Shown piece after piece: positions 1-64,000 of a stretch of 64,000 bases of DNA (positions are counted from its first letter, which is position 1; the number at the start of each line of letters is the position of its first letter). The stretch is from Permianibacter aggregans (GTDB taxonomy: Bacteria > Pseudomonadota > Gammaproteobacteria > Enterobacterales > Permianibacteraceae). A model generated the notes under the pieces. The model saw only the letters and a program-made list of their open reading frames with translations. It did not search any database and was not told the origin of the DNA. The stretch covers positions 3,286,001-3,350,000 of the forward strand of contig NZ_CP037953.1 in assembly GCF_009756665.1 (NCBI RefSeq), given 5' to 3'. The position numbers and the translations under genes were made by a program.

Positions 1-222
1 CGCCAGTGAGTTTCCGCCCTGCTCAAAGCCATTCATGATCGCGCTGACCAAGACCAGCTTTTCTGACTCCGGAAACGGTAGCTCAGCGTAGGCAAGCGTG
101 CGTATCAATGAATACATATATACCGACACACCGAGTCCAGCGGCCAATACAAATAGCGTCAGCGCCGTGAAGCCCGGTGTTTTGCCTAACAATCGTAACG
201 CGTATTGCAATTCCTTCCACAT
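1..222 (-). CDS. MacB/FtsX-like ABC permease, N-terminal part only
   Basis: Only the first 74 codons lie in the window; the gene runs off the left edge. The start ATG (complement of 220-222) gives MWKELQYALRLLGKTPGF, the typical opening of MacB/ADOP-type permeases, followed by one hydrophobic segment (about residues 18-36) and then the beginning of a periplasmic domain. It follows the ATPase gene by 12 bases, on the same strand, and completes an adaptor-ATPase-permease export operon. The substrate cannot be told. Family call is by recall of the conserved N-terminus and by context. Confidence 0.8.
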   Translation of the reverse strand, partial: MWKELQYALRLLGKTPGFTALTLFVLAAGLGVSVYMYSLIRTLAYAELPFPESEKLVLVSAIMNGFEQGGNSLA

Positions 223-234
223 GGTTGGGCTCCC

Positions 235-939
235 TCAAGCGGCAACGGCGTTGGCGCGGCTATCGTTGACGATACGACCATCGAACAGCGCGATTTGCCG
301 GTTGGCCAGCGCAGCCAGATGTGGATCGTGAGTGACCATGACAATGGTGCTGCCTTCGCGGTGCATCTGTTGCAACAAACGCATGACCATCTCGGCGTTG
401 CGCGAATCGAGGTTACCGGTAGGTTCGTCGGCAAGCAGTAGGCCAGGGTTACCGGCCAAAGCACGGGCGATGGCAACGCGTTGCTGCTGGCCGCCAGACA
501 GCTGCGCCGGGTAATGCTTGGCGCGATGTTGCATGTCGACTTTTTCCAGCATTTGTTGCACGCGATTCTGACGTTCGGCTTTCGACAGATCATCACGATA
601 ACTGAGCGGCAACGCGACGTTTTCCGCCACGCTTAAATCGCTAATCAGATTGAATGCCTGAAACACAAAGCCGATATCGCGGTTGCGCTTGCGGGCACGT
701 TCACGATTATTCAGGTTATGCACCGCTTCGCCTTGCAATTGGTATTCGCCGCTGCTGGCCGTGTCGAGCAAGCCAATCACCGAAAGCAACGTCGATTTGC
801 CGCAACCGGAGGGGCCGGTAATCGCGACGAATTCGCCACGGTTAATCGACAACTCAATATTGTTCAAGGCCAGGGTTTCGATTTCATCGGTCAAAAAGGT
901 TTTGCTTACCGCGTTCATGCGGACAACGGCTTCGTTCAT
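235..939 (-). CDS. ABC transporter ATPase, MacB/LolD-like
   Basis: A 234-residue nucleotide-binding protein. Walker [10 protein letters not shown] is near residue 42, the Q-loop is in VFQAFNL, the signature LSGGQQQR is near 147, Walker B with [12 protein letters not shown] follows, and the switch His is in MVTHD. The spacing and the ADEPTGNLD form are typical of the MacB/LolD/FtsE branch, which uses ATP hydrolysis to drive a mechanotransmission permease rather than transport through a membrane pore. It sits between the adaptor gene (25 bases upstream) and the permease gene. Likely role is export of a small molecule, peptide or lipid across the envelope; the substrate is unknown. Confidence 0.93.
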
Positions 940-964
940 GTTTTTTCTCCTTTAGGTATTCAAA

Positions 965-2215
965 CTAGTTCAATTGCAGTCGTGCTGGGTCGCCCCATAA
1001 GCTGCTGTCGTTCAACAAAATGCGATCGCCGGGTTTCAGGCCGGATTTGATTTCAATCAGATTGACCGAGGCGATGCCGTACTGCACCGGCACGCGCTCG
1101 GCGGCTTCACTGTCAATCAACCGGTAGACATTGCTCTGCTGGTTGGCGCTGGTATGCGCCGGTCGCGCCACAAATAAGGCGTTGTCGAGTGAGGCTATTT
1201 CAATACGACCATCGACACTCAAGTCCGGGCGGGCACCCAAGGGCAACTCGCCATGCAAAGCGATATCGACGTGCACCATGCCGGCACGTACGGCCGGGTC
1301 AATGCGGATGACGACACCTTTGACCAAACCATTGCGGGTATCGATTTCGGCGCGCTGATCGAGCGCCAAATCGCGCGCCTGTTGTTCCGGAATTTTCAAT
1401 TCGGCATACAGCGATTGCGGGTCCACGACTTTCGCGACGGTGACGCCGATATCCACGCGCTGTCCGGGTTCAACACTGATGGTTTGCACCACGCCATCGA
1501 TAGGTGCGCGCACGGCCAGCGCTGCCACTTGCTGTTCGGCGCGTTGCAGTTGCTGGCGGGTTTGTTCGAGTTTGGCGTCGGCCGCTTGTTTTTCGGCTTT
1601 GATCGTCGCGCTGAACTGTTGTAGCCGATGCCGCTCAATTTCCAGCGTTTTTTGTAATTGTTCGGCGGTCAATCGACTGCGTTGATGGTCGACATCGGCT
1701 ATCACCTGGCCATGCTCGGCGATCAAGCGCGCCTCAGCTTGGAATTGCAAACTCGCGGCCTGCCAGGCCGATTCCGATTTGACGACACTGGTTTCCAACG
1801 TCAGTTGTTCGTTGCGTAAACGCACGGCAAGCGCAGCGACCTCAGCTTGTTGAGCGGCCAAGGCCCAGCGCAGTTCTTCGGCCGCTTGCAGCAACGCCAG
1901 ATTGCTCATGTTCAGCAACAGCTCGCCGGCTTTAACCAGCCGTCCCGGTTTGGCGTGCACGCTATCGACGGTACCGGCACTTTGGCTGCTGACTTGCGCA
2001 ACCGTGGCCGGTAACAACAGACCATTGCCGAGCACTTCGACCCGCAGCGGCCCTTTCGTCACGGTGCCGTAGGCGAGGCTGGCCTTGGCGACCGGATAGC
2101 CGGCACCGCTGCTGCGCTCACGCAGGGTCCAGACGGCAACGGGCAGTAGCACCAGTGCCAGCGTCGGCAGCAGCCACTTCGGTAGTTTTTTCTTGGTCGG
2201 ACGTTTCGTGTCCAT
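965..2215 (-). CDS. Periplasmic adaptor (HlyD/MacA-like) of an ABC efflux system
   Basis: A 416-residue membrane-fusion protein and the first gene of the export operon. A basic N-terminus precedes one transmembrane anchor (about residues 14-30). A first lipoyl half (about 64-105) is followed by a long Gln/Glu/Ala-rich coiled-coil hairpin (about 105-225), the second lipoyl half with RAPIDGVVQTISVEPGQ, then beta-barrel and membrane-proximal domains. Such adaptors link an inner-membrane ABC permease to an outer-membrane TolC-type channel. No TolC homologue is in view. The start ATG at 2215 is followed directly by the basic anchor and no better start is seen. Confidence 0.9.
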   Translation of the reverse strand: MDTKRPTKKKLPKWLLPTLALVLLPVAVWTLRERSSGAGYPVAKASLAYGTVTKGPLRVEVLGNGLLLPATVAQVSSQSAGTVDSVHAKPGRLVKAGELLLNMSNLALLQAAEELRWALAAQQAEVAALAVRLRNEQLTLETSVVKSESAWQAASLQFQAEARLIAEHGQVIADVDHQRSRLTAEQLQKTLEIERHRLQQFSATIKAEKQAADAKLEQTRQQLQRAEQQVAALAVRAPIDGVVQTISVEPGQRVDIGVTVAKVVDPQSLYAELKIPEQQARDLALDQRAEIDTRNGLVKGVVIRIDPAVRAGMVHVDIALHGELPLGARPDLSVDGRIEIASLDNALFVARPAHTSANQQSNVYRLIDSEAAERVPVQYGIASVNLIEIKSGLKPGDRILLNDSSLWGDPARLQLN

Positions 2216-2513
2216 GGCATTCCATTGAGTGAACAGGCATTGGTCTATTTCTTATCAAGTCTTGTGCCAACTATCTAACGTGTTGAATTTAAAGGGCTAC
2301 TGCGATTTTCTGTTTGAATCGAGGCGGTGTCCGTCCCGAAATCGGGAAACTTTTCGTGTAGGCGAATCCCGGATTCGGGATGGGGCGATATCGAGCAATC
2401 CTGCAAACAGTGTTAGCATGCGCGGCAAGGCGCCAAGCGCCTCCAAGGGACGTGCCAGGCCAAATCCGAAACGCCCGGCACGCACGGAAAGACCAAACCA
2501 GAGGATTCACCCC

Positions 2514-3011
2514 ATGGCATCTCGTGGAGTCAATAAAGTCATCATCGTCGGCAATTTGGGCCGCGATCCGGAAGTGCGTTACACCCCCGGTGGTGACGCC
2601 ATCGCTAACTTAACCGTAGCGACCAGCGAAAGCTGGAAAGATAAGCAAACCGGTGAACCGAAAGAAATCACCGAATGGCACCGCGTTGTCGCCTATGGCC
2701 GTTTGGCGCAAATCATGGGTGAATACCTGCGCAAAGGCTCGAAGGTCTATATCGAAGGCAGCCTGCGTACCCGTCAGTGGGAAAAAGACGGTCAGAAACA
2801 TTACACCACCGAAATCCGCTGCAACGAAATGCAAATGCTCGACAGCGCTCGCAGCGGCGGCGGTTCCTCTTCTTATGATGAAGGTGGCGGCAGCTACGGC
2901 GGTGGCGGCAACCAACAGCCTGCTCGTCGTCCAGCCTCGAATCAACCGGCTCCGGCGATGGCCGATGAGGGCTTCAATGATCCGCCGTTTGATGAAGATA
3001 TTCCGTTCTGA
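2514..3011 (+). CDS. ssb: Single-stranded DNA-binding protein
   Basis: A 165-residue SSB. The OB-fold begins [20 protein letters not shown] and includes [13 protein letters not shown] and [13 protein letters not shown], followed by a Gly/Ser-rich then Gln/Pro-rich flexible linker (about residues 115-150) and the acidic tip DEDIPF that recruits partner repair and replication proteins. The open frame extends upstream to 2229, but the conserved N-terminus fixes the start at 2514. The gene is divergent from the export operon and is followed at once by a strong terminator. I see no clear LexA box in the 298-base upstream gap. Confidence 0.98.
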
Positions 3012-3024
3012 TCCCCTCAATTCA

Positions 3025-3056
3025 AAAAAGAAACGCCCTGCGGGGCGTTTCTTTTT
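3025..3056 (+). terminator. Rho-independent terminator of ssb
   Basis: The 14-base arm AAAAAGAAACGCCC (3025-3038) pairs perfectly with GGGCGTTTCTTTTT (3043-3056) around a TGCG loop. The T-run is part of the second arm. It starts 13 bases after the ssb stop codon. Confidence 0.93.
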
Positions 3057-3265
3057 GCCCGAAATTTTTCAGAAACGTTTTTCAGTTTTTCAGTTTTTCG
3101 TCATTGAGGCATGGTCAATGTCGCAATAAATATTTCCACAGACAGCGCGTTTACATTTTTATTTACATCCGGCAATCCCTGTTGGTTTAGGTGCTCGCTA
3201 TCGTGGCGCCGTCATCGAAGCGGCAACTGTCCGCTACGTCGCGTGATCTTAAATGGGGAAATTTT

Positions 3266-4663
3266 ATGCGTAATCGTTCATGGGTCAGTCTGGCCGTGAT
3301 GTTGTCGATATCGACGGTTTCAGCAGCCACTAACAGCAATGAAGTAAAGCTTCAACGCTGGCAAGGGCAAATGGTATTGCCCGATAAACAAGAATTGCCG
3401 TTTGCGCTGGAACTGTTCGATCACGGCGGTTATCTGACGGCCAACGCCCAAAGCCCGGCGCAGGGCGTCGATGTGCTACCAGTCTCCGATTTACAGATTA
3501 CCGAGTTGGGCATGCGCTTCAGCTTACCGGTGTTGGGGGCACAGGTACAAACCGAGAAAGCAGAAAATGGATGCCTGCGTGGCACCTTGCATCAAGGCAT
3601 CGATTTGCCTTTGCATATTTGTCCTGACGGCGCGTTTGAGCCATTTCGTTTGACTGATGGTAAACACGGTAGTAACGAGTTGGTAAAGTTTGCCGGTCAG
3701 CAGTCGGGAATTTTTCTCGCGGGTACGCTCAGTAAACCAAAAGGCGTGAAAAAACCACCGGTGATCGTGATCGCACAGGGCAGTGGACCATCGGATCGTG
3801 ATGGTCAAGTGGGGCCGCATCGTCCTTATCAGGCCCTGGCCGAGCAATTGGTCGAACAGGGGTTTGCTGTATTGCGTTTTGACAAACGCGGTGTTCGTCA
3901 ATCGAATGGTGATTATGCCTCGTCGACCGCCGAAACCTTTGCCAGCGATTTATCGGCAGCGTTCGCCTTTCTAGCCCAGCGTGATGACATCAATATTGAA
4001 CGTATCGGCGTTGCCGGCCATAGCGAAGGCTCACATGTTGCCGCCATTGCCGCCAGTCGCAGCGGTTTTGATTTCGTTATTTCGTTGAGCGGCGTTGGAC
4101 TTGATGGCATTGATGCGATCGTGCTGCAGGATGGCACCGAGACCTTGGCCAAAGGCGCGAGTGTGGAACAAGCAAAACGCTTACAGCAGATCGCCGAGCG
4201 CTATTACCGCATTTTGCTTGATGCGCCGGACGACACGGCCCGCACCACGCAACTGAAACAGTATCTGGCTGGTTTGAACGCTGACGATAAAGCCATTTAT
4301 CAGCAGTGGGGCGCGCCGAGTTACACACTGAATCTGCAAAATGCCGAAGCGGATGGTCTGTATTCAATTTTGGCATCGCAACCGGCAAAAGACTGGAGCA
4401 AGGTGACTGTGCCGGTATTGTTGTTGAATGGTGACAAGGATGTGCAGGTGCCGGCCAATGAAAATCTGCAGGCTTTGGCGGCGACGCTTAAAGCCGCAGG
4501 TAATAGCAAAGTCCGCGTCGAACTGATGGCAAATCTCAATCACATGTTCCAGACGACGGAGAATGGCAGCACCGAGGAATACGCTCAACTGACCGAGAGT
4601 TTCAGCCCGCGGGCGACGAAAATCATCGTGCAGTGGTATCAACAGCAATTCGGCAATAAGTAG
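3266..4663 (+). CDS. Exported alpha/beta hydrolase
   Basis: A 465-residue protein beginning MRNRSWVSLAVMLSISTVSA, a Sec signal peptide probably cut after SA-A. The open frame reaches back to 3191, but the signal peptide and the GGGGA-type site before 3266 support this start. An N-terminal beta-rich domain (about 25-160) precedes an alpha/beta hydrolase domain. The nucleophile elbow is GHSEG in VAGHSEGSHVAAIAA, the acid residue is probably in LLLNGDKDVQVP, and the catalytic His is in NLNHMF. Families of this shape are annotated as exported esterases or dienelactone-hydrolase-like enzymes. The substrate is unknown. It is convergent with the next gene. Confidence 0.87.
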   Translation: MRNRSWVSLAVMLSISTVSAATNSNEVKLQRWQGQMVLPDKQELPFALELFDHGGYLTANAQSPAQGVDVLPVSDLQITELGMRFSLPVLGAQVQTEKAENGCLRGTLHQGIDLPLHICPDGAFEPFRLTDGKHGSNELVKFAGQQSGIFLAGTLSKPKGVKKPPVIVIAQGSGPSDRDGQVGPHRPYQALAEQLVEQGFAVLRFDKRGVRQSNGDYASSTAETFASDLSAAFAFLAQRDDINIERIGVAGHSEGSHVAAIAASRSGFDFVISLSGVGLDGIDAIVLQDGTETLAKGASVEQAKRLQQIAERYYRILLDAPDDTARTTQLKQYLAGLNADDKAIYQQWGAPSYTLNLQNAEADGLYSILASQPAKDWSKVTVPVLLLNGDKDVQVPANENLQALAATLKAAGNSKVRVELMANLNHMFQTTENGSTEEYAQLTESFSPRATKIIVQWYQQQFGNK

Positions 4664-4672
4664 TGCCGTGGC

Positions 4673-5464
4673 TCACCACTGCAGCTCACGGGTTTCCGGG
4701 TAGACTGTGCGAATGATTTGCATCAGGCGGCCATCTTGTTTCATGGCCGCCAACTCCTGGTTGATGGTTTGTTGCAGTCGGTGTGCATCAGGCATGTTGG
4801 GGCTGATCAGCATGACCAATGGCCATTTCGGCAAGTAACTCAATTCGGTGGCGCGAATTTCCGGAAAGTCACTCAAACGCCAGCCGACATATTTCAAGCC
4901 GTTGACGACATCGGAGTTATAGGCAAATACATCGCAGCGGCCACGTCTCAGTTTGTCGAAGGCACCGGTAATGGTTTCGGCGCCCATATCGAGATTTTCC
5001 GGTTTCAGATCAAACATCGAAAAATTGTGGCCGTTGATGCCGCAAATCCTGAATGCGCGCAATTGCAGGTTGTCGGTGAATTGAATGCCGTTGGGAAAGC
5101 GGCTTTCCAGGTAGTAAGCGGAGAAGTGCACGTAGAAGTACGGGTCGCTGAACAAATATTGTTGTTCGCGCTCGGCACTGCGTGAGCTGCTGATCATCAA
5201 CTGGAATTGCTGTCCGCTGGCAACCTCGCGCAGGCAGCGACGAATCGGCATGAACTCAATCTGATAACGCCATTGATGTTTGTCCAGGATATGTTGCAGC
5301 ACCGCAAGACCAATGCCCTGCACGGTTTGCTCGCCGCTGGTCGTTTGGCTATACCAGCGGAATGGCGGGTACTGTTCGTTGTTCTCGCAGACGCTGACCT
5401 GATTGGCCAACGTCGGGCAAGCCCAACCGAAACACAACAACAGCAACCCGAGAACTCGCGACAT
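4673..5464 (-). CDS. Periplasmic solute-binding-like protein (SBP_bac_3 type)
   Basis: A 263-residue protein of the extracellular solute-binding family 3 type. The start is set at the ATG giving MSRVLGLLLLCFGWACPTLA, a clean signal peptide; the frame is open further upstream but the extra residues would spoil it. Family features include an early PPFRW segment, GIGLAVLQHILD, and late GRCDVFAYNSDVV. No permease or ATPase gene is adjacent, which fits the many stand-alone gammaproteobacterial members annotated as transporter substrate-binding domain proteins rather than an amino-acid uptake operon. Ligand unknown. Confidence 0.8.
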   Translation of the reverse strand: MSRVLGLLLLCFGWACPTLANQVSVCENNEQYPPFRWYSQTTSGEQTVQGIGLAVLQHILDKHQWRYQIEFMPIRRCLREVASGQQFQLMISSSRSAEREQQYLFSDPYFYVHFSAYYLESRFPNGIQFTDNLQLRAFRICGINGHNFSMFDLKPENLDMGAETITGAFDKLRRGRCDVFAYNSDVVNGLKYVGWRLSDFPEIRATELSYLPKWPLVMLISPNMPDAHRLQQTINQELAAMKQDGRLMQIIRTVYPETRELQW

Positions 5465-5623
5465 CAACTGCACTCTGATGGTCAGCGTTAGCGATAAGTA
5501 TAGCGACCTAACCTCTGCGGGGAAGTTCAGCGCAAAAAAACGGCGAAACAGCGCGCTAACTGGCACCGATTGCCACGTTTGCTTCTATAGTTATCAGCAC
5601 CCCATCAAATTCGAAGAACGTGC

Positions 5624-7522
5624 ATGCCGCTTTTCCGCCAGTTGTGGTTATTGATGGCCACCATTTTGTTGCTGCTGACGCTGTTGCTGGGCTTTTACGC
5701 CGAGCGCCTGCAGCAAATGCCGACGCTGGACCCGGTGGTCAGCCAGCTGTTGGTGGACAGCCGCAGCCCGGCCGCCTGGCAGGACGTTGCGGCGCGTCGG
5801 GCCAGTTTTGCCCGCCTGATCAATGAAACCCAGCTGATACAACTGACGCTGTATGCGCAGAATGGCGAGGTATTGGAGCGCTTCCCGCCCTCGACACCGT
5901 TGATTCCCACCAACAGCAGCCGCTTGAAGCTGCCGGTGCCGCTGCCCGATGGCGAAGGCCGGCTGGAGGTGGTGCTGACGGAGCGGACCTTGTTTGGCTG
6001 GTGGCGCTGGTGGCTGGCCTTGGCCGGTGTCTGGGCGGCGTTGAGTCTGCTCAGCGGTTGGTGGCTCTGGCGCTTGCTGCGCGGTGTGCGCGAGGTGCGT
6101 GAGGTGGCGCAGCGTATCATCGACGGCGAGCGTGACCCGGTGGCACTCAATATCCAGTCGAGCTATGTGACCGGCGCGGCGATTCAGCGTCTGCTGAACG
6201 AAGTGCAGCAAATGGCCAAGGCGCAGGTGACGGCCATCGATCAGGTGCGCCGCCGTTCCTTTGTCGACAGTCACACTGGGCTGGGCAATCGCGCTTATTT
6301 CGATGCGCATCTTGATGTCTTGCTCAATGATCGCGACGCTAATGTCACCGGCACCATTGTTTTGTTCGATGTCGGCGAACCGTTTGAAGATGCTTCCGCA
6401 CAACAGCAGTTTGTCGAACAATTGGTCGTGCTGATTCAGCATCATCTGCGTGAGTTTTCGCAATCGATTCTGGCCCGGCGCGACGACAATAATTTTGCCG
6501 CGCTGCTGCCCGGTATCAGCGCCCGCGATATGGATACCTTCTGCCGCAAACTGCTGCGCGAAACGCAAGTGCTGGTGTCGGGGCTGAAATCGGCCAATCC
6601 GGATGCCCGCTGTCTGCACATGGGCGTCGTCAGTTATCGCTCCGGCGATGAGGCTTATCATCGGATGGCCGAAGCCGATATGGCCCTGCGCTTTGCCCAA
6701 CAACAAAGCCACCAGTTCGGTTGGCATATGTTCGAGCAAGGTGAAATTCAGCCGAGCAGCATCATGGGCCGGGTGCGCTGGCGCTCATTGCTGGAGCGTG
6801 TGATCGAAAAACGTCAGGCGGTATTTCATTACCATCCGGTGGTGCTCGGTCACGATCGACGTATCGCTTTTTACGAAGTGTTGTCGCGCGTGCCCGGTGA
6901 TCAGGGCGAGTTGTTTACGGCTGCGACTTTTCTGCCGATGGCGCACCGGGTTGGGCTCGCCGTCGCCTTCGATCGTCAGGTTTGTGATCGGGTGCTGAAA
7001 GCATTGCTGTTCGGTCCGCAGCAGACCAGTATGCTGTCCATCAATCTGTCTTCCGATGCCGTGCACGACCACACCTTCCGGCAATGGTTATTGGAGCACT
7101 TGGCTGAAAACCGGCCGTTGGCTGAGCGCGTGGTGTTTGAAGTCGGCGAACATATTGCTTCACATCTGAATGCCGACGTACTCGGTTTTCTTGAAGCCTT
7201 GAATGCCTGCGGTTGTGGTTTGGCCGTTGAGCATGTGGGGCAACCGCAGTACTCGGCCAATTACCTGCGGCCTGGCTTGTACCGTTTTGTGAAATTGCAT
7301 CGCAGCCTGACACATGACATCGAAACCGATGCCGCCAATCAGGATTTTGTCCGGGGGTTGGCGGCCGTTGCGTCCGCGACCGGTGCCATCGTACTGGCCG
7401 AAAACGTCGAAACCGAAGCGCAGTGGCAGAAGCTGCTGACACTCGGCGTGCATGGCGGCCAAGGCTATTTGTTTGGTCAACCGAGCGCGCAAATTGGTGG
7501 CGAGGTGTCGCGCTCGGCGTGA
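5624..7522 (+). CDS. Membrane protein with degenerate GGDEF and EAL domains
   Basis: A 632-residue protein. It has a transmembrane helix (about 7-24), a periplasmic segment of roughly 100 residues, a second helix (about 128-148), a short HAMP-like stretch (to about 205), a GGDEF-type domain (about 210-370) and an EAL-type domain (about 385-625). Both signature motifs are lost: the GGDEF position reads RDDNNF (286-291) and EAL reads EVL (418-420). This architecture resembles LapD (c-di-GMP receptor) and CsrD (RNase E adaptor), both catalytically dead. The MPLFRQL opening and two-helix layout lean towards LapD, but no lapG gene is in view. It should be a binding or adaptor protein, not a cyclase or phosphodiesterase. 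Confidence 0.8.
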   Translation: MPLFRQLWLLMATILLLLTLLLGFYAERLQQMPTLDPVVSQLLVDSRSPAAWQDVAARRASFARLINETQLIQLTLYAQNGEVLERFPPSTPLIPTNSSRLKLPVPLPDGEGRLEVVLTERTLFGWWRWWLALAGVWAALSLLSGWWLWRLLRGVREVREVAQRIIDGERDPVALNIQSSYVTGAAIQRLLNEVQQMAKAQVTAIDQVRRRSFVDSHTGLGNRAYFDAHLDVLLNDRDANVTGTIVLFDVGEPFEDASAQQQFVEQLVVLIQHHLREFSQSILARRDDNNFAALLPGISARDMDTFCRKLLRETQVLVSGLKSANPDARCLHMGVVSYRSGDEAYHRMAEADMALRFAQQQSHQFGWHMFEQGEIQPSSIMGRVRWRSLLERVIEKRQAVFHYHPVVLGHDRRIAFYEVLSRVPGDQGELFTAATFLPMAHRVGLAVAFDRQVCDRVLKALLFGPQQTSMLSINLSSDAVHDHTFRQWLLEHLAENRPLAERVVFEVGEHIASHLNADVLGFLEALNACGCGLAVEHVGQPQYSANYLRPGLYRFVKLHRSLTHDIETDAANQDFVRGLAAVASATGAIVLAENVETEAQWQKLLTLGVHGGQGYLFGQPSAQIGGEVSRSA

Positions 7523-7536
7523 TGATTTTGGTTGGT

Positions 7537-7564
7537 GTCCGGATCCCTCAGGATAAATCCGGAC
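7537..7564. terminator. Weak hairpin between convergent genes
   Basis: GTCCGGAT (7537-7544) is inverted as ATCCGGAC (7557-7564), with no T-run. It lies between two convergent genes, so it may terminate weakly in both directions or be chance. Confidence 0.35.
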
Positions 7565-7593
7565 CTACAAAACTTTTCCTGGCCGTTTGCGTT

Positions 7594-8232
7594 TTATTGC
7601 TGACGAATCGCCGGGTTGTTGGCCTGGATCTGTTGCAAAAACTGCTGGCGCTGTTCCGGTGTGGCCTGGCTCCACCAGAACTGCAGCATTTGTAGCGCGT
7701 CGGGTTGCGCGGGCGGCGTCGCGGTGTTGTTGCTCGACGGCTCGGTCACATAAGGCATGCGTGGCGTTTTGCCCGGAGGGGGCGTGGTGACCGGCGGCGC
7801 CACCGTGGTCGGTGGTTGGTTGATGGCCAGGCTCAAGTCCTTGGCCGGAAAGGCTTGATACTCAACCCGCGGTCCGCTGAGGGTTTCCACTCGGAACGTT
7901 GGTGCCTTGGCGTAGCTTTCGGCTTGCTCGCGCGATTTGATGCCCGGCGAATGCAAACGCAAATCCTGATTGGCGCTAATCGTGAACACCAGCGCGTAGG
8001 GTTGTGAGCGAATCGAGTCGTGCGAGTCATTGATTTCACTATCAAAAATCTCGTCGTATTCGAGCACGATGACGTTCTGGCCCGGTTGCAGCGCAATTTC
8101 CTTTTTGCGCATCAAGCTCATGCCCTGCTCGACGCCATTGACGGACAGTACATCGTAGGCTTCCGGCACAATCAATTGTGCGGCCATCACGGTATTGGCC
8201 AGCGATCCCATCAGCAGCAAAAACGTACGCAT
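7594..8232 (-). CDS. Exported DUF2057 (YccT-like) protein
   Basis: A 212-residue protein with signal peptide MRTFLLLMGSLANTVMA-A. The mature N-terminus, LIVPEAYDVLSVNGVEQG, followed by a beta-strand-rich segment with GQNVIVLEYDEIFD, matches the DUF2057 family of small periplasmic proteins (E. coli YccT type). The C-terminal third is a low-complexity Pro/Thr linker (about 140-180) and a Gln-rich helix ending QQFLQQIQANNPAIRQQ, which is longer than usual for the family. Function in this organism is unknown. It is convergent with the GGDEF-EAL gene. Confidence 0.8.
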   Translation of the reverse strand: MRTFLLLMGSLANTVMAAQLIVPEAYDVLSVNGVEQGMSLMRKKEIALQPGQNVIVLEYDEIFDSEINDSHDSIRSQPYALVFTISANQDLRLHSPGIKSREQAESYAKAPTFRVETLSGPRVEYQAFPAKDLSLAINQPPTTVAPPVTTPPPGKTPRMPYVTEPSSNNTATPPAQPDALQMLQFWWSQATPEQRQQFLQQIQANNPAIRQQ

Positions 8233-8292
8233 CGCTCCATTCCTCTTTTAGTGCCGGTTCGGCCAGCATCATAGTCGTTTTGTTACAGCATG

Positions 8293-8322
8293 AAAAAAGG
8301 GGCTGCGATGAGCCCCTTCTTT
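8293..8322 (-). terminator. Rho-independent terminator of the porin gene
   Basis: Read on the minus strand, AAGGGGCT - CATCGC - AGCCCCTT is followed by TTTT. It starts about 20 bases after the porin stop codon. Confidence 0.9.
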
Positions 8323-8340
8323 GTCAGGACGAAAGTGAAA

Positions 8341-9282
8341 TTAGAATTTCACTTCCAGGCCGAGGCCCAGGTTGTCCTTGCCGCTGTTGGCGCCATCGTT
8401 TTCGTACATGGTGTAGAAAACGGTGGTCTGGATGTTCTTGGCCAGTTTGTAGTCCCAACCTACCGAGGTCGACTCGCCGCCTTGGGCCAGAATGTCGGAC
8501 TCGCCGAACTGACCTTTGAAGGTGTGGTCGCCGGCTTTGTAGGCCAAGCTGAACAGCATGCCGTCGTCATCGGTAGCGGCTTCGCGCTCTTGCCACAGGG
8601 CGCCGATTTGGAAGTTACCCAGTTTGAACTGACCAACAACGCGCAGCGTGTCGATGTCTTCAGCACCGCCGGCATAGGTTTCTACGCCGGAATCCTGGGC
8701 AACAGCGACGTAAACATTCTTGTTGCTCCACTCGACCGACAAGGAGGTCGCATCAAAAGCGCCGTCGTTACCGTTTTTGCCTTCCTGCAGAACGGAAGCA
8801 ACGTTGACACCAAAGCCGCCCATTTCCGGGGTGCTGTACTGGATGATGTTGCTGGCGCGGATTTCGCCGTTGAAAATGGTCTTGATATCGCCAACGTAGT
8901 CGTTGAACAGGTCAACCTTGTTCTGGGCGACTTTCAGCGGCGTGTCGTGACGGCCGGCAAACACTTTACCGGCGGAGCCTTTCAGACCGACGATTTGGTT
9001 ACGCGACTTGATGTTGTCGTTCGAACCTTTGTCGGCATCAGCCGGGTCCACTTCCCACTCGAGCTGGTAGAAGGCTTCCAAACCTTCGCTGATACCCAGG
9101 TCTCCCTTGATACCGAAACGCGAAGCGTTGCTGACCAATTTAACTTTGTCACCGCTGGCATCGCTGTCTTCGCTTTCCACAGTAACGTTGATTTTGCCGT
9201 ACAGCTCAAGAGCGGAGCCGGCGAAGCTCGGGGCGCTCAGGGCCGCGAGGGTGGCGGCGATCAGAGTCAAACGAGTATTCAT
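8341..9282 (-). CDS. Outer-membrane porin, Pho-linked
   Basis: A 313-residue trimeric-type porin. The signal peptide MNTRLTLIAATLAALSAPSFA is followed by the first strand, ALELYGKINVTVE. Alternating beta-strands run throughout, and the protein ends in GLEVKF, the terminal Phe recognised by the Bam machinery. A conserved segment, GSAGKVFAGRHDTP, is typical of the gammaproteobacterial general porin family. It is divergent from pstC and has its own PhoB-type site 93 bases before the start codon, so it is probably a phosphate-limitation porin with the role of PhoE or OprP. Many acidic residues are visible; ion selectivity cannot be judged from sequence. Confidence 0.9.
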   Translation of the reverse strand: MNTRLTLIAATLAALSAPSFAGSALELYGKINVTVESEDSDASGDKVKLVSNASRFGIKGDLGISEGLEAFYQLEWEVDPADADKGSNDNIKSRNQIVGLKGSAGKVFAGRHDTPLKVAQNKVDLFNDYVGDIKTIFNGEIRASNIIQYSTPEMGGFGVNVASVLQEGKNGNDGAFDATSLSVEWSNKNVYVAVAQDSGVETYAGGAEDIDTLRVVGQFKLGNFQIGALWQEREAATDDDGMLFSLAYKAGDHTFKGQFGESDILAQGGESTSVGWDYKLAKNIQTTVFYTMYENDGANSGKDNLGLGLEVKF

Positions 9283-9374
9283 GAAAATCTCCTGTAGGTT
9301 TTTATGGCGAACTCTCGTTCGCTTTGGTCCGAACAGTTGTATCGGTGACCTGGCGGCTATCTTCTAGCACCAAT

Positions 9375-9392
9375 GTGACCGATACATGACAG
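9375..9392 (-). promoter_or_regulatory. PhoB box before the porin gene
   Basis: On the minus strand this reads CTGTCATGTATCGGTCAC: two 7-base repeats, CTGTCAT and CGGTCAC, 11 bases apart. The consensus is CTGTCAT-N4-CTGTCAT/C, so 13 of 14 repeat bases match. It lies 93 bases upstream of the porin ATG. Confidence 0.85.
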
Positions 9393-9591
9393 TTTGAAGA
9401 TCGGAAGATGACGCCGGGAAGGGCTTCGCAGTCGTTGTCATCTATACTCTTGAGCGCCTGTGCCGTGCTGCAATACTGGCGGCCGCGGACTACCGGAAAA
9501 GCGCGTTTTCTCGCCGTGCGCTGTCAAGAAAGATAATACTAATCAGGCGGTTATCAACTTGGCCGGATAAATATGACAGTGTTCAGGCGCA

Positions 9592-9609
9592 CTGTAACAA
9601 TTCCGTCAC
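9592..9609 (+). promoter_or_regulatory. PhoB box before pstC
   Basis: Reads CTGTAACAATTCCGTCAC: repeats CTGTAAC and CCGTCAC at 11-base spacing. A -10-like TACCAT (9620-9625) begins 10 bases after the box, the usual place when PhoB replaces the -35 element. The pstC ATG is 42 bases after the box. Confidence 0.8.
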
Positions 9610-9651
9610 ATCGAGCCTTTACCATGCCGGCAAGACTACGGGAGCTTCTAC

Positions 9652-11922
9652 ATGTCAGACATTGACGTACGACAACAGGTGCGGGCCTTACTCGATGCCC
9701 AGACCGCCTCGGGCCGTCACGCGCGCCGTCAAGTCAAAGATCGCCTGGCCAAATACGGCATTGCCGTTGGCGGCATTGCGGTCATTTTTGCGGTACTGCT
9801 GATTTTCGGTTACCTGTTTTCCGTGGTGCTGCCGATTTTCGAATCGGCTGAGATGGAAGCGGTTGAGCAGGTGCCGGTGTCGGTCGAGGCCGATTCCCGT
9901 TTTACCCGCACCGATGAATATGGTGAGCTGTTGTTCCAGCTGACGCCGGCGGGCCACATCGAAGTAACCAAGGTCGATAACGGCGCCCGCATCAAGAGTC
10001 AGGTGTTATCGTTGGCCGAGGGGGTAACGCTGGTCAGCGTTGCCACGATCAACCGGCACAGCAAGCTCTACGCGCTGGGCTTTTCCGATCACTCGGTGTT
10101 GTTGGTAACGTTGTCCACCACCGTCAGCTATGACGCCGAGCAGAACCGCACGGTGCATCCGGTCATTGCCTTCCCGTTTGGCGAGCAATTCATTCAATTG
10201 TGGGAAAGTGAAGAGCCGATGTTGGCTTTGGCCGGCGCCGGCGATGAAGAAGAATTCAAGCTGGTGGCGCAAACCAGTGCCCGTAACGTTCAGGTGTTTC
10301 GTTTTGCTGCCGAAACCTCGTTTCTCGATGACAGCATGACGCTGGAGCACGAGCCGGCCGAAGCGCTGAACAGCACCGTCGATATTCGTTTTCTGTTGAT
10401 TGAGCCGGATGGCAATTACTTGTTTGCCGCGTCGGAAGATGGCGCGGTCGAGTCCTGGGATTTGCGCAAATCACCGGCAGAAAAACTGGCGATCACCCGT
10501 TTGACCGCACCCAATGTGCAACTGACTGAACTCGAATTCCTGATGGGCGGCATCTCGCTGTTGGCCGGTGACAGTTCCGGCACCATCACCCAGTGGTTCC
10601 GTCATCGCAATGAATTCAACACCAACGAACTGCGCAAAGTGCGAAGCTTCGAGCTGTCGAAGAATCCGGTAAAAATGATTGTGCCGGAGCCACGTCGCAA
10701 AGGTTTTGTTGCCATCGACGAGCAAGGGCATTTCGGCATTTTCTACACCACCTCGCATCGCAAAGTGTTGGATCAGGATTTGCCGGTGCTGCCGGCGTCG
10801 ATGACGCTGAATTCCAGTTCCAAATTGTTGATCACGGTCGACCCGGATGGTCGTTTGCGCCGTTACGACATCGACAACGAACACCCGGATATTTCCTGGT
10901 CGGCACTGTGGACCAAGGTCTGGTACGAAAGTTACGAAGAGCCAGCTTATACCTGGCAGTCGTCTTCCGGCAGTGATGAGTTCGAACCAAAATTCAACGT
11001 CATGCCGCTGGCATTCGGTACCTTGAAGGCGGCGTTCTACGCGATGATGTTCGCGTTGCCCATCGGCATCTGCGGCGCCATTTTCACCGCCTATTTCATG
11101 GCGCCGGAGATGCGTCAAATGGTCAAGCCGGTGGTGGAAGTGATGGCCTCATTACCATCGGTCATTCTCGGTTTTGTTGCGGGACTCTGGCTGGCGCCTG
11201 TGGTCGAGGACAACCTCGCCGGCACGTTTGCGATTTTGCTGCTGATGCCACTGGTCATGGTCGGCTTTGGTCTGCTGTGGCATCACGCGCCGAAAGGCAT
11301 TCGTCACCTGGTGAAAGACGGTTGGCAGGCGGCACTGTTGTTACCGGTGATCATCCTGGCCGGCTTTCTGCTGTGGCAGTTCGGTTATCTGTTCGAAGAT
11401 TTTGCCTTGAATGGCGACGCGCGTTTTTATCTGACCAACAATATCGGTATCGACTTTGAACAACGCAACGCGCTGATCGTCGGTATCGCGATGGGTTTTG
11501 CCGTCATTCCTATCGTGTTCTCGATTTCCGAAGACGCGATTTTCGGTGTGCCAAAAAGCCTGATCAACGGCTCGTTGGCGCTCGGTGCTTCGCCTTGGCA
11601 AACAATGGTTCGTGTCGTGTTGCCCACCGCCAGCCCAGGCATTTTCTCGGCGGTGATGATTGGCCTTGGCCGCGCCGTTGGTGAGACGATGATCGTGCTG
11701 ATGGCGACCGGTAACACACCAATCATGGAAGCCAATTTGTTCGAAGGTTTGCGTACGCTGTCAGCGAACATCGCCGTGGAAATGCCGGAAGCAGAAGTCG
11801 GCAGTTCGCACTACCGCATCCTGTTCTTGTCGGCGCTGGTGCTGTTCCTGTTCACGCTGATTTTCAACACCGTTGCTGAAACCGTGCGTCAGCGGCTGCG
11901 CAAGCAGTACGGCTCGCTGTAA
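9652..11922 (+). CDS. pstC: Phosphate ABC transporter permease, long form
   Basis: A 756-residue PstC, more than twice the length of E. coli PstC (319). After a transmembrane helix (about 36-60) there is an extra domain of roughly 380 residues with repeated beta-strand units such as GAVESWDLR and SGTITQWFRHR, resembling WD40/propeller blades. By topology it would be periplasmic. The permease domain begins near residue 445 with MPLAFGTLKAAFYA and carries the ATPase-docking loop INGSLALGASPWQTMVRVVLP near 638. Long PstC proteins are known in Pseudomonas and relatives. It is first in pstC-pstA-pstB-phoU-phoB-phoR and acts with PstA, PstB and PstS in high-affinity phosphate import. Confidence 0.93.
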   Translation: MSDIDVRQQVRALLDAQTASGRHARRQVKDRLAKYGIAVGGIAVIFAVLLIFGYLFSVVLPIFESAEMEAVEQVPVSVEADSRFTRTDEYGELLFQLTPAGHIEVTKVDNGARIKSQVLSLAEGVTLVSVATINRHSKLYALGFSDHSVLLVTLSTTVSYDAEQNRTVHPVIAFPFGEQFIQLWESEEPMLALAGAGDEEEFKLVAQTSARNVQVFRFAAETSFLDDSMTLEHEPAEALNSTVDIRFLLIEPDGNYLFAASEDGAVESWDLRKSPAEKLAITRLTAPNVQLTELEFLMGGISLLAGDSSGTITQWFRHRNEFNTNELRKVRSFELSKNPVKMIVPEPRRKGFVAIDEQGHFGIFYTTSHRKVLDQDLPVLPASMTLNSSSKLLITVDPDGRLRRYDIDNEHPDISWSALWTKVWYESYEEPAYTWQSSSGSDEFEPKFNVMPLAFGTLKAAFYAMMFALPIGICGAIFTAYFMAPEMRQMVKPVVEVMASLPSVILGFVAGLWLAPVVEDNLAGTFAILLLMPLVMVGFGLLWHHAPKGIRHLVKDGWQAALLLPVIILAGFLLWQFGYLFEDFALNGDARFYLTNNIGIDFEQRNALIVGIAMGFAVIPIVFSISEDAIFGVPKSLINGSLALGASPWQTMVRVVLPTASPGIFSAVMIGLGRAVGETMIVLMATGNTPIMEANLFEGLRTLSANIAVEMPEAEVGSSHYRILFLSALVLFLFTLIFNTVAETVRQRLRKQYGSL

Positions 11923-11942
11923 ACCGCTGAAGGAGCAAAACG

Positions 11943-13559
11943 ATGCAAGATAAATTTTTCCGCAGCGGCGAACACTGGGTCTGGTTGAACGCCGGCGCCA
12001 TCGCCATCTGTCTGGTGTTGGTCATTGGCCTGTTGCTGCAAATCGCTGTCAATGGCATGGCCCATTTCTGGCCGCACTCGATTGCCGTCATGGACGTGAA
12101 AACCGGCGAGTTGTCCGAGCGTATCGCTGGCGACCTGGTCGACGAAGAAATCGCCATCATTCAGGGCGAAGAAGTTCCGCAGACTCTGGTGCGTGTGGGC
12201 AATCGTGATGTCTATGGCCAGGATTTCCGTTGGATTGCCGATTCCATTATCAAGAACGTGCAATATCCGCAAGAGATCATCGCGCTGGAGCGCAGCGAAT
12301 GGGGCCATTTCTATGGCTTCTTTGTTGATATCGAGTCCGCCGGCGAACGCTTGAACCTTGGTGTTGACTGGCACAGCAAATACGAGGACTTCTTCCAGCG
12401 CGCCGAAGGCCTGCATGATCGGGTCAAAGAAATCGAAAGCAACGAAGTGCGTGACATCAATCACGAGCTGGAAGAGTTGCGTTTGGAAGAGCGCCGGATG
12501 CAGCTGAATAATGTCAGCGACCCGGTTCGTCTGGCCGAAATTGAGGAGCAGCGCAAAGCGCTGCAAGCCGACTTCGCCGTTGTTCAGGATGAGCTTGGCG
12601 CACTGTATCAGCAACTGGCGCGCGACGTCATGATTGTGCGCACCGCCGAAGGTAATGAGCGCCGGATTCCGTTCGAGAAAATCGTTCGGCTGTATCAGCC
12701 GAATGCGATGAATATATTGGAAAAAATCGGCCATTACTTTGCCAAAGTCTGGGAATTTCTGTCCGATGAACCGCGTGAATCGAATACCGAAGGTGGCGTG
12801 TTTCCGGCCATTTTCGGCACCGTCACAATGGTGCTGTTGATGTCGATTATCGTCACGCCGTTCGGCGTCGTCGCTGCCGTGTATTTGAGTGAGTACGCCA
12901 AGCAAGGTACCGTCGTTCGCATCATCCGTATCGCCGTCAACAACCTGGCCGGTGTGCCATCGATTGTTTACGGTGTGTTTGGTTTGGGCTTCTTCGTTTA
13001 CTACATGGGCGGTGCCATTGATAACGCCTTCTTCCCGGAAGCGAAACCGGCACCGACCTTTGGTACCTCCGGTTTGCTGTGGGCGTCGTTGACGCTGGCA
13101 CTGCTGACCTTGCCGGTGGTCATTGTCTCCACTGAAGAAGGTCTGGCGCGTATTCCGAAAGCGATTCGTGAAGGCTCGCTGGCACTCGGCGCCACCAAAA
13201 TTGAAACGCTGTGGCGCACGGTACTGCCGATGGCGAGCCCGGCGATGATGACCGGCTTGATTCTGGCCGTGGCCCGTGCCGCTGGTGAAGTGGCGCCGTT
13301 GATGCTGGTCGGCGTGGTCAAGCTGGCTCCGACGTTGCCAATCGATGCCACCGCACCGTTCCTGCACCTGGAGCGTAAATTCATGCACCTCGGTTTTCAT
13401 ATTTACGATGTCGGCTTCCAGAGCCCGAACGTCGAAGCGGCCCGGCCGCTGGTGTACGCCTCGGCCTTGTTGCTGGTGGCCGTTACCATTTTGCTGAACG
13501 TCGCCGCAATCAAAATTCGTAATCGCCTGCGCGAAAAATACAAGTCATTGGAACACTGA
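11943..13559 (+). CDS. pstA: Phosphate ABC transporter permease, long form
   Basis: A 538-residue PstA (E. coli about 296). An N-terminal membrane helix (about 15-38) is followed by an extra region that includes a Glu/Arg-rich coiled coil (about 152-226), then the permease domain from about residue 275, with the docking loop [22 protein letters not shown] near 408. The protein ends [12 protein letters not shown]. It begins 20 bases after pstC with AAGGAG before the ATG. The enlarged extracytoplasmic parts of PstC and PstA go together, as in other long-form Pst systems, and may contact each other or PstS; that last point is inference. Confidence 0.93.
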
Positions 13560-13573
13560 TCAGGAGCACATTG

Positions 13574-14404
13574 ATGAACGCCACTACCGATTCCAAAATC
13601 GATACCAATGTGCTGCGGGAAGGTCCGGAGCGAAAGCGTATTGAAGACGAGAAAATTGCCATTCAGGTCCGTGATCTGAAACTGTACTACGGTGAAAAAC
13701 GCGCGCTGAATGGTATCGATCTGCCGATCGCCGAAAAACGCGTGACCGCTTTTATCGGTCCCTCGGGTTGCGGCAAGTCCACGCTGTTGCGCTGTTTCAA
13801 CCGGATGAACGATCTGGTCGACGGCGTGCGTATCGAAGGCGAGCTGTCGATCAACGGCCGCAATATTTACGGCAAGGATGTCAACGTCGCTGAACTGCGC
13901 CGTAACGTCGGCATGGTGTTCCAGAAGCCGAACCCCTTCCCGAAATCGATTTACGAAAACGTCGCCTACGGTCTACGCCTGCAGGGCATCAACAAGCGTC
14001 GGGTGCTCGATGAAGTGGTCGAGTGGGCGTTGAAAGGCGCCGCACTCTGGGACGAAGTCAAAGACCGCTTGCACGATAATGCGCTCGGCCTTTCCGGTGG
14101 TCAGCAGCAGCGTCTGTGTATCGCTCGCGCCATTGCTGTGCAACCGCAAGTGCTGCTGCTGGACGAGCCGGCCTCAGCGCTCGACCCGATTTCGACCTTG
14201 AAGATCGAAGAACTGATCAACGAACTGAAGAACGACTACACGATCGTCATCGTTACCCACAACATGCAGCAGGCGGCTCGTGTTTCCGATTACACCGCGT
14301 TCATGTACCTGGGTGACATGATCGAATACACCGACACCGACACGATTTTCACCAATCCGTCGGAGAAGCAAACGGAAGACTATATCACCGGACGATACGG
14401 CTAA
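13574..14404 (+). CDS. pstB: Phosphate ABC transporter ATPase
   Basis: A 276-residue PstB. Walker A is GPSGCGKST near residue 62, the signature [14 protein letters not shown], and Walker [33 protein letters not shown] is diagnostic for PstB. The start at 13574 is chosen over the TTG one codon earlier because CAGGAG (13561-13566) is spaced 7 bases from it. About 20 residues precede the usual PstB start. It energises phosphate import and, with PhoU, relays transporter state to PhoR. Confidence 0.96.
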
Positions 14405-14462
14405 GCTTGGTTGTAGCAAGGCAATACCGTACAGAGCAATAGCGCAACAGGAGTGAATGAAC

Positions 14463-15182
14463 ATGCCGACAGAAAGCGGACAACTGGGCCAACATATTTC
14501 GCGCCAGTTCAATGAAGATTTGGAACACCTGCGTCAGCGCGTGCTGGCCATGGGTGGTTTGGTCGAAGAACAAATTGCCGACGCCGTCACGGCGTTGATT
14601 ACTTTCGATACCGACGCGGCGCAAGCGGTGATCACCCGCGACAACCAAGTCGATGCCTTCGAAGTGGAAATCGACGATCAGTGCACCAAGACGCTGGCCA
14701 AGCGTCAGCCAACGGCCGGTGACTTGCGGCTGATTGTTGCCATCATGAAAACCATTACCGACCTGGAGCGGATGGGCGACGAAGCGGAAAAAATTGCCCG
14801 TATGGCCGTGCACATTTCCGAAAACAGCGACCCAACCCGCCCGGTCAAACAGCATTACGGCGCCATTTCCCATTTTGGTGATCATGTTCGGCAAACCTTG
14901 CGCGCCGCGCTCGATGCGTTTGCGCGCCTGGATGTCAACTCGGCCACCAAAGCGGCGCGCGATGAACGCCAGTCCGATGCCGAATACGATGCCATCGCCC
15001 GTCAGGTACTGACTTACATGTTCGAGAATCCGCGCAATATTTCTCCGGGACTCGATGTCATGTGGTCGGCGCGTGCGTTGGAGCGCATTGGTGACCATAC
15101 CCGCAATATCTGTGAGTACGTCGTGTACATGGTACAGGGCAAAGACGTACGGCACGCTGCCAGCGACGAAGACAAAGTCTGA
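14463..15182 (+). CDS. phoU: Phosphate-signalling protein PhoU
   Basis: A 239-residue all-helical protein with the two three-helix repeats of PhoU. The metal-binding motif type is visible in MKTITDLERMGDEAEKIARMA and, in the second half, ALERIGDHTRNICEYVVYM. Start: ATG at 14463 lies 9 bases after ACAGGAG, whereas the in-frame ATG at 14457 is only 3 bases after it. PhoU dampens PhoR kinase activity when Pst is working and phosphate is plentiful. The gene sits between pstB and phoB in the same direction. Confidence 0.96.
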   Translation: MPTESGQLGQHISRQFNEDLEHLRQRVLAMGGLVEEQIADAVTALITFDTDAAQAVITRDNQVDAFEVEIDDQCTKTLAKRQPTAGDLRLIVAIMKTITDLERMGDEAEKIARMAVHISENSDPTRPVKQHYGAISHFGDHVRQTLRAALDAFARLDVNSATKAARDERQSDAEYDAIARQVLTYMFENPRNISPGLDVMWSARALERIGDHTRNICEYVVYMVQGKDVRHAASDEDKV

Positions 15183-15206
15183 ACGTCAGAAAGACAGGAG
15201 CTTTGA

Positions 15207-15902
15207 ATGAGCGCCAAACTGCTCGTAGTGGAGGACGAACGCGATATCCGTGACATGCTGGTATTCGCGTTGGAAGAAGCAGGATTTACCGTCGAGGAGG
15301 CGAGCACGGCTGAACGTGCATTGTCGCTGTTGCAAGATGGTTTTGTGCCGGACATGTTGTTGATTGACTGGATGTTGCCCGGCGCCAATGGCGTTGAGCT
15401 GGCGCGTCGTGTACGTCAGAAAACCGAGTTTGAACAAACGCCGATTATCATGCTGACCGCACGCGGTGAAGAGGATGATCGGGTCAAAGGCCTGGAAGCC
15501 GGTGCCGATGACTACGTGGTCAAACCGTTTTCACCGCGTGAACTGATCGCCCGTATTCGTGCGGTACTTCGCCGTAGCGGTCATACGGTCGCGCCCGATG
15601 AAATGATCGAAATCGGCCCGCTGCGCATGGATTTGGCCAGTCACCGGGTATCGGTAAAAAACGAAACACTGAAACTCGGGCCAACCGAGTATCGCTTGCT
15701 GCAGTTTTTCATGGAGCATCCGGAGCGCGTGTTCTCGCGAGCACAACTGCTCGACGCGGTCTGGGGCCATCAGGTTGTTGTCGAAGAGCGCACCGTTGAT
15801 GTGCATATGCGTCGCCTGCGCAAAGCGCTGGAGCCAGCCGGTGTCCAGGATTTCGTGCAGACGGTGCGCGGTTCCGGCTACCGGTTTTCGGACAAGCCGT
15901 AA
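15207..15902 (+). CDS. phoB: Response regulator of the phosphate regulon
   Basis: A 231-residue OmpR/PhoB-family regulator. The receiver domain has acidic residues E9-D10, phospho-acceptor D54 in LLIDWMLPG, and K in DDYVVKPFSPRELIARI. The winged-helix DNA-binding domain (about 130-228) has the recognition region VVEERTVDVHMRRLRKAL. An E. coli-like PhoB sequence is recognisable throughout. It is preceded by AGGAG and overlaps phoR by one base. The likely targets are the 11-bp repeats found in this same window. Confidence 0.97.
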   Translation: MSAKLLVVEDERDIRDMLVFALEEAGFTVEEASTAERALSLLQDGFVPDMLLIDWMLPGANGVELARRVRQKTEFEQTPIIMLTARGEEDDRVKGLEAGADDYVVKPFSPRELIARIRAVLRRSGHTVAPDEMIEIGPLRMDLASHRVSVKNETLKLGPTEYRLLQFFMEHPERVFSRAQLLDAVWGHQVVVEERTVDVHMRRLRKALEPAGVQDFVQTVRGSGYRFSDKP

Positions 15903-17230
15903 TGAAACGTTCAGAGAATCCGTTTCGCGAATTCTGGATTTTCGGCGCTTATTTGCTCATTGGCTGGTTGATCACCCAGAATTTCGATCAGGGCAGAACG
16001 TTCCTGATCGCCAGTCTGCTGGCTTATCTGGCCTGGCATTTGTACCACGCCGTCAAGCTGATGTTCTGGCTCAGTGATTCGATAGGACCGGTGCCCGAGG
16101 AAGTACCGGGTATCTGGAACGAAATTTTTCATTTGTTGTATTTGCGCCGACGTCAGCGCCAGCAAATGAAGAAACGTTTGGTCGGCGTTATTGCCGAATT
16201 TCGTGATTCCGCCAATTCGCTGCCGGAAGCGGCCATTGCCGTTGATGCCAACGGCGAAATCGTCTGGTTCAATAAAGCCGCGCAAGGCTTGCTCGGTTTG
16301 ATGCCGCAGCGTGATGTCGGCCAACGCATTTCCAATTTGATTCGGCACCCGAATTTTGTCGAGTTTGAATCCTCGCCGACATCGAACAAGGCATTGATTC
16401 TGCCATCGCCGAATGATCCAAATGTCATGCTCAGTTTCCGCTTCAGTCCCTATCGGGCCAGACAGCGCTTGCTGATGGTGCGCGATGTCAGCCGGCTGAC
16501 CCGGCTGGAACAGATGCGCAAGGACTTCGTCGCCAATGTTTCGCATGAATTGCGCACGCCGGTGACAGTGCTGATCGGTTATCTGGAAACGATGCTCAGC
16601 AGCGGCGATGAAAAACTGGCGCGTTATCAACGCCCGCTGGCACAGATGCAGGCACAGACCAAACGGATGAGTGCCATCGTCGATGACCTGCTGCTGCTGT
16701 CGCGGCTCGATGACGAACGCACCCGTTTGGCCCAGGAAGAAGTCGATGTGCCGTCATTGGTGTGCATGATGGTTGAAGACGCCAGGATTTTGTCCGGCGA
16801 AGCCCAGCATCAAATCGAAGCGGAAATTGAAACTCAGGTTGGATTGTCCGGCGCACCGAAGGAATTGCAGAGCGCGTTCTGGAACCTGGTGTCCAATGCT
16901 GTGCGTTACACCCCAACGGGCGGTCAGATTACGTTGCGCTGGTATATCGATACCCAGCGGCAGGTTCGCTTTGAGGTGCGTGACACCGGCCCCGGTATTG
17001 AGGCCCACCATATTCCGCGCCTGACCGAACGCTTCTATCGCGTCGATGCCGGCCGCTCGCGCGAAGTCGGTGGCACTGGCCTTGGCCTTGCCATCGTCAA
17101 GCATGTGTTGGAGCGCCATGGCGGCTATCTGGACATCCATAGCGTGGTTGGTCAGGGCAGTACGTTCGCCTGTGTGTTCCCGCCGGTGCGACAAACCGCG
17201 CCGCGCGCTGCCAGCAATAAATCAGCCTAA
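15902..17230 (+). CDS. phoR: Phosphate regulon sensor kinase
   Basis: A 442-residue PhoR. Two closely spaced hydrophobic helices (about 12-25 and 33-55) have almost no periplasmic loop, as in E. coli PhoR, which senses through Pst/PhoU rather than by binding phosphate. A charged linker and a PAS domain (about 95-200) follow, then the dimerisation domain with H215 in NVSHELRTPVTVL, and the ATPase domain with N box (FWNLVSNAVRYT), G1 (DTGPGI) and G2 (GGTGLGLAIVK). Its ATG overlaps the phoB stop (TAATG), so the two are translationally coupled. Confidence 0.97.
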   Translation: MKRSENPFREFWIFGAYLLIGWLITQNFDQGRTFLIASLLAYLAWHLYHAVKLMFWLSDSIGPVPEEVPGIWNEIFHLLYLRRRQRQQMKKRLVGVIAEFRDSANSLPEAAIAVDANGEIVWFNKAAQGLLGLMPQRDVGQRISNLIRHPNFVEFESSPTSNKALILPSPNDPNVMLSFRFSPYRARQRLLMVRDVSRLTRLEQMRKDFVANVSHELRTPVTVLIGYLETMLSSGDEKLARYQRPLAQMQAQTKRMSAIVDDLLLLSRLDDERTRLAQEEVDVPSLVCMMVEDARILSGEAQHQIEAEIETQVGLSGAPKELQSAFWNLVSNAVRYTPTGGQITLRWYIDTQRQVRFEVRDTGPGIEAHHIPRLTERFYRVDAGRSREVGGTGLGLAIVKHVLERHGGYLDIHSVVGQGSTFACVFPPVRQTAPRAASNKSA

Positions 17231-17248
17231 GTTACCGACGGCTCACCG

Positions 17249-17300
17249 CTGTCATGCAAGCTGTCATAAAACAGAAATATGGTTTTCATAAATCTGTCAG
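17249..17300 (+). promoter_or_regulatory. Tandem PhoB sites before pstS
   Basis: Four units in perfect 11-base register begin at 17261, 17272, 17283 and 17294 (CTGTCAT, CAGAAAT, TTTTCAT, CTGTCAG). A further CTGTCAT at 17249 is 12 bases before the first. A -10-like TAAAGT (17311-17316) follows 10 bases after the last unit. This gives pstS its own PhoB-driven promoter, even though it lies after phoR. Confidence 0.87.
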
Positions 17301-17344
17301 CAAGGGTCGTTAAAGTGAGTCGACCCCAACATGAGGAGGAAGTT

Positions 17345-18322
17345 ATGAAGTTTGTGAAGACACTCGTTTGCTCGTTCAGCGCCGTCGCGTTGTCGGTAGC
17401 AAGCGTCGTTTCGGCCGACGACAGCAAAGTCGACCCCGCGTTACCTACATATCAAAAAGTCAGCGGTGTATCCGGCAACCTGTCTTCCATCGGTTCCGAC
17501 ACCCTGAACAACCTGATGACCTTCTGGGCCGAAGCCTTCCGCAAGGAATACCCGAACGTCAACGTTCAGATCGAAGGCAAAGGTTCTTCCACGGCGCCGC
17601 CGGCCCTGACTGAAGCCACCGCCACGTTCGGCCCGATGAGCCGTGCGATGAAAGCCAACGAAATCGCCGCGTTTGAAGCCAAACACGGCTACAAGCCGAC
17701 CAAGATTGCTGTTGCCATCGATGCGCTGGCCGTGTTCGTGCACAAAGACAACCCGATCAAAGGCCTGAGCATGCAACAGGTCGACGCCATCTTCTCGAAG
17801 AACCGCAAATGCGGCGCCGACAAGGGCATCGACACTTGGGGTGATGCCGGCGTAAGCGGCAACCTGGCGAAAGAAAAAATCACGATGTACGGCCGTAACT
17901 CGGTATCCGGTACCTACGGTTATTTCAAGGAAGAAGCGCTGTGCAAAGGTGACTTCAAAGACACCGTTGCCGAGCAACCAGGCTCCGCTTCCGTTGTGCA
18001 ATCGATTGCCGGTTCGTTGAACGCTATCGGTTATTCGGGCATCGGCTACAAAACTTCCGGCGTACGCGCTCTGCCGCTGTCTGACAAAGACTTCAGCGGT
18101 TACGTCGAAGCCTCTCCGGAAAACGCCATTGAAGGCAAATACCCGCTGTCACGCTTCCTGTACGTTTACGTCAACAAGAAGCCGAACCAGCCGCTGGCTC
18201 CGCTGGAAGCGGAATTCATCAAGATGGTGATGTCGAAGCAGGGTCAGGAAATCGTTGTCAAAGACGGTTACATCCCGCTGCCAGCCAGCGTCGCCGCCAA
18301 GCAAGTGGCGCTGATCAAGTAA
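17345..18322 (+). CDS. pstS: Periplasmic phosphate-binding protein
   Basis: A 325-residue PstS-type protein with signal peptide [24 protein letters not shown]. The phosphate-binding loops are recognisable as [23 protein letters not shown] and [14 protein letters not shown]. The start follows GAGGAGGA closely; the frame is open back to 17279, but that part holds the promoter. Unlike E. coli, the gene lies at the distal end of the cluster after phoR and is separately promoted, which allows much higher expression of the binding protein than of the membrane parts. A strong terminator follows. Confidence 0.96.
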
Positions 18323-18354
18323 GTCTGATTCATCTACGTTGTTGCTCCGTTTTG

Positions 18355-18380
18355 ACCCCGGCTTCGGCCGGGGTTTTTTA
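18355..18380 (+). terminator. Rho-independent terminator of pstS
   Basis: CCCCGGC (18356-18362), loop TTCG, GCCGGGG (18367-18373), then TTTTTT. A stable UUCG-type tetraloop. Confidence 0.95.
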
Positions 18381-18932
18381 TTTCCCCAGGACTTGCTCCT
18401 GGGTAGGTCTGAATTCATTCGGACAACGGCCTGCATCAACGCCACATCCATATAGGCTCGGATTTGTCCGGACGTAGTCGAAATGTCGTTAACGCCCGCG
18501 TAAATGTGCGAATGATTCCGCACCTACTCAATCCACACTCAGGCGCAACGCTTTACGCAACTGCGTCCGTAAAAATTCACACCCATCCTCCCACTTCGTA
18601 ACAGAACGCTGCCCATGCGCGCAAAAGTCCACATTGTTTGTTTACTGATGAAGTTTGGCGTGCTCGATATCGCTTTGCATTATCTGGTTATCGCCATAGG
18701 TGGTGGAGGACCGTTTTTCGGATTCGTGGCGTTGATGTTGAATAATTGGTTGATAGAGGGAGGGGTAAATCGTCTGCCATTCACACCGTATAAGTTTCTG
18801 ATGCGGTGCTCATAACCTACAAAACCCATGTGCACCGCTTATGGAGCACTGTCAGATTGAGGCCTGAGTTTCGAAAACCGTTTTTCTTAAATTTTGCAAC
18901 CAGGGGTGTACCAATCTTGGCATCAAGAAATC
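18381..18932. other. Gap without a supported gene
   Basis: No recognisable gene. A 66-codon open frame at 18615-18815 (plus strand) encodes one hydrophobic stretch but has no ribosome-binding site and no recognisable family, so it is not called. An inverted repeat CCCAGGA/TCCTGGG is visible at 18385-18401. Confidence 0.5.
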
Positions 18933-19496
18933 TCATAACGCTCGTACGTACTGCAGTTTCTCTGATTCTCGAAATTCACTCCGCAGAATGTTAGTAGTCT
19001 CAGTGAAGTTATCTCGTATGGATTCCAGCGTCCAGGATTGGCTCGCTGAGCCAAAACCTAGTGCCGTCGAGGATTTTGCATGCATGTCGATAAGGTAGTA
19101 AGCCTTGCCAGGTTCCAGTAGAAAACGTTTTGTCAACTTGGAGGGGGGGAACATATTCTCTGCGATAGCATTGTTCGTGGCGCTTGCATAAACCAACCCT
19201 TTTACCTTGTACTCACCAGGTTCCAATGAGATAAGAGTCGGCTTTCTGTCCGTTGAAAAAGGCATATTTGTTCGTTTTTTTGTTTTCAGGTTCTCGATGA
19301 TCAATCCCATATTCATGTGTAGCGCGCCTTTAGAATCCTCAAGGTAGAACTGTCCGTAGACGTAAGACTTTTCGCCGCTCAAGGCTTCATCCGGTTTCTG
19401 CGTAGGTGCAAAGCTAACACAGCCACTCAGTATCGTTGTTATGATCAACGAGTAAATGATGCGCATGGATTTCACACTCGCCAGTCTTTCCTGCAT
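18933..19496 (-). CDS. Predicted lipoprotein of unknown function
   Basis: A 187-residue protein. The start is set at the ATG ending at 19496 because GAGGAGGG lies just before it; this gives MQERLASVKSMRIIYSLIIT and then the lipobox LSGC, so Cys is about residue 26. The mature part is beta-rich, with SYVYGQFYLED, a segment SLEPGEYKVKGLVYAS and LLEPGKAYYLIDMHA, a pattern seen in exported carboxypeptidase-regulatory-like or DUF2846-type domains. I do not recognise a family with confidence. The region is visibly richer in A and T than its neighbours, so it may be acquired. Confidence 0.72.
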   Translation of the reverse strand: MQERLASVKSMRIIYSLIITTILSGCVSFAPTQKPDEALSGEKSYVYGQFYLEDSKGALHMNMGLIIENLKTKKRTNMPFSTDRKPTLISLEPGEYKVKGLVYASATNNAIAENMFPPSKLTKRFLLEPGKAYYLIDMHAKSSTALGFGSASQSWTLESIRDNFTETTNILRSEFRESEKLQYVRAL

Positions 19497-19987
19497 CGTT
19501 CCCTCCTCAAGATTCAAAGCACAGCGTTTCGAAACGCTCTCGAACTATTGTTCAATACCCATTCTCTTCGCAATGGTGATATTTACATGCCTAAAAAAAC
19601 GCCAATGACAATGGCTTGGTTGTTGAGCGCCAGGACATTTCCCACGACCAAAAAACATTGGAGTCATCGCAGAGCTTTTAGGCGTTGGTCAATTACTGTC
19701 GATTGTCTCCCTCTATTATCAAGGGAGTGACATGGCAAAAAGCGACAGGGCCAGTCGGCGCGTTGTGATCAACCGCTACAATATCAGCTCTCCTGGTTAG
19801 CGCAGAAGGGCTGTCACATGGCGTCAGCGCCCTGATGTATAAAAGCGTGCCAGCAACGACAAGCAGTTTGGGTTCTGAGTAGCTTTGTACAAAGGGAGAA
19901 CGGTAGCTCTGTTATGGAGGAGTGGCGGGCAATCTTGGAATGATGGCAGTGTTCTGCTCGATGCCTTCAGGTGGCTGGGTCAAAACT
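19497..19987. other. Gap without a supported gene
   Basis: About 490 bases between two minus-strand genes. The only open frames are short and have no ribosome-binding site or recognisable product. CTGTCAC occurs at 19811-19817 but has no partner in 11-base register. Confidence 0.5.
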
Positions 19988-20899
19988 TCAGCATCCATGT
20001 ATTGAGTCGAGAATTTTTCTCTGCGTGAGTTCGGCCAATGGTTCCGGCTCTTCGCCTGCCGGTACAGCCGGTAGCCAGCAGACTTCGACTTCCAACACCG
20101 GGTGTTTCAGCAACTGCCATAAGTGCGGTAGGAATTCATCCTCGCCAATAAAGGGGGCCGCATCAGCGGCGATGCCGCGATAGCGAATCGCCACCGGTTG
20201 TACCGGATAATGATTGGCGCAGGCGACGTTGAACAACCGTGGATGAAAACGTTGGACCTGGCGACCATCGGTAGTCGTGCCTTCCGGAAAAATAACCATG
20301 CGACGACCATTATCAAGCCGCTCGCTCATTTCTTCATTGACGGCGGACACGTTCTGACGATTGGCGCTACGGCCGCGGCCAATAAACAGCGTGCCGGCAC
20401 ATTTCGCCAACATGCCCACCACTGGCCAATGCAATACGTCTTGTTTGGCGACAAAACTCATCGGCACTTGTGCGCTAAGTACTGGAATATCAAGCCAGGA
20501 AACGTGATTGGCAACAACCAGAATGGGGCCGGCAGCCGGTTCACCATGCTGGGTAATCCGTACGTTCATAACTTTGCACAGCAGGCGCATCCAACGTTGT
20601 TTGAATGGTTGCACGATGCGCTCTGGATGCCGGCCCCAGGTCAGCAGCAAACCGATGGAAACGAGCAATACGCCGGCAAGGATCAGTAGAAACACCAATA
20701 CGGCACGGCAGAGCTGACGCCAGCGAGTGTCATCGCTTGCATTGGTTGACGAAGTGCTTCGATAGGGACGCGCGACACCTTGCAAACTGGCAAACGCAAT
20801 TGGATCGAAAGAGGGTAGGGCATCGACCGAAGTCGATGCCTCAATTGCCTCGTCAGCAGAATTACAGCGCGGCTCGGAAATGGCGTGCATAGCGAGCAT
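19988..20899 (-). CDS. olsA: Acyltransferase, OlsA/PlsC-like
   Basis: A 303-residue lysophospholipid-type acyltransferase. The active-site motif is NHVSWLD (block I, catalytic His and Asp), followed by FIGRGRS and FPEGTTTDG (block III), with VQPVAIRYRG near block IV. One transmembrane helix lies at about 65-88, after an unusually long, polar N-terminus. It overlaps the upstream olsB-like gene by 38 bases. In ornithine-lipid synthesis OlsA adds the second acyl chain to lyso-ornithine lipid; by sequence alone a phosphatidic-acid-forming PlsC is equally possible. The pairing with an OlsB-type enzyme and the PhoB site favour OlsA. The start could be three codons later. Confidence 0.8.
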   Translation of the reverse strand: MLAMHAISEPRCNSADEAIEASTSVDALPSFDPIAFASLQGVARPYRSTSSTNASDDTRWRQLCRAVLVFLLILAGVLLVSIGLLLTWGRHPERIVQPFKQRWMRLLCKVMNVRITQHGEPAAGPILVVANHVSWLDIPVLSAQVPMSFVAKQDVLHWPVVGMLAKCAGTLFIGRGRSANRQNVSAVNEEMSERLDNGRRMVIFPEGTTTDGRQVQRFHPRLFNVACANHYPVQPVAIRYRGIAADAAPFIGEDEFLPHLWQLLKHPVLEVEVCWLPAVPAGEEPEPLAELTQRKILDSIHGC

Positions 20900-21599
20900 T
20901 GAGTTGGCTGGTGTTCAGCAGCACAAACACATCGGCGACACCAAATTGCTCATCAAGGCAAGCTTCGCTGCCAACTTTAGCGCCAAGGCGCAAATAGGCT
21001 TTCAAAAGCGGAGGAATCGCGGCATCGACATTTTCCGGCGGTGAAACCAGCGTCACCGGGTCGGTGGCGCGCACTTTCAACTCCTCCGGCAGGTAATAGC
21101 TCTGCAAACGTTGCATCAACGTGGAAATATGCGTGCCATCGCCGCGATAAGGCACGGAAGCACAGCCAAAGAGATATTGTGCGCCGGAGTCCTTGATCAG
21201 TTTCGCCAAGCCCTGCCAGAGCAACGCAATGCCGCCACCATCGCGATAATCCTGATGAACACAGGTGCGGCCAATTTCCAACACTTCACCCTCAAGGGCC
21301 AGCACCTCGTCGAGCAGGAATTCGCCTTGCGAGTAGAAACCGCCAGCAGCCTTGGCCGATTCGCGATTGAGTAGCCGGGTGCAGGCGACATATTGATCAT
21401 TGGCTTGATCCCAAACATATAAATGCTGGCAATGATCGTCAAACGGGTCGCGATCGAGCTGGTCGTTACTGGCGATATCCGCACCCATTTCCAGCGCGAA
21501 AATCTGGTAGCGCATCGTTTGCAAGTCACGAATCACCGATGCGTCTTCGGCAATGCCAATTACATAGCGACCATCGGTCGCGGACTGTTGCAGAATCAT
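20862..21599 (-). CDS. olsB: N-acyltransferase, OlsB-like (ornithine lipid step 1)
   Basis: A 245-residue GNAT-fold protein of the OlsB/hemolysin-like acyltransferase family. Family landmarks are FALEMGADI, DPFDDHCQHLYVWD, LEIGRTCVHQDYRDGG and LFGCASVPYRGDGTH. OlsB transfers a 3-hydroxyacyl chain from acyl carrier protein to ornithine. The start at 21599 has GGAGG five bases before it; the upstream ATG codons do not. It is the first gene of an overlapping pair with the acyltransferase, and a near-perfect PhoB box lies 54 bases upstream. The alternative is another long-chain N-acyl amino-acid synthase. Confidence 0.85.
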   Translation of the reverse strand: MILQQSATDGRYVIGIAEDASVIRDLQTMRYQIFALEMGADIASNDQLDRDPFDDHCQHLYVWDQANDQYVACTRLLNRESAKAAGGFYSQGEFLLDEVLALEGEVLEIGRTCVHQDYRDGGGIALLWQGLAKLIKDSGAQYLFGCASVPYRGDGTHISTLMQRLQSYYLPEELKVRATDPVTLVSPPENVDAAIPPLLKAYLRLGAKVGSEACLDEQFGVADVFVLLNTSQLNARYARHFRAAL

Positions 21600-21652
21600 G
21601 CGAACCTCCATCATTAATGACTATCACTCTGAGCTGACTCTGTTTATCCGCG

Positions 21653-21670
21653 ATGACAGACAGATGACGG
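21653..21670 (-). promoter_or_regulatory. PhoB box before olsB
   Basis: On the minus strand this reads CCGTCATCTGTCTGTCAT: CCGTCAT and CTGTCAT in exact 11-base register, 13 of 14 repeat bases matching consensus. It lies 54 bases before the olsB-like start codon, pointing towards it. Confidence 0.85.
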
Positions 21671-21707
21671 TTTGATTAAGTCAGGTTTGTGCAAGGAAAA
21701 ATTAGCT

Positions 21708-21776
21708 GTCATTCCCGCGTAGGCGGGAATCCAATGATGTTGAAGTACTCTGGATACCCACCTACGCGGGTATGAC
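21708..21776. repeat. Dispersed inverted-repeat element
   Basis: The left arm, GTCATTCCCGCGTAGGCGGG plus AATCCA (21708-21733), is inverted as TGGATACCCACCTACGCGGG plus TATGAC (21751-21776). Each arm is itself palindromic. This is the widespread proteobacterial intergenic repeat type; it lies between two divergent genes and could fold in either transcript. Confidence 0.8.
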
Positions 21777-21876
21777 TCGGTAGAATATGTATTGAGGTTC
21801 ACTCAAAAGGTGCAACGCAGAGCAGAGAAAAGTTTGTGATCGGAGAATGGCAAACTGATGATCCCGATCTCCATTT

Positions 21877-21894
21877 TTGTCACACGCCGATCAC
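21877..21894 (+). promoter_or_regulatory. Possible weak PhoB box before plcP
   Basis: TTGTCAC - ACGC - CGATCAC in 11-base register, with a further TCGTCAC beginning at 21900 (one base out of register). The second unit is poor. It is 127 bases before the chosen start, so this is suggestive only. Confidence 0.35.
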
Positions 21895-22021
21895 TGGCTT
21901 CGTCACAAAACGAAAAGATAGGCAATGCACTGTAAGTAAATGCTCATACAGCAGTAACGAAAGCTTCATGCAAAACCGATATTGTCGCGGCCAACGGACC
22001 TTCGTTCAGCGAGGTGTGGCA

Positions 22022-22840
22022 ATGCGCGAGTTATTGCATACGGGTGTTCGGTCGGTGTTTCTGTCGGATCTGCATTTGGGAACCCGGAGTTGTCAGGCAG
22101 AAAACCTGCTCCACTTTTTGGAGCAAACCTCATTTCAACAATTATTCCTGCTCGGTGATATCGTCGATTTGCTGGCAATGAGCCGGCAGTCCTACTGGCC
22201 AACCCAGCATGGCCGCATCCTGAAAACCATCATGAAAAAAGCGCGGGCCGGCGTGCAGATCATGCTGATTCCCGGCAATCACGATTGCGCGCTAAGGCAA
22301 TTCCGGCACTGGCGCCACGAAAATATTCAGATTCAACATGAGCACGTCTACACGACTGCCGCTGGCAAACGCTATTGGCTGATTCATGGTGATCGTTTCG
22401 ATCATCAGATGACACTGTCACCAGCGCTGGAATGGCTTGGGGATAAACTCAACGACGGTTTGGTGTCATTGCAAAGCTGGGTGAATGCGCGCAGGCGCCG
22501 GCAGCAAAAAGCCAGCGTGCAGTTCACCCGCCGCATCAAAGAACGCACGCCGGCCGCGCGCCGTTACATCGAGCAGTTCAGCTCGGTGGTAATCAACGCC
22601 ACGCGTGAGAAAGCCTGTGATGGCGTTATCTGCGGGCATATTCACTATCCACAAAGCCTGCACGATCAGGGCGTGCATTATCTGAATACTGGTGATTGGG
22701 TAGAGAGCCGTTCAGCGATTGTCGAGAGCCATGACGGTCGTCTGCATCTGCTCGATCAGATTGAGCAGCGCTTGCGTGCTGGCGATGAGCAACGGCCATC
22801 AATGCTGGCAGCGACGACAATAGAGCCAGTGCGAATCTGA
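22022..22840 (+). CDS. plcP: PlcP-like phospholipase C (metallophosphoesterase)
   Basis: A 272-residue calcineurin-like metallophosphoesterase with all five metal-binding blocks: SDLHLG, GDIVD, GNHD, HGDRFD and GHIHYP. It is often annotated as UDP-2,3-diacylglucosamine diphosphatase (LpxH). However, SDLHLGTRSCQAE near the start and YLNTGDWVESRSA near the end match what I recall of the Sinorhizobium PlcP group, which removes headgroups from phospholipids under phosphate starvation so that ornithine or other P-free lipids replace them. Neighbouring olsBA and Pho genes support this reading. The start is set at 22022 (GAGG eight bases before); the frame is open back to 21836. Confidence 0.8.
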   Translation: MRELLHTGVRSVFLSDLHLGTRSCQAENLLHFLEQTSFQQLFLLGDIVDLLAMSRQSYWPTQHGRILKTIMKKARAGVQIMLIPGNHDCALRQFRHWRHENIQIQHEHVYTTAAGKRYWLIHGDRFDHQMTLSPALEWLGDKLNDGLVSLQSWVNARRRRQQKASVQFTRRIKERTPAARRYIEQFSSVVINATREKACDGVICGHIHYPQSLHDQGVHYLNTGDWVESRSAIVESHDGRLHLLDQIEQRLRAGDEQRPSMLAATTIEPVRI

Positions 22841-23035
22841 ATAACGATGCACCTCTCGTAGCGGTATGGATGTCCATACGCCAGGGAAAGCGGACACTGG
22901 CCGCCAATTCTTGCTGGTCCCTACCGAGCTGCGCGGGTACACTTGCGCGCCTGTTGTTACCCCCGGCCGGCAGCCGTTGAGATGCCGGTAATTTCCATCG
23001 CGATTGAGCAATCGATTCAACCAGGTGGCGCGCTG

Positions 23036-23893
23036 ATGACTGACAAAAACTATTGGTACGAAACCCTGCACCCCAGCTTCGGTCAGTACTTCTCGGTAGA
23101 TAAAACGCTGTACCACAATAAAACCGAGCACCAGGATTTAATCATTTTTGAAAACGCCAAGATGGGCCGGATCATGGCGCTCGACGGCGTGGTGCAAACG
23201 ACCGAGCGCGACGAATTCATTTACCACGAAATGCTGACCCATGTGCCATTGCTCGCTCATGGCAATGCCAAGCGGGTGTTGATCATTGGCGGTGGCGATG
23301 GCGGTATGTTGCGCGAAGTCTGCCGACATAAAAGCGTCGAGCAGATCACGATGGTCGAAATCGATGCTGAGGTCGTCTCGTTCTGCAAACAATATCTGCC
23401 AAATCACTCTGCTGGCGCCTATGACGACCCGCGTCTGAATCTGGTCATTGCCGACGGTGTCGAGTTCGTCAATCAATCGAATGAAAAATTCGATGTGATT
23501 ATCTCCGATTGCACGGACCCGATCGGCCCCGGCGAAAGCTTGTTTACCTCGCAATTCTACGAAGGCTGCAAGCATCGCCTGAACGATGGCGGCATTTTTG
23601 TTGCCCAGAATGGTGTGGCGTTTCTGCAGCTCGATGAGGCCATCGGCAGCCACAAAAAGCTCTCCAACTACTTTGCTGATGTGTCGTTTTATCAGGCGGC
23701 GGTGCCGACCTATTACGGTGGCATCATGAGCTTTGCATGGGCCAGCCAAAATTCGGCATTGCGTCAGCAGGCGCAAGCGGTTATTGCTGAGCGCTACGCG
23801 CAAAGCGGCTTGCGCTGCCGTTACTACAACCCGGCCATCCATGTCGGCAGCTTTGCTCTGCCGCAGTATTTGCTGGAAGCATTAAAGACTTAA
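23036..23893 (+). CDS. speE: Spermidine synthase
   Basis: A 285-residue polyamine aminopropyltransferase (E. coli 288). The start [13 protein letters not shown] is preceded by AGGTGG; the frame is open to 22943, but upstream residues are not family-like. Motifs: the nucleotide-binding loop [11 protein letters not shown], the acidic ligand in VEIDAEVV, and the catalytic region [15 protein letters not shown]. It transfers the aminopropyl group of decarboxylated S-adenosylmethionine to putrescine. Pairs functionally with the following speD. Confidence 0.96.
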
Positions 23894-23950
23894 TCAATTT
23901 TGATCGCGCAAATCCACGCCATCGACTCCGCAAGAAAACGGAGTTGAGAG

Positions 23951-23990
23951 CCCCTCTCCCCTTGTGGGAGAGGGGTTGGGGAGAGGGGGG
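23951..23990. repeat. Short interspersed C/G-rich inverted repeat
   Basis: CCCCTCTCCC (23951-23960), loop CTTGT, GGGAGAGGGG (23966-23975), followed by TTGGGGAGAGGGGGG. This matches a common gammaproteobacterial dispersed repeat. It lies between speE and speD and may act as a hairpin in their transcript. Confidence 0.7.
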
Positions 23991-24059
23991 CAGGATTCGC
24001 GCTAAAGATGATTCACAAAAGGGTACTTTTTTAAGCGCTGTTTTTGAGGTAAGGCGGTT

Positions 24060-24854
24060 TTGAATAAACTGAAATTGCACGGTTTCAATAACCTGACAAA
24101 GAGCCTGGGGTTCTGCATTTACGATATTTGCTATGCGAAAACCCCGGATGATCGCGATGGCTATATTGCTTACATTGATGAGCAATACAACGCTGAGCGC
24201 CTGACCGAAATCCTGAAAGAAACCGTGTCGATCATCGGTGCCAATATCCTGAACGTCGCCCGTCAGGATTACGACCCGCAAGGCGCGTCAGTCACCATTT
24301 TGATCTGCGAAGAACCGATCGACCCGAAAAAAGTCGATACCTCCGAACATCCGGGTCCGTTGACCAGCAGCGTTGTCGCCCACCTCGACAAGAGCCATAT
24401 CTGCGTGCACACCTACCCTGAAGTGCATCCGCATGAGGGTATCTGTACATTCCGTGCTGACATTGAAGTATCGACCTGTGGCGTCATTTCACCGCTGCGT
24501 GCCTTGAACTATCTGATTCACCAGCTCGATTCTGATATCGTCACCATCGATTACCGGGTACGTGGCTTTACTCGTGACGTCCACGGCATCAAGCATTACA
24601 TCGATCATGAAATCAATTCGATTCAGAACTTCATGACCGACGACATCAAATCGCTTTATCACCTGTTCGATGTCAACGTCTACCAGGAAAACTTGTTCCA
24701 CACCAAGATGATGCTGAAGGAATTCGATCTGAAGCATTATCTGTTCAATGCCAAACCGGAAGACTTAAGTGCAGCCGAGCGCGAACGCATTACGGCGTTG
24801 CTGCACAAGGAAATGCAGGAAATTTATTACGCGAGAAATATGCCCAGCGTTTGA
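24060..24854 (+). CDS. speD: S-adenosylmethionine decarboxylase proenzyme
   Basis: A 264-residue SpeD, the same length as the E. coli enzyme and very similar as I recall it. The start codon is TTG at 24060 ([20 protein letters not shown]), with GAGGTAAGG just upstream; no ATG fits. Self-cleavage should occur between K111 and S112 in [13 protein letters not shown], making the pyruvoyl group from the Ser. It supplies the aminopropyl donor for SpeE. The internal segments [16 protein letters not shown] and [13 protein letters not shown] are strongly conserved. Confidence 0.97.
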
Positions 24855-24862
24855 TCGCTGGG
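24843..24862. terminator. Hairpin at the speD/lipocalin convergence
   Basis: CCCAGCG (24843-24849) inverted as CGCTGGG (24856-24862), overlapping the speD stop codon. The T-run is poor, so it is a weak candidate for a shared terminator. Confidence 0.45.
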
Positions 24863-24866
24863 CCAT

Positions 24867-25391
24867 TTATTCCGGTTTCTGTTCAACCCAAATCAGCTCG
24901 TCGGTATTGACACCGATGGCCTTGGCCTCCTGCACAAAGCGCTGCTTTAGTTCGTCAGAAACCGTTGGGGTTCGAGCAAGTAACCACACATACTCAGCGT
25001 TGTAACTGGTTACGAACGACCACTGATAGTCTTGTCGGTCAAGACCAAATATCACGTACGAGGCGTAGAAGGGGCCAAAGAACGACACCTTCAGGTGGCC
25101 AACGCTTTTGTCATCAACAAAATAGGCTTTCCCTTCCGCTTGATTCCATTCGCCTTTCTCGGCGTTATAGCCACGATTCAGCACATTGATGCCACCGTCA
25201 TCGCGCAGAGTATAAGTGGCAGTCACCTGACTCAAACCCCGTTCGAACGAATGATCCATCCGGGCGATTTCATACCAGATACCTACATAGCGCTCAACGC
25301 TAACCGGTTTCACGGGTTCGACATTCTTCGGCAAACCAGTGCAGGCGCTAATGCCAAGCAAGCTAAGGGTAATCAGAATAAGACGTAGCAC
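24867..25391 (-). CDS. blc: Outer-membrane lipocalin
   Basis: A 174-residue bacterial lipocalin. The lipoprotein signal MLRLILITLSLLGISAC ends in the lipobox ISAC. The GxW lipocalin block is seen as RYVGIWYEIARMDHSFERG, and later YVIFGLDRQDYQWSFVTS and WLLARTP are typical. Blc-type proteins bind lysophospholipids and fatty acids at the outer membrane and help under envelope stress. The gene is convergent with speD. Confidence 0.92.
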   Translation of the reverse strand: MLRLILITLSLLGISACTGLPKNVEPVKPVSVERYVGIWYEIARMDHSFERGLSQVTATYTLRDDGGINVLNRGYNAEKGEWNQAEGKAYFVDDKSVGHLKVSFFGPFYASYVIFGLDRQDYQWSFVTSYNAEYVWLLARTPTVSDELKQRFVQEAKAIGVNTDELIWVEQKPE

Positions 25392-25471
25392 GGCACGTTC
25401 CTTCGATTGATTTACTCAGCCATTGATACGGAAATGGTTCAGTGATCGATCGGATTTACTGATTGGGTAAG

Positions 25472-26218
25472 TTATCGACCGCCAGCGACATCAATAAACG
25501 AACCAGTGACATAAGAAGCCTGATCCGACAGCAGCCAGGCAATCGCTGCGGCGACTTCTTCCGGCTGACCGCCGCGTTGCATCGGAATGCTGTTTTTTAA
25601 TCGCTCAACGCGATTTGGTTCACCGCCATCGGCATGCATCTCGGTGTAAATAAATCCGGGCCGTACAGCATTAACACGAATACCTTGTTGCACCACTTCC
25701 AGCGACAAACCTTTGGTCAAGGCATCGAGCGCGGCTTTGCTGGCCGCGTAATCAACATATTCATTCGGTGAACCGGTGCGCGCCGCGACCGATGAAACAT
25801 TGACAATCGCGCCGCCCTGACCGCCATGTGCGATAGACATGCGCTTGATCGCTTCCCGGCAACAAATAAAACTGCCGGTGACATTGCTCATCAGTATTTG
25901 ATTGATGCGTTCGGCCGACATCTGCTCAACGCGCGTTTGTGGCAGCAGTATCGCGGCGTTGTTGACCAGCGCTGTTAACCGGCCGAGCTGCTGATCAATC
26001 TGCTCGAATAACCTCACCACTTCTTGCTCTTGCGCGATATCAGCCTGTGCGATGAAGGCGTCTACGCCCAGCTTTTTTGCCGTCGCGAGTACTGATTCGG
26101 CGGCTTGCCGGTTGCGTCGATAGTGGATGCACAGGGCATAACCCTTCTTTGCCAACGTGAGGGCCGTGGCGGCGCCAATGCCGCGACTGGCGCCAGTGAT
26201 CAGGGCGATTTTTTTCAT
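25472..26218 (-). CDS. Short-chain dehydrogenase/reductase
   Basis: A 248-residue classical SDR. The NAD(P)-binding motif is TGASRGIGAAT near residue 8, NNAAIL follows the fourth strand, and the catalytic Ser-Tyr-Lys are in VSSVAA and YAASK. The Arg-rich segment after strand two (HYRRNRQ) suggests NADP(H). The C-terminus DQASYVTGSFIDVAGGR is standard. The substrate is unknown; many such enzymes are annotated as glucose dehydrogenase-like or FabG-like. It sits 31 bases downstream of the zinc-ribbon gene on the same strand and may be co-transcribed with it. Confidence 0.92.
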   Translation of the reverse strand: MKKIALITGASRGIGAATALTLAKKGYALCIHYRRNRQAAESVLATAKKLGVDAFIAQADIAQEQEVVRLFEQIDQQLGRLTALVNNAAILLPQTRVEQMSAERINQILMSNVTGSFICCREAIKRMSIAHGGQGGAIVNVSSVAARTGSPNEYVDYAASKAALDALTKGLSLEVVQQGIRVNAVRPGFIYTEMHADGGEPNRVERLKNSIPMQRGGQPEEVAAAIAWLLSDQASYVTGSFIDVAGGR

Positions 26219-26249
26219 TTTTATTGGTCGAGCGGTTTTTTAATTCGCG

Positions 26250-26522
26250 TCAGAAATCAAACAAATCGTCAAGAAAGCTCGATTTCTTTTTCTTGTAATG
26301 CGGTGTCGGCGAGCTGTGCTGATGATGCACCGGGTTTTCGTGAGTGGCATAACGCGGCGCCGTTTGTGGCGGAGCGGAAGGTGCGCCGGCAGCACGTTCG
26401 ATGATCTTGTCCAGCTCACCCCGGTCCAGCCAAACGCCGCGGCACTGCGGGCAATAGTCGATTTCAATACCCTGGCGGTCGGCAATAGCCAGGTTGACGT
26501 TCTTACAGGTAGGGCAAAACAT
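26250..26522 (-). CDS. Zinc-ribbon (TFIIB-type) small protein
   Basis: A 90-residue protein. Two CxxC knuckles, CPTCKN (residues 3-8) and CPQCRGVWLDRGELDKI, form the zf-TFIIB fold typical of the short bacterial family. The remainder is a Pro/His-rich linker and a Lys-rich then acidic-aromatic tail, KKKKSSFLDDLFDF, that may be a docking peptide. Function is unknown. Confidence 0.85.
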   Translation of the reverse strand: MFCPTCKNVNLAIADRQGIEIDYCPQCRGVWLDRGELDKIIERAAGAPSAPPQTAPRYATHENPVHHQHSSPTPHYKKKKSSFLDDLFDF

Positions 26523-27006
26523 GAGGCGACTCCTTGTTGAACCATTCCGGAATAATTGGCGCTGACAAGCACGTCAAAACGCCGGTTACTGTCTTCAGCT
26601 TAGCAAACGCCCAAACCAGCAGTGATAGGGCTAAGACGGTTGTACGGGACTTCGGTTCAATGGGGATGAATGCCGCCTTTGCAAGTTGGCTGAACGCGGT
26701 TTGACACAAAAAGCCTTTGTGCTCAGTTGTCGGTTGCGCGTGTAACCATGTCGCTTCAAGGTCATTCGGTGGTTTTTCCCCATTCACCTTGTCATGGCTT
26801 TTGTGTACAGTCGTTGGCTTCAACGCATGGCGTCGTCATCGCGTTAGCATCGAGTCGGTAAGTGGTGGAGCGGTAACGACTCACACCATATTTCTTCGGT
26901 TTCACCCCGTTCAACCTGTCGTCCGTCAATTCGAGTGGCTGAAAGCAATACGCTTAATAACAAAGCGTGTACCGCAAGCACTTTGTCGAGCAAACAGGAG
27001 CGTTTT
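26523..27006. other. Gap without a supported gene
   Basis: About 480 bases between divergent genes. Open frames of 106 and 143 codons overlap here on opposite strands, but neither has a recognisable motif or ribosome-binding site. The region presumably holds the promoters for 26522 (minus) and 27007 (plus). A ribosome-binding AGGAG at 26997-27001 serves the gene at 27007. Confidence 0.5.
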
Positions 27007-28677
27007 ATGCCATGGCCGGAAGGAACCAGTCCGCAACTGGAAATTGAAACCAGTAACCACAACGAAGAGGGCTCCGTCGCGCGATTTGTCACCTGGATCC
27101 CGTGGGACAGTGGCTTTCGCGGCTCAGGACTGCGGGTCAGCGATTTGATTGTCGGCCATGGCGATCAGCGCTATGACGAAGAAACCGTAAAAGCCGGTAC
27201 CCGTGTTGGCGACAGCAGATTCTCAAGTTGGCTGGAAAAAAGCGGCCTGAAACCGGACGATCCGTTCACGCTGCTTGTGCAGCGCGGTGATGAGCGGGTG
27301 CCGATACAGGGCCGGCTCGGCGCTTATCGCACTTACAAGAATGCCGAAGGCAAGCGGATGCTCAGTGAAACAGGTCCGCTCAATCACGAAAAAGATGGCT
27401 TTGATTACGCCTGGGATGCCTGGTATCGCCAGTTCTTCGATGTCGCCAAAGTCATTCTGGCCGGCTGGGATTACTACGTTGGCACGGTAACCAAAAATCA
27501 GGCCGAACAGCTCAAGCCGTTTGCTGAGCGCATCGCTTATCTGGAGCAACATTACCCTTCGAAATTTTCCCAGGCGCTGCGAGAAGATTATGAAGCGATG
27601 AAAATCATCGTCGCCGGCGAAAAACGCGAACTGAGCGCTGCCGATGTCGCGTATCGCGGCTTGGGTGAAGCCCGCGCAAAAGACGTCACCGCTACCGCTG
27701 ATAAAGCTTTCGCTGCGTTCCTGGCCGAGGTCGAACCTGAGCTAATGAGCAATCCGCCGGAAGCGCCAAACTCGTTTACCGAAGATATCCGGCCATTGGT
27801 TGGCAAAGTGCTGCGCTTGGGCGCTGTCGGAAAACGCGAACTGCTGTTCGAAACCAAACGTAACTGGTATTGGTCCGGTCGTTATGGCGGTGGTTATTTG
27901 ATCGACAAGCGCGATCCGTCGCTGAAGCCGCTGTATGTCGCCACCGATGAATACATCGAAAAAGTCGACCCGTACTTCCGTGATCCGAGCATCAGCTTTA
28001 TCGGCACCGTACAAGCCGAGCCGGCATTGGTCTGCGATGTTCACCGTAACATCACCGTGGCCGGTGTCCGCGTGCAACCAATGGCGGCATTGGTCGCCAA
28101 TGCCGCCAACAAGGAAAACCGGTTCTTTGTCGATTTGCGTCCAGGTAAATCCACCGAAGCATTTGCTGGCGAAGCGGCATTGCAAGCCGGCATCAGGCGG
28201 CCAACACTCGCGGATGATGCCGCTCCGGAGCAAGTGCTGCTGACCGCTTTTGAAGCGATGAAAATGGGCGACATGGAAACCTGGCTTTCTTGCTACGCCA
28301 ACTGGATGGTGCGCAGCTATTACGAACGTGATCGTTCTTTTCTTTACGTTGATCGCACCTGGGAAACGATGGGCCGGCAAAGCGCCACCTCGGCCTGGGA
28401 TCGTGCCCGCCAACGCCTGATGGATGACGTCTATGGCTTGGAGGTGGCAAACCTAAGCCCGGTGCGCGTGGTTTACGACGCCGCTGAACAACCAGGCGAT
28501 CATAAGCTTAGCCGCAGCACTCCGGCTCTGGTGTATTCGGTCCGGGCATTGGTCAATCACATCGGCAAAATCGGTGAGGAATACCGCACCTTTGCCGGCT
28601 TCATGTTGCATCGTCGCTGGGAGTTGCAGCGACTTGATGACGGCCCATGGCGCATCACCTCCACGCACGCGATTTGA
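27007..28677 (+). CDS. Unrecognised protein: PDZ-like start, NTF2-like end
   Basis: A 556-residue protein, start MPWPEGTSPQLEIE fixed by AGGAG six bases upstream. I do not recognise the family. It has no signal peptide or membrane helix, so it is probably cytoplasmic. Residues about 30-100 (WDSGFRGSGLRVSDLIVGHG to PFTLLVQRGDERVPIQGRLG) look like a PDZ-type domain with its carboxylate-binding loop. A helical part (about 140-260) and a mixed part with RNWYWSGRYGGGYLIDKRDP follow. The last 150 residues (PEQVLLTAFEAMKMGDMETW, ending RRWELQRLDDGPWRITSTHAI) look like an NTF2/SnoaL-type fold. Twenty-eight bases separate it from the next, also unrecognised, gene, so the two are probably an operon. 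Confidence 0.75.
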   Translation: MPWPEGTSPQLEIETSNHNEEGSVARFVTWIPWDSGFRGSGLRVSDLIVGHGDQRYDEETVKAGTRVGDSRFSSWLEKSGLKPDDPFTLLVQRGDERVPIQGRLGAYRTYKNAEGKRMLSETGPLNHEKDGFDYAWDAWYRQFFDVAKVILAGWDYYVGTVTKNQAEQLKPFAERIAYLEQHYPSKFSQALREDYEAMKIIVAGEKRELSAADVAYRGLGEARAKDVTATADKAFAAFLAEVEPELMSNPPEAPNSFTEDIRPLVGKVLRLGAVGKRELLFETKRNWYWSGRYGGGYLIDKRDPSLKPLYVATDEYIEKVDPYFRDPSISFIGTVQAEPALVCDVHRNITVAGVRVQPMAALVANAANKENRFFVDLRPGKSTEAFAGEAALQAGIRRPTLADDAAPEQVLLTAFEAMKMGDMETWLSCYANWMVRSYYERDRSFLYVDRTWETMGRQSATSAWDRARQRLMDDVYGLEVANLSPVRVVYDAAEQPGDHKLSRSTPALVYSVRALVNHIGKIGEEYRTFAGFMLHRRWELQRLDDGPWRITSTHAI

Positions 28678-28705
28678 ATGTCCGCATTCTCAGAAGGAAC
28701 GCTCT

Positions 28706-29959
28706 ATGTCTTACGATGCCCGCAAAAAGGAAGTGTTGGAAGCGCTGGAAAAAGCCGGATTTGAAACGCCAGAAAAAGAAGCCATTACCCGTGTGCTCGA
28801 CAGCTATTTCAGTCAACGCGAAGGTCGCCTGGAAAATTTGCTTGAACTGCTGGAGCCGAGCAACGAACCCTGTCACGGCAAATGGATAGACAAAGCCAAG
28901 GAGTCCGCTGCGGCAGCACAAGATGCACTCGGTCGTTCCGAACACGGCAAATTATGGCTGGCGAAAATCAGCAACGAAGAGCACACATTTTTCTTCAAAC
29001 TGATGATTTCGCAAGTGCCGGTCAAGCGTGATCTGATGGTAAAACAAACGCTGGATCTGGCCAAAGCCGAAAAAGAATTTGAAGAAAAATGGAAAGTCAT
29101 TCTGAGCGCCGATCAAACCATTGAAGAGCAAATGAAAAAGACCGCGCTCGCCTATGAAGAGATTCTGAATTCCGCCGCCAAAGAGGCCGCCAAAGCCGAA
29201 AAAGAAGCGAGCGAAGCACTGGCCGATCGCGTCAAGCGTGGCGTCAGTGCGGCGTTGAGGCTAGTGGATCTCGGAATCACCGAACAAATCATCAAAGGCG
29301 CCACGCGGCTTATCGCCAGCAAACTCAGCGAAGCCGAGGCCCGCAAACTGGAAATCCATGCCCTGATCAGCCGCGAAGAAGGCGTATTCGGCACTTTCAA
29401 AGAAGCCAGAGAAATCGTCAAAGAATTTCTCGAAGACACCAGCTATCCACGCATCAAAGACGCCTGGGACCAAGCCGAAGACGCCGCCGAAGCCCTGGCC
29501 GGGGAAATGCTGACCAGCGGCCAAAAAGACGATTGCAATGCCTATGCTTCGGCAATCAAGAATGAATTGAACAACGTGTTTCGCAAAGCCGAGGACGCCT
29601 TCAAAGCCTTTGCCAAAAAACACGAATACCTTTTCTTCGGACCTCTGGGCGGCGGCTACTATCAGGAACTGATGGAAGACGACTTTTGGAAAGAACGCTC
29701 ACGAAACTGGCAAGACTCAAAAAGCGATATTCATGAACTGCTGATCGAACGCAACATCCTGGCCGGCGACGACGAAGTGCTGGAGGTCAGCCTGAGCGGC
29801 CTCGGCGACGAAGATAAAAAATTCGTTCATGAGAAACTGCGTGATGCCTTGCAGGACCTGCTACGCGCCTGGAACCAGTTCAAGGAAATGTCCAACGAAC
29901 CGGAATGGGCCCTGGAGAGCCGTGAGCAATTGAAAAGTATTTTGGATACCTTTCGTTAG
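28706..29959 (+). CDS. Unrecognised long helical (coiled-coil) protein
   Basis: A 417-residue protein starting MSYDARKKEVLEALEKAG after AGAAGGAAC. The composition is highly charged and Ala/Glu/Lys-rich. Long helices with heptad-like stretches run at about 100-190 (LDLAKAEKEFEEKWKVIL, AAKEAAKAEKEASEALADRV) and again at 225-310. A short glycine-rich break, LFFGPLGGGYYQE, lies near 315. There is no signal peptide; one amphipathic stretch, VSAALRLVDLGITEQIIKGA, could touch membrane. No family is recognised. It follows the PDZ/NTF2-like gene by 28 bases and probably acts with it. The open frame upstream (to 28574) lies within the preceding gene. Confidence 0.75.
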   Translation: MSYDARKKEVLEALEKAGFETPEKEAITRVLDSYFSQREGRLENLLELLEPSNEPCHGKWIDKAKESAAAAQDALGRSEHGKLWLAKISNEEHTFFFKLMISQVPVKRDLMVKQTLDLAKAEKEFEEKWKVILSADQTIEEQMKKTALAYEEILNSAAKEAAKAEKEASEALADRVKRGVSAALRLVDLGITEQIIKGATRLIASKLSEAEARKLEIHALISREEGVFGTFKEAREIVKEFLEDTSYPRIKDAWDQAEDAAEALAGEMLTSGQKDDCNAYASAIKNELNNVFRKAEDAFKAFAKKHEYLFFGPLGGGYYQELMEDDFWKERSRNWQDSKSDIHELLIERNILAGDDEVLEVSLSGLGDEDKKFVHEKLRDALQDLLRAWNQFKEMSNEPEWALESREQLKSILDTFR

Positions 29960-30048
29960 CGCGTCGAGCATGAGTGACACTATCCTGACTCATCGAAGGG
30001 GGGGCCGCTATTGGCCAGAAGCGGAAGGTTGAAATAAGTTCGGAATTT

Positions 30049-30137
30049 GTAGGATGGGTAGAGCGTCAGCGAAGCCTATCTGTCGGTTGGCGGTAAAGGG
30101 TAGGCGATGGGTTTCGCTGACGCTCAACCCATCCTAC
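30049..30137. repeat. Dispersed inverted repeat at a gene 3' end
   Basis: GTAGGATGGGT (30049-30059) inverted as ACCCATCCTAC (30127-30137), with matching inner segments around GCGTCAGCGAA and TTCGCTGACGC. This is a familiar gammaproteobacterial intergenic repeat pattern. The right arm supplies the TAG stop of the minus-strand gene ending at 30134. Confidence 0.8.
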
Positions 30138-30517
30138 GGCATTTTAGGGTGAGCGGCCGCGATGCCATAGACGATAGCCAGGTAGGCTGCAATGGCTTCC
30201 GGGCCAGCTACAAAATAGTTGCCGGTTTCCGTACTCTGTTTCAGTAAGTGTTGCGCACCCGGGTGCGGTTTGGCCACGGCCAATACCGGGCAGCTTTGAT
30301 GTGCCTCACCGAGCACGGCAATCACCTCAGGCCGCGGTCTTGGAAATGCAATCCGCTTTACTTCCAATAGTTGTTGCAGCTCAGGGAAATAACTCAACAT
30401 GCCTTCCACCGCCGCACAATGAATGCAGAAAAACGGAATTGGCCCGACTTTGGTATCGGCGAAGTTCGGTGAAAGCAGGAAAAGGGTTTCGCGCTCCAAG
30501 CTCTTGATAGTTCTCAA
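30134..30517 (-). CDS. DUF3088 protein
   Basis: A 127-residue protein matching the DUF3088 family: ETLFLLSPNFAD, then FFCIHCAAVEGMLSYFPEL (a thioredoxin-like CxxC site), then IAFPRPRPEVIAVLGEAHQSCPVLAV. The function of the family is unknown; the layout suggests a thioredoxin-fold protein. The stop codon comes from the arm of the neighbouring inverted repeat, so the last few residues may not be original. The true start could be a few codons later, as the family usually begins close to the LFLL strand. Confidence 0.8.
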   Translation of the reverse strand: MRTIKSLERETLFLLSPNFADTKVGPIPFFCIHCAAVEGMLSYFPELQQLLEVKRIAFPRPRPEVIAVLGEAHQSCPVLAVAKPHPGAQHLLKQSTETGNYFVAGPEAIAAYLAIVYGIAAAHPKMP

Positions 30518-30598
30518 TTCTATGGTGAGTGTTTCAAGCTAAACGAAAACAGGAATACGGTTCCTTGAACGGTTAGGGAATGCCGGCTTCATAATTGA

Positions 30599-30645
30599 GT
30601 TTACATGCGGCCGAAACCGCTGCGCGGGTTCGGACTTACATAAAC
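30599..30645. repeat. Hairpin repeat, left boundary of a small segment
   Basis: An imperfect palindrome starting GTTTAC and ending TAAAC. The core CCGAAACCGC pairs with GCGGGTTCGG around a TGC loop. Its minus-strand sequence closely matches the plus-strand element at 31096-31131, so the two form an inverted pair around the 133-residue membrane-protein gene. It abuts the stop codon of that gene. Confidence 0.7.
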
Positions 30646-31047
30646 CTATTTTGCGACTTTGCTGCCAAAGTAGAACGCTAATACCGCTGTTAGAGCTGCC
30701 CAAAGCTCTTTAGGTACCTCTGCTTCTGGTCTAAAGATCACTAGGAATACAATTGTTAAAGTGATGATTAGTCCAATGATGCCCGCCGAACCACCAATCT
30801 GTTCAAGTAAACTCAGTCCTCTAGTCTTTTTAGAGATCCAGGATAATAGTAATGCCTCATTTTTGGCGAGGTAGATCTCATTTTTATGGACATACACATA
30901 GTTATGAAACTTGCCCTCGTCAGTGTCGAAACCAACGACGTATAAAGTGCCATTCATGAAGTCGGGATGTACATTCACGATCCTGCAGTTTTTGGCGTCA
31001 GAGGTAATCCTTCTGACCTCTTCTATAGCCTTTTCTTTGTACTCCAT
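30646..31047 (-). CDS. Small two-helix membrane protein, AT-rich
   Basis: A 133-residue protein of unknown function, start MEYKEKAIEEVRRI. The N-terminal 80 residues are a soluble alpha/beta part with VNVHPDFMNGTLYVVGFD and FHNYVYVHKNEIYLAKNE. Two transmembrane helices follow (about 86-106 and 113-131, IIGLIITLTIVFLVIF and LWAALTAVLAFYFGSK). Base composition is clearly richer in A and T than the surroundings, and the gene is bracketed by two inverted hairpin repeats, both of which suggest transfer. Small two-helix proteins next to mobile DNA are common in defence and phage loci, but nothing here shows such a role. Confidence 0.75.
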   Translation of the reverse strand: MEYKEKAIEEVRRITSDAKNCRIVNVHPDFMNGTLYVVGFDTDEGKFHNYVYVHKNEIYLAKNEALLLSWISKKTRGLSLLEQIGGSAGIIGLIITLTIVFLVIFRPEAEVPKELWAALTAVLAFYFGSKVAK

Positions 31048-31095
31048 TCTTTTGTTCTCATTTGATGTCTACGGATTGAAACGAGCAGCTCGCAG

Positions 31096-31131
31096 GTCCG
31101 AACCCGAAAAGCGGTTGCGGACGTATGTTAC
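31096..31131. repeat. Hairpin repeat, right boundary of a small segment
   Basis: GTCCGAACCCG is followed by AAAAG, then CGGTTGCGGAC and GTATGTTAC. Compared with the minus strand of 30599-30636 it shares the GTCCGAACCCG, AGCGGTT and ATGT blocks, with roughly four bases in five identical. It lies 49 bases upstream of the start codon of the enclosed gene. Confidence 0.7.
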
Positions 31132-31218
31132 ACATAGCCATTAGTGATTACAGTGGAAAGCGAATTTCGCTTCGCCCAGAATATCAGATAAGTGATTCTC
31201 GGCAATCCGCTGAAGCCA

Positions 31219-31656
31219 TTAGCGATATGCCTCAGCGGGTTCGCCTTCTATGCTGATCGCCATCCAGGCTTTTTGCCAACGCGGTTTTTTCTCCTCGGGG
31301 TTGAGTTGTTTGGGCGATACCAACGCCGAATGCTGCAGCTGCGCTTTTTCATCCAATACGTCGCTGTTCAAGGCGCCTAGCCGTTGCGGCTGGAACGGAA
31401 ACGTGACGGCGACTACGGTGCCGCAGCCGGCGCAGGTCAGGAACTGGGCCTGACCGGAACCCTGTTGCTGGATAACGTAGTGTTGTTCGAAATGCACAAA
31501 CAATTTGCCGGCTGGGTCGGAAAGCCAGTGCAGTTTTCGTTCGGTGCAGAAATCGCAGTCGCAGGCGCGCGGGCCCAACTGATTGAGCGGATGTTGGCTG
31601 TGAAATTCCACCTGGCTGCCGCCACAACGACAGTGTCCGGCAAATTGATAAGGCAT
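31219..31656 (-). CDS. GFA-family zinc-binding protein
   Basis: A 145-residue protein of the glutathione-dependent formaldehyde-activating (GFA)/CENP-V type. Zinc ligands are visible in HCRCGG near residue 8, ACDCDFCTERK and LTCAGCGTVV. The start is set at the ATG ending at 31656, which has GGAGG five bases before it. Most bacterial members have no proven activity, although the archetype condenses formaldehyde with glutathione. It lies 41 bases from the AraC-type gene on the same strand. Confidence 0.88.
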   Translation of the reverse strand: MPYQFAGHCRCGGSQVEFHSQHPLNQLGPRACDCDFCTERKLHWLSDPAGKLFVHFEQHYVIQQQGSGQAQFLTCAGCGTVVAVTFPFQPQRLGALNSDVLDEKAQLQHSALVSPKQLNPEEKKPRWQKAWMAISIEGEPAEAYR

Positions 31657-31697
31657 TGGAACCTCCGGTTGTGAGCTCCTGACAGGATTCCCCAACT

Positions 31698-32573
31698 TTA
31701 CCGCAATGGCAAAAACACTTCCGTTACGGCCTGATGCTCGGGCACATCCGGGAAAAATTTCAGGCGCTGGAAGAACAGCGGAAAATCGAGCGGCGACTCG
31801 TCACTCGCTGGCAGCCACTGTTGGTAAAGATAGCGCACAATGGGCGCCAGGCCCTGATCATGACCGATATGTCTGACCACGGCGCAGCGACAAGCCGGAA
31901 TGGTTTTGTTGACGATGCCCTGATCATTGGCGGCTAACGATTGTTGAACAGCAGCGCCGAGATCGAAGCGATAGTCTTCCGGTGCGGTGACGGCTGGGTC
32001 GTCATAGATCAAATTGAATGTGGCGCTTCGTGACGGCGGTAAGCGATTGGCGCGCCGCCAGGCGATGAATTGCTGAATGCTTTTGCCGAGTTGTTCTGGT
32101 GGGCCGCGGTGTTCCAGTACGGCCAGTTGCGTTTCCGGAAAATCGCGGATTTCCACTTGATAGGTTGCTTGATTGTTGGCGCTATCGTTCATCATCTGTT
32201 CCCTTGTCTGTTGCAGTTGCCGCATGACGTCGTGCCACTGCTGCCAATCTGGCTCGCGGCGAAACATCGTTGGCGCCTGACCAAACAACCGCCGGAACGT
32301 GCGGGCAAAGGATTCAGCGTTTTGATAACCGGCATCGGCGGAAACTTCACCGATGGAAAGGCTATCGCGATAGGCCAGTTGAAACGAGGCGCGCTGCAGG
32401 CGCAGCAAGCGGATGTACTGAAATACACCAATACCGTAGCAGGCGGAAAACTGCCGCTGAAAATGATACGGCGACAGTGCCGCTACGGCGCTCAACGTGG
32501 CAATCGACAATTCTTCATCAAGGTGCTGCTCAATATGGCGCAATACCTTGCTGAATCGCTCAATACTTTGCAC
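31698..32573 (-). CDS. AraC-family regulator with GyrI-like domain
   Basis: A 291-residue regulator in the Rob/SoxS-MarA type layout. The N-terminal double helix-turn-helix AraC domain (about 8-105) includes LSPYHFQRQF and GYQNAESFARTFRRLFGQAP. The C-terminal GyrI-like small-molecule-binding domain (about 135-290) includes YQVEIRDFPETQLAVLEHRG and, near its end, LFFQRLKFFPDVPEHQAVTEVFLPL. Such proteins usually sense hydrophobic or cationic drugs. It lies upstream of the GFA gene and may control it or itself; no operator is evident. Confidence 0.92.
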   Translation of the reverse strand: MQSIERFSKVLRHIEQHLDEELSIATLSAVAALSPYHFQRQFSACYGIGVFQYIRLLRLQRASFQLAYRDSLSIGEVSADAGYQNAESFARTFRRLFGQAPTMFRREPDWQQWHDVMRQLQQTREQMMNDSANNQATYQVEIRDFPETQLAVLEHRGPPEQLGKSIQQFIAWRRANRLPPSRSATFNLIYDDPAVTAPEDYRFDLGAAVQQSLAANDQGIVNKTIPACRCAVVRHIGHDQGLAPIVRYLYQQWLPASDESPLDFPLFFQRLKFFPDVPEHQAVTEVFLPLR

Positions 32574-32647
32574 AACGGCTCCTGTTGTTTGGTTGGGATG
32601 AACGATAAGGGAACGCGTCTGGCATTACCTGACCGAAAATGCGCTTT

Positions 32648-33070
32648 TTACCAAACAAGCGAATGTGATGCTGGCCATACGGCAACTGCCAATCCGTAGG
32701 CAAACACCAACGTAATTGGCGACAACAGACGAATACTGCGGTGAGACAGCTGTTGCGCGCAGCGCTGTGAGTACGCGGCATGCCACTGGCGTGGAATCAG
32801 CATCAGGGCAATCGATGAAAGCACAATAAAGCCACCCATTATCGAAAACGTGGTGGCGAATGCGGTGTACTCAGCGATGAGGTACATCGCAGCGCCCCAC
32901 AGGCAACGCAATCCAAGCTCACCGTAGTTGATTAGCGGCGTGCTGCCTGCTTTGGAAAGTAGCGTGCGCATGCGCTCGGGTTGGAAAAACATACCAAGGC
33001 CAACGAGGGCTAACCACATCGCCGCCAGCAAGTTGATGGCAATCGCCATCATCAGAAGTAGTGGTGGCAT
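32648..33070 (-). CDS. Four-helix membrane protein of unknown function
   Basis: A 140-residue protein with four predicted transmembrane helices (about 5-25, 52-68, 74-92 and 115-133). The first loop GMFFQPERMRTLLSKAGSTPLINYGELGLR is typical of small DUF4345-like or YphA-like membrane proteins, but I cannot assign it. Its start lies 15 bases after the helicase stop codon, so it may be co-transcribed with it. Confidence 0.7.
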   Translation of the reverse strand: MPPLLLMMAIAINLLAAMWLALVGLGMFFQPERMRTLLSKAGSTPLINYGELGLRCLWGAAMYLIAEYTAFATTFSIMGGFIVLSSIALMLIPRQWHAAYSQRCAQQLSHRSIRLLSPITLVFAYGLAVAVWPASHSLVW

Positions 33071-33085
33071 CCTTGCTCTGGTCCG

Positions 33086-34708
33086 CTATTGATCTTTTAC
33101 TGGTTTGCGCATCGCTTTGACGACGCCGCGCTGGGTTTTGTTTTCCAGCCGTTTTTTCTGTGAGGCGGCGGTTGGCTTGGTGCGTCGGCGCTTTTTCGGC
33201 ACCACGCTGGCGCGTGCGATCAGTTCTTGCAGGCGCTTGACCGCCTCTTCACGGTTTTGCGGTTGGCTGCGCTGACTTTGCGCTTTGATCACGATGACGC
33301 CATCTTTGCTGATGCGATCATCCGGCATTTGCTTCAGCCGTTGTTTGACAGCATCGGATAGCGATGAAGCATTGATATCGAAACGCAAATGCACCGCGCT
33401 CGCGACTTTGTTGACGTTCTGGCCACCGGCGCCTTGCGAACGCACCGCTTGCCATTCGATATCGCGTTCGTCGATACTCGGTAACGGCAGTCTCTGTTTA
33501 GTGGGTTTGTTGCTGGTGCGCGCCGGTTTGGCGGCCGGTTGCGCCGCCGGTGCGGGTTGCACCGGTTTTTCCAGTGAAGGTTTTAGTTCCGGCACGGGTA
33601 GCACCGGCAGTTTTTGTTTGGTCAGTTTCTCGATCGCGGTCAGTAAACCCTTTTCATCGCTGGATACCAGCGATAGCGCTTCACCTTCACTACCTGCGCG
33701 CCCAGTGCGGCCAATGCGGTGCACGTAATCTTCGGCAACCATCGGTAGCTCGTAGTTGATGACATGCGGCAGCGCTTCAATGTCGAGACCGCGTGCAGCG
33801 ATGTCAGTCGCGACCATGACACGAATGGCGCCGGATTTAAAATCAGCTAAAGCTTTGGTGCGTGCGCCCTGACTTTTGTTGCCGTGAATCGCGGCGGCAG
33901 TGATGCCATCTTTCTGCAGCTTTTCCGACAGGCGATTGGCGACGTGTTTCATTTGTACGAACACCAGCACCTGCGACCAATTGTTGTCGCGAATCAGTTG
34001 GCTGAGCAGTGCGATTTTTTTCGGCTTGTCGATCAGGTAAATCGATTGCTTGACGGTGCTGGCCGTGGCATTGCGCGGGCTGACATCAATTGACACCGGT
34101 TTGTTTAGCAAGCCATGCGCCAGTTTGCGAATGTCGTCGGAAAAGGTTGCCGAGAACAACAGGTTTTGCCGCTGTTTTGGCAACAGCGCCAGAATTTTTT
34201 TGATGTCGTGGATAAAACCCATATCGAGCATGCGGTCGGCTTCGTCGAGCACCAGCATTTCCACTTGGTTGAATTTGATTGCGCGCTGTTGGTGCAGATC
34301 GAGCAAACGTCCCGGTGTCGCGACCAGTAAATCAATACCGCGACGCAAGGCCATCATTTGCGGATTGATGCTGACGCCACCAAAAACCGCCGCATAGCGA
34401 AGCGGTAAATTCCGGCCGTAGGTTTTTGCGCTTTCTGCCACCTGGGCGGCGAGCTCACGTGTTGGCGTTAATACCAGGGCGCGTACTGAATTGGGTTTGG
34501 TGCTGGCCCCTTCGCTCAAGCGCTGCAGTATCGGCAGTGTGAAGCCGGCGGTTTTGCCGGTGCCGGTTTGCGCGGCAGCCATGACATCGCGGCCTTGCAA
34601 TACGGCCGGAATGGCTTGTTGTTGAATCGGCGTCGGGGTTTCATAGCCTTCGGCATGCAAGGCTTGGAGCAGGGCAGGGAGTAAACCTAAATCGGAAAAT
34701 GCGGGCAT
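33086..34708 (-). CDS. DEAD-box RNA helicase (RhlE-like) fused to an ArfB domain
   Basis: A 540-residue protein. Residues 1-365 form an RhlE-type DEAD-box helicase: Q motif near 27-33 (PTPIQQQ), Walker A AQTGTGKT (46-53), PTREL (82-86), DEAD (155-158), SAT (186-188), [10 protein letters not shown] (330-339). A Pro/Ala-rich linker (about 368-405) follows. Residues about 410-540 match ArfB/YaeJ: the catalytic loop [10 protein letters not shown] with GGQ at 428-430, [23 protein letters not shown], and a basic tail (505-537, [20 protein letters not shown]) of the kind that enters the mRNA channel of stalled ribosomes. ArfB releases peptides from ribosomes lacking a stop codon. Both halves look intact and are in one frame with no stop between them. 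Rho-like linker length argues for two working domains. Confidence 0.93.
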
Positions 34709-34813
34709 CAGGGAGACAACATCGTGAAGGCAGGGCGATACGCCCAGCGGGTATTTAAGGCGGCATTATCCCTGAATTGGCGCGGTTTAGCAGAAATAAA
34801 GCCGCGTAGCCGC

Positions 34814-34960
34814 TAGAAGCCATCTCAAAAATGCCTGGGAGCTCGGCGATCTGCGCGAATGCGGTGCTCGGAATCCTCATTTACGACTTGTAAACTCCGG
34901 TTCCTGCGCTCCTATTCACGCACCTCGCCATCGCCCAGACTATTTTTAAGATGGCTTCTA
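34814..34960. repeat. 147-bp inverted-repeat (MITE-like) element
   Basis: The left end TAGAAGCCATCTCAAAAAT (34814-34832) is inverted at the right as ATTTTTAAGATGGCTTCTA (34942-34960): 18 of 19 bases match, and the match continues weakly inward with CCTGGG/CCCAGA. The interior has no gene. The bounding bases are TA at each end, which would fit a TA target duplication as in IS630/Tc1-type insertions, but only two bases are available to judge. The right end forms the stop codon of the next gene. Confidence 0.8.
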
Positions 34961-35479
34961 AAAGCCCTGTTTCTGCAACTGTCTGACTCGGGCTTTGACG
35001 GAGGCCGGTTCGTCGGCCAGGGCCATGTTCAGAAACTGATCGGCATCGGCACGGTATTCCGGGTACTGCCGGGCCAGCCAATAAAACGCGTGATAAGCCC
35101 AGGCCCGGACGAAGGTATTCGGATGGGTCAAATGACGACGCAACGCGAACTCAACAGACGATTTTTCGGCTTTGCCAATGGGCAGGTATTCGGCGCTTTG
35201 CAACAGGTGCAGCAAGGCTTGCCAGTCGTCAACGGTGGGTAAGCATTGGTGAATGCTTTTGATGTTCGCTGCGCTCAACGAACCGCCATCACTCAGCCAT
35301 TGTTTCAGCAGGTAGCTGGCACCGCGTTGCAGTTCGGCATCCTTCAGCATCGATAACGACCATTCCGGGAACTCGTCGAACTCCCGGAATTGTTGGTAAA
35401 TCGTTTTGATTGCGCTGGCTGATTTGCCATCCCATTCCAGAATCGCATTCTTTAGCGCTGAGTGAGTGGTCGGTTCCAT
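34958..35479 (-). CDS. Helical-repeat protein of unknown function, cut by a repeat
   Basis: A 173-residue soluble protein made of paired amphipathic helices, for example LSMLKDAELQRGASYLLKQW and SSVEFALRRHLTHPNTFVRA, in the style of HEAT/DNA-glycosylase-like AlkD helical repeats. No catalytic motif is recognised. The stop TAG is formed by the terminal base of the 147-bp inverted-repeat element, so the original protein may have been longer. Start MEPTTHSALKNAILEW has no strong ribosome-binding site. Confidence 0.7.
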   Translation of the reverse strand: MEPTTHSALKNAILEWDGKSASAIKTIYQQFREFDEFPEWSLSMLKDAELQRGASYLLKQWLSDGGSLSAANIKSIHQCLPTVDDWQALLHLLQSAEYLPIGKAEKSSVEFALRRHLTHPNTFVRAWAYHAFYWLARQYPEYRADADQFLNMALADEPASVKARVRQLQKQGF

Positions 35480-35520
35480 GGCGCTGCCTTTTCACAATCA
35501 AAACGATAAACGGTCGTTAC

Positions 35521-35832
35521 TTAAGCAACCGGTGTGTCACCCGGAACAAAATGCCCCATAAAACTCAGCGACTCAATGGCCTGCATGTAAGGCAGAAAAC
35601 GCGGGTCGCCATCGGCGAAGGCTTGCGCGGCTGCCTGGGCGTGCTCGTGGCTTTGCCATTTGGCGATGTCGGCAAAGGTATTTTCGCCAAGCGGCGCGTA
35701 AGCCTCGAAGCTGATCAAACCGGGAAAATCTTTCAGCGTTTCGCGCAATTGTTTGCGCAGCGTTGGCATCTGCGCTACGTGCTCGGGTTTGACGGTAAAC
35801 AAAGCGACTTCCAAAACATGCGAATCGTTCAT
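35521..35832 (-). CDS. Small ABM-like (dimeric alpha-beta barrel) protein
   Basis: A 103-residue protein, start MNDSHVLEVALFTVKPEHV. The ferredoxin-like pattern (strand, helix with RKQLRETLKDFPG, strand, FADIAKWQSHEHAQAAAQAF) resembles antibiotic-biosynthesis monooxygenase/DUF1330-type proteins. Function is unknown. A perfect 18-bp palindrome sits 36 bases before its start and may control it. Confidence 0.75.
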   Translation of the reverse strand: MNDSHVLEVALFTVKPEHVAQMPTLRKQLRETLKDFPGLISFEAYAPLGENTFADIAKWQSHEHAQAAAQAFADGDPRFLPYMQAIESLSFMGHFVPGDTPVA

Positions 35833-35867
35833 CGTGAAGCTCCAACAAAAAAAGGAGCGCCATGTTG

Positions 35868-35907
35868 CCTGCCTACTCCTGACAGCATACTGTCAGGAGT
35901 AGGCAGG
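35868..35907. promoter_or_regulatory. Perfect 18-bp palindrome, likely operator
   Basis: CCTGCCTACTCCTGACAG (35868-35885), spacer CATA, then its exact inverse (35890-35907). It lies upstream of the minus-strand ABM-like gene and downstream of the RidA-like gene. There is no T-run, so it does not look like a terminator. The symmetry suits an operator for a dimeric or tetrameric regulator. Confidence 0.7.
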
Positions 35908-35933
35908 ACGCATCTGCAGGAATGCTTCGTCAA

Positions 35934-36380
35934 TTACTCTGGAAACACCGCGATCAACTCCACTTCCAGCACCATGGCTGGCATAAACAAGCGATCGACC
36001 TGCACCCAGGTGGCCGCAGGAAAATCACTACCGTAAAACGTTTTGCGCGTAGGGGCGGTGGCAATGAAGTCATCGAGCTTGGTCGCGTAAACGTTTTCCT
36101 TGATAACGTTGGCAAAGCTTAAGCCATGGGTTTTCAGTATCCGTTCAAGACGCTGATATACAGCCGTAGTCGCGGCGGACATTTCGCCGGAGGCGGTGAC
36201 GCCGGAAATATGCAGTTGATTGCCACCGCGCACCGCGCCGCAGTAGCCGATGCCTGGTTCTATGTCGGCATTGACGTGAAAACATTGTTTATTGATGGTG
36301 GCGGGTTTGCTGCTGCATGCAGCGAGCAGCAAAATGCTGATGACAATCAGGATGCGCAATACATGATGACTCGGGTTCAT
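35934..36380 (-). CDS. RidA-family lipoprotein, catalytic Arg absent
   Basis: A 148-residue protein with a lipoprotein signal, MNPSHHVLRILIVISILLLAAC (lipobox LAAC), followed by a YjgF/YER057c/RidA domain: GNQLHISGVTASG, TTAVYQRLERILKTHGLSFANVIKENVYA and ATWVQVDRLFMPAMVLEVELIAVFP. In enzymatic RidA proteins the Arg of PAR(S/T) attacks the enamine/imine; here the same place reads PAATW, so the Arg is missing. It should therefore not be a standard imine deaminase. The membrane-anchored, exported location is also unusual for this family. Confidence 0.83.
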   Translation of the reverse strand: MNPSHHVLRILIVISILLLAACSSKPATINKQCFHVNADIEPGIGYCGAVRGGNQLHISGVTASGEMSAATTAVYQRLERILKTHGLSFANVIKENVYATKLDDFIATAPTRKTFYGSDFPAATWVQVDRLFMPAMVLEVELIAVFPE

Positions 36381-36443
36381 AACCGCTCCTTTGCGTGCTG
36401 GTAAGCGAGTGTTCTAGTGGAGAAAGCGATGGAGCAACGCGCG

Positions 36444-36965
36444 CTATGGTGTGCGCGGAGAATCGGAGCTCAGACAGTTACCGCTGTTGGCGATGGAAAG
36501 TCGAGCCGCCAAATCCGGGTCGACATGGTAGTAAAGCGACAGGATCTGCCAGCCTTTATCGGTTTGATAAAGCTGGATGCTGTTGACGCCGACAAAATCC
36601 GCTTGTGGCGCTTTTGGATCGCGGCGTGATTCGACAACGCTGTAGACCTGGGCAAAGCGATCCTGCCGTTCAACGCTGCGGCTTATCTCGCATTCATAAA
36701 ATCCCTGCTCGCTGACCTTCTGCAATGAGGCGACGAAATCTTGCGCGTTATTGATGCGCAGCTCTGGCTGTTGCTGACGATAGCGACTGCCGAAAACCAT
36801 CGCCTGCGGATGAAACAGCGTCTGCAAGGTTTGGGTATCGGCACTGACGCCGGGTGGGTGGGAAAAGGCCTGCCAGAGTTGTTCGATGGTTTGTTCTGGC
36901 GTTGAACCGGCGGCCAGGCAACTGCTGGCGACAAAACACAAGGCAATTAGGCGAACGACGACCAT
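36444..36965 (-). CDS. Exported NTF2-like protein
   Basis: A 173-residue protein with signal peptide MVVVRLIALCFVASSCLA and an NTF2/SnoaL-like fold: TPEQTIEQLWQAFSHPP, LFHPQAMVFGSR and WQILSLYYHVDPD. Such exported members usually bind small molecules or have no known role. The last 20 residues are polar and probably disordered. Confidence 0.78.
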   Translation of the reverse strand: MVVVRLIALCFVASSCLAAGSTPEQTIEQLWQAFSHPPGVSADTQTLQTLFHPQAMVFGSRYRQQQPELRINNAQDFVASLQKVSEQGFYECEISRSVERQDRFAQVYSVVESRRDPKAPQADFVGVNSIQLYQTDKGWQILSLYYHVDPDLAARLSIANSGNCLSSDSPRTP

Positions 36966-37098
36966 ATCAGCGTCTCTATGATGGCAAGGCCATGAATCAT
37001 AAAGACTTTTGGCGTTCTGGCTGATCGTGAATGTTCACCTCCAAAGCAGCTTGTCGTTGTTCTTGGCTTTCTCAAACAGAAGGCCCGTGGAGAAATAT

Positions 37099-37119
37099 TT
37101 TTTGTACGACGTACAAAAA
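37099..37119. promoter_or_regulatory. TetR-type operator
   Basis: A perfect palindrome with 9-bp arms TTTTTGTAC and GTACAAAAA around GAC, centred 37 bases before the TetR start codon. Probably autoregulatory for the TetR-P450 pair. Confidence 0.82.
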
Positions 37120-37145
37120 TGGTCGCCGTATGGTATTTTGCTCGC

Positions 37146-37844
37146 ATGACAATCCAGCCCCCAAAACGTCGTCAACGCAAGCGTGAACGCACGGCCTCAC
37201 ATTTGAGTGCAACCGCCTTCAAGCTTTTTGAAGCCCATGGCTATGACGCGGTCTCGATGGAGCAAATCGCCGACGAAGCGGACGTGGCGAAAGCGACGCT
37301 TTATAACCACTTCCCGGTGAAAGAAGCGCTGTTGGCGCATCGCTTCCGTGAGGACATAGCTGCCGGTATGACGGAGCTGGCGACGGCGCTCGCGGCACAT
37401 AAGAGTTTTGATCAGCGCATGCGCTATCTGCTGCGCGAGTCAGCCGCCTGGCACAGCGAGCGCAGAGCCTATATGCCGCATTACCTGCGGTTTTTGACCA
37501 GTCAAGCCAGCTATGGTGAAACCCCGACCAATCATGCGCTGCGCGATCAGCGGTTCGATACCGATACCAGGCAGATTTTGACGCTGATGATTCAGGCCGG
37601 TCAGATGGCGGGAGAAATCGATACTCGCCAAACCGCCGAACAGATTGCCTGGAGTTTTGAGTACCTGCTGTTCGGTGCCGTTTCGGCCTGGCTATGTGAC
37701 CCCAACACCGATTTGACCACACGATTTCTCGCGGCATTTGATTTGCTGATGCACGGCATCTCCAGCGCTCACCCTGCAAAAACAACAGCGAACACGAAGG
37801 CGCAAACCACCACGGCTCGATCACGATCCTCAGGAGTAAAGTAA
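37146..37844 (+). CDS. TetR-family regulator, paired with P450
   Basis: A 232-residue TetR protein. The N-terminal basic stretch is followed by the helix-turn-helix LFEAHGYDAVSMEQIADEAD and VAKATLYNHFPVKEAL, and then an all-helical ligand domain. The start at 37146 (MTIQPPKRRQRK) is preferred over the ATG at 37119, which lies in the operator. Its stop overlaps the P450 start by one base, so the two are co-translated. The C-terminal tail is Thr/Ala-rich and probably disordered. Confidence 0.9.
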   Translation: MTIQPPKRRQRKRERTASHLSATAFKLFEAHGYDAVSMEQIADEADVAKATLYNHFPVKEALLAHRFREDIAAGMTELATALAAHKSFDQRMRYLLRESAAWHSERRAYMPHYLRFLTSQASYGETPTNHALRDQRFDTDTRQILTLMIQAGQMAGEIDTRQTAEQIAWSFEYLLFGAVSAWLCDPNTDLTTRFLAAFDLLMHGISSAHPAKTTANTKAQTTTARSRSSGVK

Positions 37845-39217
37845 TGGCGATTACAACCAGCATTGAACAGGTGCCGAGCAGGAAAATTTCTTTGGGCTTG
37901 TCACTACTCCGGCACATTCAACACGATCCACTGGGCGCCGCCAAACAACTTCAACAGCAATATGGCGATGTCGCCAAACTGAATATTCTTTTTCGTCGAA
38001 TTTATTATTTCTTCAGCCCGGAAGCGGCTCGTCAGATCCTGGTCGATCATCAGTCCGATTTCGTCCGTGAATCGCGTCAACTTAAAGTTTTCGCCTCGTT
38101 TCAGGGCAAGAATGTGCTGACCACTGAGGGGGCAGATTGGGATCGTCAACGGCGCATTCTGACACCTGGTTTTTCGCCGAAGCGTGTTGCGGGTTATATG
38201 GATCTGATGAACGCCGCCATTCACGACAGCGTTAGCGCAGAACTGCCCGTCGAGCCAGGAAAAACGGCGGTTGTTGATGCGGATTTCCTGACCACGCGTG
38301 TCACGATGGACGTCATTCTGCGCACGTTGTTTTCGTATGCGACGACACAAGCGGAGGCGGCCAAGGTTTCTATCGCGATCCGGGCGCTAAGCCGACAAAG
38401 TATGCGCGAATTGTTTTGGCCGATTATTCCACCGAAGTGGCTACCGTACCCAGGGCGTGCCGCCAAGCTGGAGCAACTGAAAATCATTCATACGTTGATT
38501 GATGAGCATATCCAGGCGCGGACCAGTACGAACACTGATAGCAAACAGGATGTGCTCAGCATGTTGTTGGCGGCGCGCGATGATCAACCGGGCGCGGGTA
38601 ACGCGTCGCTCAGTGCGCAGGAAATTCATGATAATTGCTTCGTGTTGTTCGCGGCGGGGTTCGATACCGCGTCGTCGGCGATGAGTTGGTGGATAGGCCT
38701 GATGGCAACGCATCCTGGCATCGTTGAGCAATTGCGCCAAGAGATAACGGCTGCCAACACGACAGCATTGGAAAGCATCGCTCGCTTACCACTTTTAAAC
38801 GCCACTATTAAGGAGGCGATGCGTTTATACCCGCCATCCACGGCGCTATTTACTCGCGTTGCGCAAAAGGACGTGGTGATCGGTGATACGCCGGTCGCCA
38901 AAAACACCCTGGTAGTGATTCCGATTTGGAATTTGCATCATGATGCGCGTTCGTTTGCGGAGCCCAATGTGTTTCGTCCCGAACGCTTTCTGCCTGATGC
39001 CCCAGCCATTCCTCGCGGTGCTTACCTGCCTTTTGGCGCCGGCCCACATTTCTGCCTCGGCCAGCATTTCGCCAGTATTGAAATGGCATTGATTGCCGCT
39101 CATCTGATTCAGCATTTCGATTTTGCTCTGGCAGAAGGTGAAACGTTGCCAGAACCCGTTGTGGATTTGGTGCTTAAGCCAAAATCGGGGTTACGGGTGC
39201 GGGTTACCCGACGTTAA
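37844..39217 (+). CDS. Cytochrome P450
   Basis: A 457-residue P450. I-helix AGFDTASSAMSWW, K-helix EAMR (ExxR), the meander segment PNVFRPERFLP, and the heme loop FGAGPHFCLGQ with ligand C404. The loop and overall size resemble the CYP4/CYP102-like bacterial enzymes acting on fatty acids, alkanes or steroids, but substrate cannot be assigned. There is no fused reductase; electrons could come from an Fpr-type system such as the one at 42653. Its ATG overlaps the TetR stop. Confidence 0.93.
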   Translation: MAITTSIEQVPSRKISLGLSLLRHIQHDPLGAAKQLQQQYGDVAKLNILFRRIYYFFSPEAARQILVDHQSDFVRESRQLKVFASFQGKNVLTTEGADWDRQRRILTPGFSPKRVAGYMDLMNAAIHDSVSAELPVEPGKTAVVDADFLTTRVTMDVILRTLFSYATTQAEAAKVSIAIRALSRQSMRELFWPIIPPKWLPYPGRAAKLEQLKIIHTLIDEHIQARTSTNTDSKQDVLSMLLAARDDQPGAGNASLSAQEIHDNCFVLFAAGFDTASSAMSWWIGLMATHPGIVEQLRQEITAANTTALESIARLPLLNATIKEAMRLYPPSTALFTRVAQKDVVIGDTPVAKNTLVVIPIWNLHHDARSFAEPNVFRPERFLPDAPAIPRGAYLPFGAGPHFCLGQHFASIEMALIAAHLIQHFDFALAEGETLPEPVVDLVLKPKSGLRVRVTRR

Positions 39218-39297
39218 GCGCTTGCCTTAAACGACTGCTTCGGCGTATACAGCGCGACATCCGATAAAGCATCTGAATAGCCCGGTATAATCCGGGC

Positions 39298-39327
39298 TTG
39301 ACAAAACAAGACGACCGGTCATATTAT
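39298..39327 (+). promoter_or_regulatory. Promoter of nemR with operator copy 1
   Basis: TTGACA (39298-39303) and TATTAT (39322-39327) are 18 bases apart, a near-consensus sigma-70 promoter. The spacer and -10 contain operator copy 1, AAGACGACCGGTCATATTA (39308-39326), with the perfect core GACCGGTC (39313-39320). Repressor binding here would block RNA polymerase directly. Confidence 0.85.
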
Positions 39328-39333
39328 TCTCCC

Positions 39334-39918
39334 ATGAGCAAAGCTACCGACAAAAAAGAACTGATCCTCGACCGCGGTATGGAGGTCATGTTTCGCCAGG
39401 GCTACAACGGTACTGGTGTGCAAGACATCGTTTCCGCCGCCGGCGTGCCGAAAGGTTCTTTTTACAACTACTTCGACAGCAAGGAATCATTTGCCGTCGA
39501 AGGCGTTACCCGGGTAACCAAGCAGGGTTACGAGTGGGCGAGGTCGCTGTTGACCGACAGCTCGGTGCCGCCGCTGCAACGGGTGATCAATTACTTTGAG
39601 CAGAGCGTGCAGTGCCAGGTCGATGGTGGATTCACCGGCGGTTGTCTGGTTGGCAACCTGTGTCAGGAAATGGCTGATGTAAGTGAGTCCTTACGTAGCC
39701 GAATCAACTCACTGATGTGCGGTAACGTCAGCCTGATCCGGGACTGCTTTCGCGAGGCGATTGCCAGTGGCGATTTGCCGGACAAGAAAAGCGCTGAAGA
39801 CACCGCGGAGTTTGTCTTCTGTGCCTGGGAAGGGGCGTTGATGCGGATGAAAGCGGCGAAAAGCCGGGAGCCGCTCGATACCTTTTTGCGAGTACTGAAG
39901 TCAGCGTTTTTGAAGTAG
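39334..39918 (+). CDS. nemR: TetR-family repressor, NemR-like
   Basis: A 194-residue repressor. The recognition helix segment GVPKGSFYNYFDSKESFAVE matches the E. coli NemR pattern. C104 in TGGCLVGNLC aligns with the electrophile-sensing Cys106 of E. coli NemR as I recall that sequence, and C110 is a second nearby Cys. Start ATG at 39334 is preferred because the earlier TTG is the -35 hexamer. Three identical-core operators surround it, and a NemA-type reductase gene follows at 41199, so it probably represses itself and the downstream genes until electrophiles modify it. Confidence 0.85.
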   Translation: MSKATDKKELILDRGMEVMFRQGYNGTGVQDIVSAAGVPKGSFYNYFDSKESFAVEGVTRVTKQGYEWARSLLTDSSVPPLQRVINYFEQSVQCQVDGGFTGGCLVGNLCQEMADVSESLRSRINSLMCGNVSLIRDCFREAIASGDLPDKKSAEDTAEFVFCAWEGALMRMKAAKSREPLDTFLRVLKSAFLK

Positions 39919-40014
39919 TTTTCAACGAGGTTTTAGGCCGCTCGGCATTGAAAGCCGGGTAGCCGCAGAGGAATAAATCGTGCGCGTGGCGGGCGATTTT
40001 TTTTGTAACGAAAC

Positions 40015-40029
40015 AAGACGACCGGTCAT
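40015..40029. promoter_or_regulatory. NemR-type operator copy 2
   Basis: AAGACGACCGGTCAT, same core GACCGGTC (40020-40027) as copies 1 and 3, 79 bases before the LpxR-like gene. Confidence 0.82.
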
Positions 40030-40073
40030 CTAATTGGCCGTGATTTGCGACTATATTTTTTTTGCTGCAAATT

Positions 40074-40092
40074 AAGACGACCGGTCATATTA
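40074..40092. promoter_or_regulatory. NemR-type operator copy 3
   Basis: AAGACGACCGGTCATATTA, identical over 19 bases to copy 1 before nemR. It ends 15 bases before the start codon of the LpxR-like gene, where it would also obstruct transcription. Confidence 0.85.
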
Positions 40093-40107
40093 AGGCGAGT
40101 AACAACA

Positions 40108-41157
40108 ATGAACAAGCTTCTGCGTAACAGTCTGGCTACCGCATTGGTGCTCTTGAGCCCGGTCACGCTGGCCGCCGATCCAGAGCCGGCCGAAACCGGC
40201 TGGGCGTTCTATATCGATAATGATCTGCTGACACCAGGTCATCGCGATCGCGATTACACCGGTGGTTTTTCGCTAACCCGATCCGGTCGTGATGTCGCTG
40301 ACGGTTTTGCGTCGTTGGAGCCGGTACGCGCCTCCATCGATCGCTTGTTTGGCGTGCAAGGGCTTTATCAGGATAACGGCCTGACCCGGCATAGCCAGGA
40401 AGTCGGTATCACGACTTTTACTCCGGCCGATCTCGACGACCTGAATGCACAGCAGGGCGACCGTCCTTACGCCAGTTTGTTGTATTTCAGTCAATCGACG
40501 GCGCATATCGACCCGCATCGCGAAGTGGCTTACTTAAGCACGCTGACTGTCGGCCTGCTCGGTCTGGAGTTGATTGGCGAGCTGCAAACCGATTTGCACA
40601 AAGCGTTCGGCGCCACCGAACCGCAAGGCTGGGATAACCAAATCAGCAACGGCGGCGAACCGACGTTTCGCTACAGCGTCGCGCGCACGGCGCGTAACTG
40701 GTCCGGTTCGTTTGCCGGCTTTGAAGGCGAAAGCACGACAGCCTTGCGTGCCAGCGCTGGTTACCTGACGCAACTGACGTTCGGCATGGCAACCCGGGTC
40801 GGTGAAATCCATTCGCCGTGGTGGAGCTACAACCCACAGCTCGCCGATTACGCCGAAAAAACCGTGCCGGTTGCTGCTGCGGAAGGCGGTGCCGAGCAAT
40901 ATTTCTGGGCTGGTTTCTCTGTGCATTGGCGCCTCTACAACGCCTTTCTGCAAGGCCAATTTCGCGACAGCGCCGTGACGTTTTCTGCCAACGAACTGGA
41001 GCCGCTCGTCGCTGAAGCCTGGCTCGGTTACACGCTGGCATCCGAAAACGGTTGGCGCTTTTCCTACGTATTACGGGCGATGAGTTCCGAGATCAAAAAC
41101 GGACCTGGCGATCGCTCACTGATTTGGGGCGGGCTGACAATCAGTCAGGCGTTCTGA
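40108..41157 (+). CDS. LpxR-like outer-membrane lipid A deacylase family protein
   Basis: A 349-residue outer-membrane protein of the lipid A 3-O-deacylase/DUF2219 type. The signal peptide MNKLLRNSLATALVLLSPVTLAA is followed by FYIDNDLLTPGHRDRDYTGGF, which contains the family Asn-Asp pair near the mature start, and GDRPYASLLYF, a second landmark. The C-terminal Phe (TISQAF) fits beta-barrel assembly. The start at 40108 is set by the signal peptide. LpxR removes the 3'-acyloxyacyl group of lipid A; activity of this member is unproven. Its placement under the NemR-type operators, ahead of nemA, is unexpected. Confidence 0.85.
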   Translation: MNKLLRNSLATALVLLSPVTLAADPEPAETGWAFYIDNDLLTPGHRDRDYTGGFSLTRSGRDVADGFASLEPVRASIDRLFGVQGLYQDNGLTRHSQEVGITTFTPADLDDLNAQQGDRPYASLLYFSQSTAHIDPHREVAYLSTLTVGLLGLELIGELQTDLHKAFGATEPQGWDNQISNGGEPTFRYSVARTARNWSGSFAGFEGESTTALRASAGYLTQLTFGMATRVGEIHSPWWSYNPQLADYAEKTVPVAAAEGGAEQYFWAGFSVHWRLYNAFLQGQFRDSAVTFSANELEPLVAEAWLGYTLASENGWRFSYVLRAMSSEIKNGPGDRSLIWGGLTISQAF

Positions 41158-41198
41158 ACATTTTTTCACTCAATCAAACCCTCGCTAAGGAGCATGTC

Positions 41199-42311
41199 AT
41201 GAAGCAATTATTCAACGGCCTGAAAACCGGCAAACTGGATCTGAAAAACCGCATTGTCATGGCGCCGATGACTCGTTCACGCGCCGGCCAACCGGGCAAT
41301 ATTCCGACCGAATTGATGGCGACCTATTACGCCCAGCGTGCCGGTGCTGGTCTCATCATCACCGAAGCCACACAAATCTCACCGCAAGCACAAGGCTATG
41401 CCTGGACGCCGGGCATTCACAGCGGTGCACAAGTGGAAGGCTGGAAAAATGTCGTCGGAAAAGTGCACGACAAGGGTGGAAAAATCATTGTGCAACTCTG
41501 GCATGTTGGCCGCATTTCCCATTCGGCGTTGCAGCCGCAGAATGCGCTACCGGTGGCGCCCAGCGCCATCGCCGCCGAAGGCAATGCGTTTATCACCGAC
41601 GCGGCCGGCCAACCGAAATTCGTGCCGTTTGAAACGCCGCGTGCCCTGGAAAAACGTGAGCTCGCTGGCATAGCACTCGACTTTGCCAACGCGGCGCGCA
41701 ATGCGATGGCAGCCGGTTTTGACGGCGTCGAAGTGCACGGTGCCAACGGTTATCTGCTCGATCAGTTTTTGAACACGAGTTCAAATCAGCGAGAAGATGA
41801 ATACGGCGGCAGCGTTGAAAATCGCGCGCGCTTCTTGCTTGAAGTCACCGATGCGGTAGTGGCCGCAATTGGTGCGGATCGTGTTGGTGTGCGCATCAGC
41901 CCGTATGGCTCGTTCAATTCGATGCAGATGGATGATCCGGAAGCCTTGTTCAGTCACTTGGTTACCGAGTTGAACCAGCGTGGCTTGGCTTATTTGCATG
42001 CCATTGACCCACGTTCGCAAATGGATCAATCCGACGCTGGCAACCAGCGCAAAGCCAAGCGGATGTTGGAGCTGATTCGCAAGCATTACGATGGCGCATT
42101 GATATTGGCCGGTGGTTTTTCCGGCGAATCAGCGGCGGTAGCGCTGGCAGAAGGTCAGGCGGATCTGATCGCGTTCGGCAAACCGTTTATTTCCAATCCG
42201 GATCTGCCGGAGCGTTTGCTGAAAAAGGCGGCACTGGCGGAATGGGATGCCAATACCTTTTATGGCGGCAGCGAAAAGGGATATACCGATTACCGGCAAC
42301 TGAGCGCGTAA
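41199..42311 (+). CDS. nemA: Old-yellow-enzyme-type ene reductase
   Basis: A 370-residue FMN-dependent alkene reductase similar to E. coli NemA (N-ethylmaleimide reductase). Visible landmarks: NRIVMAPMTRSRA, GAGLIITEAT, IVQLWHVGRISH, the substrate-binding His and Asn in VEVHGANGYLLDQFL, and the FMN loop IAFGKPFISNPDLPERL. The start follows TAAGGAG. It reduces activated double bonds and nitro groups with NAD(P)H and detoxifies electrophiles such as methylglyoxal. It lies 41 bases after the LpxR-like gene and is probably in the same NemR-type operon. Confidence 0.94.
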   Translation: MKQLFNGLKTGKLDLKNRIVMAPMTRSRAGQPGNIPTELMATYYAQRAGAGLIITEATQISPQAQGYAWTPGIHSGAQVEGWKNVVGKVHDKGGKIIVQLWHVGRISHSALQPQNALPVAPSAIAAEGNAFITDAAGQPKFVPFETPRALEKRELAGIALDFANAARNAMAAGFDGVEVHGANGYLLDQFLNTSSNQREDEYGGSVENRARFLLEVTDAVVAAIGADRVGVRISPYGSFNSMQMDDPEALFSHLVTELNQRGLAYLHAIDPRSQMDQSDAGNQRKAKRMLELIRKHYDGALILAGGFSGESAAVALAEGQADLIAFGKPFISNPDLPERLLKKAALAEWDANTFYGGSEKGYTDYRQLSA

Positions 42312-42320
42312 CACACTCTC

Positions 42321-42357
42321 GAAAGACGCGGCTTGCCATCGAGAAGTCGCGTCTTTC
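42321..42357 (+). terminator. Hairpin terminator after nemA
   Basis: GAAAGACGCGGCTT (42321-42334) pairs with AAGTCGCGTCTTTC (42344-42357), a 14-bp stem with one G-T pair. The T-run is absent, so termination may be partial. Confidence 0.6.
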
Positions 42358-42652
42358 TGATGAAGGTGGGCATCGCTGCCGCGGCATCAAGAAGACGGCA
42401 GTGAGCGCCCTGTAGCAAAGCCGGCTACCGGGCGGGCCACCGCATTCGACTGCCGACATTTACGCCCAACCGAAAGTCCCTACGTTTTATATAACCAAAA
42501 AGCATATTTCCTTTATTCATAAATAGCTGAATCCGCTGGATCTTTGGCCAAAAAACCTTAGCATGCGCAGCTCATACAGCCATGGTTGCAAACGATAACC
42601 ATTATCGATTTGTGACGCCTGCAGTTTGCATTGGTATTGAGGAGTTGCGATT

Positions 42653-43429
42653 TTGGCAGCCATACGCACCGAACGGGTTACCCAGGTCCACCACTGGAAT
42701 GAGGATTTGTTCAGTTTCCGCACCACCCGCGATTCGGCGTTTCGTTTTGAGAACGGCCAGTTCGTCATGATTGGTCTGCCGGTCAACGGTAAAGCGCTGC
42801 TGCGTGCCTACAGTATCGCCAGTGCCAACTACGAAGAAGAGCTGGAGTTTTTTTCGATCAAAGTGCAGCACGGTGCGCTGACCTCGCGTCTGCAGTCACT
42901 GCAGGTCGGTGACGACGTGCTGGTGTCTTCAAAACCGACCGGTACCTTGTTGCTTGATGATTTGCTGCCCGGCAAGCGTCTGTATCTGCTTTCTACCGGC
43001 ACCGGTCTGGCGCCATTCTTGAGTTTGGTGCGCGACTTCCGCACTTACGAGAAATTCGAACATGTCGTCGTGTTCCATGGCGTACGCAACGTCAACGATC
43101 TGGCGTATTTTGAGTTCTTTACGGATCAATTGCCGAATGATGAATTGCTCGGCGATATGGTGCGCCAGCAGCTGAAATATTATCCCTGCGTTACGCGCGA
43201 GCCGTTTCACAATCAGGGCCGGGTGACCGATGCATTACCGAATCCGGCGTTCTATCAAAAGCTCGGTTTGCCAATGCTTGATCCCGAGCATGACCGATTG
43301 ATGCTCTGTGGTAGCCCGACGATGCTGAAAGACACCGTAGCCTTGCTTGATTCGCGTGGTTTTAAAGCGTCGCCAGCGATTGGTGAACCGGGCGATTACG
43401 TGATCGAACGGGCATTTGTCGAAAAATAA
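42653..43429 (+). CDS. fpr: Ferredoxin/flavodoxin-NADP+ reductase
   Basis: A 258-residue Fpr, very like the Pseudomonas enzyme in length and sequence. FAD motif RAYSIAS, pyrophosphate loop TSRLQSL, NADPH-binding STGTGLAPF and CGSPTML, and the C-terminus FVEK. The start codon is TTG (42653) with GGAG upstream; no ATG fits the conserved N-terminus ERVTQVHHW. It passes electrons between NADPH and ferredoxin or flavodoxin for Fe-S repair, P450s or oxidative-stress responses. It is not obviously under the NemR-type operator. Confidence 0.95.
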
Positions 43430-43460
43430 AAATCTCAATCAATTGCCGGAGGGAATCATC

Positions 43461-44129
43461 ATGAGTCAGCATCCATTTGTGCCATTGCCGCCACTGCCGT
43501 ATTTTGATGATGAAACGCGTATCGCCCAGGCCAATGCGTTTTATCAGCAGCTGAAAAAGCGGCGCACTGTGCGCGAGTTTTCTGATGCCCCGGTGCCACG
43601 CGAAGTGATCGAACAATGCTTGCTGGCGGCCGGCACGGCTCCGAGCGGCGCCAATCAACAGCCGTGGTTTTTTGCGGTAATTACCTCCGCTGATTTGAAA
43701 AAACGTATTCGTGAAGCGGCCGAAGCGGAAGAGCGTTTGTTCTACGGTTCGCGCGCCAGCGAAGAATGGTTGCAAGCGTTGGCGCCGCTTGGCACCGATG
43801 AACACAAACCTTTCCTGGAAGTGGCGCCGTACCTGATTGTCGTGTTCAGCCAGAAATGGCATCTCGATCACGACGGCAAAAAGCACAAGCATTATTACGT
43901 GCCGGAATCGGTCGGTATCGCCTGTGGCATGTTGCTGGCCGCGCTGCACGATGCCGGTTTGGCGACGCTGACGCATACCCCCAGTCCGATGGGCTTCTTG
44001 AATGAGATTCTTGATCGGCCAAGTTCCGAGCGCGCGGAAATGATCATCGTTGCCGGGTTGCCGGCGGCTGGTGTCACGGTGCCGGATATCAGCAAAAAAT
44101 CGTTGGATGAAATTGCGCGCTTTTACTGA
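43461..44129 (+). CDS. Nitroreductase-family protein
   Basis: A 222-residue FMN-dependent nitroreductase-fold enzyme. Landmarks: [25 protein letters not shown] (FMN site), [28 protein letters not shown] and the C-terminal segment [11 protein letters not shown]. The sequence resembles the iodotyrosine deiodinase/BluB branch more than NfsB, but the reaction is unknown. The start follows GGAGGG; the gene begins 31 bases after fpr and may be co-transcribed. Confidence 0.9.
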
Positions 44130-44146
44130 AGTCAAAAAAAGCGAGA

Positions 44147-45319
44147 TTATTTTTCCCCGACTCTGATTTGCCAACAGGCCAGCAAGGCCAATACGGACAT
44201 AACGACGGCAAAGTTGTAGGCCATTGCTGGACTCATTTGTTGCCATAAAGTACCGACCACCGCGCCATTGGCCACCAACGCCAGACCGGTCAGCAACGCA
44301 TACAAACCAAATGCAGTACCGCGTTTCAACTCTGGCGCATGCAGGGAAATCAGCGCCGCCAATATGCCTTGTGAACTGCCAAGATGCAGCCCCCATAACG
44401 CGGCACCAAGCCAAATCATCTGACTGAAGTCGGCGAAGCGCAGCACCAACATGGCGGCCAACAAGATCACCATACTGGCGATCAACAGCCGACGCGGGCC
44501 GATATCGTCGAACCATTTTCCGACCGGGTAAACGCTGGCGGCATAAACGATATTCATCGTTGCGAACAACAACGGTGTTTCACTTTCACTCAAGCCCACC
44601 GATTGACCGCGCAACAACAAGAACGCTTCACTCGGCCGTGCCAGCGCCATCGCGCAGGCAACGGCGACAACGAGCCAATAGGTTTTGGAAAAAGGCGGTG
44701 ATTCGGCGTCTTCGCCATTTTTGTCTTCATTATTTTTTTGGTGCTCCGGTTCGCGCACAAAGAGCAGCAAGATGCTGACTGACAGCACTGCCGGAATCGC
44801 GGCCAGCCAAAACACCAAACGGTAATTGTCGTGCAGCCACCACATCGCCAGCGCTGCCAGCAATGGCCCGACCAAGGCGCCTGCCGTGTCCATCGCCTGA
44901 CGCAAACCATAGGCGCGGCCTCGCAAAGGTTTCGGTGTGATATCGGCAATCAGTGCATCGCGCGGCGCGCCGCGTATGCCTTTGCCCGTGCGGTCAAGCA
45001 GGCGCGCGGTGATGATCAGCGGCAGACCTTGTGCCAGCGCAAACAAGGGTTTCGTGCAAGCGGCCAGGCCGTAGCCAAACGCGGTCAGGTATTTGCGGTG
45101 TTGAAAGCGATCGGAAAGCCAACCGGACAGTGGTTTGAAAAACAGTTTCAGCGATTCGGTGCCGCCATCAATTAAGCCGACGGCCAGTGCCGACAAGCCA
45201 AGCACATTGACCATGAACAGCGGCAGCAGACTGTGTATCGCCTCGCTGGACACGTCCATGAAAAAACTGACAAAGCCGAGCGCGATAACGCTACGGTGCA
45301 AACCCTGTTTTTCCGTCAT
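44147..45319 (-). CDS. MFS transporter
   Basis: A 390-residue major-facilitator protein with 12 predicted helices. The MFS-A motif is seen as GWLSDRFQHRKYLTAFGYGL after helix 2, and DRTGKGIRGAPRDALIAD after helix 4 is the motif of the BcbE/BcfA-type efflux or of the group annotated as drug exporters. A long charged central loop (about 190-210, HQKNNEDKNGEDAESP) separates the two halves. The substrate is unknown. It is convergent with the nitroreductase gene. Confidence 0.9.
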   Translation of the reverse strand: MTEKQGLHRSVIALGFVSFFMDVSSEAIHSLLPLFMVNVLGLSALAVGLIDGGTESLKLFFKPLSGWLSDRFQHRKYLTAFGYGLAACTKPLFALAQGLPLIITARLLDRTGKGIRGAPRDALIADITPKPLRGRAYGLRQAMDTAGALVGPLLAALAMWWLHDNYRLVFWLAAIPAVLSVSILLLFVREPEHQKNNEDKNGEDAESPPFSKTYWLVVAVACAMALARPSEAFLLLRGQSVGLSESETPLLFATMNIVYAASVYPVGKWFDDIGPRRLLIASMVILLAAMLVLRFADFSQMIWLGAALWGLHLGSSQGILAALISLHAPELKRGTAFGLYALLTGLALVANGAVVGTLWQQMSPAMAYNFAVVMSVLALLACWQIRVGEK

Positions 45320-45373
45320 GGGTGATGAACGATTTTTGTTTCCGATGACGTATCATTGGTCAATCTCTCCGCA

Positions 45374-45742
45374 ATGTCGAATGCCACTACGCCAATGCCA
45401 ATCGACTCCGACTATCATCGCCGCAAAAATGAAGCCGCGCGCCGGGCCGCGACCGAGGCGTTGGTCGAACAGCGTAAAAGCGAGTGGCGTGACAAGGGGC
45501 TGGTGAACGATCTCGCTTCGCAGCGCGAGGTCGAAGCCGATGAAAGGATTTGGCAAGGCCGGCGTTGGTGGCAGGAAAGCCGCTGGGTACGGCCGATCGT
45601 CAACGGGTTGATTGTGCTCTGCATCGGACAAATCGCTTGGGTCATCGCCAAGATGGAATCGCCGTTTTCGTTGGCGTTTTGGATTCCAGTACTGTTATTT
45701 CTGTTCCAGTTACGCATCCATATCGGACGATTTGGGGCATAA
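45374..45742 (+). CDS. Small membrane protein of unknown function
   Basis: A 122-residue protein, start MSNATTPMPIDSDYHRR, with no good ribosome-binding site (ATG at 45395 is an alternative). The first 60 residues are charged (KNEAARRAATEALVEQRKSEWRD), followed by two membrane helices (about 72-92 and 97-114). Family unknown. The divergent MFS gene starts 54 bases away. Confidence 0.6.
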   Translation: MSNATTPMPIDSDYHRRKNEAARRAATEALVEQRKSEWRDKGLVNDLASQREVEADERIWQGRRWWQESRWVRPIVNGLIVLCIGQIAWVIAKMESPFSLAFWIPVLLFLFQLRIHIGRFGA

Positions 45743-45844
45743 ACTGCCGCCACTGGTCGGTTTTTTTGCCCGATCAGCGTATTTGAACTTGTGTTACGGC
45801 AAAGCTCTGAAATAATTGCTAAGTCCGTTTGCGAAGGAATGGCT

Positions 45845-46069
45845 ATGTTTGAGCACTTTATCAAAGTGGTTCAGCCAGGGATGTTGGAGCCGGTATACGT
45901 TGGCCCCGAACGTCGCCTAGACCGCCGACGCAGTGTACGCAATGAGGATTTTGAGCGGTTGTTACGCCATTTCGGACTGGACCGGAGAGTTCACACAGAT
46001 AGGCGCAGCATCGATTCATCCTGGTTGATTACCTCGTCCAAGGCAGCCGAAACAGCGGCTGTGCTGTAA
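45845..46069 (+). CDS. Small Arg-rich protein of unknown function
   Basis: A 74-residue protein starting MFEHFIKVVQPGMLEP, with GAAGG seven bases upstream favouring this ATG over the one two codons before. It holds three evenly spaced basic motifs: GPERRLDRRRS, GLDRRVHTDRRS and RNEDFERLL between them. The pattern ERRxxxRRR...DRRxxxDRR is reminiscent of small PilZ-associated or nucleic-acid-binding proteins, but I cannot assign a family. Its short, well-spaced start and clean codon use suggest it is a real gene. Confidence 0.6.
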   Translation: MFEHFIKVVQPGMLEPVYVGPERRLDRRRSVRNEDFERLLRHFGLDRRVHTDRRSIDSSWLITSSKAAETAAVL

Positions 46070-46190
46070 CCTAAATTATCGGATCGCGTTTTCCCGGCGC
46101 GACTCGATTCCCGTTCTGCCCCTCGCATTTTCCTCTCTGATTCTTCTTGTGTTAGCGTGCCCGGCCTGAATTGCCGTCCGCTTTACGTCA

Positions 46191-47114
46191 ATGTCGTCTC
46201 TGAAAAACTGGTTCGATGCGCTGGCACCTGCGCCATTGCAGCAGCTTGAACACACACAGGCAAAACGCGCTGGTGTCGAGCTGTTTGTGTTGCGTGAAGA
46301 TTGTCGCGGCCAGCAACTTTCTGGCAATAAAGCGCGCAAACTGAAATACCTGCTGCTCGAGGCCGAGCGCCGTGGTGTACGCCGCGTGATCAGCGTCGGC
46401 GGCGCCCATTCAAATCATCTGCATGCATTGGCCGCCGCCGGCGCGCAATGTGGTTTTGTCACCGAAGCGTTTGTCCGGCTGGCTGAAGACGCGCCGCTGA
46501 CGCCAACGCTGATCGATTGCCAGCAATGGGGTATGCGCTTGCATCGCCTGGACCGCGAGCAATTCCGCGCGTTGCGCGATGAGCCGCAGCGCTTTTTTTC
46601 CGCTGATCCGGAGACGCTGTTTATTCCGGAAGGCGGCAGCACGCCGCTGGCGCTTGCTGGTGTTGCCGAAATGCTCGATGACCATCCGCAGCGCTGGTCG
46701 ATCGTGCTCACTGCGGCCGGCACCGGTGCGACGGCGGCCGGGCTCGCCTGCAGCCCGTTTGCTGGCGAGGTCTGGGCGGTGCCGGTGCTGAAACAAGGCG
46801 GCTATTTGCGCGCGCAGGCCAAGCAATTATTGACCGCATCCAGGCTTACCCGTCAGGCGCCGATACGCTGGCTGCTCAATGAACATCACGGCGGCTACGG
46901 CAAAGTCCCGGACGAATTACTGACTTTTTGCGCAGACTTTTCCGCGCAGCATCACATACCGCTGGAACCGATATACACCGGCAAGGTCTGTTACGCGTTC
47001 GAGCGATTGCTGAGTGCCGGCGCGTTTCGGCGCGGTCAGCGCGTGTTGCTTGTCCACAACGGCGGATTACAGGGCTGGCGACAACCGTTGGCAATTTCGG
47101 CACCGAATACTTGA
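46191..47114 (+). CDS. PLP enzyme, ACC deaminase/D-cysteine desulfhydrase family
   Basis: A 307-residue fold-type II PLP protein. The PLP lysine is in SGNKARKLKYLL near residue 49, and the substrate segment is VGGAHSNHLHALA. Later GGSTPLALAGVAEM and TAAGTGATAAGLA form the phosphate-binding site. The family includes D-cysteine desulfhydrase and ACC deaminase; the sequence cannot decide between them. It appears monocistronic, with a 121-base upstream gap. Confidence 0.9.
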   Translation: MSSLKNWFDALAPAPLQQLEHTQAKRAGVELFVLREDCRGQQLSGNKARKLKYLLLEAERRGVRRVISVGGAHSNHLHALAAAGAQCGFVTEAFVRLAEDAPLTPTLIDCQQWGMRLHRLDREQFRALRDEPQRFFSADPETLFIPEGGSTPLALAGVAEMLDDHPQRWSIVLTAAGTGATAAGLACSPFAGEVWAVPVLKQGGYLRAQAKQLLTASRLTRQAPIRWLLNEHHGGYGKVPDELLTFCADFSAQHHIPLEPIYTGKVCYAFERLLSAGAFRRGQRVLLVHNGGLQGWRQPLAISAPNT

Positions 47115-47193
47115 ATTTTCATGATCGGCACTTAAGATCAGGCACCGCTTTTACAGGGAGTAGCGACGGTACTCGTCTTTTGCTCCTGATAAT

Positions 47194-47428
47194 CCTAAAA
47201 ACCGCAGTTGGACGCAGCGCAGAGTGCGTGCCGGCGCTGGCGAGGCAAGGCGCGAACCACAGCGAGGTTGAACACCTCGCGAGGATTTGCAACGCCGCAT
47301 CGACCAGTCCGGGATGCGCTATGCGTTGCGGAGCGGCTCACCCAATGGGTGAACCTCGAAATGGGCAAAAACCTCTTCATGTTCATTGCCTTATCTATCA
47401 TTTGGAGCGGCCAGCTGCGGCTTTTAGG
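47194..47428. repeat. 235-bp inverted-repeat (MITE-like) element
   Basis: CCTAAAAACCGCAGTTGG (47194-47211) is inverted as CCAGCTGCGGCTTTTAGG (47411-47428), 16 of 18 bases matching. The interior has no gene. It lies in the intergenic stretch before the ABC-ATPase gene at 47463, so it may carry or disturb that gene's promoter. Its ends differ from those of the 34814-34960 element. Confidence 0.78.
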
Positions 47429-47462
47429 ATACTGGCCAAACCTCGCGGGAGTTCAGAACAAG

Positions 47463-48380
47463 ATGATTGAAATTCACCAGTTGACCCGGCGATTCGGCGA
47501 TTTTTGCGCCGTTGACCGTCTGAGTTTTTCGGTGGCGCCGGGCGAAATCCTCGGCTTTCTCGGCCCGAACGGCGCCGGTAAATCGACCACGATGAAAATG
47601 CTGACCGGCTTTCTGACGCCCACTGAAGGCTCGGTGAAAATCTGCGGCTTCGATATCGAAAAACAGCCGCTGGAAGCCAAGCGCCTGATCGGTTATCTGC
47701 CGGAAGGCGCACCGAGCTACAACGACATGACTGTGCTGCAGTTCCTCGACTTCATGGCCGATATGCGCGGTCTGGCCGGTGAGCAAAAATCGCAGCGCCT
47801 GAAGGACGTGATCGCTCAGGTGCAGCTTGATGAAGTGCTGCACAAAACGGTCGATACCCTGTCGAAAGGCTTCAAGCGCCGGGTCGGCTTGGCGCAGGCG
47901 ATCATGCATGATCCGAAAGTGCTGATCCTTGATGAGCCCACCGATGGTCTCGACCCGAACCAGAAGCAGCAGGTACGCGAGCTGATTCTGAATATGGCGA
48001 AAGACAAAATCATCATTATCTCGACCCATATTCTCGAAGAAGTCACCGCTGTCTGCACCCGTGCGATCATCATCGCCCACGGCAAACTGTTGTCCGACGA
48101 CAGCCCGCAGGATTTGCTGGCACGCTCACCGCGTCACGGTGCCGTGCGCTTGCAAATGGCGCATACGCCGGAGCATGTCGCGGCGTTGAAGTCGCTGAGC
48201 AGTGTCCGCGATGTCGAACACCTGAGCGCCGAGCAATTGCTGGTGTTGCCGCGTTATGGCGCGACGCTGTATGCCGACATCAGCGAGCTGATCAAAAAAG
48301 AAAAATGGCCGGTTGGCGAAATGTTTGCCGAGCAGGGCCGGCTTGATGATGTGTTCCGCGAAATTACCTTGAGGGCCTGA
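47463..48380 (+). CDS. ABC transporter ATPase, GldA-like
   Basis: A 305-residue ATPase of the drug-/gliding-type export family. Walker A GPNGAGKST near residue 38, signature TLSKGFKRRVGLAQA, Walker B VLILDEPTDGLDPNQ, switch His in STHILEEV. The last 75 residues are the C-terminal domain often found in GldA/NosF/DRA ATPases. The start at 47463 is preferred to the open frame running from 47208, which lies in the repeat. First of four genes with two-base spacing to the permease. Confidence 0.92.
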   Translation: MIEIHQLTRRFGDFCAVDRLSFSVAPGEILGFLGPNGAGKSTTMKMLTGFLTPTEGSVKICGFDIEKQPLEAKRLIGYLPEGAPSYNDMTVLQFLDFMADMRGLAGEQKSQRLKDVIAQVQLDEVLHKTVDTLSKGFKRRVGLAQAIMHDPKVLILDEPTDGLDPNQKQQVRELILNMAKDKIIIISTHILEEVTAVCTRAIIIAHGKLLSDDSPQDLLARSPRHGAVRLQMAHTPEHVAALKSLSSVRDVEHLSAEQLLVLPRYGATLYADISELIKKEKWPVGEMFAEQGRLDDVFREITLRA

Positions 48381-48382
48381 GC

Positions 48383-49162
48383 ATGAGTCAAGAATCTGTA
48401 GTCGCGACATCGGCGAGCTTAAGTCCTTCGTCGATGATTGGCATGTTGTTCAAGCGTGAGTTCCGCAGTTATTTTTCGACGCCGCTGGCGCTGGTGTTCA
48501 TCGTGATTTTCCTGGTGATGTCCGGCATCTTCACGTTCTATCTCGGTAACTTCTATGAGCGCAATCAAGCGGATTTGATGGCGTTTTTCAGTTTCCATCC
48601 GTGGCTGTATTTGTTCCTGGTGCCGGCTATTGCCATGCGCACCTGGGCCGAGGAGCGGCGCAGTGGCACGCTGGAATTGCTGATGACTTTGCCGATCACG
48701 ATTTGGCAGGCGGTGCTGGCGAAATTTCTGGCCGCTTGGGTGCTGCTTGGTTTGTCGTTGGTGCTGACCTTTCCGATTTGGTTCACAGTCAATTATCTCG
48801 GCGAGCCGGACAATGGTGTCATCGTTGCGGCTTACCTTGGTAGCTGGTTGATGAGCGGCGCCTTTGTCGCCATTGGCACTTGTCTTTCCGCCGCCACACG
48901 TTCGCAAGTGGTGGCCTTTATTCTGACCATCGTGATCTGCTTTGTCTTTGTGCTGGCCGGTTTTCCGATGGTGCTCGATGCCTTTTCCGGTTGGGCCCCG
49001 CAATGGCTGATCGATGCCGTTGCCTATATGTCGCTGATGGCCCATTTCGATGCCATCAGCAAAGGCCTGCTGGATGTTCGTGATGTGTTCTTTTTTGTCA
49101 GCTTTATCGCTGCCTGGCTGATCGCCACGGCGATTGTGCTCGACCTGAAAAAAGCCGAGTGA
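48383..49162 (+). CDS. ABC transporter permease, GldF-like
   Basis: A 259-residue six-helix ABC-2-type permease. Landmarks include SYFSTPLALVFIVIFLVMSG, TWAEERRSGTLELLMTLPIT and LAKFLAAWVLLGLSLVLTFPIWF, matching the GldF/NatB-type group. The start ATG lies two bases after the ATPase stop codon. It forms the membrane part of the transporter with the upstream ATPase and the downstream GldG-like protein. Confidence 0.9.
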   Translation: MSQESVVATSASLSPSSMIGMLFKREFRSYFSTPLALVFIVIFLVMSGIFTFYLGNFYERNQADLMAFFSFHPWLYLFLVPAIAMRTWAEERRSGTLELLMTLPITIWQAVLAKFLAAWVLLGLSLVLTFPIWFTVNYLGEPDNGVIVAAYLGSWLMSGAFVAIGTCLSAATRSQVVAFILTIVICFVFVLAGFPMVLDAFSGWAPQWLIDAVAYMSLMAHFDAISKGLLDVRDVFFFVSFIAAWLIATAIVLDLKKAE

Positions 49163-49172
49163 GAAACCCGAC

Positions 49173-51023
49173 ATGAATCAGAAAATCCTTTTTTCTCGTG
49201 CCGGCCTTGCCTTGCTGGCTGCCGCGTTTATTGCGCTAACGCTGGTCACCAGCCTGTTGCTGCGCGGCTGGCGCGTCGATTTGACCGAAAATCAGTTGTA
49301 CACGCTGTCTCCCGGTTCAAAAAATATCGTCGAGCAAATCGATGAGCCGATTAACGTCTATTTGTTTTTCTCCGAGTCGGTCGCCAAAGACGTGCCGAGC
49401 CTGAAAAATTACGCCCAGCGTGTGCGCGAATTGCTGCAGGAATACGCGCGCCTGAGCCAAGGCAAACTGGTGCTGCATTTTGTCGATCCGGTTCCGTTCT
49501 CCGAAGACGAAGATCGTGCCGCTGAATACGGTTTGCAGGCCGTGCCGGTCGGCGGTGAGAAACTGTATTTCGGTATCGTTGGCAGCAACAGTGTCGATGT
49601 GCGTGAAGTGCTGCCGTTTTTGCAGCCGGACAAAGAGCAGCAGCTGGAATACGAGATCAGCCGTTTGATCGCTAAGCTGTCACAGTCCGAGCCACCGGTC
49701 ATTGGTCTGATTACCGGCATGCCGGTCAATGGCGGCTTCGACATGATGCAGCAAACGCCGCGTCAGCCTTGGGTGGTGTTTGAGCAACTGCGTCAGCTTT
49801 ACACGATTCAGGAAATCAAAGGCGATGCCGAAGCGTTACCGGAAAATCTGTCGCTGCTGATGATTGTGCAACCGAAAGCGGTTTCGGAGAAAATGCAATA
49901 CGCCATCGAGCAGTTTGCGCTGAACGGTGGCCGCATCCTGTTGTTCGTCGATCCGTTTGCCGAAGCGGATCGCTTGCCGGCTGGTCAGGAAAATCCATTC
50001 CCGCAAGTGATGGCCGGGGCCGATTTGAATTCCTTGCTGAAAGGCTGGGGTGTACAGGTGGCGATGGATAAAGTCGTGGCCGACGCCGAGAACGCGCTGC
50101 AGATTTCCGGCGGTGCGCACAGTGCGCCGGTGCGGCATTTGGGTATTTTGGCTTTGTCCGGTACCGACAAGGGCGAATTGATTAGCGCCAATCTGGAGCT
50201 GGTGCATTTTGGTATGGCTGGTCATGTCGAAACCTTGGCGGATGCGACGACGACGGTGTCGCCATTGTTCCAGTCGTCGACCGACAGTGCGCTGCTGCCG
50301 CGCAGCCAGTTTGAGTTTCTGCCGGACCCGAGCACGCTGGCGAAAAACTTCACGCCTGGCGGTTCGGCACTGAATGTCGCCGTGCGCATCAACGGCCCCG
50401 CCAAAGCAACGATGCCTGCACCGGAAAATGCCCAGAATGATCGCCGTGAAAGCATTGAAACCGGCATCAATGTCGTGGTCGTGGCCGATACCGATGTGCT
50501 GACCGATCGCTACTGGGTGCAGGTGCAGAATTTCTTTGGTCAGCGTATTGCCCAGCCGTTTGCCGACAACGGTAACTTCGTGTTCAACGCCGTTGAACAG
50601 ATGTCGGGCTCCAGTGATTTGATCAACCTGCGCAGCCGCGGTCAGTTTGCCCGGCCGTTCACCAAGGTCGAAGAGCTGCGTCGTCAGGCTGAGCAGAGCT
50701 TCTATCAGCGTGAACAGGAACTGCAGAATCGTTTGCAGGAAACCGAGCAAAAGCTGGCCGATCTGGAAAAACGTTTGAACGAATCCGGCAACGTGCAATT
50801 GAGCGAGCAGGAAGTGCAGGCACTGAACGATTTCCAGCAGGAGCGTTTACGCATTCGCAAAGCCTTGCGCGATGTCCAGTTGCAGCTGAACCAGAACATC
50901 GAGGCGCTGGGCACCAAGCTGAAAGTGATCAACATCATTCTGGTACCGCTGGCATTGATTCTGATTGCGGCGTTCCTGGCGATGTCACAGCGTCAGCGCC
51001 GCAAAGAGCGCAGCGCTGATTGA
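49173..51023 (+). CDS. GldG-like ABC-associated membrane protein
   Basis: A 616-residue protein of the Gldg/DUF7088-type family. One helix near the N-terminus (about 10-30) and one near the C-terminus (about 588-608) flank a large extracytoplasmic domain, with LLLRGWRVDLTENQLYTLSPGS and INVYLFFSES at its start. A coiled coil (about 510-580) precedes the final helix. Such proteins are usually encoded with a GldA/GldF-type transporter and a DUF4340 protein. In Bacteroidota GldG supports gliding; its role in gammaproteobacteria is unknown. Confidence 0.9.
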   Translation: MNQKILFSRAGLALLAAAFIALTLVTSLLLRGWRVDLTENQLYTLSPGSKNIVEQIDEPINVYLFFSESVAKDVPSLKNYAQRVRELLQEYARLSQGKLVLHFVDPVPFSEDEDRAAEYGLQAVPVGGEKLYFGIVGSNSVDVREVLPFLQPDKEQQLEYEISRLIAKLSQSEPPVIGLITGMPVNGGFDMMQQTPRQPWVVFEQLRQLYTIQEIKGDAEALPENLSLLMIVQPKAVSEKMQYAIEQFALNGGRILLFVDPFAEADRLPAGQENPFPQVMAGADLNSLLKGWGVQVAMDKVVADAENALQISGGAHSAPVRHLGILALSGTDKGELISANLELVHFGMAGHVETLADATTTVSPLFQSSTDSALLPRSQFEFLPDPSTLAKNFTPGGSALNVAVRINGPAKATMPAPENAQNDRRESIETGINVVVVADTDVLTDRYWVQVQNFFGQRIAQPFADNGNFVFNAVEQMSGSSDLINLRSRGQFARPFTKVEELRRQAEQSFYQREQELQNRLQETEQKLADLEKRLNESGNVQLSEQEVQALNDFQQERLRIRKALRDVQLQLNQNIEALGTKLKVINIILVPLALILIAAFLAMSQRQRRKERSAD

Positions 51024-51053
51024 TCGCGCTTGCCGACTAGAGGACATTCGAAC

Positions 51054-52112
51054 ATGAACAAGAAAGTCTTTTTTTCTTTGGCGCTGGCGACGCTGGCGCT
51101 GATTCTGATCGCGGTGCTCAGCAAGGCGCTACGCACCACGCCGGGCGCCAGTGTGCAAACCGGTGCTTTGTTGCCGCAGTTCGACAACACGCGCGCCAGT
51201 ATTGACCGCATCGTGGTCAGCAAAGGCGGGCAGAACAGCGTGCAATTGCAGCGTCAGGGCGAACAGTGGCTGGTAAGCAGTCGTTTCGATCATCCTGCCA
51301 ATGCCGGTGCGCTGCGCACGTTGTTCGACGATTTGAATAATGCCCAGCAACGCGAAGCGAAAACCAGCGACCCAGCCCGTTATCAACAGCTTGGCGTGCA
51401 TGCCGAGGGTCAGCATTTGCAGTTGTCTGTCGGTGATAGCCAATATGCCGATTTGATTCTTGGTGAAGTGGTTACCCGTCCGGCTGGTCAATTTGTTCGT
51501 CGTGCAGACGAGGCGCAAAGCTGGCTGATCGATCGGGAAATCCGGCTGCCGGTAACCGACGGCGGCTGGCTGCAGTTCAGCTTGCCGAAAATGAGCTCGG
51601 CCGATTTGCAAAAAGTGGAGCGCTACGAGCTTTCCGGCGTGCAATGCGTGGCCGCGCCTTGTCCGGAGTCAGAGAAAGTATTGTTCAGCCTGAGCAAACA
51701 GGCGCCGGAGGAAACCTCCTTCACGCTAACGCCATTGCCGGCCGGCAAAAGCGCCGGTCCAGCCTGGAAAATCGCCGGTATCACCGAAGTGCTGAATGGC
51801 TTGAATAGTGTCAATGACGTCGCCAAACGCGAAACGCTGCTGGCCGACAATGCCGAGCCCGTCCGCACCCGTTTCACTCGCTTTGACGGTTTGCAAGTCG
51901 ATACCGAGCTGGTGAAGAAAGGCGAGGAATATTGGCTCGCTTTTTCCGTCACGGCACGTGATGATGCGGTAGAAGAAGTCAAAGCCGAGGCGACAAAATA
52001 TGCCGAGTTGCTGACGCCATGGAGTTATCAAATCGCCAGCTACAAAGGCGAGGGGCTGGCACGAGGCCATGCCGATTTGCTGCAAGAGCAAGGTGCCGAA
52101 GCCAGTCAATAA
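51054..52112 (+). CDS. DUF4340 protein
   Basis: A 352-residue protein, start MNKKVFFSLALATLALILIA with one N-terminal anchor; the 30-base gap after GldG ends with an AGAGGA-type site. A DUF4340 domain follows (IDRIVVSKGGQNSVQLQRQGEQW), with a second copy-like part ending WLAFSVTARDDAVEEVKAEA. It completes the transporter operon. DUF4340 proteins almost always follow GldG-like genes, but their job is not known. A strong terminator follows. Confidence 0.88.
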   Translation: MNKKVFFSLALATLALILIAVLSKALRTTPGASVQTGALLPQFDNTRASIDRIVVSKGGQNSVQLQRQGEQWLVSSRFDHPANAGALRTLFDDLNNAQQREAKTSDPARYQQLGVHAEGQHLQLSVGDSQYADLILGEVVTRPAGQFVRRADEAQSWLIDREIRLPVTDGGWLQFSLPKMSSADLQKVERYELSGVQCVAAPCPESEKVLFSLSKQAPEETSFTLTPLPAGKSAGPAWKIAGITEVLNGLNSVNDVAKRETLLADNAEPVRTRFTRFDGLQVDTELVKKGEEYWLAFSVTARDDAVEEVKAEATKYAELLTPWSYQIASYKGEGLARGHADLLQEQGAEASQ

Positions 52113-52157
52113 TAAGAATAATTGGTAATAAAAATCATCTTTGCTATTTCAGCACTG

Positions 52158-52190
52158 CAAACGCCGTCAGTCTTGACGGCGTTTGCTTTT
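52158..52190 (+). terminator. Rho-independent terminator after the GldG operon
   Basis: CAAACGCCGTCA (52158-52169), loop GTCT, TGACGGCGTTTG (52174-52185), perfect 12-bp stem, then CTTTT. Confidence 0.93.
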
Positions 52191-52320
52191 CAGCAGATAC
52201 CCGTTTGATTTCTCGCAACCGGCAGGCAACCTCATTCCTGACTAAACTTGATATATCTCAAACGTTTTTATCACAAAACGTGTGAAGCTGATCTGGATAA
52301 TCATTGTCATGGAGGTGGCT

Positions 52321-52776
52321 ATGTACAAGAAAATTCTGGTTCCTGTCGACGGCTCTGAACTGTCAGATGAGTCGGCAAAAGAAGCCGTGAAATTGGCGAA
52401 AAATCTCGGTTCCGAGTTGTGTTTTTACCACGCCAATGTGGTGGCAATTCCACCGATGATGGCGGCCGAAGTGCTGCAGGGCGGCCAGACTGTCGCCGAG
52501 ATTTTTAGCGAAACTCAGGAAGCGCATGGTAAAAAAGTGCTGGCACAGGCTGCGAAGTTTGCTGATCAGGGTGGCATCAAGTTTTCCACCTACAGCAGTA
52601 GTGCAGAATCAGCGTGGCAAGGTGTGGTGTCAGCCGCGAAAAAGCAGGAGTGCGATTTGATTGTCATGGCGTCGCATGGCCGGCGCGGTTTGAAGTCGCT
52701 GCTGCTTGGTTCAGAAACTCATCACGTATTGACCCATTCAACGATTCCGGTATTGGTGCAGCGCCCAAAGTCGTAA
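52321..52776 (+). CDS. Universal stress protein
   Basis: A 151-residue UspA-family protein. The start MYKKILVPVDGSELSDES follows GGAGG; the frame opens further upstream but lacks family sequence. The ATP-binding motif G-2X-G-9X-G(S/T) appears as GRRGLKSLLLGSETHHVL, so it is probably an ATP-binding member. The HANVVAIPPMMAAEVLQGG segment resembles the stand-alone Usp group. Role: general stress survival; not more specific. Confidence 0.92.
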   Translation: MYKKILVPVDGSELSDESAKEAVKLAKNLGSELCFYHANVVAIPPMMAAEVLQGGQTVAEIFSETQEAHGKKVLAQAAKFADQGGIKFSTYSSSAESAWQGVVSAAKKQECDLIVMASHGRRGLKSLLLGSETHHVLTHSTIPVLVQRPKS

Positions 52777-52874
52777 AGCCACAACATGGAGTCAATATCT
52801 CAGCGGAAGAGATGGAGTCGGGTTTTGAGGGCTTGATTGAAACGCGGTGAACGGAGGTGCGAATACGTTCGCCG

Positions 52875-52882
52875 CTACTGAG
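52875..52882. repeat. Target-site duplication, left copy
   Basis: CTACTGAG, identical to the eight bases after the right end of the IS. Confidence 0.92.
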
Positions 52883-54193
52883 GGGACCGTTTTGATTTTT
52901 GTGTAACTGGCTTCATCATATCCTCAATAGGAGAGCATTATGAAGCCAGAAAAACCTGTCAGCACCCATACCACACTTGATGAATTATTAGACCGTTGCA
53001 AATCAACCGAAGACTTCCAGGCACTAACCAAAGTGTTGTTCAAGCAGGTCGCGGAGCGGGCGCTGAAGGCCGAAATGGAACAGCATCTGGGTTATGACAA
53101 ACACGCCGTCAAAGGTCGCAACTCCGGTAATTCACGTAACGGCCGATCGACCAAGCAAGTGCAAACCGAGCATGGCCCACTGGATATCGAAGTCCCACGT
53201 GACCGGAATGCCGAGTTTGAACCTCGGTTTATCGGCAAGCATCAACGACGCGTTGGCAGCATAACGGACGCCATCGTGCGACTCTACTCTTACGGCATGA
53301 GTCAGCGTGACATTCACGACTACCTGCAAGAAACCTACGGCAACGCGGTGTCACCGGCGCTGATAAGCCAGGTGACCGAACAGGTTATGGATGAAGTACA
53401 ACAATGGCAGAAGCGACCACTCGATTCGACTTATGCGATTGTCTATCTCGATGCCTTGGTGACGAAGTCGCGGCAGGATGGCATGGTCGGCAATCGCTCC
53501 GTGTATGTAGCGCTGGGCATCAACATGCGCGGTGAGAAAGAGATTTTAGGGTTATGGTTGGCCAGCAGTGAAGGCGCCAAGTTCTGGTTAAGCGTTATCA
53601 ATGAACTGAAAAATCGCGGCGTCAATGACGTATTGATTGCTTGTGTCGATGGCCTTAAAGGCTTCTCGGAAGCGATTAATGCGGTCTACCCGCAGACCCA
53701 TGTGCAGCAATGCATCGTCCATCAAGTGCGTCACTCGCTGCACTTCGTCCCTTGGAAAGAGCGTAAGGCCGTGGCGGCCGATTTACGGTTGATTTATCGA
53801 GCGGCAACGGAAAGCGAAGCACAGCGGGCGCTGGCTGAATTTGAACAGAACTGGGGCGGGAAGTATCCGCATATTGGGCCGAGCTGGCGTAACAACTGGA
53901 CACGGTTGACGGTGTTCTTTGATTATCCGCCGGAAATACGGAAAATCATCTACACGACCAACGCGATTGAATCACTCAACGCCAGCTTGCAGAAAGTGTT
54001 GAAACCCAAGAAAGCCTTCCCGAATGACGAGGCAATCTTGAAGGTGTTGTACTTAACCTTGCATCGGATCGCGGAAAAGTGGACGATGCCGGTACACGAT
54101 TGGAAAGCCGCACTGAATCAGTTGTTGATCGTGTTCGGCGAAGACCGCGTGAAGGTGTAAATCCGCCAGTTACACAAAATTCTGGACAGTCTC
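52883..54193 (+). mobile_element. Complete IS256-family insertion sequence
   Basis: A 1311-bp element. The left end GGGACCGTTTTGATTTTTG plus TGTAACTGGC (52883-52911) matches the inverted right end (54165-54193) at 23 of 29 bases, with the inner block TTTTGTGTAACTGGC identical. A perfect 8-bp target duplication CTACTGAG flanks it (52875-52882 and 54194-54201), typical of IS256. It carries one intact transposase gene. The intact ends and matching duplication suggest a recent insertion. Confidence 0.95.
52940..54160 (+). CDS. IS256-family transposase
   Basis: A 406-residue mutator-type DDE transposase, full length for the family. The opening EQHLGYDKHAVKGRNSGNSRNG and EVPRDRNAEFEP are family hallmarks. 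Catalytic acids: D in IVYLDAL (first Asp), D in IACVDGLKGF (second Asp) and E in TTNAIESLNASLQ. The CIVHQVRHS segment lies between the second Asp and the Glu, as in IS256 members. The start follows TAGGAG. No frameshift or stop is seen, so it is probably active. Confidence 0.96.
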   Translation: MKPEKPVSTHTTLDELLDRCKSTEDFQALTKVLFKQVAERALKAEMEQHLGYDKHAVKGRNSGNSRNGRSTKQVQTEHGPLDIEVPRDRNAEFEPRFIGKHQRRVGSITDAIVRLYSYGMSQRDIHDYLQETYGNAVSPALISQVTEQVMDEVQQWQKRPLDSTYAIVYLDALVTKSRQDGMVGNRSVYVALGINMRGEKEILGLWLASSEGAKFWLSVINELKNRGVNDVLIACVDGLKGFSEAINAVYPQTHVQQCIVHQVRHSLHFVPWKERKAVAADLRLIYRAATESEAQRALAEFEQNWGGKYPHIGPSWRNNWTRLTVFFDYPPEIRKIIYTTNAIESLNASLQKVLKPKKAFPNDEAILKVLYLTLHRIAEKWTMPVHDWKAALNQLLIVFGEDRVKV

Positions 54194-54201
54194 CTACTGA
54201 G
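54194..54201. repeat. Target-site duplication, right copy
   Basis: CTACTGAG, identical to 52875-52882. Confidence 0.92.
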
Positions 54202-54282
54202 TCGTTCGCATGAATTGGTAGGTTCGAATTTATTCGGACATTCGTTTCTAATTCTTCGCGACAATGTCTTAACAACATTCGT

Positions 54283-54311
54283 AAAAAAGGGAGCGAATCG
54301 CTCCCTTTTTA
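54283..54311. terminator. Bidirectional terminator next to purK
   Basis: AAAAAGGGAGCG (54284-54295), loop AAT, CGCTCCCTTTTT (54299-54310). On the minus strand it follows the purK stop directly; on the plus strand it would stop read-through from the IS. Confidence 0.9.
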
Positions 54312-55427
54312 TTCTTCCGTCAACCTCACCGGTTCATCCGGCAACCACGGCGTCAGTGCCTGCACGCGGGCGTTCAAGTCCTGGTAATTCTCTGCGTACA
54401 AATTGATATGTCCAAGCTTGCGGGCTTCGCGTTCAGTCTTGCCGTAGCGGTGAATTTGCAAGCCGCTTTGGCCAGCGAGCGCCGCCAAATCATGATGCTT
54501 GCCGATCACATTGACCATAGCGGTCGGGCGGCTGGCTTGGGTATTGCCAAGCGCCATGCCGGTAATGGCGCGCACATGGTTTTCAAATTGCGAGACTTCG
54601 GCGCCGAGCTGGCTCCAGTGTCCGGAGTTGTGCACGCGCGGCGCCATCTCGTTGGCGAGTAGTGAGCCATCGGCCATCTCGAATAATTCCAGCGCCATAA
54701 CGCCGACGTAATCGAGATGGGTCAGCAAACGGGTGGCGTAATCAAACGCGGCTTTCTCGGTTTCGGGGCGCAGGCGCGGAGCCGGCGCAACGGATACACG
54801 CAGAATGCCGTGGGCATGATGATTTTCCGCGAGCGGATAGCAGCGCTTGTCACCGCTGGTGGAGCGTACGGCCACTACTGATAGTTCGCGGGCAAACGGT
54901 ATCGCTTGTTCAGCAATCAACGGTGCGGCGTTGCCAAGCAATGCCCACACTTCTTTCACGTCGTTTTTATCGCGCAACCATTTCTGACCTTTGCCGTCGT
55001 AGCCAAGGCGCGTGGTTTTGATCACCAGCGGCAGGCCCATGCTGTCAGCCGCGAGTTCCAGATCATGCTCGGATTGAATGGCCAAAAATTTCGGCGTCGG
55101 AATGCCGAGGCTGCGGAACAAACTTTTTTCGATCAAACGATCTTGCGAATGGCTGACGGCTTTCGCATCCGGTCGAAATGGAATGCCGCTGGCAGCGAAT
55201 TCCTTCAGGATGTGTTCCGGCACGTTTTCCGTTTCGGTGCTCAAGACATCGCAGCCGTGCAAAAACGCGGCGCGTGACGCGGCATCGTTTACGTCAAACC
55301 ATTGTCCGACCGATGAAGCCGGTCCATGTTGGTCGCTACCCAGAAAACGAAAACGATGGCCAAGCGGAATACCGGCCAACGCCATCATCTGGCCAAGTTG
55401 GCCATCACCGAATACACCGATGATCAC
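54309..55427 (-). CDS. purK: N5-carboxyaminoimidazole ribonucleotide synthase
   Basis: A 372-residue ATP-grasp enzyme of purine synthesis. The start MIIGVFGDGQLGQMMALAG uses GTG; the ribosome-binding GAGG is the last codons of purE. Later conserved parts are PLVIKTTRLGYDGKGQKW and FEMADGSLLANEMAPRVHNSGHW. It makes N5-carboxy-AIR from AIR, ATP and bicarbonate, which PurE then rearranges. It is co-transcribed with purE, 3 bases apart. Confidence 0.96.
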   Translation of the reverse strand: MIIGVFGDGQLGQMMALAGIPLGHRFRFLGSDQHGPASSVGQWFDVNDAASRAAFLHGCDVLSTETENVPEHILKEFAASGIPFRPDAKAVSHSQDRLIEKSLFRSLGIPTPKFLAIQSEHDLELAADSMGLPLVIKTTRLGYDGKGQKWLRDKNDVKEVWALLGNAAPLIAEQAIPFARELSVVAVRSTSGDKRCYPLAENHHAHGILRVSVAPAPRLRPETEKAAFDYATRLLTHLDYVGVMALELFEMADGSLLANEMAPRVHNSGHWSQLGAEVSQFENHVRAITGMALGNTQASRPTAMVNVIGKHHDLAALAGQSGLQIHRYGKTEREARKLGHINLYAENYQDLNARVQALTPWLPDEPVRLTEE

Positions 55428-55430
55428 GAT

Positions 55431-55925
55431 TTATTCCTCACGCGGATCCGGTTGCGACAACACTTTCTGGGTTTGCTCATCGCGGAATTTCGCCAGGGCG
55501 GCGCGAATGGCTGGGTGCTTCGGCGCCAGAATCTGCGCGGCCAGAATGCCGGCATTGGCGGCACCGGCTTTGCCGATGGCGAGCGTGCCAACCGGAATGC
55601 CGGCAGGCATCTGAACGATGGAAAGCAGGGAGTCCTGGCCTTTTAAGGCGGCCGATTCGACTGGCACGCCGAGCACTGGCAGCAGTGTTTTGGCGGCGCA
55701 CATGCCGGGCAGGTGAGCGGCACCGCCAGCACCGGCGATGATCACTTGCAGACCGCGGCCTTCGGCTTGCTCGGCGTATTCGAACAGCAAGTCAGGCGTG
55801 CGGTGGGCGGAGACGACACGCACTTCGTGCGGCACGCCAAGGGATTCCAGCATGTTTACGGCATGTTGCATGGTCGTCCAATCACTCTTGGAGCCCATAA
55901 TCACACCGACCAAAGGCTGACTCAT
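55431..55925 (-). CDS. purE: N5-carboxyaminoimidazole ribonucleotide mutase
   Basis: A 164-residue class I Pur[29 protein letters not shown] and [12 protein letters not shown] are the active-site segments. The start is set at the ATG ending at 55925, since the frame continues upstream without family sequence. It isomerises N5-carboxy-AIR to 4-carboxy-AIR. First of the purE-purK pair, separated by 3 bases. Confidence 0.96.
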
Positions 55926-56104
55926 GTCAGGTTCGCTCTGGGTGGGGTTGATCAAGGGCGCAATTCTACTGATCTCAGATAAAAAATCATTAGAAACCGG
56001 CGGTTTTTGCTCAAAAAACCGGCAAGCACCACCAGCTTTCATAAACCGTCCAGGTTTGATCCCGGTCAACTCCGCCGCCAGCGCTAAAAGATGTATCGAC
56101 GATA

Positions 56105-56118
56105 TTGATTTTCGTCAA
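56105..56118. promoter_or_regulatory. Fnr/Anr-type box before narK1
   Basis: TTGAT-TTTC-GTCAA, one mismatch to consensus TTGAT-N4-ATCAA, 65 bases before the narK1 ATG. Oxygen-regulated (Fnr/Anr/Dnr) activation of the nitrate operon is the natural reading. Confidence 0.82.
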
Positions 56119-56183
56119 CGTCGCCAAAATGCCAAAGCCATACCTTTTGTGGTGTCTTCGTTTGTTACCCCAAAGGTGTTTCG

Positions 56184-57467
56184 ATGGCCTCACACAAAAC
56201 CAAGCAGTGGATGGTCTGTTGGTTCAGCACGCTGGCCTTCACCGTCTGCTTCGCTGTCTGGATGATGTTTGCCGTTATCGGCATTCCAATCAAAACGCTG
56301 CTTTCACTGAATGAAACGCAGTTCGGCCTGCTGGCCGCGATGCCGGTGTTGACGGGTTCGCTAACGCGTTTGCCGCTCGGTTTGCTGACCGACCGCTACG
56401 GCGGCCGCATCGTGTTGTTCTTTCTGATGCTGTCGACGGTCATTCCGATTTACCTGATTTCCTACGCCGAACAGTACTGGCAATTCCTGGTGCTGGGTTT
56501 GTTCGTCGGTCTTGCTGGCGGTTCGTTCTCGGTGGGTATCGCCTACGTCGCGAAATGGTTTGAGCGCAAACAGCAAGGATTTGCGATGGGTATTTTCGGC
56601 GCCGGTAACGCCGGTGCCGCGCTGACCAAGTTTGTTGCGCCAGCACTCGTAGTCGGTTTCGGCTGGACGATGGTGCCGAAGGTGTTCGCGATTGGCATGT
56701 TGATCACCGCGTTCATCTTTTGGTTCTTCACGTTCGACGACAAATCGCATCACATCGAAAGCTCCGTCAGCCTGCGTGAACAACTTGCCGTGTTGAAAGA
56801 TAAAAACGTGCTGCGTTATTGCCAGTATTACTCGCTGGTGTTCGGTGGCTATGTCGCGCTCGCGCTGTGGATGACCAAGTACTACATCGGCGAATACGGC
56901 TTTGATATTCAAACGGCCGCATTATTCGCTGCAGCGTTCTCGTTGCCCGGTGGTGTGCTGCGCGCCGTTGGTGGTTGGCTATCTGACAAATACGGCGCGC
57001 ATTCCGTGACCTGGTGGGTGCTATGGGTCTGCTGGATTTGTTTGTTCCTGATGTCCTATCCGCAAACCGATTTCACCGTGTTCACGATTGATGGTCCGAA
57101 AACCTTCCACATCGGTTTATCACCACTGGTGTTCACCGTGTTGCTGTTCGCCGTCGGTGTTGCCATGGCCTTCGGCAAAGCCTCTGTCTACAAGTATATC
57201 TCCGATGAATACCCGAAACACATGGGCGCCGTGTCCGGCATTGTCGGCCTCGCTGGTGGTTTGGGCGGCTTCGTTCTACCCATCATGTTTGGCGCGCTGA
57301 TGGATTTAACCGGCGTGCGTTCCTCCGCGTTCATGCTGATGTACGGCATCACCTGGGTGTCGTTGATTTGGATGTATTTCACTGAAGTCCGCTACACGAC
57401 ACTGATGGGTCGTCATCGCGGCGAACTGCTGCCAGAGCCGGTCAATCCGGATCTGAGAAACCGCTGA
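56184..57467 (+). CDS. narK: Nitrate/nitrite transporter, NarK1 type
   Basis: A 427-residue NNP-family MFS protein with 12 helices. Nitrate signature residues appear as GLAGGSFSVGIAYVAKWF and again as GIVGLAGGLGGFVLP, the two conserved glycine-rich nitrate-signature helices. NarK1 types usually import nitrate with protons. It is the first gene of narK1-narK2-narG-narH. It starts MASHKTKQWMVCWF, 65 bases after the Fnr-type box. Confidence 0.93.
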   Translation: MASHKTKQWMVCWFSTLAFTVCFAVWMMFAVIGIPIKTLLSLNETQFGLLAAMPVLTGSLTRLPLGLLTDRYGGRIVLFFLMLSTVIPIYLISYAEQYWQFLVLGLFVGLAGGSFSVGIAYVAKWFERKQQGFAMGIFGAGNAGAALTKFVAPALVVGFGWTMVPKVFAIGMLITAFIFWFFTFDDKSHHIESSVSLREQLAVLKDKNVLRYCQYYSLVFGGYVALALWMTKYYIGEYGFDIQTAALFAAAFSLPGGVLRAVGGWLSDKYGAHSVTWWVLWVCWICLFLMSYPQTDFTVFTIDGPKTFHIGLSPLVFTVLLFAVGVAMAFGKASVYKYISDEYPKHMGAVSGIVGLAGGLGGFVLPIMFGALMDLTGVRSSAFMLMYGITWVSLIWMYFTEVRYTTLMGRHRGELLPEPVNPDLRNR

Positions 57468-57485
57468 TTGCTTGAGGCAAAACTT

Positions 57486-59138
57486 ATGACGACGAGAGTA
57501 GAGAAAATCATTCCACCAGTCGATGACGGTGTCACGATCACCGACTGGCGCCCGGAAGATCAACAATTCTGGGAAATGGAAGGCAAGCGCATCGCTTCAC
57601 GCAACCTGTGGATTTCGGTGCCGAGTTTATTGTGCGGTTTTGCGGTCTGGCTGATGTGGGGCATCATTGCCGTGCAAATGGCCAACCTGGGTTTTGGATT
57701 TAGTCAGGAACAGTTGTTTACGTTGACAGCGATCGCCGGTCTTTCCGGTGCGACCACGCGCATCCCAGCTTCGTTTTTTATCCGCCTGTCTGGCGGTCGC
57801 AATACCATCTTTCTAACCACCGCACTGCTGATGATTCCGGCATTCGGTACTGGCTTGGCGCTGCAAAACAAAGAAACGCCGTTAATCGTGTTTCAACTGT
57901 TGGCCTTGCTGTCCGGTATCGGTGGTGGCAACTTCGCCTGCTCGATGTCAAACATCAGCACCTTTTATCCAAAGCGTTTGCAAGGCACGGCGCTAGGCAT
58001 CAACGCCGGGCTCGGTAATTTCGGCGTCACGACCATGCAGATTCTGATTCCGCTGTCGATGACGTTCGGCCTATTCGGTGCCATCGGTGGCGACTCGATG
58101 ACGCTGGCCAAGGATTCTGGTTGGTTGTTCGGAAAAATCGCCGCTGGCACCGAAACCTATGTGCAAAACGCCGGCTTTATTTGGTTGGTGTTCTTGGTGC
58201 CGCTGGCCTTCTTTGGCTGGAAAGGCATGAACAATATCCAGGAAATTTCGCCAAATACTGGCGGCACCTTGTTCGCGATGGCGAAAATTCTCTGGTTGTA
58301 CGGTTTGGCGTTAACGACAGCGGCGTTCGGTTTGTACCTGTACCTGCCAGCACCAACCGGACTCGGCTTGCTGAACATGTGGATCGCGTTACCCTTAATC
58401 ATTGCGTTGACGCTACTGGTCATGAAACTCGCGGCCATCGGCGAAATGAAGCAGGGCATCAGCCGTCAGTTCGCGATTTTCAAGAACAAACACACGTGGT
58501 CGATGACCGTGCTGTACATCGTCACCTTCGGTTCGTTCATCGGTTTCTCGATGGCGTTGCCACTGTCCATTCAAGTGATCTTCGGCGTGCAACATGTGCC
58601 GGACCCTGTCACTGGATTAATGACGCACACATTAAAAAACCCTAACGCTCCATCAGCACTGACTTACGCCTGGATTGGCCCGTTTGTTGGCGCGCTGATT
58701 CGTCCGCTGGGCGGTTGGATTTCCGACAAACTCGGCGGTTCGATTGTCACGCAAGTGATCTCGGTGGTCGTGGTCATCGCTTCGGTCGCCACCGGTTATT
58801 ACATGAATCTCGCCTGGAATTCCCCGACACCAGAGCAGTACTTCATGCCCTTCTTGCTGCTGTTTGTTGTGCTGTTTGCGGCCAGCGGCATTGGTAATGG
58901 TTCAACATTCCGCACCGTCGGCGTCATCTTCGACCGTCAGCAAGCCGGTCCGGTGTTGGGCTGGACTTCTGCGGTAGCGGCTTACGGTGCTTTTATCGCG
59001 CCGGAAGTCATCAAAGGCCAAATCAAGGCCGGCACACCCGAGATGGCGATGTACGGTTTCGCGGTGTTCTACGCGCTGTGCCTTGGCGTCAACTGGTGGT
59101 TTTACCTGCGCCGTGGCGCTGACATTAAAAATCCGTAA
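57486..59138 (+). CDS. Nitrate/nitrite transporter, NarK2 type
   Basis: A 550-residue second NNP-family MFS protein, start MTTRVEKIIPPVDDG with TGAGG upstream; the extra residues are an N-terminal extension and insertions between helices. Nitrate signatures are GIGGGNFACSMSNISTFYPK and, near the C-terminus, GIGNGSTFRTVGVIF. NarK2 types usually exchange nitrate for nitrite. The two NarK proteins are separate genes here, whereas in some denitrifiers such as Paracoccus they are fused. 18 bases from narK1 stop and 18 before narG. Confidence 0.92.
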   Translation: MTTRVEKIIPPVDDGVTITDWRPEDQQFWEMEGKRIASRNLWISVPSLLCGFAVWLMWGIIAVQMANLGFGFSQEQLFTLTAIAGLSGATTRIPASFFIRLSGGRNTIFLTTALLMIPAFGTGLALQNKETPLIVFQLLALLSGIGGGNFACSMSNISTFYPKRLQGTALGINAGLGNFGVTTMQILIPLSMTFGLFGAIGGDSMTLAKDSGWLFGKIAAGTETYVQNAGFIWLVFLVPLAFFGWKGMNNIQEISPNTGGTLFAMAKILWLYGLALTTAAFGLYLYLPAPTGLGLLNMWIALPLIIALTLLVMKLAAIGEMKQGISRQFAIFKNKHTWSMTVLYIVTFGSFIGFSMALPLSIQVIFGVQHVPDPVTGLMTHTLKNPNAPSALTYAWIGPFVGALIRPLGGWISDKLGGSIVTQVISVVVVIASVATGYYMNLAWNSPTPEQYFMPFLLLFVVLFAASGIGNGSTFRTVGVIFDRQQAGPVLGWTSAVAAYGAFIAPEVIKGQIKAGTPEMAMYGFAVFYALCLGVNWWFYLRRGADIKNP

Positions 59139-59156
59139 GCGGAGCTGGAGACGAAC

Positions 59157-62100
59157 ATGAGTCACTTTCTCGACAAACTGAAATTCTTTAATACCCGCGA
59201 GCCGGAAAGTTTCGCCAACGAGCACGGCGAAAAACGTTACGACAGCCGCGCCTGGGAAGACAGTTATCGTCAGCGTTGGCAGCACGACAAAATCGTGCGC
59301 TCAACGCACGGGACCAATTGCACCGGATCCTGCAGTTGGAAAATTTACGTGAAGAACGGCATCGTTACCTGGGAAACCCAACAAACCGATTACCCGCGCA
59401 CGCGTCCGGACTTGCCGAATCATGAACCGCGTGGTTGCCAACGTGGTGCCAGCTATTCCTGGTACATCTACAGCGCCAACCGGCTGAAGTATCCGATGGT
59501 GCGCGGCAAATTGTTGAAGCTCTGGCATGAAGCAAAAGCCGAACATAAAGACCCGGTTAAAGCCTGGGCGAGCATCGCCGAAGATCGCAACAAAGCGAAG
59601 CACTACAAGAGTGCACGCGGCATGGGCGGATATGTTCGCTCAAACTGGGATGAAGTGAACGAAATCATCGCGGCTGCCAACGTTTACACGGCCAAAACGT
59701 TTGGCCCTGATCGCATCATCGGCTTCTCACCAATTCCAGCGATGTCGATGGTTTCTTACGCCGCTGGCTCTCGTTACTTGAGCTTGATCGGCGGCGTTTG
59801 CATGAGCTTTTACGATTGGTATTGCGACTTGCCGCCATCCAGCCCGCAAATTTGGGGCGAGCAAACCGACGTGCCGGAATCGGCCGATTGGTATAACTCC
59901 AACTACATCATTGCCTGGGGCTCGAACGTGCCGCAAACGCGCACACCGGACGCCCACTTCTTTACCGAAGTACGCTACAAAGGTGCGAAAACCGTTTCCA
60001 TTACCCCGGACTACGCCGAAGTTTCAAAACTGACCGACGTCTGGATGCACGTCAAACAAGGCACTGACTCGGCACTCGGCATGGCGTTTGGTCACGTGAT
60101 TCTGAAAGAGTTTCACGTCGATAAGCCAAGCGAATATTTTACCGACTACATTCGTCGCTACTCCGACATGCCACTGCTGGTCTTGCTCGAAACGCACGAT
60201 GGCGAGGTGCTGAAAACCGGCCGCTTCCTGCGCGCGTCGGATTTCACCGGCAACTTGGCGCAAGACAATAATCCGGATTGGAAAACCGTCGGCTTTGATG
60301 AAAACGCCGATGATCAATTGGTGGTGCCAAACGGTTCGATAGGTTTCCGCTGGGGCCAGAAAGGCAAATGGAATCTGGAACAGCGCAGCGAGAGCAACGA
60401 CATCAAACTGCGCTTGTCGCTGAAAGCGAAGAACGATGGCCTTGTTGATGTCGCGTTTCCGTACTTCGGTAATCGCGCCACCGAGCATTTTGTTAACGAC
60501 CAGCGCGATGACTTGCTGGTGCACAAAGTGCCGGCCCGCAAATTAACGCTGGCCGATGGCCGCGAAGTCTATGCCGCCACCGTGTTCGATTTGATGCTGG
60601 CGCACTACGGGGTCGATAACGGCCATGGCGATGCCAACTGCGCCAAGAGCTACAACGACGATTTGCCGTTCACGCCGGCCTGGGCCGAGAAGATCACCGG
60701 CGTGCGCAAAGAGCTGATCATCAAGGTTGCCCGTGAGTTCGCCGATACCGCCGACAAAACCAAAGGTAAGTCGATGATCATCGTCGGCGCTGCGATGAAT
60801 CACTGGTATCACATGGACATGAACTACCGGGCGCTGATCAACATGCTGATCCTTTGCGGTTGTGTCGGTCAAAGCGGCGGTGGTTGGGCGCATTACGTTG
60901 GTCAGGAAAAACTGCGTCCGCAAACCGGATGGGTGCCGCTGGCGTTTGCCACCGATTGGAATCGTCCGCCACGGCAGATGAACTCGACCTCGTTCTTCTA
61001 CGCACACACCGGTCAGTATCGTTACGAAAAACTGCAAGTCAGCGAAATCTTGTCGCCACTGGCCGACGCCAAAGATTTTCCTGGCAGCCTGATTGACTTC
61101 AACGTGCGCGCTGAACGCATGGGCTGGCTGCCGAGTGCACCGCAGCTCTCACACAACCCATTGCAGATCACGCGCGATGCCGAGAAAGCCGGTGTTGATC
61201 CGGTGCAATACACGGTCGATAAACTGAAATCCGGTGCGATGCATATGTCCTGCGAGCAACCGGAAAATCCACTGAATTTCCCGCGTAACTTATTTGTCTG
61301 GCGCTCGAATCTTTTGGGGTCGTCTGGTAAAGGCCATGAGTATTTCCTGAAATACTTGCTTGGCACCAAGCACGGTGTGCAAGGCAAAAATCTCGGCATT
61401 GAAGGCGGCGCCAAGCCTCAAGAGGTGAAATGGGAAGAGCATGCTCGCGAAGGCAAACTCGATTTGCTGGTCACGCTCGATTTCCGCATGTCGACGACGG
61501 CGCTCTATTCCGACATCGTGCTGCCAACCGCCACCTGGTATGAAAAGAACGACATGAACACCTCGGACATGCATCCGTTCATTCATCCGCTCTCTTCGGC
61601 GATTGACCCCTGCTGGGAAGCGCGCAGCGACTGGGACATTTACAAAGGCATCGCTCGCAAATTCTCGGAGGTCTGTGTCGGTCATTTGGGTGTCGAGAAA
61701 GATCTGGTGACGCTGCCCATGCAGCACGACACGCCGGCCGAATTGGCGCAAGGCCCGATTCCAAAAGAATGGAAGAAAGGCGAGTGCGATCTGATTCCGG
61801 GTAAAACCGCACCGATCATGACGGTGGTCGAACGCGATTACCCGAACACCTACAAGAAATTCACCTCGCTCGGACCGTTGATGAGCAAGATCGGTAACGG
61901 TGGCAAAGGCATCAGTTGGAACACCGAAACCGAAGTGGAAGCGCTGCGCGAATTGAACCGGCCGGTAACGGAGGAGGGGGTCAGCAAAGGCTTGCCGCGT
62001 ATTGAATCCGATATCGATGCTGCCGAAGTGATTCTGATGTTGGCTCCGGAAACCAACGGCCATGTCGCCGTGAAGTCCTGGGCGGCGTTGTCGCAAAACA

Positions 62101-62885
62101 CTGGTCGTGATCACACCCATCTCGCTAACGGCAAAGACCACGAGAAGATCCGCTTCCGCGATATTCAGTCGCAGCCGCGCAAGATTATCTCGTCGCCGAC
62201 CTGGTCCGGTCTGGAAGATGAACACGTCAGCTACAACGCCGGCTACACCAACGTGCACGAGCTGATTCCGTGGCGCACGCTGACCGGTCGCCAGCAGTTC
62301 TATCAGGACCATTCCTGGATGCTTGGATTTGGTGAGGGTTTTGTTACCTACAAGCCACCGGTTGATATGAAAACCATCAAGCCGATGTTGAACCAGCAAC
62401 CAAATGGTAACAGCGAATACGTCGCCAACTGGATCACGCCACACCAGAAGTGGGGCATTCACTCAACCTATACCGACAACCTGCTGATGCTGACCTTGTC
62501 ACGCGGTGGCCCGATTGTCTGGTTGAGCGAGGTCGATGCCAAAGCGCACGGCATTGCCGATAACGACTGGATTGAAGTGTTCAACGTTAACGGTGCCATC
62601 GCCGCACGCGCGGTCGTTTCGCAACGGGTGCCATCCGGCATGGTCATGATGTATCACGCCCAGGAAAAAATTGTGAACACGCCCGGTTCGGAAATCACCG
62701 GCACTCGTGGCGGCATACACAACTCGGTCACGCGCACGGTCACCAAACCGACACACATGATCGGTGGCTATGCGCAATATTCCTACGGCTTTAATTACTA
62801 CGGCACGGTTGGTGCCAACCGCGATGAGTTCGTCGTTATTCGCAAGATGGCGAACGTCGATTGGCTCGATGGCGAACGCGTGTAA
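59157..62885 (+). CDS. narG: Respiratory nitrate reductase alpha subunit
   Basis: A 1242-residue NarG (E. coli 1247), complete. The FS0 iron-sulphur cluster ligands are H51, C55, C59 and C94 in STHGTNCTGSC and PRGCQRG. The molybdenum ligand Asp is about D244 in ESADWYNSNYIIAWGSN. Bis-MGD binding segments are recognisable, including MIGGYAQYSYGFNYYGTVG near the C-terminus. It reduces nitrate to nitrite at the cytoplasmic side of the membrane using quinol electrons passed by NarI and NarH. Confidence 0.97.
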   Translation: MSHFLDKLKFFNTREPESFANEHGEKRYDSRAWEDSYRQRWQHDKIVRSTHGTNCTGSCSWKIYVKNGIVTWETQQTDYPRTRPDLPNHEPRGCQRGASYSWYIYSANRLKYPMVRGKLLKLWHEAKAEHKDPVKAWASIAEDRNKAKHYKSARGMGGYVRSNWDEVNEIIAAANVYTAKTFGPDRIIGFSPIPAMSMVSYAAGSRYLSLIGGVCMSFYDWYCDLPPSSPQIWGEQTDVPESADWYNSNYIIAWGSNVPQTRTPDAHFFTEVRYKGAKTVSITPDYAEVSKLTDVWMHVKQGTDSALGMAFGHVILKEFHVDKPSEYFTDYIRRYSDMPLLVLLETHDGEVLKTGRFLRASDFTGNLAQDNNPDWKTVGFDENADDQLVVPNGSIGFRWGQKGKWNLEQRSESNDIKLRLSLKAKNDGLVDVAFPYFGNRATEHFVNDQRDDLLVHKVPARKLTLADGREVYAATVFDLMLAHYGVDNGHGDANCAKSYNDDLPFTPAWAEKITGVRKELIIKVAREFADTADKTKGKSMIIVGAAMNHWYHMDMNYRALINMLILCGCVGQSGGGWAHYVGQEKLRPQTGWVPLAFATDWNRPPRQMNSTSFFYAHTGQYRYEKLQVSEILSPLADAKDFPGSLIDFNVRAERMGWLPSAPQLSHNPLQITRDAEKAGVDPVQYTVDKLKSGAMHMSCEQPENPLNFPRNLFVWRSNLLGSSGKGHEYFLKYLLGTKHGVQGKNLGIEGGAKPQEVKWEEHAREGKLDLLVTLDFRMSTTALYSDIVLPTATWYEKNDMNTSDMHPFIHPLSSAIDPCWEARSDWDIYKGIARKFSEVCVGHLGVEKDLVTLPMQHDTPAELAQGPIPKEWKKGECDLIPGKTAPIMTVVERDYPNTYKKFTSLGPLMSKIGNGGKGISWNTETEVEALRELNRPVTEEGVSKGLPRIESDIDAAEVILMLAPETNGHVAVKSWAALSQNTGRDHTHLANGKDHEKIRFRDIQSQPRKIISSPTWSGLEDEHVSYNAGYTNVHELIPWRTLTGRQQFYQDHSWMLGFGEGFVTYKPPVDMKTIKPMLNQQPNGNSEYVANWITPHQKWGIHSTYTDNLLMLTLSRGGPIVWLSEVDAKAHGIADNDWIEVFNVNGAIAARAVVSQRVPSGMVMMYHAQEKIVNTPGSEITGTRGGIHNSVTRTVTKPTHMIGGYAQYSYGFNYYGTVGANRDEFVVIRKMANVDWLDGERV

Positions 62886-62899
62886 CAGGAGACAATGCC

Positions 62900-64000
62900 A
62901 TGAAAGTACGTGCCCAAATCGGTATGGTGCTGAATCTCGATAAATGTATCGGTTGTCACACTTGTTCCGTCACTTGTAAGAACGTTTGGACCTCGCGTGA
63001 AGGTTTGGAATACGCCTGGTTCAATAACGTCGAAACCAAACCTGGTATCGGCTATCCGAAAGACTGGGAAAACCAGAATCGCTGGAACGGTGGCTGGCAG
63101 CGCAATAAAGACGGCTCCTTGCAACCGCGCATTGGCGGCAAATTCCGTGTGCTGGCGAATTTATTCGCCAACCCGGATCTGCCACAGATAGACGATTACT
63201 ACGAACCGTTCGATTTCGATTACGAACACCTGCACAACGCGCCGGAAGGCAAGCATCAGCCCACCGCGCGTCCACGTTCGCTGATCACCGGTGCCCGGAT
63301 GCAGAAAATCGAATGGGGTCCAAACTGGGAAGAAATTCTCGGCACTGAGTTCGAAAAGCGTCGTAAAGACAAAAACTTCGATCAGATCCAGGCTGACATT
63401 TACGGCCAGTTCGAAAACACCTTCATGATGTATTTGCCGCGCCTGTGCGAACACTGCCTGAACCCGGCCTGTGTCGCCTCCTGCCCGAGCGGTGCCATTT
63501 ACAAACGGGAAGAAGACGGCATTGTGCTGATCGATCAAGACAAATGTCGCGGCTGGCGTATGTGCGTCTCTGGCTGCCCGTACAAAAAAATCTACTTCAA
63601 CTGGAAAACCGGCAAATCGGAAAAATGCATTTTCTGTTATCCGCGTATCGAAGCCGGCCAACCGACCGTTTGCTCAGAAACCTGCGTCGGTCGCATTCGC
63701 TACCTCGGCGTATTGCTGTACGACGCTGATCGGATTCAGGAAGTGGCCAGTACCGAAAGCGATCAAGACCTGTACGAAAAACAGTTGTCGATTTTCCTCG
63801 ACCCAAATGATCCAGAGGTGATCAAAGCCGCGCAAGCCGAAGGCATTCCGCACACCTGGCTGGAGGCCGCCAAACACTCGCCGGTCTACAAAATGGCGAT
63901 GGATTGGAAACTGGCGCTGCCGCTGCACCCGGAATACCGGACGTTGCCAATGGTGTGGTACATCCCACCACTGTCACCGATTCAGTCGGCGGCTGAGCGC
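62900..64000 (+). CDS. narH: Respiratory nitrate reductase beta subunit, cut by window edge
   Basis: The first 367 residues of NarH (normally about 510). Start after CAGGAG with MKVRAQIGMVLNLDKC. Four Cys groups for three 4Fe-4S and one 3Fe-4S clusters are visible: CIGCHTCSVTC near 16-26, CEHCLNPACVASC near 184-196, CRGWRMCVSGC (Trp replaces one Cys, giving the 3Fe-4S site) and CIFCYPR with CSETCVG. It carries electrons between NarI and NarG. The gene is 14 bases after narG; narJ and narI presumably follow outside the window. Confidence 0.97.
   Translation, partial: MKVRAQIGMVLNLDKCIGCHTCSVTCKNVWTSREGLEYAWFNNVETKPGIGYPKDWENQNRWNGGWQRNKDGSLQPRIGGKFRVLANLFANPDLPQIDDYYEPFDFDYEHLHNAPEGKHQPTARPRSLITGARMQKIEWGPNWEEILGTEFEKRRKDKNFDQIQADIYGQFENTFMMYLPRLCEHCLNPACVASCPSGAIYKREEDGIVLIDQDKCRGWRMCVSGCPYKKIYFNWKTGKSEKCIFCYPRIEAGQPTVCSETCVGRIRYLGVLLYDADRIQEVASTESDQDLYEKQLSIFLDPNDPEVIKAAQAEGIPHTWLEAAKHSPVYKMAMDWKLALPLHPEYRTLPMVWYIPPLSPIQSAAER

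What the first reader, a model, noticed from the sequence alone, without database searches (positions are those of the whole stretch)
33086..34708. DEAD-box helicase fused to an ArfB ribosome-rescue domain
One continuous frame joins an intact RhlE-type helicase (Walker [16 protein letters not shown]) to an intact ArfB-like domain (GGQ at 428-430 and the basic tail at 505-537) through a Pro/Ala-rich linker. ArfB releases peptides from ribosomes stalled on truncated mRNA. A helicase tethered to it could unwind structured mRNA, strip the mRNA or the ribosome, or mark decay-linked rescue. I do not recall this fusion being described.
Basis: partly seen in the sequence, partly recalled or inferred. 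Interest (0 to 1): 0.85.

Follow-up and report, generated by a model that had tools for sequence, protein, structure and literature searches.

The report
RNA helicase fused to ribosome-rescue enzyme
One bacterium carries a single gene that joins an RNA-unwinding enzyme (RhlE type) to a complete enzyme that frees stuck ribosomes (ArfB), where the relatives examined keep the two as separate genes; the joined protein looks intact and is the only copy of either found in that genome, so it could show whether RNA unwinding can be coupled to ribosome rescue.

Summary
Confirmed: window 33086-34708, minus strand, is one 540-codon frame with an intact RhlE-type DEAD-box core (1-370), a Pro/Ala-rich linker (371-408) and a complete ArfB domain (409-540). 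The ArfB half aligns without gaps to E. coli ArfB and keeps GGQ (428-430) and the mapped linker and tail residues reported as important there. The one-contig genome has four RF-1 domains: RF1, RF2, this fusion and PrfH; no separate arfB was found. Its other close DEAD-box matches are RhlB, DbpA and a CsdA/SrmB-like protein. In the same-genus genome the two genes are separate, about 1.2 Mb apart, and its arfB site is empty here. Of 102 genomes (own and relatives) with ArfB over cut-off, only this one is fused. Order, class and phylum samples show no second fusion in the rows printed. I read it as a real, lineage-specific fusion that probably still rescues ribosomes. Whether the helicase helps rescue is inference. 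It is known from one genome only; the paper searches made found no description.

The parts
33086..34708 (-). rhlE-arfB fusion gene, 540 codons plus stop
33599..34708 (-). RhlE-type DEAD-box helicase core, residues 1-370
   Evidence: Pfam DEAD and Helicase_C; 71% identical to the same-genus RhlE over 3-402; blocks of the model at pLDDT 66-96
34550..34573 (-). Walker A AQTGTGKT, residues 46-53
   Evidence: read from the translation
34235..34246 (-). DEAD motif, residues 155-158
   Evidence: read from the translation
33485..33598 (-). Pro/Ala-rich linker, residues 371-408
   Evidence: translation; model pLDDT under 50 for residues 377-439
33089..33484 (-). complete ArfB domain, residues 409-540
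   Evidence: NCBIfam NF006718 174.2 bits; gapless alignment to E. coli YaeJ 10-136
33419..33427 (-). GGQ catalytic motif, residues 428-430
33098..33196 (-). basic ArfB linker and C-terminal tail, residues 505-537, with the tail positions reported as needed in E. coli YaeJ

Best explanation
A single two-domain protein, RhlE-ArfB, is the only RhlE and the only ArfB found in this bacterium. It arose in this lineage when an arfB gene came to lie in frame at the 3' end of rhlE, taking the place of RhlE's usual basic disordered tail (shown: both halves, no separate copies found, empty site; inferred: the order of events). Most likely the ArfB domain still works as in E. coli: its free C-terminal tail enters the empty mRNA channel and GGQ cuts the peptidyl-tRNA, backing up tmRNA. 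The helicase core, held by a flexible linker of about 40 to 60 residues, sets the amount of ArfB (rhlE's expression) and keeps it on RNA and ribosomes. Active, ATP-driven help in rescue is possible but not needed in this reading.
For: Intact frame and both family matches. Residues whose mutation lowered YaeJ activity or binding and that I mapped are kept: K53, R105, R118, L119, K122, K129, R132 = fusion 455K, 507R, 520R, 521L, 524K, 531K, 534R; the spacing between GGQ domain and tail is the same (PMC3950681 and PMC8012679, passages). The ArfB domain sits at the C-terminus, so its tail end stays free. 35 of 38 columns conserved in at least 90% of the other rows are kept. The genome has 4 RF-1 domain matches: RF1 and RF2 (named from score and size), the fusion, and PrfH. 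Its other DEAD-box matches at 41-45% identity are RhlB and DbpA (over cut-off) and a CsdA/SrmB-like protein. Where the same-genus genome has arfB between an MBL-fold gene and an SDR gene, this genome has the two genes almost abutting (8693/8696 in L171), with synteny on both sides. tmRNA is present, over the gathering score; no ArfA match at E<=10 here.
Against: No expression, protein or activity data. The fusion was seen in one genome only, so no conservation of the fused form shows that it is selected. Other tail positions that are well conserved in YaeJ differ: R109K, R112A, R117K, K125R; the passage read names no loss of activity for these four, but I saw only passages of that paper. The ArfB half has a long end branch, 0.55 against 0.19 (G002) and 0.21 (G001), which could mean relaxed constraint; relative-rate tests are mixed (chi2 0.3, 0.0, 6.1, 8.0, 4.8 with five outgroups). 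The start codon has no SD-like sequence. Lack of stops is weak proof if the fusion is recent (48% stop-free at 0.05 changes per site in a neutral simulation). The CsdA/SrmB-like protein scores 421.2 bits with the RhlE model against 441.3 with CsdA, so its subfamily is not sharply set. SmpB was not searched for.
Confidence: 0.57

Rival explanations
1. Helicase-powered rescue: the ArfB domain docks on the ribosome and the tethered DEAD-box core pulls or unwinds the downstream mRNA out of the entry channel (or helps ArfB leave after release), so that ribosomes with longer mRNA overhangs can be rescued.
For: For E. coli ArfB, first binding is fast whatever the mRNA length, engagement waits for mRNA to leave the channel, and dissociation limits turnover on short mRNA (PMC7427801 passages; PMC7641280 passages). 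Both are steps a tethered helicase could speed. RhlE is reported on 70S ribosomes (PMC10783127 passage). Another helicase, HrpA, is cited as rescuing collided ribosomes (PMC13159725 passage; the HrpA paper itself is not held).
Against: Nothing in the sequence shows coupling. DEAD-box proteins act locally on short duplexes (recalled). The helicase core shows no feature that I saw beyond an ordinary RhlE.
Confidence: 0.2
2. The ArfB domain has been taken over as a basic RNA- or ribosome-binding tail for the helicase and no longer rescues ribosomes.
For: The RhlE proteins printed end in a basic, Gly/Arg/Lys-rich tail, which is missing here and replaced by linker plus ArfB. Long end branch of the ArfB half.
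Against: GGQ and the seven mapped residues reported as important for hydrolysis or binding are kept, and 35 of 38 highly conserved columns, which a mere binding tail would not require.
Confidence: 0.12
3. Two proteins are made: helicase by early termination or proteolysis in the linker, and ArfB from an internal start or by cleavage.
For: The linker is disordered in the model and so could be cleaved; GTG at codon 383 has a weak SD-like sequence (-3.3 kcal/mol), stronger than that of the gene's own ATG (0.0).
Against: No ATG between codons 323 and 461; 7 of 35 in-frame start-type codons, codon 383 itself included, have an SD energy at least as strong as that of codon 383.
Confidence: 0.08
4. 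Sequencing or assembly error joining two genes.
For: Only one genome shows it.
Against: Single-contig genome rated 100% complete and 0.04% contaminated; one frame with the same third-position GC across the junction; a missed stop would still leave ArfB without an ordinary start codon; the arfB site is empty as expected if arfB is elsewhere.
Confidence: 0.03

Closest known systems
ArfB (YaeJ), alternative ribosome-rescue factor B, NF006718 / PF00472
   Same: Full domain with GGQ, same GGQ-to-tail spacing, and the mapped important K/R/L residues
   Different: ArfB is a free protein of about 140 aa (PMC6514570 and PMC7641280 passages); here it is the C-terminal part of a 540-aa helicase protein, and its N-terminus, which forms the dimer contact seen on longer mRNA (PMC7641280 passage), is tied to a linker
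RhlE DEAD-box RNA helicase, NF007882
   Same: Helicase core with the DEAD-box motifs; 71% identity to the same-genus RhlE; the only RhlE found in the genome
   Different: The basic C-terminal tail of the RhlE relatives printed is replaced by a linker and ArfB; 605.6 bits is under the curated cut-off of 743 (the same-genus RhlE, 681.9 bits, is under it too)
PrfH with RtcB (RNA repair-coupled release factor)
   Same: A GGQ release factor tied to an RNA-handling enzyme
   Different: Tied by gene neighbourhood, not fusion; [quoted passage not shown] the partner is a ligase, not a helicase; this genome has its own PrfH beside an RtcB-like gene (RtcB name recalled)
HrpA RNA helicase, cited as rescuing collided ribosomes in E. 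coli
   Same: RNA helicase acting in ribosome rescue (citation in PMC13159725)
   Different: DEAH/RHA-type helicase without a peptidyl-tRNA hydrolase domain (recalled; paper not held)

Membership tests
ArfB (NF006718) | Score over NCBIfam equivalog cut-off | tested here: met
   174.2 bits against 100, residues 411-538
ArfB (NF006718) | GGQ catalytic motif in an RF-1 domain | tested here: met
   GGQ 428-430; PF00472 1.9e-24
ArfB (NF006718) | Basic C-terminal tail with residues needed for activity, at conserved spacing | tested here: met
   R105, R118, L119, K122, K129, R132 equivalents kept, gapless alignment; R109, R112, R117, K125 differ
ArfB (NF006718) | Free-standing RF-PH domain plus tail, about 140 aa | tested here: not met
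   Fused behind a 370-residue helicase core; Burroughs and Aravind describe ArfB as a standalone domain (PMC6514570 passage)
ArfB (NF006718) | Peptidyl-tRNA hydrolysis on non-stop ribosomes | not testable with these tools
   needs biochemistry
RhlE (NF007882) | DEAD-box motifs in order | tested here: met
   read from the translation; Pfam DEAD and Helicase_C
RhlE (NF007882) | Best match among DEAD-box subfamilies | tested here: met
   RhlE 605.6 bits, RhlE2 581.8, RhlE1 574; next non-RhlE model CshA 408.7
RhlE (NF007882) | Curated equivalog cut-off | tested here: not met
   605.6 of 743; the separate same-genus RhlE also misses it at 681.9
RhlE (NF007882) | Basic disordered C-terminal extension | tested here: not met
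   replaced by linker plus ArfB; the relatives' tails printed have it
RhlE (NF007882) | ATP-dependent RNA unwinding | not testable with these tools
   needs biochemistry

The most novel reading that the evidence does not exclude
RhlE-ArfB is an ATP-driven ribosome-rescue factor: the helicase part clears mRNA from the entry channel of ribosomes stalled in mid-message so that the fused ArfB can engage without prior mRNA cleavage, which would widen ArfB's targets from truncated to intact mRNA.
Probability: 0.18. Interest if true: 0.85.

Novelty: new variant of a known kind. Interest (0 to 1): 0.55.

Why it matters
ArfB in E. coli is slow to engage when mRNA still fills the entry channel and slow to leave afterwards (PMC7427801 and PMC7641280, passages). 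A natural protein that ties ArfB to an RNA helicase offers a ready-made way to ask whether helicase activity can relieve either step, and whether ribosome rescue and mRNA handling are coupled in bacteria. If active, it would also show that ArfB tolerates a large N-terminal partner as long as its tail end is free, and that a usually backup rescue factor can be placed under the control of an RNA-metabolism gene.

Tried and rejected
Missed stop or frameshift: rejected as unlikely.

Other fusions: among the rows printed, every open frame of 300 aa or more before arfB other than the fusion was fetched (13), plus two of 257 and 249 aa: 7 and 8. Ten of these 15 were scanned with Pfam and all 10 had RF-1 only. 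The other five (L156, L157, L185, L186, L187) were only looked at by eye and look like off-frame sequence before an ordinary arfB start. Two rhlE rows that read through a stop to positions 440 and 467 were fetched; neither shows GGQ in the downstream reading printed. A scan of the 197 sources then held (196 loci and the window) for DEAD-type and a loose GGQ motif in one frame gave the fusion (3 copies of the same gene) and four frames with chance Gly-rich matches in helicase tails (L050, L070, L111, L120) that are not ArfB.

rhlE and arfB as neighbours before fusion: none of the 80 rhlE loci (up to 4 kb each side) gave an ArfB-like frame by motif; the same-genus genome has them unlinked. Same neighbourhood for rhlE in the same-genus genome: besides the gene itself and its overlapping frames only weak hits of 31% identity; the neighbour protein 34958-35479 has no match in the two family genomes (no positive control). 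Origin of the ArfB half: it joins G002 of the same family at 94/81, not starred, so vertical or lateral origin is open. Viral contigs: the whole protein gave no relative; the ArfB half gave 8 loci, none with a DEAD-type motif in the GGQ frame. Plasmids and phages: 460 and 61 records match, none covers 80% of the query. Structure prediction added little: blocks of the ArfB part have pLDDT 40-68, with only two other rows covering it.

Limits of the surveys: one search prints all 102 over-cut-off matches of 148 genomes; print only the best rows of 390, 187, 275 and 226 genomes with matches, so weaker matches there were not seen. The samples appear to be the same 398 genomes, and all samples overlap. 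Rows dropped before the tree: RF1, RF2, the two other copies of the fusion, five viral RF-like rows, one viral ArfB-like row (L173), a second copy of G002's arfB and identical sequences, leaving 51; the column count left out the viral row L172 as well and kept identical sequences.

Full report
Observation. The frame at 33086-34708 lies on the minus strand and encodes 540 residues from an ATG; the plus strand read over the same bases has many stops. Pfam finds DEAD, Helicase_C and RF-1 in order. NCBIfam gives the ArfB equivalog model 174.2 bits (cut-off 100) over 411-538, and RhlE as the best helicase model. Third-position GC is 0.61-0.62 in the helicase, linker and ArfB parts (the linker is higher at positions 1 and 2), and the two other frames of the strand carry 16 and 15 stops.

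One protein or two. There is no ATG between codons 323 and 461. The GTG codons near the junction have poor SD-like sequences (strongest -3.3 kcal/mol at codon 383; 7 of 35 in-frame start-type codons, that one included, are at least as strong), although the gene's own ATG has none either. A missed stop alone would therefore not restore an ordinary arfB gene. Internal initiation or cleavage in the disordered linker cannot be excluded by sequence.

Genome context. The window's genome is a single contig of 4,266,648 bases. It has four RF-1 domain matches: two are taken as RF1 and RF2 from score and size, one is the fusion, and one is PrfH (289.6 bits, cut-off 166.65) beside an RtcB-like gene (the RtcB name is recalled, and the pairing is described in PMC6514570, passages; no family search was made for it). 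tmRNA is present; SmpB was not searched for. ArfA gave no match at E up to 10 in this genome; the control genomes rang in 8 of 14, 1 of them over the cut-off, not named in the output. Besides the fusion, the DEAD-box matches at 41-45% identity are RhlB (over cut-off), DbpA (over cut-off) and a protein that scores CsdA 441.3, SrmB 439.6 and RhlE 421.2 bits, all under cut-off; one further match is weak (24%, 2.9e-5). So the fusion is the only ArfB and the only clear RhlE found.

Where the parts came from. In the same-genus genome G001, rhlE (71% identity over 3-402) and arfB (65% over 413-536) are separate genes about 1.23 Mb apart on one contig; G002 of the same family has them on different contigs. 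In G001 arfB overlaps a small upstream gene and lies between an MBL-fold protein gene and an SDR gene (names recalled from the sequences). In the window's genome the same block is syntenic on both sides, but the MBL-fold and SDR genes almost touch (8693 and 8696 in L171), with arfB and its small neighbour missing from between them. Whether arfB was lost there or inserted in G001 is not settled: G002 has its arfB between other genes, and the ArfB tree groups the fusion with G002 only weakly (94/81). The fusion point lies in the variable basic tail that the other RhlE proteins printed have.

How rare it is; of 148 genomes (own and relatives), 102 have a match over the ArfB cut-off; the open frame is 559 in the window's genome and 274 or less in the other 101, too short to hold a helicase core in front; of 394 genomes of the order, 390 match the whole protein at E<=1e-20; in the rows printed only the window's genome covers both halves (1153 bits), the next best is 604 bits over 3-402, and no other row goes beyond residue 437; of 398 genomes of the phylum, 226 match at E<=1e-120; again only the window's genome covers both halves in the rows printed, and two rows that read through a stop to 440 and 467 proved not to be ArfB. 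ArfB matches at E<=1e-20 in 187 of 369 class genomes and 275 of 398 phylum genomes; among the rows printed the longest other frames are 463 and 384. I fetched 15 long ones; 10 were scanned and have RF-1 only, the other 5 were read by eye; over the 150 loci then held, the only gene with both DEAD and the ArfB-type GGQ motif in one frame is the fusion itself; one search repeats this over 197 sources with a looser motif and adds only four chance Gly-rich tails. The best 80 of 461 relatives in the 84,980-species collection match up to residue 438 at most, and none has an ArfB-like frame by motif. Plasmids and phages have no record covering 80% of the query.

Is the ArfB half likely to be active. 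It aligns to E. coli YaeJ 10-136 without a gap. Kogure et al. (PMC3950681, passages read) report lowered activity on mutation of R118, L119, K122, K129, R132 and K53, and lowered ribosome binding of R105A; the review PMC8012679 (passages) gives R105A an 80% loss of activity. The fusion has the same residue at all seven. Four other well-conserved tail positions differ (R109K, R112A, R117K, K125R); the passage lists them as mutated but not among those that lowered activity. Of 38 columns conserved in at least 90% of the other ArfB rows, 35 are kept; the changes are E to D, A to S (shared with G001) and P to S. Against this, the fused domain's end branch is long (0.55 against 0.19 and 0.21). Relative-rate counts against G001 are even with two outgroups (chi2 0.3, 0.0) and in excess with three (6.1, 8.0, 4.8), and the helicase half is also mildly faster (chi2 3.3-4.6). 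Freedom from stops is weak evidence if the fusion is young. The predicted model shows a confident helicase and a disordered linker; the ArfB part has a plausible order of strands and helices but low confidence, with a shallow alignment there.

Mechanism. Shown: one frame, intact motifs, no separate copies found. From published work (passages): ArfB binds fast whatever the mRNA length, engages slowly when mRNA must leave the entry channel, and leaves slowly (PMC7427801); on longer mRNA a second ArfB contacts the first through N-terminal residues (PMC7641280); RhlE has been found with 70S ribosomes and tied to 50S assembly (PMC10783127). Inferred: the fused ArfB works in the A site with its tail end free, while the helicase on a flexible linker sets dosage and location. 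The N-terminal fusion could alter the dimer mode. Active clearing of mRNA by the helicase is the more novel reading; it fits the slow steps but has no direct support.

Literature. Full-text searches for DEAD-box with ArfB and fusion (1 paper, not opened), RhlE with ribosome rescue (9), YaeJ with helicase (17), three of five terms on RhlE, rescue, fused helicase and hydrolase (4), RF-1 domain with DEAD-box (1, not opened), and ArfB or YaeJ fusion/domain phrases (3, one of them not opened) showed no description of such a fusion in the listings or in the passages read. The survey of release factors by Burroughs and Aravind has no occurrence of helicase or DEAD in its main text by the find tool and calls ArfB a standalone domain (PMC6514570, passages). 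The library lacks most subscription papers and holds no bioRxiv preprints.

Verdict. It is a genuine, so far single-genome domain fusion that probably makes one bifunctional protein. Its biological meaning is open, and the coupling idea is directly testable.

Noticed in passing
G000:C1:99477-101341 (L042 4478-6342): PrfH (over NCBIfam cut-off) directly beside an RtcB-like gene (name recalled), so this genome has a second, probably repair-linked GGQ rescue factor besides the fusion.
   Followed up: partly
window 34708-34722, minus strand: A mini-frame ATG TTG TCT CCC TGA ends overlapping the fusion's ATG (TGATG), and the fusion start has no SD-like sequence; possible translational coupling or chance.
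   Followed up: no
L171 8693-8696 against L035 7336-8977: Empty arfB site: the small upstream neighbour gene that overlaps arfB in the same-genus genome is missing at this site too.
   Followed up: partly
window 37119-39217: TetR-type regulator gene overlapping a cytochrome P450 gene (PF00440, PF00067), on the plus strand, opposite to the fusion.
   Followed up: no
L172 and L173 (IMG/VR contigs): ArfB-like GGQ proteins on contigs classed as viral, 50% and 39% identical to the fused ArfB; could be host carry-over or phage-borne rescue factors.
   Followed up: no
window 31698-32573: AraC-type regulator with a GyrI-like small-molecule binding domain.
   Followed up: no
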